Origin: Candidatus Desulfaltia sp. | Lineage (GTDB): Bacteria; Desulfobacterota; Desulfobacteria; Desulfobacterales; ETH-SRB1 | DNA length: 33,201 nucleotides | NCBI GenBank assembly: GCA_030656555.1 | Contig: JAUSPN010000068.1 | Span: 1-33,201, forward strand | Reading direction: 5' to 3' | Part shown: positions 1 to 33,201 of the stretch, in pieces | Layout of the letters: every line of letters begins with the position of its first letter | How positions within the stretch are numbered: position 1 is the first letter of the stretch | The notes under the pieces: generated by a model | The model's database searches: none | What the model was told of the DNA's origin: nothing | The model's input: the letters and a program-made list of their open reading frames with translations, nothing else | Program-made: the position numbers and the translations under genes

Positions 1-193
1 CTGTAACCCGGCTCATCCCGATGACCTCTTTTTCCATCTCTTTTTTCCGGCTCGCATCCATTTCTTCAACAGCTTTAGGAGGCCTGAATTCCTTCACAGG
101 TATTCCCTTTGCCTCAAAAGTGCAGGCTGAAAGAGACAAAATAAACAGGCCCGCAATAACGGCCAAAAATATATTTCGTATTCTGTAGATCAT
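1..193 (-). CDS. Partial lipoprotein, N-terminal 64 residues only
   Basis: A minus-strand reading frame opens with ATG at 191-193 and runs off the left edge of the window. A GGAG motif sits about 9 bases before the start. The product begins with a basic and hydrophobic segment that ends in a lipobox (LSAC, Cys at residue 24), so it is predicted to be a lipid-anchored envelope protein. The mature part seen is short, charged and rich in Lys and Glu. Its family cannot be decided from this much. A polysaccharide-export (Wza-like) lipoprotein is one possibility, because low-molecular-weight phosphatases and ExeA-type ATPases like those nearby often sit in exopolysaccharide loci, but no diagnostic motif is visible. 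Confidence 0.7.
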   Translation of the reverse strand, partial: MIYRIRNIFLAVIAGLFILSLSACTFEAKGIPVKEFRPPKAVEEMDASRKKEMEKEVIGMSRVT

Positions 194-321
194 TCTGTAA
201 TTCTCCGTCAAACTAATGCCGTGCCTTTTTACAATTTCACTCAGCAATATATTTTACGCGACAACTATAAATTGAATTTTTATATATAATTATATCTCAA
301 AAAGAGCATAACATCAACATA

Positions 322-1530
322 TTATTTCATATCCCTTCCACGCACCTTTTTCATAATAACATAAAATAGAGCTGTTGCAACATACCTTACGACCTCACAT
401 ATACGAAACAGATAATATGATTCCCTGAACTCTAAATTCTTATTATACCACCTCTGAATCAGGATATGCGGCGGTGGAAAAAATGTTCTGAATAAAAACC
501 GGCACTTATTAATAAAACCCCTATTCAATGCCAGGTAAATCAGATAACTGCTGCCCTTAATCCTATTGTTGGAAAGTTGAAGAGAAAGGAAAAATCTCTC
601 CCCAATAGTAATATGCAATGGCCGCAAGCTATTTATAACCTTATCCGGAATCCTTAAAGAGGAATAATCTCTAACAATGGTTAAGCTAAAATGCAACAAC
701 CTTGACAGGTTAAAATCCCGGCTTTCTCTAATGATAAAGTCCCAGTCAACGCTTTTTTCATAGGTTTTTATGGATTGAAAGATATCATAAATCAGTATCA
801 ACCGATCAAAAGAATGGCCTATCCTCAAGGCATGTTCACAAAGATAGATTATCAGGTGGCTGGGAGAGAGTATGCGGGACTCAACATCGGCGATCATAGC
901 AGGAACCGACATTTTCCATATCCGCTCCATATCTATCTGCGGAGCAAACATATATGCCGGAACCGAGGTATTCACCAGATGCCAGTGAATATGGATTGAC
1001 AGCGAGGACATATCCCTTCGATAATCAAGACTGGCCAGATATCCCACCGGATTATTAACAGCCCTGGCCGCTGAGCTGTCTCTGGGAAAACATCCAAAAG
1101 AGGACAGGCAGCTATCGACCTTTTGAAGGCTATCTTTTTTTACCAGTATATCTATGTCGGACATCCCTCTCATAGCGATACCCGGATAAATATGTTCTGC
1201 CAGGGCAACCCCTTTAAGCATGATGAACGGTATTCCCTCATCTTTGAATCTGCCAAGTATCTCCTTTAATTCGCCCAGCGCAGACATATTCTTCATCAGG
1301 TTTGAATTATACTGTTTCTGCAAATACCGACAGGTTTCAGCAGGCATCATCTCTTTAAGATTGTTTTTTTTTATTTCGCAGAAAAGCACGCCCGCAACAC
1401 CCTCGCTTATTGCGGTCTCAACAATATAATCCCAATCCGGAGAACCAGGGGAAAATTGTGATAATGTATCCCTGCAAGCCTCTCCGAAAAGGAGTTTGAG
1501 CAACAACCTGTCCTCTCTTTTCCAGGCCAT
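322..1530 (-). CDS. Nucleotidyltransferase-fold protein (PF14907-like)
   Basis: This 402-residue protein looks like the uncharacterised nucleotidyltransferase family often annotated as NTP_transf_5. The visible signature is LKG at residues 105-107, then a Tyr, then RGMSDIDILV at 121-130, where Asp125 and Asp127 are the expected metal-binding acidic pair of a polymerase-beta-type fold. The rest is mainly helical and has no signal peptide. Members often occur beside HPrK-like kinases, PqqD-like proteins and polysaccharide or peptide-modification genes, which fits this place. The gene is divergent from the PqqD-like gene at 1666, with 135 bases between them. The ATG at 1528-1530 has an AGGG-type ribosome site. 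The substrate is unknown and the role in the neighbouring locus is inferred from position only. Confidence 0.75.
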   Translation of the reverse strand: MAWKREDRLLLKLLFGEACRDTLSQFSPGSPDWDYIVETAISEGVAGVLFCEIKKNNLKEMMPAETCRYLQKQYNSNLMKNMSALGELKEILGRFKDEGIPFIMLKGVALAEHIYPGIAMRGMSDIDILVKKDSLQKVDSCLSSFGCFPRDSSAARAVNNPVGYLASLDYRRDMSSLSIHIHWHLVNTSVPAYMFAPQIDMERIWKMSVPAMIADVESRILSPSHLIIYLCEHALRIGHSFDRLILIYDIFQSIKTYEKSVDWDFIIRESRDFNLSRLLHFSLTIVRDYSSLRIPDKVINSLRPLHITIGERFFLSLQLSNNRIKGSSYLIYLALNRGFINKCRFLFRTFFPPPHILIQRWYNKNLEFRESYYLFRICEVVRYVATALFYVIMKKVRGRDMK

Positions 1531-1665
1531 TAATTTGTCCCTTGCAACAATTTACAGGAAAATCGGAAATCAGCAGTCGAATAACTATCTGAAAAAAATT
1601 AATCTTGAATTTAAGTAACTAATATTATACATATCATCTTTCAAATAAAATCTAAACCAGGATAT

Positions 1666-1980
1666 ATGAAAATCATATTAAAAAATAATGATTATTTGAT
1701 GCAAGACCTTGAAAGCATATTCAGGAAAGAAGAGGATGGGGCATTTCTCTTTGATCCCAAAAGCGGCAATCTAAAATACATAAACTGCATGGGAGTCAAT
1801 ATTTACCAACTATGCAGCGGCAACAGATCCGTCGCAGATATCACATCACTAATTGCAGAAAATTATAGAGATATCCCTGAAAGACAGATAAAAGAGGATA
1901 TCAAAAATTTTCTTCAAGACCTTATTGAAATGAAATTTGTAACTATTCAGCCACAGATTCACACAGATAAACGCAGATAG
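1666..1980 (+). CDS. PqqD-like peptide-binding protein (104 aa)
   Basis: A small PqqD-family protein. In RiPP pathways such proteins bind the precursor leader and present it to a radical SAM enzyme. The family pattern is visible: a beta-rich stretch at about residues 26-42 (FLFDPKSGNLKYIN), the 'N..G..IYQLC' helix start at 43-50, then helices at 55-90 ending in a 'DLIEMKFV' type segment. It is the first gene of a plus-strand run and is followed after 183 bases of repeat-rich DNA by a radical SAM/SPASM gene. Its last 13 codons (Val92 to the stop) coincide with the start of an intergenic repeat at 1939, so the C-terminal tail (VTIQPQIHTDKRR) was probably acquired from repeat DNA. It may correspond to ScmD of the SynChlorMet cassette, an assignment made from memory. 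Confidence 0.8.
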   Translation: MKIILKNNDYLMQDLESIFRKEEDGAFLFDPKSGNLKYINCMGVNIYQLCSGNRSVADITSLIAENYRDIPERQIKEDIKNFLQDLIEMKFVTIQPQIHTDKRR

Positions 1981-2133
1981 GTTTAAATACAAGTAATCAA
2001 TAAAGGAGCATAAGGATTGAAACTCCCCACAGCCCCGCTGGGATCTCCACTTTGCTCCGACAAGCTACGGAGAATGCGCTTAAAAGAAAAAATATCAGTG
2101 ATGATCAGCGTAGATCGGTGGCTGAATAGCTAC
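1939..2133. repeat. Repeat island with inverted GTAACTATTCAGCCAC arms
   Basis: The 16-base arm at 1939-1954 recurs inverted at 2118-2133 with one mismatch. Between the arms lie further repeat-like words (CACAGATTCACACAGATAAA) and a small stem CTCCG/CGGAG at 2055-2059 and 2068-2072. The 183 bases between the PqqD-like gene and the radical SAM gene hold nothing else recognisable. The left arm lies inside the 3' end of the PqqD-like gene. The same first 14 bases occur again at 5624-5637. Confidence 0.75.
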
Positions 2134-2163
2134 TGAAATTTTTGAAAAAAGAAAGAAGTATAG

Positions 2164-3249
2164 ATGACCGAAAATGATCAAGAATATCCGCTAAGCACTA
2201 TCTATCTTTACCTGACGGACAGATGTAATTTAAGATGCAGCCACTGTTGGATTACACCTGCACATAACAGGTCAGGCGAGAATATAAATAGCAAAATCGA
2301 CATAAAATATCTAAAAAGAGCAATCATTGACGCAAAATCGATCGGCCTGACCTGCGTAAAACTGACAGGCGGCGAGCCTTTTTTGAGAAAAGATATCCTC
2401 GATCTTATCGATTTCTTATCCTCAAATGATATTATAGTCGATATTGAAACAAACGGCACTCTCCTGAATGAAGAAATTGTTGAAAGATTGAATGACAGTT
2501 CCGTCAATCAGGTATCGGTCAGCCTGGATGGCGCGTCAGAGAAATCACATGAATCGATTCGCAAAGTAGCTGGATGCTACCAAAAGGCATTAGACGGTTT
2601 GGCGCTTTTAACGAAAAGTGATATTGGAACACAGATAATTATGAGCCTGTATGAAGGGAATATCTCAGATATTGAAAAGTTGGCCGATATCGCCGACAGG
2701 ATGGAAGTAGGTTCATTAAAAATAAATCCCATAATGCCGACCGGACGCGGCAAAGATTTTTTTGTAAATAAAGAAAATTTGTCCATCGAGAAACTGCTGA
2801 GTATAAACAGGTGGATAGAAGAAGAACTCAGCCTGAAATATGACTCAATAGATATATGTTTTGATATTCCAACCGGTCTAAAATCACTTAAATCCATTAC
2901 ATCATCGCAATTATATGAGTGCAACATCCTTAATATTATCGGAATACTTGCCAATGGCAACATCTCTTTGTGCGGAATCGGTCAAACAGAAACTGATCTT
3001 GTCATGGGAAATATTCTCAGAGATGATATCTGCAATGTATGGTCAAATCATCATCTACTTAAAAAATTGAGAAAGGATTTGCCGAAAAACCTCACCGGCA
3101 TTTGCGGCCGGTGTATCTTCAAATTCAGATGTCTCGGCGCCTGCAGGGCCAGCGCTTATTCTCTGACCGGAAATTTAAACAGCTCTTTTTTTCTGTGCGA
3201 CGAGGCTTACAAAAGCGGCGTATTCCCGGAATCGAGGATGATTAACTAA
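2164..3249 (+). CDS. Radical SAM/SPASM peptide-modifying enzyme, module 1
   Basis: A 361-residue PqqE/anSME-like enzyme. The radical SAM cluster motif CNLRCSHC is at Cys21, Cys25 and Cys28, and the SAM-binding GGEP is at 69-72. The C-terminal third carries seven Cys residues in a SPASM arrangement (YEC, LCG, then GIC-GRC-FRC-GAC and a final LCD), which should hold auxiliary iron-sulfur clusters. SPASM enzymes of this type install thioether, carbon-carbon or epimerised links in ribosomal peptides in the cytoplasm. It follows a PqqD-like gene and precedes an HD-GYP gene by 11 bases. The ending CDEAY...GVFPESR resembles, as far as I recall, the SynChlorMet enzyme ScmF. The likely substrate is the Cys-rich peptide encoded at 5324-5593. 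That assignment is inferred, while the enzyme class is certain. Confidence 0.9.
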   Translation: MTENDQEYPLSTIYLYLTDRCNLRCSHCWITPAHNRSGENINSKIDIKYLKRAIIDAKSIGLTCVKLTGGEPFLRKDILDLIDFLSSNDIIVDIETNGTLLNEEIVERLNDSSVNQVSVSLDGASEKSHESIRKVAGCYQKALDGLALLTKSDIGTQIIMSLYEGNISDIEKLADIADRMEVGSLKINPIMPTGRGKDFFVNKENLSIEKLLSINRWIEEELSLKYDSIDICFDIPTGLKSLKSITSSQLYECNILNIIGILANGNISLCGIGQTETDLVMGNILRDDICNVWSNHHLLKKLRKDLPKNLTGICGRCIFKFRCLGACRASAYSLTGNLNSSFFLCDEAYKSGVFPESRMIN

Positions 3250-3260
3250 GGTATTTTATC

Positions 3261-4325
3261 ATGGTTAGATTTTCCGATATCATCAAGAACAACTTAACTA
3301 AAAAACAAAAGGCCGAAAAATCCGAGAAAGCTGAAAAGCAATCCAGTTCTTTCCGTCTTAGCGATTTAGAAGAGCTCAGGTTATCAAGAGACTCGAAACC
3401 CGCACCTATAAAGGCCGCGGTTCCAAAACCTAAAAAAGAAACTGAAGAAATCAGGAAAATTTACTTAAGCTTCCAAACCTATATCAATGAAGTCAGAACA
3501 AGTATTTTAGATAACAAATCCTTCAAGATCGACTCCGTCCTCATTCTAATCAATAAAATCATTAATACACCGGATATGATCAACGAGCTTTATCAGTCAT
3601 CCATCCATTTCAGTCATAAAGAAGACTACGCCATTTCCAGATCAATCAACACCCTTGTATACGCACTCAAAATCGGCCAGGGCTTGGAATATTCAAAAGC
3701 GCAGCTTCTTGAACTGGGATTAGCCGCACTGCTTTATGATGTAGGAATGTTTAAAATTCCCGAAAGTATAATCAAAAAAAATGGGGAATTAACCGGATCC
3801 GAGGTAACTCTCATAAGGAAACACCCTGAAATTGGAAGAGATATCTTATCGGCATTCAAAGAAAATTATCCATGGCTTTCCCGGGTGGCGTACGAACACC
3901 ATGAAAGGGAAAATGGCCAGGGCTATCCACGTGGGATTAAGGGAGACGAAATCTGCGAATATGCAAAGATAACAGGTATGGTTGATACTTACGAAGCCAT
4001 GATTCATAGCCGTCCACATAGAAAGGCAATAACACAGCATGTCTCGGTTAAAGAATTGATATGGTCAAAAAATCTTATGTTTTCACCAAAAATAATCAAA
4101 GTATTTATTAAAAAAATATCCATTTACCCGATAGGAAGCTATGTAAGACTCAACAACAGGGCCGTAGGCATGGTCATACACACTAATGAAGAAAATCCCA
4201 TAAAGCCGGCCGTCAAACTGCTTTTTAACGGCAAGGGAAAGGCTGTGACCGAAGAGATAATAATAAAGTTGAGTGAAAACCCTCTCCTTTGTATTACAGA
4301 GACCATTTCCATAGATGAAATTTGA
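3261..4325 (+). CDS. HD-GYP domain protein with degenerate HD motif
   Basis: A 354-residue protein with a charged, low-complexity N-terminus (residues 1-65) and an HD-GYP-type domain at about 120-285. HD-GYP proteins normally hydrolyse cyclic di-GMP. Retained features are IPESIIKKNGELT at 166-178, H188, HHE at 213-215 and GYP at 221-223. The HD pair reads YD (Tyr159-Asp160, in LLYDVGM), and the upstream ligand His of the usual 'HSINV' segment reads Arg127 (SRSIN). Loss of two metal-ligand histidines argues for a regulatory or scaffolding role rather than hydrolysis. It starts 11 bases after the radical SAM gene with AAGG upstream, so the two are co-transcribed. Its stop codon is 6 bases before a repeat element. 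Confidence 0.85.
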   Translation: MVRFSDIIKNNLTKKQKAEKSEKAEKQSSSFRLSDLEELRLSRDSKPAPIKAAVPKPKKETEEIRKIYLSFQTYINEVRTSILDNKSFKIDSVLILINKIINTPDMINELYQSSIHFSHKEDYAISRSINTLVYALKIGQGLEYSKAQLLELGLAALLYDVGMFKIPESIIKKNGELTGSEVTLIRKHPEIGRDILSAFKENYPWLSRVAYEHHERENGQGYPRGIKGDEICEYAKITGMVDTYEAMIHSRPHRKAITQHVSVKELIWSKNLMFSPKIIKVFIKKISIYPIGSYVRLNNRAVGMVIHTNEENPIKPAVKLLFNGKGKAVTEEIIIKLSENPLLCITETISIDEI

Positions 4326-4331
4326 CAAAAC

Positions 4332-4512
4332 AAGTGCCTAAAGTGAGCTAAAGTGCCTAAAATGCCTAAAGTTAAGGTATTCTGCCTATTTTAAAGTAAC
4401 AAATGGCAAATGAGCTGAGGTTTCCTAAATTTTGCTATTTATAATATAAAATCAGTTAGCGCTGGCAAGCGCGTTCCTTAACTTTAGGCACTTTAGCTCA
4501 CTTTAGGCACTT
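4332..4512. repeat. Inverted repeat pair built of 9-10 base units, copy 1
   Basis: The left arm at 4332-4377 is made of units such as AAGTGCCTA and AAGTGAGCTA and ends in GTTAAGG. The right arm at 4476-4512 is its exact reverse complement, except that the left arm carries one extra 9-base unit (ATGCCTAAA). A small GC hairpin (GCGC, six-base loop, GCGC) abuts the right arm at about 4460-4473. The element fills most of the 220-base gap between the HD-GYP gene and the HPrK-like gene. It contains no credible reading frame. A second copy lies at 17751-18029. Confidence 0.85.
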
Positions 4513-4545
4513 CAAACTCTATCTTACTTTATTTTTGACTGACAA

Positions 4546-5319
4546 ATGAAGGATGCCCTAAGTTTGGTAGAATTTACTCTCTCAATAGCAAAGACATCGA
4601 TTGCAGTTACTCTGGAAAAATCCCCGGAACAGATCGGAGCAGACCTGAGAAAGCTTTATGCCGGTTTTCTGAGCAATCAGATGAAAACCGACGCCTGCAT
4701 AAGAATATCCTGTGATAATCTTACAACTTACTGTGAATCAAAAGATGGCCCGATCAGACTTCCTGTTACTTTCAAAAGCCAAAACTACGGCTTTTCTGTG
4801 GCATCTGTTTACAAATCTCTCTTTCTCTATATTTCTCTTATCCTTGCAGAACAAAAAAAACTGCTCATTCATGGCGCCGGTATAAAGAAGAAAGATAGCG
4901 GATATCTTTTTCTGGGAGAATCAGGAGCAGGGAAAACCACAATAGCCGGTTCTGCGAAAAGAGATGATATTTTCTCAGATGACAGTCCTGTTATTGGAAG
5001 GGAAGACAACCTCTTCTATATCTATCCTTCCCCATACAGCCAGGTTGACATGTTTGGACCAAAAAGAGATGATCATTACCTGAAAAAAACAGAGCTGATA
5101 AAACTATTCTTTCTAAAGAAGAATGATAAACTGTTCATAAAGCCAAGGGATAGGAGGTCAGCTCTTGCGGAAATTATAAAAAAACATATACACTCTTTTG
5201 AATTTATGGGAAGCAAAAGCAGAATAGCCGCTTTTGACCTCTGCTATGATCTGTGCAACAGCATACCGATCTACGATCTACATTTTCAAAAGAATGATAA
5301 ATTCCGGGATATTATTTAA
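4546..5319 (+). CDS. HPr-kinase-like P-loop protein (ScmC-like)
   Basis: A 257-residue protein related to the C-terminal domain of HPr kinase/phosphorylase. Visible motifs are LIHGAG at 107-112, the Walker A GESGAGKT at 124-131 and a DDSPV segment at 145-149 in the place of the HprK metal-binding acidic residues. The usual N-terminal HprK domain is absent. Such small HprK-like proteins recur in peptide-modification cassettes, and their substrate there is not established. I assign it by recollection to ScmC of the SynChlorMet cassette. It is the last gene of the plus-strand run, separated from the HD-GYP gene by a repeat. Its stop codon lies 4 bases from the stop codon of the convergent Cys-rich peptide gene. 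The ATG at 4546 has no clear ribosome site. Confidence 0.8.
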   Translation: MKDALSLVEFTLSIAKTSIAVTLEKSPEQIGADLRKLYAGFLSNQMKTDACIRISCDNLTTYCESKDGPIRLPVTFKSQNYGFSVASVYKSLFLYISLILAEQKKLLIHGAGIKKKDSGYLFLGESGAGKTTIAGSAKRDDIFSDDSPVIGREDNLFYIYPSPYSQVDMFGPKRDDHYLKKTELIKLFFLKKNDKLFIKPRDRRSALAEIIKKHIHSFEFMGSKSRIAAFDLCYDLCNSIPIYDLHFQKNDKFRDII

Positions 5320-5323
5320 GCGC

Positions 5324-5593
5324 CTATTTTTGCGGCACACTCCCGGATTTGCATTTTGCGCCGGCAACACTGCCGTTCCTGCAAAAACCCCCGTATGCAA
5401 CGCTTCCAGCCTGGCATTTCTTCTGTGGGGAACCACCTGCCCGGCATTCCGCAGACGCAGCAGCGCCGCCGGCCTGGCACTGCCCTCCTGGAACACTTCC
5501 TGTTCTACAATGTTCGGCGGCATAAGCAACTCCTCCGCCCAGATCCAGGATTTTAGGCGACTCATAGGGAAACTTGAATTTGGTTGCAGTCAT
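5324..5593 (-). CDS. Cys/Gly-rich repeat peptide, likely RiPP precursor
   Basis: An 89-residue protein that appears to be the substrate of the surrounding modification genes. Residues 1-28 form a leader-like segment (SPKILDLGGGVAYAAEH at 12-28). Residues 29-89 carry six units CxxG(S/G): CRTGS, CQAGG, CRAGG, CQAGS, CRNGS and CKSGS. The Cys are at 29, 39, 50, 60, 71 and 81, so the spacing is 10,11,10,11,10 and three 21-residue double units result. The core is otherwise Gly, Ala, Ser, Gln and Lys, with hardly any bulky residues. The gene has a good ribosome site (GGAG, 7 bases before ATG) and starts 15 bases after the stop of the radical SAM gene at 5609. Regular Cys plus paired SPASM enzymes suggest thioether crosslinking of the ranthipeptide/sactipeptide kind. 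That chemistry is inferred. A metal-binding small protein is the main alternative. Confidence 0.85.
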   Translation of the reverse strand: MTATKFKFPYESPKILDLGGGVAYAAEHCRTGSVPGGQCQAGGAAASAECRAGGSPQKKCQAGSVAYGGFCRNGSVAGAKCKSGSVPQK

Positions 5594-5608
5594 CTTTTTT
5601 CTCCATGT

Positions 5609-6748
5609 TTATGGAACGATTTCGTAACTATTCAGCCTATCTACCTGAGCAGTTACACGATTCCTATCATAAGGAAACCCTTTATCTCTAAAAATCCTGT
5701 AACAGGACATGGGGTCCGGCTTAACTACTGAACCCGAAAGGTAATAAGATACAGCGGGGCAGCCGCCGACACAGAATGATTTATACATACAGCCGTTACA
5801 CTCCTCAATATCATTTAAGGATACGGACGACCTCATTCTCATATCATGAAAAACCCGTGACAATTGCCATATTTCCTTAAAATCGGTCTCTCTGATATTG
5901 CCGGCCTTAAAATCCCACAACCTGTCACAGGGAACGACCCAGCCATCAGACCTGACAGTACACTTTTCTATTCCTCCGCCACAACCCAAAAGCCCATTTG
6001 CAGCGTCAGGGCAATCTGTAGCATATTCTCTTTCCAGATTTTCAAAACCTTCAAAAAAATCACCCATCTCCAGAATCATCCCTGTAACGAAATTCCCATA
6101 TTGATCTCTTAATCTCTTGATGTCTTTTGTCACTTCTCTTCTTTGATGATTGGAAAGTGTAAGTTTATTTAAATGCAGGGCTGCATTCCCAAGCGGTAGA
6201 ATCTCATTGAATTTTACAGACTCCAGGCCAAGACTTTTACCCAGACTGATGATGTTTTCTATATCTTTGTAATTGTCCCTGGTAACCGTGGTATAAGTCG
6301 AGACATTTCCATTATATTTCAGAAGATTTTTTATTCCATCTATAACGCCTTCAAAACTGCCTTTACCTCTCAACTTTTCATGAATTTCGGCAGTGGAACC
6401 GTCGAGACTTACAAAAATGCTGTAGAGTTTTTCCAGCTCTGAAATCTGTTTTGACTTTTCTTCATCTATCAGCATCCCGTTTGTATTCAAACCATAGCGA
6501 AAATGATGTTTTTCAATCTCCCCGAAAATAGCAAATATATCTTTTCTCATAAATGGCTCGCCGCCGCTAATCCAAAGAGTAAACACCTTTAGCTCCGCAA
6601 GCCTTCTTATGAATTTTATCCACTCATCTCCTGTCAAATCCGTCCTGGAATTGCGCAAAGAAAAAACATTGCAGTGCCTGCAGGCCAGATTGCACCGGCT
6701 TGTTACAGCTATGAATACATCCAGGGGAGCGGACAGGGATTCCACCAT
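5609..6748 (-). CDS. Radical SAM/SPASM peptide-modifying enzyme, module 2
   Basis: A 379-residue radical SAM enzyme. The cluster motif CNLACRHC is at Cys19, Cys23 and Cys26, GGEPFMRKDI follows at about 61-70, and a Cys-rich SPASM region starts at about residue 245 (CPD, CGGG, KCTV, PCD, then EC-GC-FC-GGC and a final SCY). The family modifies peptides through auxiliary iron-sulfur clusters. It is preceded by a PqqD-like gene (40 bases) and followed by the Cys-rich precursor gene (15 bases), the standard order of a maturase with its substrate. A strong AGGAGG site supports the ATG at 6746-6748. The last codons (residues 365-375, VTAQVDRLNSY) are encoded by a 33-base palindromic repeat, so the C-terminal tail is repeat-derived. 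It may be ScmE of the SynChlorMet cassette, by recollection. Confidence 0.92.
   Translation of the reverse strand: MVESLSAPLDVFIAVTSRCNLACRHCNVFSLRNSRTDLTGDEWIKFIRRLAELKVFTLWISGGEPFMRKDIFAIFGEIEKHHFRYGLNTNGMLIDEEKSKQISELEKLYSIFVSLDGSTAEIHEKLRGKGSFEGVIDGIKNLLKYNGNVSTYTTVTRDNYKDIENIISLGKSLGLESVKFNEILPLGNAALHLNKLTLSNHQRREVTKDIKRLRDQYGNFVTGMILEMGDFFEGFENLEREYATDCPDAANGLLGCGGGIEKCTVRSDGWVVPCDRLWDFKAGNIRETDFKEIWQLSRVFHDMRMRSSVSLNDIEECNGCMYKSFCVGGCPAVSYYLSGSVVKPDPMSCYRIFRDKGFPYDRNRVTAQVDRLNSYEIVP
5624..5656. repeat. 33-base palindromic element inside a gene end
   Basis: The arms GTAACTATTCAG and CTGAGCAGTTAC pair over 12 positions with two mismatches around a nine-base centre. The first 14 bases (GTAACTATTCAGCC) equal those at 1939-1952 and nearly equal the inverted arm at 2118-2133. 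The element lies in frame within the last codons of the radical SAM gene. A related word (ATCCACCTGAGTAGTT) occurs near 32424. Confidence 0.75.
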
Positions 6749-6788
6749 CTAAAAACCTCCTGCTAAACAACAAGGTAACCGTGAACTG

Positions 6789-7190
6789 TTACACAACAAT
6801 CAACCCTTTTCTTCTAAAGGAACTCAGCGTCAAAACAACGTCCCTCATGCAAACATCTCTTTCTACATCAAAATCATTTGTAATCTTATCGACTATATCC
6901 TCTGTGCTCTTTTCCCCGTTGCAGCAATTCCAGATAACCGCAGCCGTATCGTTCAACCTCAGTATATCCTTGTTGGCGCCAGCATCAGCAAGAAGAGTGC
7001 AGCCGCCATCTTTTCTGCACGAAATATCAGGATTTTTCACCGGAAATGCTCCCAATATCTCTTTTATCTCAGTCCATCTATACAGCGCTTTGAGATTTTC
7101 ATAAATATTAGAAAAAAATGGAGCTATGCCCGGCAGCGCCAAACCGGCTCCAAACACCATAGACATAAAATTCCTTCTTGATCTTATCAT
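6789..7190 (-). CDS. PqqD-like protein with twin-arginine-like N-terminus
   Basis: A 133-residue protein in two parts. Residues 1-26 read as a twin-arginine signal or anchor: SRRNFM at 4-9 followed by an uncharged stretch MVFGAGLALPGIAPFF. Residues 60-133 are PqqD-like (GCTLLADAGANKDILRLNDTAAVIWNCC, then helices ending in FRRKGLIVV). A PqqD domain normally binds precursor leaders in the cytoplasm, so an export-type N-terminus is unexpected. It may act as a membrane anchor. Five Cys are present (58, 64, 89, 90, 114). The gene overlaps the ATPase gene by ATGA and precedes the radical SAM gene by 40 bases, so it belongs to the minus-strand operon. The start is supported by AAGGG upstream. An internal start at Met9 or Met11 would remove the signal. 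Confidence 0.8.
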   Translation of the reverse strand: MIRSRRNFMSMVFGAGLALPGIAPFFSNIYENLKALYRWTEIKEILGAFPVKNPDISCRKDGGCTLLADAGANKDILRLNDTAAVIWNCCNGEKSTEDIVDKITNDFDVERDVCMRDVVLTLSSFRRKGLIVV

Positions 7191-7981
7191 GATAAATCCC
7201 TTATAACCTCTTTTATAATATTGGAATCGATAACTTTTTTCTTTGAACTAAACCCTATTAACAGGCTCATATCACAGACATTGTTGATCTTTCTCGGAAC
7301 CCCTTGCGAATAATCATATATTTGATCTACAGCCTGACGGGTGAATATACCTCTTGTCAAGCCGGCCTTTTTCAAGCGAAAATTGATATATTTTACTGTG
7401 CCTTCAAAGCTAAGGGGGTTTAAATGATACTTGATGGCAATCCTCTGATCAAGCTGTTCAATGCCTTTTACAATATCCCTCAACTCCGGCTGGCCAATAA
7501 GAATGAGCGTCAGCAGGAACCTATCGTTTAACTGAAAGTTTAAAAGCAGGCGTATCTCCTCAAAGGTCTGTTTGGAAATTAACTGCGCTTCATCTATTAT
7601 CAGCAGAGTTGTCTTATCCTGCTTCACATTCTCCAGCATTCTTTCATTCAAGACGTCCAGAAGATCAGCTTTTGAATTTGTATCGGGATTCAGGCCGAGC
7701 TGATAGAGTATCTCTTTTAAAAAATCTGAAGGCTCAAGCGTTGGATTGGTTATTAATCCTATATCATACTCATCATCCGGAAGCTGTTGGATAAAGACCT
7801 TGCTCAAAACAGTCTTTCCACAACCCACATCCCCGGTAAGAAGGGCAGCGCCTTTCTTTCTTTTTGCCGCATAGATAAGCCGGACCAGAGCCTCCTCGTG
7901 CTTCTCCGAGTAGTACATAAAATCCGGATCCGGAACATTCTCAAAGGGAAATCTTTTAAGACCCCAGTATTCTAAATACAT
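7187..7981 (-). CDS. ExeA-type AAA ATPase
   Basis: A 264-residue P-loop ATPase of the ExeA/GspA kind (AAA_22), which often accompanies secretion, exosortase or exopolysaccharide loci. The N-terminus MYLEYWGLKRFPFENVPDPDF is the family signature. Walker A GDVGCGKT is at about residues 50-57 and Walker B LLIIDEAQ at about 126-133, with a sensor-like LILIGQPELRD later. No transmembrane helix or peptidoglycan-binding domain follows, so only the ATPase core is present. It overlaps the phosphatase gene by 10 bases and the PqqD-like gene by 4, so translation is probably coupled. In this operon it could energise membrane delivery or release of the modified peptide. That job is inferred from context. 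Confidence 0.88.
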   Translation of the reverse strand: MYLEYWGLKRFPFENVPDPDFMYYSEKHEEALVRLIYAAKRKKGAALLTGDVGCGKTVLSKVFIQQLPDDEYDIGLITNPTLEPSDFLKEILYQLGLNPDTNSKADLLDVLNERMLENVKQDKTTLLIIDEAQLISKQTFEEIRLLLNFQLNDRFLLTLILIGQPELRDIVKGIEQLDQRIAIKYHLNPLSFEGTVKYINFRLKKAGLTRGIFTRQAVDQIYDYSQGVPRKINNVCDMSLLIGFSSKKKVIDSNIIKEVIRDLS

Positions 7982-8436
7982 TTTATCAATCCCTCAAGAG
8001 CAAGGTATATCTCGGCAAAGCAAAGCCTGTAATGATAACCGGATAGATTGTGTGGATCCCTTATCCCCTTCATGTCTGCAGTATTTAAATAAGAGGCGCC
8101 CTTTGAAAAAGGTTTTAAGAGAAAGACCTTTCCTTGTGTGTCAGGATAACTTTCAATGATAGAATCTTTATGATGTTGCTCCATAACAACAATCATATCT
8201 GCATCAGTGGCAATATCCTCGGTCAAAAGTTTCGAAAAATGGCCGTCGGCTTCAAAACCCATTTCTTTCAGAATCTTCACCGCAACAGGGTCGGCGGACT
8301 TCCCGTCCATATCAAAAATGGCGGCTGAGGAAACTTCGATGTCGCTTCTGTTATTTTCTTTTAGCGCCTTCTTGAACATCCGCTCTGCTGCAAAACTTCG
8401 AACTATATTAGCCATACAAACAAATATTATTTTCAT
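7972..8436 (-). CDS. Low-molecular-weight protein phosphatase family
   Basis: A 154-residue protein of the low-molecular-weight phosphotyrosine phosphatase / arsenate reductase fold. The catalytic loop is at the N-terminus, Cys7-Met-Ala-Asn-Ile-Val-Arg13-Ser, the C(X)5R-S arrangement, with Ala in place of the usual Gly. The general acid Asp-Pro is seen in IRDPHN near residue 126. Family members remove phosphate from Tyr or Arg residues, often opposite a kinase in exopolysaccharide control. It is the first gene of the minus-strand operon that ends with the Cys-rich peptide, and an AAAAGG site precedes the ATG. Pairing with the HPrK-like protein at 4546 as an opposing kinase and phosphatase is possible but is inference. 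Confidence 0.87.
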   Translation of the reverse strand: MKIIFVCMANIVRSFAAERMFKKALKENNRSDIEVSSAAIFDMDGKSADPVAVKILKEMGFEADGHFSKLLTEDIATDADMIVVMEQHHKDSIIESYPDTQGKVFLLKPFSKGASYLNTADMKGIRDPHNLSGYHYRLCFAEIYLALEGLIKCI

Positions 8437-8670
8437 TAAAACCTTTTTTCGACGGGATCAATAAGCGAGATCTTTGAAAAAACCATCGTTATTTGTCATT
8501 TTTAGATACCCATAATTTTCTTATATATCAACACAATAATATTGTTCAAGCTTTTTATATAAAAGAAAATCCACATCACCTGTGCTTAATACCCCTTGCT
8601 TAAGAGGTCGGTATTTGGTAAAAATAGTTTTTTCACTTTTTACCATACCATTGATGATTTACAACAGATT

Positions 8671-11076
8671 ATGACAAAACCTAAAAGCACCTCACAGATA
8701 TTAAAAAAACGTGCCAGACAAAACCAGGGAAGCTCTTTCTTAAAAATTGTCAAATTCCTTTTATGGTCGATACTTTTTCTTATAATATCCGGGGGGTTTT
8801 CAGCTGGCGGCGTTTATTTTTACCTGTGTAAAGATCTCCCTCAAATATCTTCACTGGCGGATTATAGCCCTCCAATAATTACAACTGTATTTTCCGATGA
8901 CAATAAAAAAATTGCCGAATTCTATAAAGAGCGCAGGATTGTAGTGCCTTTATCAGACATTCCGCAAGTGCTTATTGATGCCTTTATTGCCGCAGAGGAT
9001 TCAAGATTTTTAAAGCACAAAGGAATAGATTTTTTTAGCATTGTCAGAGCTTTTTTAAAAAATATCGAAGCAGGAACCATTGTCCAGGGCGGCAGTACTA
9101 TTACGCAACAGGTTACAAAGTCCTTTTTTTTAACACCTGAAAGAAGTTATACCCGGAAAATAAAAGAGGCTATTCTGGCATATAGAATCGACAAAACATT
9201 TAGTAAAGAAGAAATCCTTTTTTTGTATTTAAATCAAATATACTTGGGTCATGGAGCATATGGAGTAGAGGCGGCTTCCGAAAATTATTTCGAGAAACCT
9301 GTCAAAGAGCTTACCCTTACCGAATGCTCTGTTTTGGCTGGATTACCCCAGGCTCCCAGCCGATATTCCCCTTTCAGATATCCTGAAAAAGCAAAGCAGC
9401 GCCAGATATATGTATTAAATCGGATGGTTGCCGAAAACTATATAACCAATATTCAAGCCACAGAAGCCATGAATGCAAAGCTTGATATAAAGCCGAAGCG
9501 CAACTGGTTTATTCAAAAAGCTCCTTTTTATACAGAACACATAAGGCGTTACATTGAAAAAAAATATGGTCCTGATACCTTATACAGAGAGGGGTTAAAA
9601 ATTTATACTGCCGTCAATATTGAGATGCAAGAAACAGCCCGGGCAGAAATAGAAAAAGGCTTGATAGCTCTTGATAAACGCCAGGGTTACCGAGGGCCTT
9701 TAAAGCATATTGCTATCGAAGAAATTGAAGCCTTTTCACAAGAAATTCAAAATGAGCTGGATAAAGACGCTATTGCTGAAGGAAAAATCGTCACAGGCGT
9801 TGTAATCTCAATTGACAACATTAATAATACTGCAACTGTTCGCATGGGAAGTGCTCAAGGCATAATAAAAATTGCCGATATGCGCTGGGCAAGAAAACCA
9901 GACACCGAGGTCCCCTACTATGAATACAGGCTCGAACATCCAGGAGATGCCCTGAAAACAGGGGATATTATTCTGGTCAAAATTAAAGCTAAAGCAACGG
10001 ATTCAGATATATGGGGGCTTGCCCTTGAACAGAAACCAAATGCCCAGGCTGCATTGCTGTGTATTGAAAATGAAACAGGTCTTGTAAAGGCAATGATAGG
10101 GGGCCTGGATTTCCGGGGAAGCCAGTTCAACAGAGCCATTCAATCAAGGCGTCAGCCTGGTTCGGCTTTTAAACCGATAATATATGCGGCAGCGCTTGAT
10201 AAGGGATATACTCCTGCAAGCATGATAATCGATTCTCCCGTTGTTTTCCAGGATACGGAACGTGACTTCACCTGGAAACCTAAGAACTATGGAGAAAAAT
10301 TTTATGGCCCCACACTTTTACGAGATGCTCTTGCGAAATCGCGCAATGTTGTAACTATTAAGATTCTAAGAGATATTGGCATTGACTATGCCATAGATTA
10401 CGCTAAAAAGCTTGGCATTATCTCTAACTTAAACAGAGACCTTTCATTAGCCCTTGGTTCTTCAGGAGTATCTTTGCTCGAAATGGTCAAAGCATATTCG
10501 GTTTTTGCCAATCTCGGTTACCTTGTGGAACCTGTCTTTATCACGAAAATTGTTGACAGGAATGGAAATGTTATAGAACAAACAAAAGCTGAAAAGAAAA
10601 AGGTAATAGAAGAAAGCACGGCCTATATCATGACAAACCTTCTCGAAAGTGTGGTCAAACATGGAACCGGCCGCAGGGTTCGGACGTTAAATCGGCCTGC
10701 TGCAGGCAAAACAGGCACAACTAATAATCTGCATGATGCCTGGTTTGTCGGTTATACTCCATCTTATATTACTGGAACATGGGTGGGATTTGATGATGAA
10801 AATTGCCTTGGAAAGGCGGAAACAGGCTCCAGAACGGCTAGCCCTATATGGCTTGGTTTTATGAAAGAAATTCTTAAAGATAAACCTGTCATGATTTTTA
10901 ATGTGCCGGAAGGGGTTGTTTTCTCAAAAATCGATGCTGAAACAGGTCTACTGCCTGCTGTTGAATCTAAAAAGACAGTTTTTGAATGTTTCAAAGAAGG
11001 AACTGTCCCAACAGAATATACAAAAAAATCGGATTCTATAACAGAGCCGGAACAGTTTTATAAATCAGACATGTAA
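8671..11076 (+). CDS. mrcA: Penicillin-binding protein 1A
   Basis: A bifunctional class A penicillin-binding protein that polymerises and crosslinks peptidoglycan on the outer face of the inner membrane. One membrane segment follows a basic N-terminus (LLWSILFLIISGGFSAGGVYFY). The glycosyltransferase 51 motifs EDSRFLKHKGID and QGGSTITQQ come next. A middle beta-rich insertion is followed by the transpeptidase motifs SAFK (catalytic Ser), SRN and KTGTT. The frame is open from a TTG at 8596 (826 residues). The ATG at 8671 gives 801 residues and a more usual N-terminus, and neither has a strong ribosome site. The gene stands alone on plus. It converges with livF after 20 bases and is divergent from the peptide operon. 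Confidence 0.95.
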   Translation: MTKPKSTSQILKKRARQNQGSSFLKIVKFLLWSILFLIISGGFSAGGVYFYLCKDLPQISSLADYSPPIITTVFSDDNKKIAEFYKERRIVVPLSDIPQVLIDAFIAAEDSRFLKHKGIDFFSIVRAFLKNIEAGTIVQGGSTITQQVTKSFFLTPERSYTRKIKEAILAYRIDKTFSKEEILFLYLNQIYLGHGAYGVEAASENYFEKPVKELTLTECSVLAGLPQAPSRYSPFRYPEKAKQRQIYVLNRMVAENYITNIQATEAMNAKLDIKPKRNWFIQKAPFYTEHIRRYIEKKYGPDTLYREGLKIYTAVNIEMQETARAEIEKGLIALDKRQGYRGPLKHIAIEEIEAFSQEIQNELDKDAIAEGKIVTGVVISIDNINNTATVRMGSAQGIIKIADMRWARKPDTEVPYYEYRLEHPGDALKTGDIILVKIKAKATDSDIWGLALEQKPNAQAALLCIENETGLVKAMIGGLDFRGSQFNRAIQSRRQPGSAFKPIIYAAALDKGYTPASMIIDSPVVFQDTERDFTWKPKNYGEKFYGPTLLRDALAKSRNVVTIKILRDIGIDYAIDYAKKLGIISNLNRDLSLALGSSGVSLLEMVKAYSVFANLGYLVEPVFITKIVDRNGNVIEQTKAEKKKVIEESTAYIMTNLLESVVKHGTGRRVRTLNRPAAGKTGTTNNLHDAWFVGYTPSYITGTWVGFDDENCLGKAETGSRTASPIWLGFMKEILKDKPVMIFNVPEGVVFSKIDAETGLLPAVESKKTVFECFKEGTVPTEYTKKSDSITEPEQFYKSDM

Positions 11077-11096
11077 TTTAATCACTCGACCAATTA

Positions 11097-11801
11097 TTAA
11101 ATTCCTAAAAAAGCCTCCTTAACCTTTTTGTTTTCCAGAAGTTCTTTGCCTGTTCCATTCAGAATGATACGTCCATTTTCCATAACATAGGCTCTGTCGC
11201 ACATGGCCAGAGTCTTAGTTACATTCTGTTCAACGAGTAAAATTGTAACCCCTTCCGATTTAATCTTTTTAATCATCTCAAAAATTTCCTGTACCAGGAG
11301 GGGAGCCAAACCTAAAGATGGTTCGTCAAACATCATTATCTTTGGCAATGACATAAGGCCTCTTCCAATGGCAGCCATTTGCTGTTCACCGCCTGAAAGG
11401 GTTCCTGCCATTTGTTTTCTTCTCTCTTTCAACTTCGGAAAAAGTTCAAAAACATAGTCCATAGTCTCAAAGCGTTTTACTTTTGACTCACCACGAAGGA
11501 AACCCATGATGAGGTTTTCCTCTACACTCATTCCGGTAAACAGACGCCTGCTTTCTGGAACATGGACGATGCCATGTTCTATAATTTTATTGGGCGGCAA
11601 ATGATCCAGACGCACACCATTAAATTCGATACTTCCTTTTGTTGGTGTAAGTAATGAAGAAATGGCCTTGATAGTTGTTGATTTTCCAGCGCCATTGGAG
11701 CCGATTAATACCACTATCTCTTTTTCTTTAACACTGAATGAGACATCCCACAGGACCTGTAAGTCTCCATAGAATATATCAATTCCGTTAATGTTAAGCA
11801 T
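11097..11801 (-). CDS. livF: Branched-chain amino acid/amide ABC transporter ATPase LivF
   Basis: This ATPase powers high-affinity uptake with LivG, LivM and LivH. Walker A GSNGAGKST, the signature LSGGEQQ and Walker B IMMFDEPS are all present, and the length (234 residues) is normal for LivF. Two ATGs are available, at 11805-11807 and 11799-11801. The second is preferred because GGAG lies 6 bases before it. It overlaps the end of livG by 8 bases, which suggests coupled translation. It is the last gene of the liv operon. Confidence 0.95.
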   Translation of the reverse strand: MLNINGIDIFYGDLQVLWDVSFSVKEKEIVVLIGSNGAGKSTTIKAISSLLTPTKGSIEFNGVRLDHLPPNKIIEHGIVHVPESRRLFTGMSVEENLIMGFLRGESKVKRFETMDYVFELFPKLKERRKQMAGTLSGGEQQMAAIGRGLMSLPKIMMFDEPSLGLAPLLVQEIFEMIKKIKSEGVTILLVEQNVTKTLAMCDRAYVMENGRIILNGTGKELLENKKVKEAFLGI

Positions 11802-12513
11802 AATCATCTCCTAAATAAGCTTCTATAACCGCCGGATTAGCGGCAACCTCGCGGGGAGTACCTTCTGCGATAGTTTCTCCAAAATTTATCGCATGAATTC
11901 TATCCGATATAGACATGATGACCTTCATAATGTGTTCTATAATTAAAATGGTGATGCCGCTATCCTTTATTTTTATAATAAGATCAATAGCCTCATCTAA
12001 TTCAGTAGGGTTAAGACCTGCTGCTGTTTCGTCAAGAAGCAAAAGCTCTGGTTTTGTTGCAAGAGTACGGGCGATCTCGAGCCGTTTCCTTCCTCCGATT
12101 GGAAGACTTTTTGCCAATTTGTCTTTTTCGCTTGTAAGATTGCAGAATTCCAGCACCTTATGTGCCTCTTCCTTGGCATCTTTTATTTTTTTAATCCGGC
12201 AAAAGGCAGCTGCTGTTACATTTTCCAGAACCGTCATTCGAGCAAGCGGCTTTACGATCTGAAAAGTACGCGCGATACCAAGGTGACAAATCTTATAAGT
12301 CTTCAACCCTTTTATGCTTTTTCCTTTAAAAAGAATATCTCCGGACGTAATAGGGTAATAACTGTTCATACAATTAAAAATCGTGGTTTTCCCTGCCCCG
12401 TTTGGTCCGATTAGACCAAAAATTTCACCTTTTTTAACATGAAGTGTAATATCATTTACCGCCCTGAGTCCTCCAAAATCTTTAACGAGGTTTTTCAGTT
12501 CAAGGAGTGCCAT
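11794..12513 (-). CDS. livG: Branched-chain amino acid/amide ABC transporter ATPase LivG
   Basis: The second ATPase of the transporter, at about 240 residues. It begins MALLELKNLVKDFGGLRAV and has Walker A GPNGAGKTT, the family's long insertion after it, a signature region reading LPIGGRKRLEIAR, and Walker B LLLLDETAAGL. The reading frame is open further upstream to 12684, but that extension overlaps livM and is not conserved in character. The ATG at 12511-12513 has an AAGGAG site and the usual LivG N-terminus, so it is chosen. The C-terminal EAYLGDDYA is typical of the family. It lies 22 bases after livM. Confidence 0.95.
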   Translation of the reverse strand: MALLELKNLVKDFGGLRAVNDITLHVKKGEIFGLIGPNGAGKTTIFNCMNSYYPITSGDILFKGKSIKGLKTYKICHLGIARTFQIVKPLARMTVLENVTAAAFCRIKKIKDAKEEAHKVLEFCNLTSEKDKLAKSLPIGGRKRLEIARTLATKPELLLLDETAAGLNPTELDEAIDLIIKIKDSGITILIIEHIMKVIMSISDRIHAINFGETIAEGTPREVAANPAVIEAYLGDDYA

Positions 12514-12535
12514 TAATTTCTCCTTTTGATTTTTT

Positions 12536-13498
12536 TCAGGTAGTTTCCCTGGTTTTAAAAAATATTTTTTTAATTTTTTCCCAATCGCCGACAATGCCGT
12601 TAGCAAAAAACATAATAACAAAGATGACCAACAGCCCAAAAACCAGGGCGTGCCCCTGGCTGACCCATTTTGGCGCCAGGCCAAAAAAAGCGCTTCTGAA
12701 TGTCTCCTGAAGTCCTACCATAACAAAAGCCCCTACAGCAGGCCCCCAGATGGTGGCAACACCACCGACAATGCCAACTAAAATAGCCATAATCGATACA
12801 AAATGGAGGGAAAACACGACCTCAGGATCAATAAAGCCCATATAGTTCATGTAAAATGCGCCAGCCATACCGGTAAAGAAAGAGCTGATTAAAAGAGAGA
12901 TGTTTTTGTAAAGAACAATATTAATACCTAATGAAGCTGCAGCATCCTGATCCTCCCTGATAGACACAAAATAATAACCCCATTTGGTTTTCATAGTTAA
13001 ATGAACAACATAGATACACGAGGCGGCGAGAGCCAGGCCAATGTAGTAATATGGAAGCTTGCTTCTGAATGTCTGCATAATAAGGATTCCAACCATGCCT
13101 TCGGTCAAAGCTTCCCAGTTGGTGGCGATTAGTCTGAAAATTTCACCGCCCGCAAGTGTAGCAAGGGCAAAATAGGGGCCCCGCAGCCTGAAACAGACCC
13201 AGCCCACAAAAAGCCCGATCAACATAGCTGTAATGCCGCCAAACATCATGCCCCACCATGCAGATATCCCTAATTTCATGGCCAATATCCCTGCGGTATA
13301 TGCGCCGATGCCGAAAAATATGGCATGTCCAAATGATACCTGACCTGTATATCCTGCCAGAAGATTCCATGAAGATCCGATTATAACCCAGATAAAGGCA
13401 ATAATGATAAGATGCTGATAGTAGTCTGAATGAACAACTAAAGGAAAAACCAGTAAAATAATCCCTAAAACCACCAAGATACCATTCTTTTTATTCAT
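12536..13498 (-). CDS. livM: Branched-chain amino acid/amide ABC transporter permease LivM
   Basis: A 320-residue integral membrane permease with about eight to ten hydrophobic segments. The family word SFGHAIFFGIGAYTAG lies near residue 55, and the cytoplasmic EAA-like loop (SIREDQDAAASLGIN) near residue 180 should contact the ATPases. It lies between livH and livG in an uninterrupted minus-strand operon. The start ATG at 13496-13498 is 13 bases after the livH stop. Nothing in it is unusual for the family. Confidence 0.95.
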   Translation of the reverse strand: MNKKNGILVVLGIILLVFPLVVHSDYYQHLIIIAFIWVIIGSSWNLLAGYTGQVSFGHAIFFGIGAYTAGILAMKLGISAWWGMMFGGITAMLIGLFVGWVCFRLRGPYFALATLAGGEIFRLIATNWEALTEGMVGILIMQTFRSKLPYYYIGLALAASCIYVVHLTMKTKWGYYFVSIREDQDAAASLGINIVLYKNISLLISSFFTGMAGAFYMNYMGFIDPEVVFSLHFVSIMAILVGIVGGVATIWGPAVGAFVMVGLQETFRSAFFGLAPKWVSQGHALVFGLLVIFVIMFFANGIVGDWEKIKKIFFKTRETT

Positions 13499-13511
13499 AA
13501 TTTCCCCTACT

Positions 13512-14387
13512 CTATATTTTGGTAAGGCGTTTCAGGCCGCCCGGCAGAAAGATCAGAACCAGTACGAACATAACAAATCCAACCATTTCCTTATAGCCCA
13601 TGCCAATATAGGTAGCACCAAGGGATTCTGCAAGCCCTAAGACAATTCCTCCAAATATTGCTCCCACAGTACTTCCAAGACCTCCCAGAATGGTTATTAC
13701 AAATGCCTTTAACGTAAAGGGCCCGCCAATATCAGGAAAGAGATAGTAAATCGGTATTAATAAACTTCCTGCCGCGGCAACCAGCGCGGAACCCAATCCA
13801 AATGTAATAATTGTAATGCGGCTGCTGTTTACACCCATCAATGTTGCTGCATCCTTATCCTGAGCTGTCGCCCTGATCGAACGGCCGATATCGGTTTTAA
13901 GCAGAAACCAGAACAACGCCGCTGTGAAGATAAGCGCGATAACAAAAGCAATGCACATGGGGACATTAAACGAGACTTTACCCAAAAAAAATGCTGAGGA
14001 ACTATATGATGTCTTAACTGTTTTGTAATCGGATGAAAAAATAAACCTGGCAATTTCAGCCAAAACCATACCAATTCCAACTGTCATCAAAACCTGATTT
14101 TCAGGAAGAATTGAGTCTATTTTCATTAACGGATTCAGCAGATACTTTTGGAGAAATGCGCCTAAAAGAAACAATGCCGGCATGGTCACGAGAAGGGATA
14201 AATATGGATCAATATGCAGGTAATGAGACATGACAAAGGTAATATACATGGCAACCATCATTAGTTGACCATGAGCCAGGTTTATTATCCCCATCACGCC
14301 CATAATCAGAGTCATACCGATTCCTATAAGCGCATAAAGACCACCTATGAGTATTCCAGCAATAATCGTCTGGAGAAAAACATCCAT
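13512..14387 (-). CDS. livH: Branched-chain amino acid/amide ABC transporter permease LivH
   Basis: A 291-residue integral membrane permease, the usual partner of LivM. It begins [30 protein letters not shown] and carries the family words INLAHG and [16 protein letters not shown], the second being the ATPase-contact loop. The closing segment ([13 protein letters not shown]) is typical. A GGAACG sequence precedes the ATG. A stem-loop in the 123-base gap after livK may reduce expression of the permeases relative to the binding protein. Confidence 0.95.
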
Positions 14388-14412
14388 TTGACGTTCCTTT
14401 CATTAAAGCCGG

Positions 14413-14451
14413 GGTAAACCGCCACCAGGCCAATTATGATGACGGTTCACC
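14413..14451. promoter_or_regulatory. Stem-loop between livK and livH
   Basis: GGTAAACCG at 14413-14421 pairs with CGGTTCACC at 14443-14451 over nine positions, one as a wobble pair in one orientation, with a 21-base loop. No run of U follows, so a full terminator is unlikely. Its place between a binding-protein gene and its permease genes suggests an mRNA-stabilising or partly attenuating element. Confidence 0.45.
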
Positions 14452-14510
14452 GCTTTTGTTCATTTAAATTAATTCTTAGCCACAGACATACCCAAGTACT
14501 ATCATCTAAA

Positions 14511-15716
14511 TTAGTAGCCCCATATCTTCAGCCAGTCGACAGGATATACAAACTGTTTGGTTGCACCTTCCTTAGGCCAAACCAGTTCAAGATTTCCATC
14601 GATCCACTGGACCACATATGTTGCCACCTTATTCTGGTTTTTCATGTTTTCCCATGTGGTAAACTTGACCGGCCCGAAAACAGTCATCATATCAGTCGCA
14701 TCAAGAGCCGCTTTTACATCAGTGTTTTTAAAAGACTTCGCTCTTTTCAGGACATCAGCAATGACATAAGCTGCTGCATAGGCCTCTGCGCCATGATACT
14801 CAGTCGGCTTATTATATTTTTTAACAAATTTGTTGTAATAATCCATAGCGCCCGGAAAGGGCAGTACCTGATGCCACAGAGTAGCGGAAATAACATTGTT
14901 AGAAGCAACACCGGCATTGTCTTTGAATTCGGGCAGTGTAAAACCAGCCGCACCTCCGATAAACATCTTAGGCGTCAATTTTAATTCTTTTGACTGCTTC
15001 ATAAGCAAAGAGGCATCCATGATATATGATATCATATATACAACATCCGGATTGTGTTGTTTAACCTGAATTAATACCGGTTTAAAATCAATTCCCCCGT
15101 GCTCATATCCTTCTTTTAATACTATCTCATAACCAAGCTTTTTACATGTAGCCTCAAATTCTGTGGCTCCTTTTGTCCCGAATAAGGAATTTTCATAAAG
15201 AATGGCCACTTTCTTTGGTTTTATTACCTGGGTCAGTAATGATTCCACAGCGCCTGCGTATTTGCTTACAGGAGGATTTATGCGATAAATCCAATCCCAC
15301 CCGGAACTCGTAATGTTATCTGCCGAACCTGTGTTCACCAGAAAAGGCATTTGGTTTTGCTGGCAGACACCGGCTGCGGCATAGGTTACTGAACTGCTGT
15401 ATCCGCCGCCTATCATTACGACCTTATCCTTTGTGATAAGCTTTTCAACAACAGATCGGCCAACATCCGGCCTGCCGGTTGTATCCTCTATAAGTAAATC
15501 CAGTTTCTTACCGTTAATACCCCCTGCTGCATTGATTTCCTCCAGAGCCATGTCAAAAGACTGTTTTTCAATTTCTCCAAATTTTGCAAGAGAACCAGTC
15601 AGGGGAAGAACTATACCCACTTTTACTGTATCGACAGCCATAGATTGGGATGCTCCAAAAGTAAATACTAAAACTACTGCTAAAATCAATCCTGCTAATA
15701 CCTTTCTTTTTTTCAT
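14511..15716 (-). CDS. livK: Periplasmic amino acid/amide-binding protein LivK
   Basis: A 401-residue type-I periplasmic binding protein that delivers ligand to the LivHMGF complex. A signal peptide is clear (basic start, hydrophobic core, cleavage near SMA-VDTV at about residue 27). The mature part opens with VKVGIVLPLTGSLAKFG and has the family stretch FDMALEEINAAGGINGKKLDLLIEDT. The ligand is not decided by the sequence and could be branched-chain amino acids, urea or short amides. A strong AGGAGGT site precedes the ATG. It is the first and presumably most expressed gene of the liv operon, with a candidate promoter at 15791-15818. Confidence 0.93.
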   Translation of the reverse strand: MKKRKVLAGLILAVVLVFTFGASQSMAVDTVKVGIVLPLTGSLAKFGEIEKQSFDMALEEINAAGGINGKKLDLLIEDTTGRPDVGRSVVEKLITKDKVVMIGGGYSSSVTYAAAGVCQQNQMPFLVNTGSADNITSSGWDWIYRINPPVSKYAGAVESLLTQVIKPKKVAILYENSLFGTKGATEFEATCKKLGYEIVLKEGYEHGGIDFKPVLIQVKQHNPDVVYMISYIMDASLLMKQSKELKLTPKMFIGGAAGFTLPEFKDNAGVASNNVISATLWHQVLPFPGAMDYYNKFVKKYNKPTEYHGAEAYAAAYVIADVLKRAKSFKNTDVKAALDATDMMTVFGPVKFTTWENMKNQNKVATYVVQWIDGNLELVWPKEGATKQFVYPVDWLKIWGY

Positions 15717-15790
15717 TATGACCTCCTACATTTACGATTAGTAATACCAGAAAATTACAAGTTATTTCGATTGCAGCGCCGAAGATCGGC

Positions 15791-15818
15791 ATAATATAGC
15801 TTTTTACGAATTCATCAA
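15791..15818 (-). promoter_or_regulatory. livK: Candidate sigma-70 promoter of the liv operon
   Basis: Read on the minus strand, TTGATG (15813-15818) is followed after 16 bases by TATTAT (15791-15796), about 75 bases before the livK start. The -35 box lies within the loop and arm of a perfect inverted repeat at 15803-15836, so an operator function is possible. Confidence 0.4.
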
Positions 15819-15857
15819 ATCTTATGAATTCGTAAATTAACAGGCATGTAAAAAGCT
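15798..15857. repeat. Nested inverted repeats upstream of livK
   Basis: TTTACGAATTCAT at 15803-15815 and ATGAATTCGTAAA at 15824-15836 form a perfect 13-base inverted repeat with an 8-base loop. A second pair, AGCTTTTTAC at 15798-15807 and GTAAAAAGCT at 15848-15857, is also perfect and shares bases with the first, so the two structures exclude each other. The island lies between the livK start and the end of the Elp3-like gene and could act as operator, terminator or mobile repeat. Confidence 0.7.
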
Positions 15858-15858
15858 G

Positions 15859-16992
15859 TCAACAGACAAATCCCGAAACAAAATCAGATTCTATCGGCGG
15901 TTCAACCAGCAACGCGTTTTCCGTGAGGTTTAAATCCGGAATAATCTGGATTGCCTTAATATTAAATCTTTTCTTAAGAATTTCTATATTACTATTATTT
16001 AACCCTCTGATTCTGGAAATGTTTTTCGGATTCACTTTTATAGAAATTCTATCGCGCAAAGGATTCTCCAATTCCATTGCAGCCAGGGCTTTATCAAGAA
16101 ATATCTCGGAAAATACAAGGTGGCCAAAGGCAGGGTGATAGGGCCCTGCCAGAATTGTCGATTCTTTTGACAGACTCTCAGACGCCTGAAGCCCCATACG
16201 GATTACAATGATATTTTTTTCTTCAAATAACAGGTAGAGTCTTTTTACAAGGCTTACACATTTCTTAAGTGATAATGGAGTATATTCACCCTTCCTGTAC
16301 CAACCGGCAAGCGGGCTCTTATCAAGAACCAGTGTGGGATAGATTCTGACAAAATCCGGATAAAGCCCTGCAATCCGGCGACCTGTAGCAAAAGCCCCTG
16401 TATCGCTGTCACCGGGCAGTCCCACCATCATCTGAATGCCAATCTCATAGTTTCGTTCTTTTAACAAACAAACAGCTTTTTCTGTATCAACGGCAGTATG
16501 CCCCCGCCTGGCCATAGCCAAAACACGGTCATCCATGGACTGAACACCAAGTTCAATAGTTGAAACTGGATAATCCTTTATAATAACAAGCCGATCTTTA
16601 TCTATAGTATCAGGACGGGTTGAAAATCTCAGACTGTCAACCCTTCCCTGTCTTACAAACTTTGAAGCCTCGTCAAGCAATGAACAAACATAGTCCTTTT
16701 TTAGCCCTAAGAAATTCCCGCCGTAAAATGAAATTTGAATTTTTTTCCGCTGCGGCCCTTTATGATTTATAAATTCGTTGATATATGAATTAAGCTTTTC
16801 GCTGGAAATTTTTTTTTGCCTCTCACCTGTTATTGCTGTCTGGTTGCAAAAAGCGCACTGATGAGGACATCCGGCATTTGGAAGAAAAACAGGAATTATA
16901 AAAGGCTTATCTAATACTGCCATCTCGTCTTGCCTCATACATGAACCCTTTGGATTGATGAAATCGCTTTGCTCTATCTTTTCAATCGACAA
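15859..16992 (-). CDS. Elp3-like radical SAM protein
   Basis: A protein of up to 377 residues with the cluster motif CPHQCAFC (Cys42, Cys46, Cys49) in the sequence FLPNAGCPHQCAFCNQ, and an Elp3-type C-terminal region. A GNF stretch and the ELGVQSMDD motif are visible. Relatives are annotated as elongator-like or YhcC-like radical SAM proteins, and their reaction is mostly unknown. It is unrelated to the SPASM enzymes on the left and has no SPASM cysteines. The longest frame starts with TTG at 16990-16992 and has AAGGA 8 bases upstream. ATGs at residues 19 and 24 are alternatives. It follows rnc by 21 bases, so the two are probably co-transcribed. Confidence 0.85.
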   Translation of the reverse strand: MSIEKIEQSDFINPKGSCMRQDEMAVLDKPFIIPVFLPNAGCPHQCAFCNQTAITGERQKKISSEKLNSYINEFINHKGPQRKKIQISFYGGNFLGLKKDYVCSLLDEASKFVRQGRVDSLRFSTRPDTIDKDRLVIIKDYPVSTIELGVQSMDDRVLAMARRGHTAVDTEKAVCLLKERNYEIGIQMMVGLPGDSDTGAFATGRRIAGLYPDFVRIYPTLVLDKSPLAGWYRKGEYTPLSLKKCVSLVKRLYLLFEEKNIIVIRMGLQASESLSKESTILAGPYHPAFGHLVFSEIFLDKALAAMELENPLRDRISIKVNPKNISRIRGLNNSNIEILKKRFNIKAIQIIPDLNLTENALLVEPPIESDFVSGFVC

Positions 16993-17013
16993 TCATAAAT
17001 CCTTGAACCCCGA

Positions 17014-17709
17014 TTACCTTGTTCCCAAAATCTCAAGCGCTTTTTTAGCTGCATCCTGCTCGGCAGCCTTTTTACTTTTACCGAAACCCTCCACAACTAC
17101 TTCGTAAACCTTAAGTTGCACATTGAATGTCTTGTCATGATCCGGACCGCTTGCACTTATAACCATGTAAACAGGTGCTGCATTATGGGTTTCCTGGACA
17201 AGTTCCTGTATCCGGCTTTTGTAATCATGATCCGCTGCAGGAGCTGAAACAAGATGAAAGAGAGATGAAAAATGAGCGTCTATAATTTTAAATACCGCAT
17301 CAAACCCGCCATCCAGATATACAGCGGCAATAACGGCCTCAAACGTATCAGCCAGAATTGATCTCTTTTCCTTGCCGTTTGTCTGAACCTCTCCCTTGCC
17401 TAGTTTAATATATCGACCCAACTCTATCTTATGTGCAATGGTTGCAAGTTGAGATTCATTAACAAGGATAGCGCGCATTCTGGACAGATTGCCCTCGTCC
17501 GTATCCGGATATCGCTGCATGAGAATATGTCCGATAACAAGGTCTAATACGGCGTCTCCCAAAAATTCAAGCCGTTCGTTATCCTTCATGTCTGTGCCAA
17601 GCTGTTCATTGACAAACGAACTGTGGTTTAGAGCTTCCTCAAGGATATTGATATTCTTAAATTTATATAGAAAGTTTTGTTCAAGTTTAGAAAGATCTAT
17701 CTGTTTCAT
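17014..17709 (-). CDS. rnc: Ribonuclease III
   Basis: A 231-residue double-strand-specific endoribonuclease that processes rRNA precursors and structured mRNAs. The catalytic signature NERLEFLGDAVLDLV is at about residues 43-57, and the second acidic site lies in LADTFEAVIAAVYLDGG. A double-stranded-RNA-binding domain fills about 155-228 and ends in KSKKAAEQDAAKKAL. The length is normal. AGGA lies before the ATG at 17707-17709. The gene is separated from the PHP gene by a 313-base repeat region, so it may have its own promoter. Confidence 0.97.
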   Translation of the reverse strand: MKQIDLSKLEQNFLYKFKNINILEEALNHSSFVNEQLGTDMKDNERLEFLGDAVLDLVIGHILMQRYPDTDEGNLSRMRAILVNESQLATIAHKIELGRYIKLGKGEVQTNGKEKRSILADTFEAVIAAVYLDGGFDAVFKIIDAHFSSLFHLVSAPAADHDYKSRIQELVQETHNAAPVYMVISASGPDHDKTFNVQLKVYEVVVEGFGKSKKAAEQDAAKKALEILGTR

Positions 17710-17750
17710 TTCATTTCCTGACGACTAGAAATGCCTTAACTAAAAGTTAT

Positions 17751-18029
17751 AAGTGCCTAAAGTGAGCTAAAGTGCCTAAAGTTAAGGAATGCGCCTTCGG
17801 CGCTGCCAATTTTGACTTTTCTTCAGTTACTTGAAACCCTGCCGGACACTGGCATGTACGCTTGACAAGCTGATTCAAGTGCATAACGTCAAAACAAACT
17901 CAACCATCTGATTTAATAACATAACACCAAGGCAGGTTTTAGCTCATTTTAGACGCTTGAAACTTTAGAATAAACAGGATTCCTTAACTTTAGGCACTTT
18001 AGGCACTTTAGCTCACCTTAGCTCACTTT
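17751..18029. repeat. Inverted repeat pair built of 9-10 base units, copy 2
   Basis: The left arm at 17751-17787 matches the reverse complement of the right arm at 4476-4512 over all 37 bases. It is followed by GAATGCGCC and a small GC hairpin (GCGCC, TTC, GGCGC). The right arm at 17982-18029 is inverted and contains duplicated units (GCACTTTAG, GCTCACCTTA). The interior between the arms, about 190 bases, differs from that of copy 1 and has no gene. The right arm overlaps the end of the PHP gene and supplies its stop codon. The 313-base gap at 17710-18022 holds nothing else recognisable. Confidence 0.85.
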
Positions 18030-18889
18030 ATCAATTCTTCATAAAGTTCATAAGGTACAAAAAGATCGCCTCTGCCTGATCCTATTTTTATATCAGGTTT
18101 AATAGAACCATGAAAATCGGTCCCGCCGGTCATTAACAGGTCATAACGTTTTGCAATCTTAATATAAAAAGCGGTTAGATCACGCGAGTGTGCCGGATAA
18201 TAGGTCTCTATCCCCTTAAGGCCTAATCCCTTCAGGTTTATAATAAAATTTTCAAAGAGGTTTTTATTTTCAATGTGTAGAAAAAAGGGATGAGCCAGTA
18301 CGGGAATACCTCCGGCGGCAAGTATAATCTCGATTGCCTGTCCGCAATCAAGGCGATATTTATCGATATATGCCGGTCGGCCGGCCCCAAGGTATCTGTC
18401 AAATGCTTCATCAATCGATTTCACGAAACCTCTTTTTACCATAAGCTGGGCAATATGAGGTCTTCCAAGTTGGCCTTCGCCAAATTCATCTGCAACATCT
18501 TTTAAAGAAAAATTTATCCCCAGGTTATTAAGACAGTTAATAATTCTGGGGTTCCGATTTCTTCTGGCGTCCTGAAGCATATCAAGCGTCCGGTTCAAAA
18601 CCGGATCATCAAGCCTGATAGAATAGCCTAACATATGGAAGCTTCCGGCATAGGAAAGAGACGGATTAGAGGATACACTAATTTCAACACCAGCTAAAAG
18701 TTTCAAGGAAGGGGGTATATCAAGGGTATACGCCTCTTTTGAGCCGTCAATAGTATCGTGATCCGTTATTGCAATAGCGCCCATATTAAGACTATGGGCA
18801 AGGGAAATGATTTCTTGGGGAGAAAATGTTCCGTCCGAAGCAGTAGAATGGATGTGAAGGTCTATCCCCACATGCTTTTTATAATCCAA
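18023..18889 (-). CDS. PHP-domain phosphoesterase (RNase AM/TrpH-like)
   Basis: A 288-residue PHP-family metal hydrolase. The first motif DLHIHSTASDGTFSP and the second AITDHDTIDG are intact, as are the later HPFF and GGTDFHG motifs, so the metal site looks complete. Relatives hydrolyse 3',5'-nucleoside bisphosphates or trim RNA 5' ends (RNase AM, YciV/TrpH). It overlaps the DksA-like gene by 11 bases and is probably co-transcribed with it. Its last codons and stop lie in the right arm of a repeat element, so the end of the gene has been set by repeat DNA. The exact substrate cannot be decided from sequence alone. Confidence 0.9.
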   Translation of the reverse strand: MDYKKHVGIDLHIHSTASDGTFSPQEIISLAHSLNMGAIAITDHDTIDGSKEAYTLDIPPSLKLLAGVEISVSSNPSLSYAGSFHMLGYSIRLDDPVLNRTLDMLQDARRNRNPRIINCLNNLGINFSLKDVADEFGEGQLGRPHIAQLMVKRGFVKSIDEAFDRYLGAGRPAYIDKYRLDCGQAIEIILAAGGIPVLAHPFFLHIENKNLFENFIINLKGLGLKGIETYYPAHSRDLTAFYIKIAKRYDLLMTGGTDFHGSIKPDIKIGSGRGDLFVPYELYEELIK

Positions 18890-19241
18890 GAGCTTTTTCT
18901 AAAGCCTCCTCTTTGGTTTTACATTCAATGCACTGGGCAGTGACGGGTCTGGCTTTAAGACGTTTAATAGAAATATCTTCTCCGCACTTTTCACAAACCC
19001 CAAAGGTGCCGTTATCAATACGCTCAAGGGCTAGTTTAATCTTCTTTATAAGCTTGTTTTCCCTGCCCCTTATACGAAGCATAAAATTGCGGTCAGATTC
19101 AAGGGAGGCGCGATCCGTTGGGTCCGGGAAATTCTCTTTCTGAGTAGTCATGCCGGAAACAGTATCATCCGCTCGGCCCAAAAGCTCTTCAAGCCGTCCG
19201 GTTAGAAATTCTTTAAAATATTCCACATCATTCTTTTTCAT
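18879..19241 (-). CDS. DksA/TraR-type zinc finger protein
   Basis: A 120-residue DksA-like protein. Such proteins enter the secondary channel of RNA polymerase and modify the response to ppGpp. A helical coiled part (residues 1-80) is followed by a four-cysteine zinc finger, CEKCGEDISIKRLKARP...CIEC. The longest frame starts at a TTG at 19247, but the ATG at 19239-19241 has GGAA 8 bases upstream and is preferred. The acidic tip residues typical of true DksA are not obvious, so it may be one of the shorter relatives. It overlaps the PHP gene. Confidence 0.88.
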   Translation of the reverse strand: MKKNDVEYFKEFLTGRLEELLGRADDTVSGMTTQKENFPDPTDRASLESDRNFMLRIRGRENKLIKKIKLALERIDNGTFGVCEKCGEDISIKRLKARPVTAQCIECKTKEEALEKALGL

Positions 19242-19349
19242 AATCAAGCTTCCAAAAAATAAAAACTTTTAAAAATTAGTATTGAAGCACAATTTAATTT
19301 ATTAGTAAAGACAAAATTGATGGCCGCGTAAAAATTCGAACTTAGAGCG

Positions 19350-20288
19350 TTAAGCAATCTCTTTAAGAAAGGTTTCAAGAGTCTTCATGTTGTTTACATT
19401 ATAAATTTTGCAGGGATAATTTTCCGGTAAAATCTTTTTTAATAAACCTGTAAGCACCCTTCCATGACCGATCTCTGCAAAAATTTCCACATTTTCATCC
19501 ATTAGCCTATGCATTGAATCATACCATCTTACAGGGCTGCAAAACTGTTTTGCCATAACCGCCTTAATTTCATCAGCATTCATTGCAGGGTTCGCAGTAA
19601 CATTATGTATTATGGGTATCTCAGCCATATTAAAAGAAACGGTTTCAAGAAATTCTTTGAATTCATCTTCAGCACCTTTTATCAATTCGCTGTGCCATGC
19701 CCCGCTTACCTTTAAAGGAATTGTCCTTGCTCCCTGTGAAGAAGCAAGCAACGAAACCTTCTCAACCTGAGCAGGAGCGCCGGTTGTAACGATTTGATAT
19801 TCAGTGTTGTGATTTGCCACAGCCACAACCCCCTCTGCACAGACATCTTTAACAAGTTTATCAACAGCATCTATCGAAAGTCCAATGATTGCATGCATAG
19901 CCCCTTTATGCCTGGTAGATTCCCTGTGCATCAACTCTCCCCGCTTTAAAACAAGGCGCAATACATCCTCTTTTGAAACAGCCCTTGATGCATATAGCGC
20001 GCTGAATTCTCCAAGACTGTGGCCTGCCGTAATATCCGCTTTTACGCCCTCCTTTTCCACTGCGGCAAGGCAGGCAAGGTTCACAGCAGTTACAGCGGGT
20101 TGAAGGTTAACGGTTTTGGTAAGATCTTCCATAGGGCCTTTAAAGCAGAGGCTTGATAAATGTATCTTCGTGATCTCTTCTGCCATGTCAAAAAGTTCCC
20201 GCACAAAATCATATTCCTGATAAAGCTCAAGGCCCATACCGATTGACTGGGACCCCTGGCCTGGAAAAAGAAATGCTGTTTTTTTCAC
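19350..20288 (-). CDS. fabD: Malonyl-CoA:acyl carrier protein transacylase
   Basis: A 312-residue enzyme that loads malonyl groups onto acyl carrier protein for fatty acid synthesis. FPGQGSQ is at residues 8-14, the nucleophile motif GHSLGEF near 90-96, and the catalytic His in SGAWHSELI near 200. The start is GTG at 20286-20288, supported by GAGG 6 bases upstream. It starts 8 bases after hemA, an unusual but plausible co-transcription. The other fab genes are not in the window. Confidence 0.95.
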   Translation of the reverse strand: MKKTAFLFPGQGSQSIGMGLELYQEYDFVRELFDMAEEITKIHLSSLCFKGPMEDLTKTVNLQPAVTAVNLACLAAVEKEGVKADITAGHSLGEFSALYASRAVSKEDVLRLVLKRGELMHRESTRHKGAMHAIIGLSIDAVDKLVKDVCAEGVVAVANHNTEYQIVTTGAPAQVEKVSLLASSQGARTIPLKVSGAWHSELIKGAEDEFKEFLETVSFNMAEIPIIHNVTANPAMNADEIKAVMAKQFCSPVRWYDSMHRLMDENVEIFAEIGHGRVLTGLLKKILPENYPCKIYNVNNMKTLETFLKEIA

Positions 20289-20296
20289 TTAATCCT

Positions 20297-21565
20297 CTAC
20301 TCGTCGAGTTTAAAAAGTTTACGGGTAATATCAAGGTATACGGATTTATCCCCATGACAACCATTCGTTTTTAAAACAAGGGTTGGATCATGCAAAATTT
20401 TGTTTATCAGTGCATCTGTCATCCTGTAGATGGCCTGACAATCGGTATCTGTCAAGTGGTTTAAAGTTTGCAGCGTTTTCTTTGTCTCTGTTTTTGCGAT
20501 GGCATCCATTTTATCCCTCAACGCAACAATTGTAGGCACAGCATCCAGACTTTCATACCATTGCCGAAACCGGATTACAGCCTCATCAACGATTCTTTCA
20601 CCTTTGCAGGCCTCTTTATTACGATCACCGATGTTTTCATCAATAACTCCTTTTAAATCATCAATGTCATAAACATAGGAATTGTTAAGATCGTTGATTT
20701 CAGGGTCAATATCACGCGGGACAGCTATATCGATAAAAAAAATAGGGCGATTTCGCCTGCTGCGCATGACCCCCTTGACCTGGTTGCGCTTGATAATGAA
20801 ATCGGGCGAGCCGGTTGAACTTATTATAATATCCACCGTTTCTAAACAATCTGTAATCTCCTCAAACCGTATTGCCTTGCCGTTGAAATTTTTTGCCAGT
20901 TCAACACAACGTTCAAAGGTTCTGTTTGCGACAATAATATCACCTGCTCTGTTTCTAATTAAATGCTCAACCGCGAGCTCCGCCATTTCACCAGCTCCGA
21001 TAAGGAGAACTTTTTTGCCTTCAAGGCTGCCGAATATTTTCCGTCCAAGCTCGATCGCCGCATAACTTATTGATACTGCATGATCGCCTATTCCTGTTTC
21101 AGTTCGAACACGTTTTGCCACAAAAAAGCTTCTGTGCAACAATCTGTTAAGAATGACGCCTGATGTTTTTTTCGAGGTGGCTGTAAGATATGCCTCCTTT
21201 ATCTGCCCTAGAATCTGAGGTTCTCCAACCATCATTGAATCCAGGCTTGATGCAACCCTGAAAATATGGCGCACAGCCTCATCGCCATCATGGATGTAAA
21301 GAACATCTTCAAAAACGGCAACCGGAATATTCTTAAATTCTGAAATAAACATCTTGGCGGCGTTCAAAGCATCTGAACGGTTGTCTGTCGCTAATAGAAT
21401 CTCAACACGATTACACGTTGAAAAAAGTACAGACTCGATAATTGCTGGATCCTTTTGAAAAGTTTCCAGAGCAACAGCAACCTCATCTTTAGAAAAAGCA
21501 AGGCGCTCCCTGAGTTCAACCGGAGCTGTTTTATGATTTAATCCAAGTAGTATAATATCAAGCAT
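20297..21565 (-). CDS. hemA: Glutamyl-tRNA reductase
   Basis: A 422-residue enzyme that reduces glutamyl-tRNA to glutamate-1-semialdehyde, the first committed step of tetrapyrrole synthesis by the C5 route. The N-terminal GLNHKTAPVELRERLAF, the catalytic Cys in STCNRVEI, the region MVGEPQILGQIKEAY and the NADPH-binding GAGEMAELAVEHL are all present, followed by a C-terminal dimerisation helix. It lies after a CcsA-like gene and a siroheme-synthesis gene, an order common in sulfate reducers and Geobacter relatives, which need both siroheme and c-type cytochromes. Confidence 0.97.
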   Translation of the reverse strand: MLDIILLGLNHKTAPVELRERLAFSKDEVAVALETFQKDPAIIESVLFSTCNRVEILLATDNRSDALNAAKMFISEFKNIPVAVFEDVLYIHDGDEAVRHIFRVASSLDSMMVGEPQILGQIKEAYLTATSKKTSGVILNRLLHRSFFVAKRVRTETGIGDHAVSISYAAIELGRKIFGSLEGKKVLLIGAGEMAELAVEHLIRNRAGDIIVANRTFERCVELAKNFNGKAIRFEEITDCLETVDIIISSTGSPDFIIKRNQVKGVMRSRRNRPIFFIDIAVPRDIDPEINDLNNSYVYDIDDLKGVIDENIGDRNKEACKGERIVDEAVIRFRQWYESLDAVPTIVALRDKMDAIAKTETKKTLQTLNHLTDTDCQAIYRMTDALINKILHDPTLVLKTNGCHGDKSVYLDITRKLFKLDE

Positions 21566-21596
21566 AGCTGTTTATTATGATGTTACCGTGAGGGTT

Positions 21597-22418
21597 TTAC
21601 ATCCGGGTAAACACCTCATGGTGCCCTTTTAAAAAGAAATTTACCCCCAAAAAAGTAAACAACAGGACCACAAATCCAATAATGGCCATTATTGCCGAAC
21701 GCCGCCCGCGCCATCCAACGGTCAAACGCTCATGGAGCAGTATCGCATACAACATCCATGTTATGCCTGACCAGACCTCCTTCGGGTCCCAGCTCCACAA
21801 TTTTCCCCAGACCGATTTTGCATAAACAAAACCCGCAGCAAGACCGATACTAAGAAAGGTAAATCCAACAACAATACAAGCATATCCTGTATAATCAAGC
21901 AGTTCCAGTGAGGGAAGGCGCTTGAAAAAAAAGCCGTGGCGCTTTGTTTTAATGGCGCGCTCCTGTATAAGATATAAAACGCCAAGGCCGCAGGCCAAAG
22001 CAAACGACGCCTCGCCTATAAATATTGTAATGATATGAAGCACCAGCCAAAAGTTGTTAAAAACATTCTTGACCTCCGCAAATTCCGCCGGCAATTGGGA
22101 AGCAATAAGCATTACAATAGCTGCAAGCGGAGCAGCATATACGCCTAATATCTTGAGGTTGAATTTATACTGAAATATAATAAAAACACCTGCAACAGCC
22201 CACCCTGCTATAGTAAAGGTTTCGCGAAGATTATGAACAGGAATGGTCCCTGTTTGAATAAACCAATAGACTATTGCGGCTGAATGCCACAAAAAACCCG
22301 TAATCAGCAGATATCGTCCTGTTTGATGCAGATAATTTTTTTGAATAAAAAAATATAACAGGTATCCTGCAGTACTGAGCAAATAAAACAACACAGTAAT
22401 ATAAATCACAATATCCAT
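21597..22418 (-). CDS. CcsA/HemX-like cytochrome c assembly membrane protein
   Basis: A 273-residue integral membrane protein with about eight hydrophobic segments. The tryptophan-rich heme-handling motif WGKLWSWDPKEVWSGITW is near residue 212, which defines the CcsA/CcmC/HemX group. Conserved His residues (VLHIITIF and HGFFFKRL regions) could bind heme. It lies between the siroheme gene and hemA, so it may supply heme for c-type cytochromes or act like HemX in control of glutamyl-tRNA reductase. A strict system-II CcsA is usually longer. Confidence 0.88.
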   Translation of the reverse strand: MDIVIYITVLFYLLSTAGYLLYFFIQKNYLHQTGRYLLITGFLWHSAAIVYWFIQTGTIPVHNLRETFTIAGWAVAGVFIIFQYKFNLKILGVYAAPLAAIVMLIASQLPAEFAEVKNVFNNFWLVLHIITIFIGEASFALACGLGVLYLIQERAIKTKRHGFFFKRLPSLELLDYTGYACIVVGFTFLSIGLAAGFVYAKSVWGKLWSWDPKEVWSGITWMLYAILLHERLTVGWRGRRSAIMAIIGFVVLLFTFLGVNFFLKGHHEVFTRM

Positions 22419-22436
22419 TGATTACACCTTAAATTG

Positions 22437-22486
22437 GTCGAGTGGGAAAATAGTCGAGTGGTTGTTTCTACTTGACTACTCGACTA
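22437..22486. repeat. GTCGAGTGG-type repeat and hairpin
   Basis: TAGTCGAGTGG at 22451-22461 pairs with CTACTCGACTA at 22476-22486 with one mismatch. A direct copy of the word lies just before it (GGTCGAGTGGG at 22437-22447). On the minus strand the hairpin is followed by TTTT, so it could weakly terminate transcription after the siroheme gene. The sequence AATTGGTCGAGTG at 22432-22444 recurs inverted at 11083-11095, between the PBP1A and livF genes. Confidence 0.6.
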
Positions 22487-22488
22487 AA

Positions 22489-23154
22489 CTATTCGCCTGT
22501 CTCCATCAAATTTTCAAATTCATACCCTTGACCGAAAATATCAAAAAGCAGGGAATTTATATCTTCTTTTCTGTTGGTCTTTATCATTTCAACAAGGTCG
22601 CTGCTTATTAATCGTTCAAAAATATGTTTATGCGCTTCCGGCTCATGTTTTTCACTTAACAGTTTTTCCCGTATAGCTCCCATTAACTGGAGAAATTCGA
22701 TATACTCAACGCCGAACTGTTTCTCAAGCTCTTTCCGAAGTTTTTTTGCAAAAGCTGGACTTTTCCCTGAAGTAGAGATCGAAATCACAAGATCCCCTCT
22801 GTTCACGATAGACGGGAGTATGAAGTTGCATACCTCTGGGCGGTCGGCAATATTGCACAGCATATTAAGTTTTTCTGCATCAGCGCTGATTTGACGGTTT
22901 AATTCTTCGTCATCGCTTGCGCCTATGACAAGAAACATCGTGTCAAGATCAGAAGCCAGATAGGAGCGCTTTTCCCATGAAATCAAATCATTACCGGCAA
23001 GCTCTTGTAGTTTTTCGGTAGCATCAGGGCTGATAAGAGTTACCTTTGCGCCACAATTCAAAAGTGTTAATATCTTGCGAGTACCGACGGAACCGCCCCC
23101 TACAACCAGACATTTTCTATTCAGAATATCAAGGTTTACCGGATAATATCTCAT
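22489..23154 (-). CDS. Precorrin-2 dehydrogenase / siroheme synthase N-domain
   Basis: A 221-residue protein like the N-terminal half of CysG (Met8/SirC type). It oxidises precorrin-2 to sirohydrochlorin with NAD and may insert iron. The sequence opens YYPVNLDILNRKCLVVGGGSVGTRK, a Rossmann nucleotide-binding motif. The CNIADRPEVCNFILPSIVNRGDL and ISISTSGKSPAFAKKLR segments are diagnostic. The methyltransferase half of CysG is absent, as usual in this phylum. Siroheme serves dissimilatory sulfite reductase, so the gene fits a sulfur-respiring host. The ribosome site is weak. Confidence 0.93.
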   Translation of the reverse strand: MRYYPVNLDILNRKCLVVGGGSVGTRKILTLLNCGAKVTLISPDATEKLQELAGNDLISWEKRSYLASDLDTMFLVIGASDDEELNRQISADAEKLNMLCNIADRPEVCNFILPSIVNRGDLVISISTSGKSPAFAKKLRKELEKQFGVEYIEFLQLMGAIREKLLSEKHEPEAHKHIFERLISSDLVEMIKTNRKEDINSLLFDIFGQGYEFENLMETGE

Positions 23155-23227
23155 AAAAACAAACCTGTTATGTAAAAAATTAACCTATCAGTTTTTTTTG
23201 TCATACATCAACCCTTTTCACACACAG

Positions 23228-24061
23228 CTATTGCGAAACATTACGGCGTATCGAAATGACCTTTACATCTTCAACCGGCTTGCTTCCGGCGTCAACATTA
23301 ACAGCGCCTGTTTTATCGACCACATCCATACCCTTTATCACCTTGCCGAATACAGTATGTTTCCCGGTAAGCCAGTCAGTATCTACGAGATTAATAAAAA
23401 ATTGCGAGCCGTTGGTGTCAGGCCCTGAATTAGCCATGGCCAGCGAACCACGAACCAGGGGATGAGGCGATCCCTTGTCGGAATATGAATAGCCCATGCT
23501 CTCATAAATCTCCTTGAGAGTAAAGGAGTTAAGCCTGGCTTCAACTTCATCCCGTCTCTGATCAAGCTCTTTCTGGGAAGTAATACCCATCTTTTGAAAC
23601 AAAGGCACAAGAATGATATTCTGATAGTCCTCCTGGCTGCGAATCATAAGAAAAGGATGCGGGCCCTTAGGATCCACTGCCTTTAACTTATCGAGACCCA
23701 GAGCTACAGCATTGATCTCATCAGCAAAAGAGTAGCCCGGCCCTCCTCTGCCGTCGCCCAGCGGGCAACCGCCCTGAATCATGAAATCCTTGATTACTCT
23801 GTGAAAAATCAGGCCGTCGTAAAAAGGCTTTTTGACTTTTTCGCCGGTCTCTGCGTCTGTAAATTCCTTTGTGCCTTCAGCCAGGCCAATAAAATTGGCG
23901 ACAGTTTTAGGTGCATCGTTTTGAAACAGTTCTACTTCGATATCGCCTACATTTGTTTGAATGATATACACAAAATTCCCCTTTTCTTTTGGCTCGCCGC
24001 TCCATGCGGTTACAGCTAAAACAATTAAAATCAGTCCTGCTGTAATTACGCTTTTTTTCAT
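23228..24061 (-). CDS. Secreted cyclophilin-type peptidylprolyl isomerase
   Basis: A 277-residue cyclophilin with a signal peptide (MKKSVITAGLILIVLAVTAWSG), so it should act in the periplasm on proline peptide bonds. The family words FHRVIKDFMIQGG and RGSLAMANSGPDTNGSQFFI are intact. Between them, at about residues 117-203, there is an insertion of roughly 85 residues that ordinary bacterial cyclophilins lack. It is helical and charged. The frame is open from a TTG at 24073, but the ATG at 24059-24061 starts a normal signal peptide. It stands alone, between the siroheme gene and the metallo-beta-lactamase gene. Confidence 0.92.
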   Translation of the reverse strand: MKKSVITAGLILIVLAVTAWSGEPKEKGNFVYIIQTNVGDIEVELFQNDAPKTVANFIGLAEGTKEFTDAETGEKVKKPFYDGLIFHRVIKDFMIQGGCPLGDGRGGPGYSFADEINAVALGLDKLKAVDPKGPHPFLMIRSQEDYQNIILVPLFQKMGITSQKELDQRRDEVEARLNSFTLKEIYESMGYSYSDKGSPHPLVRGSLAMANSGPDTNGSQFFINLVDTDWLTGKHTVFGKVIKGMDVVDKTGAVNVDAGSKPVEDVKVISIRRNVSQ

Positions 24062-24112
24062 TATATGGCCCAACCTTTCTAATCCTAATATTTCATAAAC
24101 AATACTTGATGC

Positions 24113-24886
24113 TTAAGTAAGTTCTATTTTCATCAGATCCTCAGCTAAAACCAAAGGGCCGTACCAGGTCTTGCTGCATTGCTTTTCAATATCCACATGA
24201 TCGCATTCAGGATAAAAGTGGGTCAGAACCAGTTTTTTGACATTTGCCTGTCTTGCAATTAGGCCTGCAAGGGATGGTGTCAGATGGCCTGCAACCTTTA
24301 ATTCATCAGGAAGAGCGGATTCGCAAATAAGAATATCTGCATTTTTTGCCAGAGTGACAAGATTATCGGAAAAATCAGTATCTCCTGAATAGACAACCGA
24401 TTTCCCACCTGAACCGGTTATTCGATAGGCTATGCTTTCATCACTGTGCTCTACCGGAATCGACTTTACAGTAAAATCGCTAAAACTTATAGAATCCTTT
24501 TCTTTGTTATCCATCTCAACAATATTAACCAGCCCCGGGTTAAGCTCTATCCATTCTCCATAGACATTTTTAAGCCTGGAATAAAACTCAGAGAATCCTC
24601 TTCCCGCCACGATCGTAAGCGGTTTTTGACGGCGCTCTATCTCAGGATACTTTGTGGCAAACAGGAAGGAAACCAGCTCTCCTGTATGATCAGGATGTAA
24701 GTGACTGAAAAAAATAAAGGAAATGTCGAAAATTTTTGTGCCGGTCTCAAGAAGCCTTCTCATTGTGCCAGGCCCACAATCAAACAGCAATTTTGCTCCC
24801 CCTGTTTCCATCAAAACAGAGCATGAACTTCTCTTAAGGGAAGGCACGCATGTGCCTGAACCCAGTATGATCACAGATATATCCAA
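24113..24886 (-). CDS. Metallo-beta-lactamase-fold hydrolase (RNase Z-like)
   Basis: A 257-residue protein of the beta-lactamase metal-hydrolase fold, closest in form to RNase Z/ElaC-type proteins. The metal motif HLHPDHTGEL is near residue 61, with GDTDFS and a late HFYPECDHVD supplying further ligands. RNase Z trims tRNA 3' ends, but the flexible arm that marks true RNase Z is not obvious, so a phosphodiesterase of unknown substrate is equally likely. It lies 34 bases after a DHH phosphoesterase gene on the same strand. Confidence 0.85.
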   Translation of the reverse strand: MDISVIILGSGTCVPSLKRSSCSVLMETGGAKLLFDCGPGTMRRLLETGTKIFDISFIFFSHLHPDHTGELVSFLFATKYPEIERRQKPLTIVAGRGFSEFYSRLKNVYGEWIELNPGLVNIVEMDNKEKDSISFSDFTVKSIPVEHSDESIAYRITGSGGKSVVYSGDTDFSDNLVTLAKNADILICESALPDELKVAGHLTPSLAGLIARQANVKKLVLTHFYPECDHVDIEKQCSKTWYGPLVLAEDLMKIELT

Positions 24887-24920
24887 ATTTATTAAAAAAC
24901 CTTATTTAAATTCATCATTA

Positions 24921-25907
24921 TTAACTCACAACTTTTTTTTCAATCTTTCCAATTATCCATTTTAATAATTTCTCATCATCCTCAAAGTTTACAATTCCAT
25001 TTAGATCAGCAATCGCAATCTCGGCACGGGCCATGCTTTTATGCCCCCCGGCTAAACCAATGGCGCCAAAACTCTTTTTTGCGACATCTCCGGCATTCCT
25101 GCATACACCGTCATTTCTAAAAATTATTATTAGCTTTTTCTCGCAAACACCTGAAATAATGCTCCATTTGATGGAATTTACGCGCATAAAAAAATCCGCA
25201 ATAAGCACACACACATCCGCACTCTCTACAGCCCCGAGATAGACATATGCCCTGCCTTTATGCATACGCCTGCTCAAGAGAGCCATTTTAAAATACTTTA
25301 AAAAATCAACTCGCAGGTCCACATGTTCTATATTCTGCGCTAAATGCATATTGGCATAGTGAAAAAGAAACTGAAATGCCCGGACATCCTCAAATGAAGT
25401 CTGCCTGATAAAGTTGTTTGTATCTGTTTTTATGGCAAAAAATAGTCCTGTAGCAAGTTTGGAGGAGGGTTTTATTTTGGCTGCTCTCAAATATTCGGTC
25501 AAAATACTGGCGCCGGCGCCGTATTGGGGACGGATGTCCATAAAAGATGCCTGTAAGCCTGTTGCAGGATGGTGGTCAATTATTATATCAGGATTGATCC
25601 CTGAAAAGGCATCATTGTGTTCCGGCTGGGAATCAACCATGACAAAACGGTTAAAGCCTGCTCTGTCAATCTTTGATATATGCGTTAGATTGACCCCCAA
25701 AAGCCGGATCATGGCCAGGTTGTCCGGACGTTTGATTATATTGATATTGGCAATATCTACACTTGCTACTTTGCGCCACAGCAGTCTTTTAACGGCCATG
25801 GCACAGGCTATCGAATCCGGATCCGCATTAATTACGACAAGAACATGATCATCACTGGAAAATTGATCATAGAAGCGACGCAACTTTTCTGGAGCAGAAG
25901 AACTCAT
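24921..25907 (-). CDS. DHH-family phosphoesterase (NrnA-like)
   Basis: A 328-residue DHH/DHHA1 protein. INADPDSIACAM near residue 25 is the first metal motif, VDSQPEHND is the second, DHHPATG the naming motif, and AGGHKSMARAEI the C-terminal substrate-binding GGH. Family members include NrnA (nanoRNase and pAp phosphatase) and cyclic-dinucleotide phosphodiesterases, and the sequence alone does not choose between them. The first motif reads ADPDSIA rather than the more usual HxDxDA form, a change from His to Ala. It lies 31 bases after clpB. Confidence 0.85.
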   Translation of the reverse strand: MSSSAPEKLRRFYDQFSSDDHVLVVINADPDSIACAMAVKRLLWRKVASVDIANINIIKRPDNLAMIRLLGVNLTHISKIDRAGFNRFVMVDSQPEHNDAFSGINPDIIIDHHPATGLQASFMDIRPQYGAGASILTEYLRAAKIKPSSKLATGLFFAIKTDTNNFIRQTSFEDVRAFQFLFHYANMHLAQNIEHVDLRVDFLKYFKMALLSRRMHKGRAYVYLGAVESADVCVLIADFFMRVNSIKWSIISGVCEKKLIIIFRNDGVCRNAGDVAKKSFGAIGLAGGHKSMARAEIAIADLNGIVNFEDDEKLLKWIIGKIEKKVVS

Positions 25908-25938
25908 ATAAAATTATTACGATGAATTACCGTAGATT

Positions 25939-28545
25939 TCAATAATTTTCGACAGGTGACAAATTGCGAAAAACAATTTGATCGTTTTCCGCTTCGGCAG
26001 TTACACTTGTTCCTCCTGGAATCTTTCCCTTCAGGATCTCCATGGCCAGCGGGTTTTCAATATACTTTTGTATAGCCCGTTTTAATGGCCGGGCACCGTA
26101 TGCTGGATCATAACCTTTATCGGCAAGAAACGACATTGCGCTATCTGAAACAGCAAGATTAATATTTTTTTCAGAAAGTCTTGAGCTTAGTCTTTTTGTC
26201 TGAATTGCAACAATATCATGAATCTGCTCAGGCGTCAGGTTATGGAAAATTATTATGTCATCTATTCTGTTTAAAAATTCAGGTTTAAAATTTGCATGAA
26301 GCGCTTCAACCACCCTTGATTCCATCTCTTCCCGTCTTGAAACTCCAAGATCCTGAATCCACTGGCTGCCGACGTTTGAAGTCATGACGATTATACTATT
26401 TTTAAAATCGACCGTTCTTCCGTGGCCGTCTGTCATGCGTCCGTCATCTAAAATCTGGAGCAGGACATTAAAAACTTCGGGATGTGCCTTTTCAATTTCG
26501 TCAAAAAGCACTACCGAATAGGGCCTCCTGCGAACAGCCTCCGTTAAGTAGCCACCCTCTTCATATCCCACATAACCGGGCGGCGCCCCTATAAGCCTTG
26601 ATACAGAATGTTTTTCCATATATTCAGACATGTCGATCCTCACCATTGCCTGTTCACTGTCAAAAATAAATTCCGCCAGCGCCTTGGCAAGCTCGGTTTT
26701 CCCTACACCTGTCGGCCCCATAAAAATAAAAGATCCTACAGGGCGGTTTTGATCCTGAATGCCCGAACGTGCACGTCGAACAGCATTTGACACAGCCTCG
26801 ACCGCCTCCTCCTGTCCAATGACCCTGAGTCTCAGGCGATCCTCCATATGAACAAGTTTTTCCCTTTCGCCCTCAAGCATTTTGCTGACAGGAATCCCTG
26901 TCCATCTGAATATTACGTCGGCAATATCCTCATCATCAACCTCCTCTTTCAGCATTTTGCTGTCTTTCTGAAGATTAGACAGTTTTAGCTTTGCCTCATC
27001 CAGGCCTTTTCTCAAATCAGCCGCCTTTCCGTATCTGATTTCGGCAACCTTTGCCAGGTCTCCATCCCTTTCAGCCTGCTGCTCTTCAATTCCCAACTGC
27101 TCGATTTTTTCCTTGATCTCTCTTATTGTTTTAATTGCCTCTTTTTCACTACTCCAGTGGTCTTTCATTTTATCGAGCACGCCCTGCATGGTCTCCAGCT
27201 CCTTTTCAAGCTTTACAAGCATCTCCTTTGAAGCTGGATCAGATTCCTTTTTCAAGGCTTCGCGTTCAATTTCAGCCTGGGTTATTTTATGCTGAATCTC
27301 ATATATTTCCACGGGCATGCTATCTATTTCCATCCTGAGCTTTGAGGCACATTCATCCATCAGATCAATAGCCTTGTCCGGAAGAAAGCGATCTGAAATA
27401 TAACGGTTTGAAAGAGTTGCGGCAGCTACAATTGCTGAATCTTTAATCCGCACCCCGTGATGCACCTCATATTTTTCCTTTAAACCGCGAAGAATAGAAA
27501 TCGTATCCTCCACGCTCGGCTCAAGCACCATTACAGGTTGAAACCGCCTTTCAAGTGCAGCGTCCTTTTCAATATATTTTCTGTATTCTTTCAATGTGGT
27601 CGCGCCAACACACCGCAATGTTCCCCTGGCAAGAGCGGGCTTTAACATGTTTGAGGCATCCATTGATCCTTCGCTTGCGCCGGCCCCGACTAAGGTATGA
27701 AGCTCGTCTATAAAAAGGATTACCTCCCCCTCTGCGCGTTCCACCTCTTTTAAAACCGCCTTTAAGCGATCCTCAAATTCGCCCCTGTACTTGGCGCCTG
27801 CAATCAGCGCTCCCATATCCAGGGATATAACCCGACGATTTTTCAGGCTCTCAGATACATCCTTTTCAATTATGCGCTGGGCAAGACCTTCAACAATCGC
27901 TGTCTTTCCGACCCCCGGCTCGCCTATAAGAACAGGATTGTTCTTGGTGCGTCTCGAAAGTACCTGGGCAATGCGCCTGATTTCGTCATCACGGCCTATA
28001 ACAGGGTCAAGCTTCCCAAGGCGGGCAAGATCAGTCAGGTCCCGGCTGAACCTGTCAAGAGCCTGATATTTTTCTTCAGGATTAGGATCGGTTATCCTCT
28101 GCGATCCGCGGATATCCATAAGAACCTTTAGGAGAGATTCCCTTTTTATCCCGTAACTATCTAAAATCTCAGTTGCCTTACAATCCTTTTTATCTGAAAT
28201 AGCCAGGAAGATATGCTCAATACTTACATATTGATCCTTCATTTTAGCTGCTTCAACAAAAGCCGCCTCAAGCACATCGCTGGTTGTCTTAGAAATATGA
28301 ACGTCACCTATTCCGCTTCCGCTTATTTTTGGAAGATTATCAACGGCAAGCGCCATATCCTGGGCAACACCGTCTGGAGAAACGCCAAGCTTGCTAAGCA
28401 TTGCCTTTGCTATCCCTTCCTCCTCTGCCAACATTGCGCTCATTAAATGTTCAGTCTCAATCTGCTGGTTATTGTGCTGTAAAGCCAGGGTATGGGCATT
28501 TTGAATAAGCTCCTGTGACTTTATGGTAAATTTATCAAAACGCAT
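25939..28545 (-). CDS. clpB: Chaperone disaggregase ClpB
   Basis: An 868-residue hexameric AAA+ protein that resolubilises protein aggregates with DnaK. The order is complete: N-domain with two Clp repeats (residues 1-145), first ATPase with Walker A GEPGVGKT at about 205, the coiled-coil middle domain at about 400-530, second ATPase with Walker A GPTGVGKT at about 605, and a C-terminal small domain. No ClpP-binding tripeptide loop is expected in this family. A strong AGGAGG site lies 5 bases before the ATG. No sigma-32 or CIRCE-type sequence was seen upstream. Confidence 0.98.
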
Positions 28546-28588
28546 AATGCCTCCTGCATTTATTTTTATAAGATTGCCGATTTATATA

Positions 28589-28616
28589 AAAATAAACACT
28601 GAATGTTTGATGTCAA
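28589..28616 (-). promoter_or_regulatory. clpB: Candidate sigma-70 promoter of clpB
   Basis: On the minus strand a perfect TTGACA (28611-28616) is followed after 16 bases by TATTTT (28589-28594), some 45 bases before the clpB start. It is a housekeeping-type promoter rather than a heat-shock one, going by sequence only. Confidence 0.4.
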
Positions 28617-28638
28617 ATTGTGGCTTGGTAAGGAGTCT

Positions 28639-28701
28639 TTGGATTTTAGATCTCGGATTGCGGACTGCGAATTTAATGAAATCTAAATTCGAAAATCCAA
28701 A
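28639..28701. repeat. Two-stem inverted repeat upstream of clpB
   Basis: The outer arms TTTGGATTTT (28639-28648) and AAAATCCAAA (28692-28701) pair perfectly. An inner stem, GAATTT (28669-28674) with AAATTC (28685-28690), lies between them. The words GGATTGCGGACTGCG in the interior look like the head of a dispersed intergenic repeat. No gene is seen in 28546-28758 apart from this and the promoter. Confidence 0.65.
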
Positions 28702-28758
28702 ATGGAGGTGGGTTAAATCTATTGAATTAATTAAATTTATACCACATAATCTTGCCTT

Positions 28759-29280
28759 TCATCTGGTAGCATTCTTTAGTCCCCTTATTTTTTCCAGGGT
28801 ATCTCCATAGATATTCTCCTTCGAGGGATTAAGCTCCAGAGCCTTCAGAACAAGCCTCTCCGCCTCATTGAGATTTTCTTTCTTCGTGTAGTAAAGCCAT
28901 GCAAGATTATTATGGGCATCGGCATTTTGGGGGTCTTTTTTGATCGCCTTTTTACAATATTTTTCCGCTTCATCAAGTTCCTTCTTCTGAAAATAGACAT
29001 TCCCGAGGTAAAGATATGCCAGGGGCAGTTTTTTTGCTGCCAGTTTGTATTCCTTTATAGCGGGATCAAGTTCGCCTCTCTTCTCATAGGCAATTCCGAG
29101 AGTCAGGTGTTCCTGCGGCGTAAGCGGGTCTTTAAGCACGATAATCCTCGGCAGGCTGCAACCTGAAAAAACCCCAAAACAACAGGCAACAAATAACAGG
29201 GAAATAAATACATAGTTTTTGTTGCCTACGGTACTTCTCTTGGCTTTATCAGTAATGTCCAAAAATCCGTCCTTTCCCAT
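28759..29280 (-). CDS. TPR-repeat lipoprotein
   Basis: A 173-residue protein whose hydrophobic segment ends in a lipobox (VFSGC), so it is predicted to be lipid-anchored. It carries about three tetratricopeptide units at residues 58-160 (LTLGIAYEKRGELDPAIKEYK, YLYLGNVYFQKKELDEAEKY, AHNNLAWLYYTKKENLNEAE), which bind protein partners. The segment before the hydrophobic stretch is long at 23 residues, so the start is uncertain. It overlaps the end of the C39-like gene by 55 bases. In the PA2778 protein of Pseudomonas the peptidase and TPR parts are in one chain, and here they are two genes. Confidence 0.85.
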   Translation of the reverse strand: MGKDGFLDITDKAKRSTVGNKNYVFISLLFVACCFGVFSGCSLPRIIVLKDPLTPQEHLTLGIAYEKRGELDPAIKEYKLAAKKLPLAYLYLGNVYFQKKELDEAEKYCKKAIKKDPQNADAHNNLAWLYYTKKENLNEAERLVLKALELNPSKENIYGDTLEKIRGLKNATR

Positions 29281-29765
29281 GATCTCAGAAAATCTTCTTC
29301 ACGGATAAACTTAAGTTGGTTTCTTCCTGAATTGGCAATGACACCACTTTTATGATAGCCTGCTATTACCATAAAATGGTTCTGTTGGTATACCCAAAAG
29401 CCATAATCTACCAGGACGACGACCGGATAACCCAGATCAATATTTTCTTTAATAGATTTGATACTGCCCCTGGACTGGACAACATCCAAGCCCTTCTTCC
29501 GGGCATATAGGACCATATCCAGACCCAGGGTTCCTTTTGCGGACTTACTGTATATCTCCGTGGCGATTATTTCAGGGGAAACCTTTACACCCCAATAACT
29601 CAAGACCCCTGCCAGGGATGCAGGACCACACTGGTATGTTTCCTGGGGAAAGAATGGAACATTTTCTATCATGCGGGCGCTTCCGGGTTCCATAACATTC
29701 CGGGATGTTGCGCATGAAAAAACCAAAGGAAGCATTAAGATAAATATACATGAGCATTTCCTCAA
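29226..29765 (-). CDS. C39-like cysteine peptidase lipoprotein (PA2778-like)
   Basis: A 179-residue papain-fold protein of the C39-like group. The signal peptide ends in a lipobox (VFSC, Cys18), and the catalytic Cys46 is in FPQETYQCGPASLAGVLSYWG. His131 is in QNHFMVIAGY and an Asn/Ser segment follows at 145-147 (ANSG), completing a plausible triad. It lacks the transporter part of bacteriocin-processing C39 proteins and should act outside the inner membrane. It forms an overlapping pair with the TPR gene. Peptidase activity is not proven for the family. It lies about 24 kb from the Cys-rich peptide locus, so a role in peptide maturation is unsupported. Confidence 0.87.
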   Translation of the reverse strand: MRKCSCIFILMLPLVFSCATSRNVMEPGSARMIENVPFFPQETYQCGPASLAGVLSYWGVKVSPEIIATEIYSKSAKGTLGLDMVLYARKKGLDVVQSRGSIKSIKENIDLGYPVVVLVDYGFWVYQQNHFMVIAGYHKSGVIANSGRNQLKFIREEDFLRSWERTDFWTLLIKPREVP

Positions 29766-29792
29766 TAGGGCGCCCTCCTTGATCCATTTACT

Positions 29793-30689
29793 TCAACTTG
29801 TTGACACAAGTAAGTCCTTATCGCATGTTAAATCAAATTTTTCCCTTCTTATCTCATTCCCGGCACTGTCTCTGTAAATGAGTTCTTCCGTATCAAAGTC
29901 ATATTCTGGTATTTCGGGATCATTCCATCTGCTCAGAAAATATTGATAAAAAAGGGTATAAAAGCCGCTGGAATTCTGGCTATGTTCAAAGACATATTCC
30001 GGCATAACCCGAACATCCAGACCTGCGTGATAGTGCTGTACCCAGATATAGTCGCCCAGGATAGTTAGTTTTAAGAAAGGTACATCATTGTAGAGCTTTA
30101 GTCTCACATTTCTCCGGATCTCATTAAGCCCTTTAAGGAAGTCTATACCCTTTTTTATCTGCTCCCGGAAATGATCTGTGGTTATATCAGGTTCGGGAAT
30201 ACTTGATGCGCGGATGCTCGCCCCTTCACTATATGGATTAAGAAGCATTATCTTTACCTCACGGCAGTTTTTAATTACCTCATGCAGGTCTCCCTTTGGA
30301 TCTACAAAGGTTCGAAAACCTGTTGAACCTATTACCATTGTATCTTTTGCCGTTCCTTGCTTTTCTTTCAGTCTCTTGATCTTTTTCTGTGTAAAAAGCC
30401 CCTTACTGGAAAGTGCGAAGGCCAAGCCGGCGCTCTTTGCTGCATTGGCAAGCTTCCTGTCCTTCCAGCTTCTTCCAATGTAATTAAAGAAGAAAATGAG
30501 CAACACTGCACAGGCTATCTCTATGGATACGAGGAATATCATCTCGTTCTCTATGAGAGACCAAAAGGCCAGAAAATTCCGTGCAATAAAGCTGGCAGCA
30601 TAGGGCAGAGACAGGGCTATCGCCGCGCTCAGAATAATTACAACAATATGATATAAAATACGCAATGAACCCTTCATGAAATCTTCCAA
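29793..30689 (-). CDS. Membrane protein of unknown function
   Basis: A 298-residue protein with two hydrophobic segments near the N-terminus (about residues 11-35 and 45-70) and a soluble domain of some 200 residues after them. The soluble part has a strand-helix pattern with words such as IGSTGFRTFVDPKGDLHEVI, EVKIMLLNPYSEG and GDYIWVQHYHAGLDVRVMPEY. This recalls phospholipase-D-like folds, but two clear HKD motifs are missing, so no activity is assigned. It lies in the envelope gene run, 27 bases before the C39-like gene and 10 bases after a small PA2779-like gene, so it belongs to one transcription unit with them. Confidence 0.75.
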   Translation of the reverse strand: MEDFMKGSLRILYHIVVIILSAAIALSLPYAASFIARNFLAFWSLIENEMIFLVSIEIACAVLLIFFFNYIGRSWKDRKLANAAKSAGLAFALSSKGLFTQKKIKRLKEKQGTAKDTMVIGSTGFRTFVDPKGDLHEVIKNCREVKIMLLNPYSEGASIRASSIPEPDITTDHFREQIKKGIDFLKGLNEIRRNVRLKLYNDVPFLKLTILGDYIWVQHYHAGLDVRVMPEYVFEHSQNSSGFYTLFYQYFLSRWNDPEIPEYDFDTEELIYRDSAGNEIRREKFDLTCDKDLLVSTS

Positions 30690-30699
30690 GTAATTAAAA

Positions 30700-31050
30700 T
30701 CAAGAGAAAATAATTAAGATAGTACTCAACAGGAAAGCAATATCTGCACCTGCTGAGTAACTATCCTCAGAAATTCGCTCACAAAGAGAAGAAATCAGCA
30801 GTATTTCCCCTCCACTCAAGGTAGATACTTTACCTTTCGCCTTTTCTACTAATTTCCGATCTCCTGTCTTTTTTTCTAAAACAGATAGAATCTTTGAAAT
30901 ATCGCCTCTACGATTTACTAAATAGTGATTACTCGCCTTTGGGCTATATAAACTGCTGCCAGCCATTGATGAGGAAGGAAAATTTAGCATTACAAGGCTG
31001 ATGATAAACACAAGCGTGATCAATGCTGAGAAAGGTTTATTTACCCGCAT
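30700..31050 (-). CDS. Small secreted/membrane protein, PA2779-like paralog
   Basis: A 116-residue protein with an N-terminal signal (ALITLVFIISLVMLNFPSSSMAG) and a C-terminal hydrophobic segment (IAFLLSTILIIFS). In between lies a helical part with the ending KVSTLSGGEILLISSLCERISEDSYSAG, which has the same layout as the PA2779-like protein at 31159. The resemblance is in layout and a few words only, so the family call is tentative. It may be a diverged duplicate. It is co-oriented with its neighbours. Confidence 0.65.
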   Translation of the reverse strand: MRVNKPFSALITLVFIISLVMLNFPSSSMAGSSLYSPKASNHYLVNRRGDISKILSVLEKKTGDRKLVEKAKGKVSTLSGGEILLISSLCERISEDSYSAGADIAFLLSTILIIFS

Positions 31051-31158
31051 ACGGCGCCTCCTTTACAATGAAAATTTGTTCAACTATCACAAAATTGCAT
31101 CTGTCATTGCAATGCGAAGCCGAAGTAATCCCTGTTTTGATAGCCTTGAAATAACGCA

Positions 31159-31551
31159 TTACTTTGTGACAACAACCCGGTGCCCTGTAGCATAAACCCA
31201 GACTCCGACCACTATTCCTATAAGAAGGAGGACTACCAAAACCTCAAACCCATTTCCACCAACCTTGAGATCATCGATTCCCAGGGCAAGTTGATGAATC
31301 TGTTGGTCATTGAGCCGGTCGAGTCTTGCCTGGATCTCTTTCTGGGTGAAGCCCAACTCTTTGAGCCTCTCCTTGATTATCTTTGTTTCCATAGCTTTTT
31401 GGATTTTTGTAAGTTCGGCAACCCTGTCTGTCTGGGTAGAGGTGAGGATTTCTGAAGATACCATTCCTGCGTAGACCCTCGGCGCCATGCCCATCACACA
31501 CATTGCCATGACAAGATACCCTGCCACCAATCTCGTAAACATTTTTTTCAT
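31159..31551 (-). CDS. PA2779 family protein
   Basis: A 130-residue protein with a signal peptide (cleavage near VYA-G), a helical part with the repeated pattern KERLKELGFTQKEIQARLDRLNDQQIHQLA, a Gly/Asp hinge (GIDDLKVGGNG) and a C-terminal membrane helix at about 104-123. This is the layout of the PA2779 family. The function of that family is not established. Its usual neighbour is the cysteine-peptidase PA2778, whose likeness is present 1.5 kb away on the same strand. A strong AGGAGGT-type site lies before the ATG. Confidence 0.82.
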   Translation of the reverse strand: MKKMFTRLVAGYLVMAMCVMGMAPRVYAGMVSSEILTSTQTDRVAELTKIQKAMETKIIKERLKELGFTQKEIQARLDRLNDQQIHQLALGIDDLKVGGNGFEVLVVLLLIGIVVGVWVYATGHRVVVTK

Positions 31552-31571
31552 TTCATCTACCTCCTATGCTC

Positions 31572-32174
31572 TTAATCTGAAATTATTCGGAAATGAGCCC
31601 TTCTATTCTTGGTCCAGGCCGCTTCGTTGCATCCTGGATCAACCGGGCGCTCCTCACCATAACTTATAGTGGAAATCCTGTCAACCTTAACTCCAGCAAT
31701 AATCAAGTACTTCATAGTGCTGTTCGCTCTCCTCTGACCCAGTGCCATGTTATACTCATTGGTTCCTCGTTCATCACAGTGTCCCTCAATCTGGATTTTC
31801 ACATTAGTATTATTCTGAAGCCAGGAAGCCTTCTTTGCCAATATCTTCCTTGCTTCATTGGTGAGTGATAATTTGTCAAAATCGAAGTGAATGTCAACAT
31901 TCTCGAATTCTTCTCTAAGCTGGGCTTCTTTCTTAGTGGCCTCTTCTTTTAATCGTGCCTCTCTTGCAGCTTTCTCCTCCTCCGCTTTCAGGCGAAGATT
32001 CTCTTCTTCCGAGGGTATTTTCTCTTCTGCCTTGGCTGCCTCTTCTTTCTGTTCAATCACACTTTCTTCCGTTATACCCTTTTTTGCACACGCATTTAAA
32101 AACAAAGAAAGGGACAACATCAAGGACAACATCAAAGTAAAGACTATGAAATTACATGCCAATCTTTTACCCAT
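31572..32174 (-). CDS. pal: Peptidoglycan-associated OmpA-type lipoprotein (Pal)
   Basis: A 200-residue lipoprotein that ties the outer membrane to peptidoglycan. The signal peptide ends in the lipobox LNAC (Cys29). A charged Glu/Lys/Ala-rich helix, probably coiled coil, fills residues 34-88. The OmpA domain begins at FDFDKLSLTNEARKIL and carries the peptidoglycan-binding words EGHCDERGTNEYNMALGQRRA and ISYGEERP. The coiled linker is longer than in standard Pal. No tolB or tolQRA is in the window, so the gene is detached from a tol operon here, and another OmpA-type lipoprotein role is possible. Confidence 0.88.
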   Translation of the reverse strand: MGKRLACNFIVFTLMLSLMLSLSLFLNACAKKGITEESVIEQKEEAAKAEEKIPSEEENLRLKAEEEKAAREARLKEEATKKEAQLREEFENVDIHFDFDKLSLTNEARKILAKKASWLQNNTNVKIQIEGHCDERGTNEYNMALGQRRANSTMKYLIIAGVKVDRISTISYGEERPVDPGCNEAAWTKNRRAHFRIISD

Positions 32175-32290
32175 CTCTCTTTCCTCCTTTCATTGAAGCA
32201 ACGGCTCACGCCTTAACAGCAAATGCCTGAACCTGCAAAGGCTTCCTTAAAGCAGGGGCTCTGCCTCAGGTAGTCAGGCTGAAGCTGTTT

Positions 32291-32420
32291 AGGCTGAAGG
32301 CTGAAGGTACTCGAAAAACACGATTGCCGCACTTTGGTGGAGAAACAGCAGATTTTTGCATCAAACATGGCTTCAAAGTGTGCAGTATTCCCGCTTTTCC
32401 TAACAGTCTTCAGCCTTCAG
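32291..32420. repeat. Nested inverted repeat with CTGAAGGCTGAAG arms
   Basis: CTGAAGGCTGAAG at 32294-32306, itself a direct duplication of CTGAAGG, pairs with CTTCAGCCTTCAG at 32408-32420. Inside, GCACTTTG near 32330 and CAAAGTGTGC near 32375 form a second, imperfect pair. The gap 32175-32451 between pal and the next gene holds this element and no reading frame of note. Confidence 0.7.
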
Positions 32421-32451
32421 TTTATCCACCTGAGTAGTTCCTCCTCTTATT

Positions 32452-32757
32452 TTATTTACCACGTTTGGTGATTGATCTGATAACCCCGTCAGGGGTGTAT
32501 TCCACCACTACCTGATCGCCCACACTAAAGTCCTTAAGGTCCACATCCGAACCTGCGGTTAGAGTTACTAACTCGCCAGATTCATTCTGTACTGCAATTT
32601 TTCCGATATCGGGCATCATCATGCTTATCGTCCCTGCCACTTTTATCACTTCTGTCCCCTGTGACTCCTGGGAAACTGCCGTTCCGGCAAAAGAGAGCAT
32701 AAACAGGGCAACAACCAGCACAGAAACTAACTTCCTTGATGTTAATTGTTTCATCAT
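32452..32757 (-). CDS. Small secreted beta-strand protein
   Basis: A 101-residue protein with a signal peptide (LVSVLVVALFMLSFAGTAVS, cleavage near SQE). The 72-residue mature part is strand-rich and has the pattern of small OB-like periplasmic proteins (KVAGTISMMMPDIGKIAVQNESGELVTL, then DFSVGDQVVVEYTPDGVIRSITKRGK), similar in form to DUF1344/DUF5666-type proteins. No activity is known. It lies in the envelope gene run, upstream of pal and separated from it by a repeat. Confidence 0.78.
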   Translation of the reverse strand: MMKQLTSRKLVSVLVVALFMLSFAGTAVSQESQGTEVIKVAGTISMMMPDIGKIAVQNESGELVTLTAGSDVDLKDFSVGDQVVVEYTPDGVIRSITKRGK

Positions 32758-32829
32758 TTTCTTTTTCTCCTTTATGTATTTTGAAAATCGTCTGTTTTTT
32801 CAATTATCATCGGTTATCATTTTGAGACG

Positions 32830-33201
32830 TCACCACCTCCCTTCTGTTCCCACTGGGGCTGTCTTTCCGCCGTGGCGGTGTGAGTTCCCTGGGGGGGGGG
32901 CATAACTCATGGTTTTAGACAGCAATCCAAGCAACTCAAATCTGTAAAAGGGCTTCGTCAAAAAACTCGCCTGGTATTTCATTTTCTCCTCTTCAAGACG
33001 TGTTCGATACCGTTCCAAGTCAGCGCTCATATAGATCGTTTTTATCCCGGGATCATGATTCCGTATGTCCCTTACCATTTCGAGGCCGTTTTTTTCCGGC
33101 ATCTGGATATCGGTAAGAATGATGTCGGGTTTGAACTGGAGGAAGACCTCATACCCCTCCTCGCCATTCACGGCTGTCTTCACGCGATAGATGCCTTCCC
33201 T
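32830..33201 (-). CDS. Partial response-regulator receiver domain
   Basis: A receiver domain cut by the right edge of the window. The frame is open to 33201 (residues REGIYRVKTAVNGEEGYEVF), so the GTG at 33183 is internal and the true start is outside. The phospho-acceptor Asp is in DIILTDIQMPEKNGLEMV, and the conserved Ser and Lys follow in IYMSAD and FLTKPF. No output domain follows. After the last receiver helix a run of ten G (32891-32900 on plus) gives an odd Pro/Gly/His-rich tail of about 25 residues. One added or removed base changes the tail completely, and the other two frames are open too. This may be sequencing error or a real slippery tract. Confidence 0.82.
   Translation of the reverse strand, partial: REGIYRVKTAVNGEEGYEVFLQFKPDIILTDIQMPEKNGLEMVRDIRNHDPGIKTIYMSADLERYRTRLEEEKMKYQASFLTKPFYRFELLGLLSKTMSYAPPPGNSHRHGGKTAPVGTEGRW

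Follow-up and report, generated by a model that had tools for sequence, protein, structure and literature searches.

Beside a gene for a radical SAM/SPASM enzyme in Candidatus Desulfaltia sp., a short open reading frame encodes a peptide of repeated Cys-Gly units. The question raised by this locus is whether the peptide is the substrate of the enzymes around it and, if so, how it would be modified, trimmed and exported. The window, which is the whole stretch of DNA analysed, comprises 33,201 nucleotides of contig JAUSPN010000068.1. A sequence-only reading had proposed that the peptide is the substrate of a two-enzyme radical SAM system and the undefined precursor of the SynChlorMet cassette. 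The features of the locus are given in Table 1.

Re-reading of the 89-residue product returned the Cys positions exactly as described before (29, 39, 50, 60, 71 and 81, with spacings of 10, 11, 10, 11 and 10). All six units have the form CxxG[SG] (CRTGS, CQAGG, CRAGG, CQAGS, CRNGS and CKSGS). The position directly after the SPASM enzyme gene was also correct, with a gap of 15 nt between the stop of that gene and the precursor gene, which has its own ribosome site. One regularity was absent from the earlier description: Ala or Pro stands at +6 after the Cys in 6/6 units. The 61-residue core was shuffled 200,000 times. Gly at +3 after all six Cys occurred in a fraction of 2.5e-5 of the shuffles, and Ala/Pro at +6 after all six in 1e-5. 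Spacings of 10 and 11 only, and both motifs jointly, occurred in 0 of 200,000.

Table 1. Features of the window at the precursor gene and around it (position 1 is the first letter of the window).
Feature	Position	Strand	Evidence
ScmA-like precursor, 89 aa	5327..5593 (stop 5324-5326)	minus	TIGR04252 1.1e-6, 28.7 bits (cut-off 35); homologs beside ScmE/ScmF
Ribosome-binding site GGAG	5601..5604	minus	7 nt upstream of precursor ATG
YESP, [YW]xxP leader motif, residues 10-13, I15 at Y+5	5555..5566	minus	Register of 50 precursors
AYA, residues 23-25, candidate leader cleavage site of the Tat branch	5519..5527	minus	[AV][YH]A in branch precursors
Core, six CxxGxx[A/P] units	5327..5509	minus	Unit starts 5509, 5479, 5446, 5416, 5383, 5353
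ScmE-like radical SAM/SPASM enzyme, 379 aa	5609..6748	minus	TIGR04250 6.5e-72, 242 bits (cut-off 400); CNLACRHC and full SPASM motif
PqqD-domain protein with N-terminal twin-arginine-type signal (MIRSRRNFMSMVFGAGLALPG)	6789..7190	minus	PF05402 5.7e-15, residues 74-131
Second PqqD-family protein, ScmD-like, without RRxF signal	1666..1980	plus	TIGR04248 1.4e-11, 44 bits (cut-off 100)
ScmF-like radical SAM/SPASM enzyme, 361 aa	2164..3249	plus	TIGR04251 1e-98, 331 bits (cut-off 400)
HprK-like kinase, P-loop GESGAGKT, in place of ScmC	4546..5319	plus	HprK_rel_A 2.6e-5
NTP_transf_5 nucleotidyltransferase, recurrent cassette neighbour	322..1530	minus	PF14907 8.4e-48
LMW phosphotyrosine phosphatase, neighbour, not proven part	7972..8436	minus	PF01451
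XrtA/PEP-CTERM-type ATPase, neighbour, not proven part	7187..7981	minus	TIGR03015 2e-73, below its cut-off
HD-domain protein, neighbour, not proven part	3261..4325	plus	PF13487; in 6/34 loci clustered

The best NCBIfam models of four window proteins were ScmA, ScmD, ScmE and ScmF of SynChlorMet (TIGR04248-TIGR04252: ScmA, C, D, E, F). TIGR04252 (SCM_precur_ScmA) was the sole NCBIfam match of the precursor at E up to 1. All four proteins scored below the curated cut-offs, and ScmC (cut-off 125 bits) had no match at E up to 1 among the window proteins. By these model scores, therefore, the cassette is a divergent relative of SynChlorMet and not a member by the curated rules. In L041, from a relative whose genome belongs to the same family, ScmC, D, E and F all score over their cut-offs. 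The window does encode a precursor with a [YW]xxP leader and CxxGxx[A/P] repeats, accompanied by PqqD and a pair of SPASM enzymes. We call loci of this kind SynChlorMet-like, a wider group defined in this analysis and not a curated NCBIfam rule. The parts are of the same kinds as in SynChlorMet; the differences are that one PqqD carries a Tat signal and that the leader ends in A[YH]A, and unlike most SynChlorMet-like loci the window is without the signal-peptidase-like protease and the ABC exporter. The homologs of the HprK-like kinase adjoin ScmA in relatives.

The earlier suggestion that this peptide fills a gap left by an undefined SynChlorMet precursor had to be given up, as TIGR04252 already defines one. 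The ScmA family is thus named, and neither its characterisation nor a paper using the word SynChlorMet was found in the literature searched. The TIGR04252 model is narrow, because only 8 of 24 precursors (the first-round set below) matched it at E up to 0.1. It was rejected as a genome search probe: 15/94 genomes matched at E 0.1, none over the cut-off, and two controls matched too.

Nucleotide repeats were also seen in the locus. A perfect 30-nt inverted repeat lies between the HD and HprK-like genes (arms 4332-4361 and 4483-4512, 121 nt apart), with arms made of AAAGTG/CCTAAA repeats. A 17-nt repeat, TTTGTAACTATTCAGCC, occurs towards the 3′ end of the ScmD-like gene (1936-1952) and again towards that of the ScmE-like gene (5621-5637), the two being 94% alike; the former copy recurs, inverted and imperfect, at 2088-2133.

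A peptide search of genome contigs returned the congener as the only relative (L034, contig JASEIZ010000041.1, a Desulfobacterales MAG), and its copy has five Cys instead of six. Homologs were also sought through the enzymes. First-round loci (32) were collected from ScmE homologs in 94 relatives and ScmF homologs in 389 genomes of the order; ScmE homologs were found in 15/94 and ScmF in 30/389. In 22 of the 32 loci a screen for Cys repeats picked up precursors, 23 in number besides the window's own, and one more was found by eye (L051). L034 and L035 are one contig (12,875 bases) and were counted once. The screen found no precursor in nine first-round loci (L037, L038, L040, L043, L045, L046, L047, L063 and L065), several of which stop at a contig end; L046 and L047 are without ScmF as well. 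With L107, L109 and L113, the ScmF-bearing loci without a precursor number ten.

A search model comprising the leader and three units matched 25/389 genomes, all of them among the 30 ScmF-positive ones; shared genome handles indicate that this search and the ScmF search covered one and the same set of 389. The model was built from 23 of these 25 genomes, so the positive matches are largely circular. The absence of any match from the 359 ScmF-negative genomes is not circular. Independent evidence came from 24 further ScmF loci, drawn from 22 genomes in the phylum: 21 had a precursor at E <0.001 (26 precursors). The two-enzyme RiPP system is hence recurrent, occurring in 30/389 genomes of the order and in 24/395 sampled from the phylum. 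The homologs beside similar enzymes that the earlier reading called for were found in this way, and together with the TIGR04252 match they bear out its view of the peptide as a substrate-type partner of a two-SPASM radical SAM system.

ScmE and ScmF appear from their distribution to be a pair. Of six genomes checked, five had ScmE, and the sixth is 73% complete. Two different ScmF cassettes stand face to face in L059 (1-9218, genome G365) with no local ScmE, and each has its own precursor, PqqD, kinase and peptidase. That ScmF acts without ScmE was considered and found no support, as G365 encodes ScmE on another contig (412 bits).

The first 24 precursors (the window's included) and the 26 new ones gave a set of 50; L051, found by eye only, was left out of these 50. 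In 115 inner units of the first 24 precursors, Gly was at +3 in 105 (mean of 2000 shuffles 28, maximum 44) and Ala/Pro at +6 in 90 (shuffled mean 25.6, maximum 40). The 26 new precursors gave Gly at +3 in 105/118 units and Ala/Pro at +6 in 77/110 inner units. Gly at +6 was found in 0/115 and 2/110 inner units of the two sets, and in 7/22 terminal units of the first. Pro was at +6 in 20/135 units. Twelve units over both sets have the form CxxxG, with Ala/Pro at +7 in ten of them and at +6 in one. Since Ala/Pro shifts to +7 together with the Gly, G-x-x-[A/P] is a fixed block, and the Cys stands 3 or 4 residues before Gly.

The strict 10/11 alternation is exact in the window peptide, and this part of the earlier reading stood. 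Neither the alternation nor the 21-residue double unit held as a family rule: among the 115 inner units of 24 precursors, 81 are 10 or 11 residues long, two are 1 and 3, and the rest are 9 to 18, in irregular order. When the register was anchored on [YW]xx[PS], Pro was at Y+3 in 49/50 precursors and Leu, Val or Ile at +5 in 43/50; a free alignment of 24 precursors also showed this Pro (P13 in the window) to be invariant. The alignments thus point to a refined substrate rule, a [YW]xxP leader followed by C-x2(3)-G-x-x-[A/P] units. One precursor, of 220 aa (L044 6013-6675), has seven Cys units followed by a tail of >100 residues in which Ser, Gly, Pro, Lys and Glu abound.

The window and congener (L034) copies of the precursor were compared. 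The dN/dS was 0.27, and the dS was 0.49 against 0.09-0.20 for seven neighbouring genes. This silent divergence, 2.4 to 5.7 times that of the seven neighbours, suggests repeat turnover or recombination. The congener precursor (L034 2681-2944) is without unit 1, and DDDD runs are found in its place and at its C-terminus. Several overlapping frames are open in the same stretch of the window, as would be the case if the precursor were a spurious GC-rich antisense ORF; the ribosome site and the dN/dS speak against this, and the conserved homologs have already refuted it, so that its probability is negligible. Judged by these comparisons, the precursor gene is genuine, is kept by purifying selection and changes faster than its enzymes. 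A second alternative is that the peptide stays unmodified, as a thiol, metal-binding or disulfide protein whose place next to the enzymes is incidental. Its evenly spaced Cys amid Gly, Ala and Ser would suit such a protein, but there is no precursor match in the 359 ScmF-negative genomes, an RRE-type leader is present in 49/50 precursors, and the position rules around the Cys are tighter than metal binding needs. We consider it improbable. The peptide is, on the present sequence evidence, very probably the precursor of the ScmE/ScmF-like pair.

Both enzymes contain CxxxCxxC and a full SPASM cysteine set. A sactipeptide (S to C-alpha) or ranthipeptide (S to C-beta/C-gamma) bond made by them would be putative. 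The nearest solved relatives by sequence are 5wgg and SkfB (6efn) for the ScmE-like enzyme and SkfB for the ScmF-like enzyme. The structure 5wgg ('Radical SAM domain protein') is one that we take to be a SCIFF-type thioether enzyme. E-values of 1e-11 to 1e-16 to solved SPASM structures are, as sequence comparisons, of little information on chemistry. To our knowledge, streptosactin is the closest known precedent for CxxG. It has unnested i to i+3 alpha-carbon thioethers, Cys25-Ser28 and Cys31-Gly34 (PMC8172795). Streptosactin and sactipeptides (GggB) resemble the window by a Cys with Gly or Ser at +3 and by a SPASM enzyme (PMC8172795). Unlike streptosactin, which has two units, the window has many, with two enzymes, separate PqqD proteins and a second constrained position at +6. 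Related mining work lists other repeat precursors, none with CxxG units in the text of its section 4 (PMC9062424).

We propose that, in all likelihood, the leader would be bound by the PqqD proteins, and that ScmE and ScmF would meanwhile act repeatedly on the units. The modification is probably a thioether from each Cys. As its most likely form we tentatively put forward an unnested ring of the streptosactin kind, closed on the alpha carbon of Gly+3; Ala/Pro at +6 would then be a requirement of recognition or of the second enzyme. Another reading is a ranthipeptide-type or other link from Cys to a side-chain carbon, for example that of residue +6, or a thioether made by one enzyme and a different change, such as epimerisation at +6, made by the other. 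It would explain why +6 is a second constrained position from which Gly is nearly excluded in inner units. It would also give work to two different SPASM enzymes, and 5wgg, the nearest solved relative of ScmE, is presumably a thioether enzyme of the SCIFF type. However, the Pro at +6 and the Gly at +6 of terminal units are awkward for an acceptor, and Gly+3 is more invariant than +6, so we regard the side-chain link as possible and rather unlikely. The kinase and the nucleotidyltransferase may act at a later step, adding a mark as their counterparts do in lasso systems (PMC9266682).

The comparison with lasso peptides also concerns the leader. The lasso leader motif YxxPxL, at -17, -14 and -12, is recognised by B1 (PqqD-type) proteins (PMC10368454). 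The window has YESPKI, with Ile for Leu, and a PqqD-type partner, and binding is predicted. The profile of the Tat-signal PqqDs had the lasso leader-binding proteins TfuB1 (6.1e-7) and TbiB1 as its best solved relatives in the PDB. The lasso peptides paeninodin, pseudomycoidin and BsfA likewise have a YxxPxL leader read by a PqqD-type B1, and a kinase and a nucleotidyltransferase likewise occur in lasso clusters (PMC10368454, PMC9266682). Unlike lasso systems, the window has a Cys-Gly repeat core and SPASM enzymes, and no lasso cyclase (asparagine-synthetase type) was found among the 10 window proteins scanned. The known lasso kinase target is a C-terminal Ser (PMC9266682); the same target was rejected here, as the window peptide ends in SVPQK. 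Gly is at Y+16 in 23/40 ordinary precursors, and a cut there would therefore fall in the lasso register.

Neighbouring proteins were clustered over 34 loci, which yielded an ABC exporter of ~600 aa and a signal-peptidase-like protein. The protease was present in 30 of the 37 ordinary precursor-bearing loci (L051 included) and the exporter in 19; among the 27 loci of at least 9 kb, a limit set after short loci were seen, the counts were 26 and 17. SMxP was found in 29/31 signal-peptidase-like proteins (two have SMxG) and a downstream HR in 31/31. We take this to be the pattern of Ser/His-type signal peptidases. The L050 peptidase, which was scanned, scored 54 bits to TIGR02228 (cut-off 51.85, passed) and 39 bits to TIGR02754, below the cut-off; archaeal-type signal peptidase I and the Ni-SOD maturation protease are thus its nearest models. 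The cassette peptidases differ from both types, as they adjoin a RiPP precursor and as 16 of 20 checked (of 31) have no 19-residue stretch reaching a mean hydropathy of 1.7; they therefore look soluble. In ordinary cassettes the leader would probably be cut by this Ser/His protease, a good leader-peptidase candidate, with ABC export often to follow.

The signal-peptidase-like domain is fused to NTP_transf_5 in L114 (8196-9743) and L036 (13525-15399), and the fusion may couple the removal of the leader to nucleotidyl transfer. Cassettes were also observed amid polysaccharide export genes. A Wzz/kinase-type family was found in 9/34 and an SLBB export family in 8/34 of the loci clustered, both named by Pfam on the L041 and L044 representatives. 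Such surroundings are seen in L034 (8146-12199), in the flanks of L041, L044, L064 and L116, and in others; two ORFs beside the nucleotidyltransferase of L034 look alike by eye. The mature peptide may be part of the extracellular matrix.

The cassette of the window is of a second kind, in which a PqqD protein bears a twin-arginine signal. Seven loci of this Tat branch were counted (the window, the congener, L039, L044, L062, L101 and L116), and L114, with two cassettes, was set aside. Within the stretches at hand, the protease was found in 0/7 and the ABC exporter in 0/7 of them. A looser peptidase pattern matched only the window ORF 20297-21565 in these seven loci, which was judged a chance match. 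RRxF within the first 80 residues was found in 7/66 PqqD-family ORFs of the loci, all of the Tat branch (L114 included), and the eighth Tat-branch PqqD (L116) has RRSLFK in its place. R5, R6 and F8 are invariant in the five Tat-PqqDs found first, which outside the congener share 21-26% identity with that of the window. A profile of them gave a full-length match in 389 genomes only in those five; the other matches listed begin at model position 28 or later and lie in or near the PqqD domain. The protein at 6789-7190 has RRxF, a moderately hydrophobic stretch and TatC encoded in its genome, and is a candidate Tat substrate.

The precursors of the Tat branch differ as well. The register table showed [AV][YH]A at Y+13 to Y+15 in 10/10 Tat-branch precursors vs 0/40 others (Fisher 4e-9, on the 9/10 Tat precursors caught by the regular expression). 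TatC was found in 7/8 Tat-branch genomes and was not found in the fragmented congener genome G003. The cassette peptidase had no match in 6/8 Tat-branch genomes, including that of the window, in a search with one query at E 0.001, which a divergent copy could escape; the matches were in G421, with its second cassette, and in G003 (weak, 27 bits). Both ordinary genomes searched matched at 7e-42 or better. A whole-genome search for a displaced ABC exporter was set aside, since each of the 10 genomes, also the two ordinary ones, had generic exporters.

In the ScmF tree, from which L063 was left out, the Tat trait needs two changes, one for a clade of seven (98/80) and one for L101. Locus counts therefore overstate the Tat/peptidase evidence; an independent-pairs sign test had two pairs only (p 0.5) and could not reach significance. 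The ScmE tree placed the window's enzyme apart from those of its Tat relatives L039 and L044, so that the branch is one of ScmF and the Tat module, not of ScmE. The ScmE and ScmF of L101 are over the SynChlorMet cut-offs. L101 matters because its enzymes are ordinary and yet accompanied by the Tat protein and A[YH]A.

We speculate that the leader-binding protein (RRE) gained a twin-arginine signal and might ferry the cross-linked, folded precursor over the inner membrane by Tat hitch-hiking, replacing the Ser/His peptidase and the ABC exporter. The modified peptide would cross the Tat pore as a passenger of the Tat-signal PqqD, and a housekeeping signal peptidase would then cut at A[YH]A; we hold this sequence of steps to be conceivable and doubtful. 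We lean slightly towards another explanation, that the RR signal is a membrane tether or decoy and that the peptide leaves the cell through an ordinary transporter whose gene lies elsewhere, or is not exported at all. The generic ABC exporters of all 10 genomes searched would serve it, the trait rests on just two evolutionary events, and no paper bringing together PqqD, twin-arginine and radical SAM was found in the literature searched. A tether or decoy fits less well with the missing peptidase matches of six Tat-branch genomes (one query, E 0.001) beside the clear matches of both ordinary ones, with the [AV][YH]A carried by the 10 precursors of this branch, and with the TatC of 7/8 Tat-branch genomes.

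The 50 aligned precursors provide a sharp and directly testable substrate rule, C-x2/3-G-x-x-A/P, and ordinary systems gain a candidate leader peptidase. The exchanged export module is new in this analysis, lies outside the stretch covered by the sequence-only reading, and is the most interesting part. It amounts to a natural experiment, in which the peptidase and the exporter are jointly absent where a Tat-tagged leader-binding protein is present. If Tat hitch-hiking is true, it would be a new export route for a modified peptide (RiPP) by an exported RRE, and it would offer a means of directing cross-linked peptides into the periplasm.
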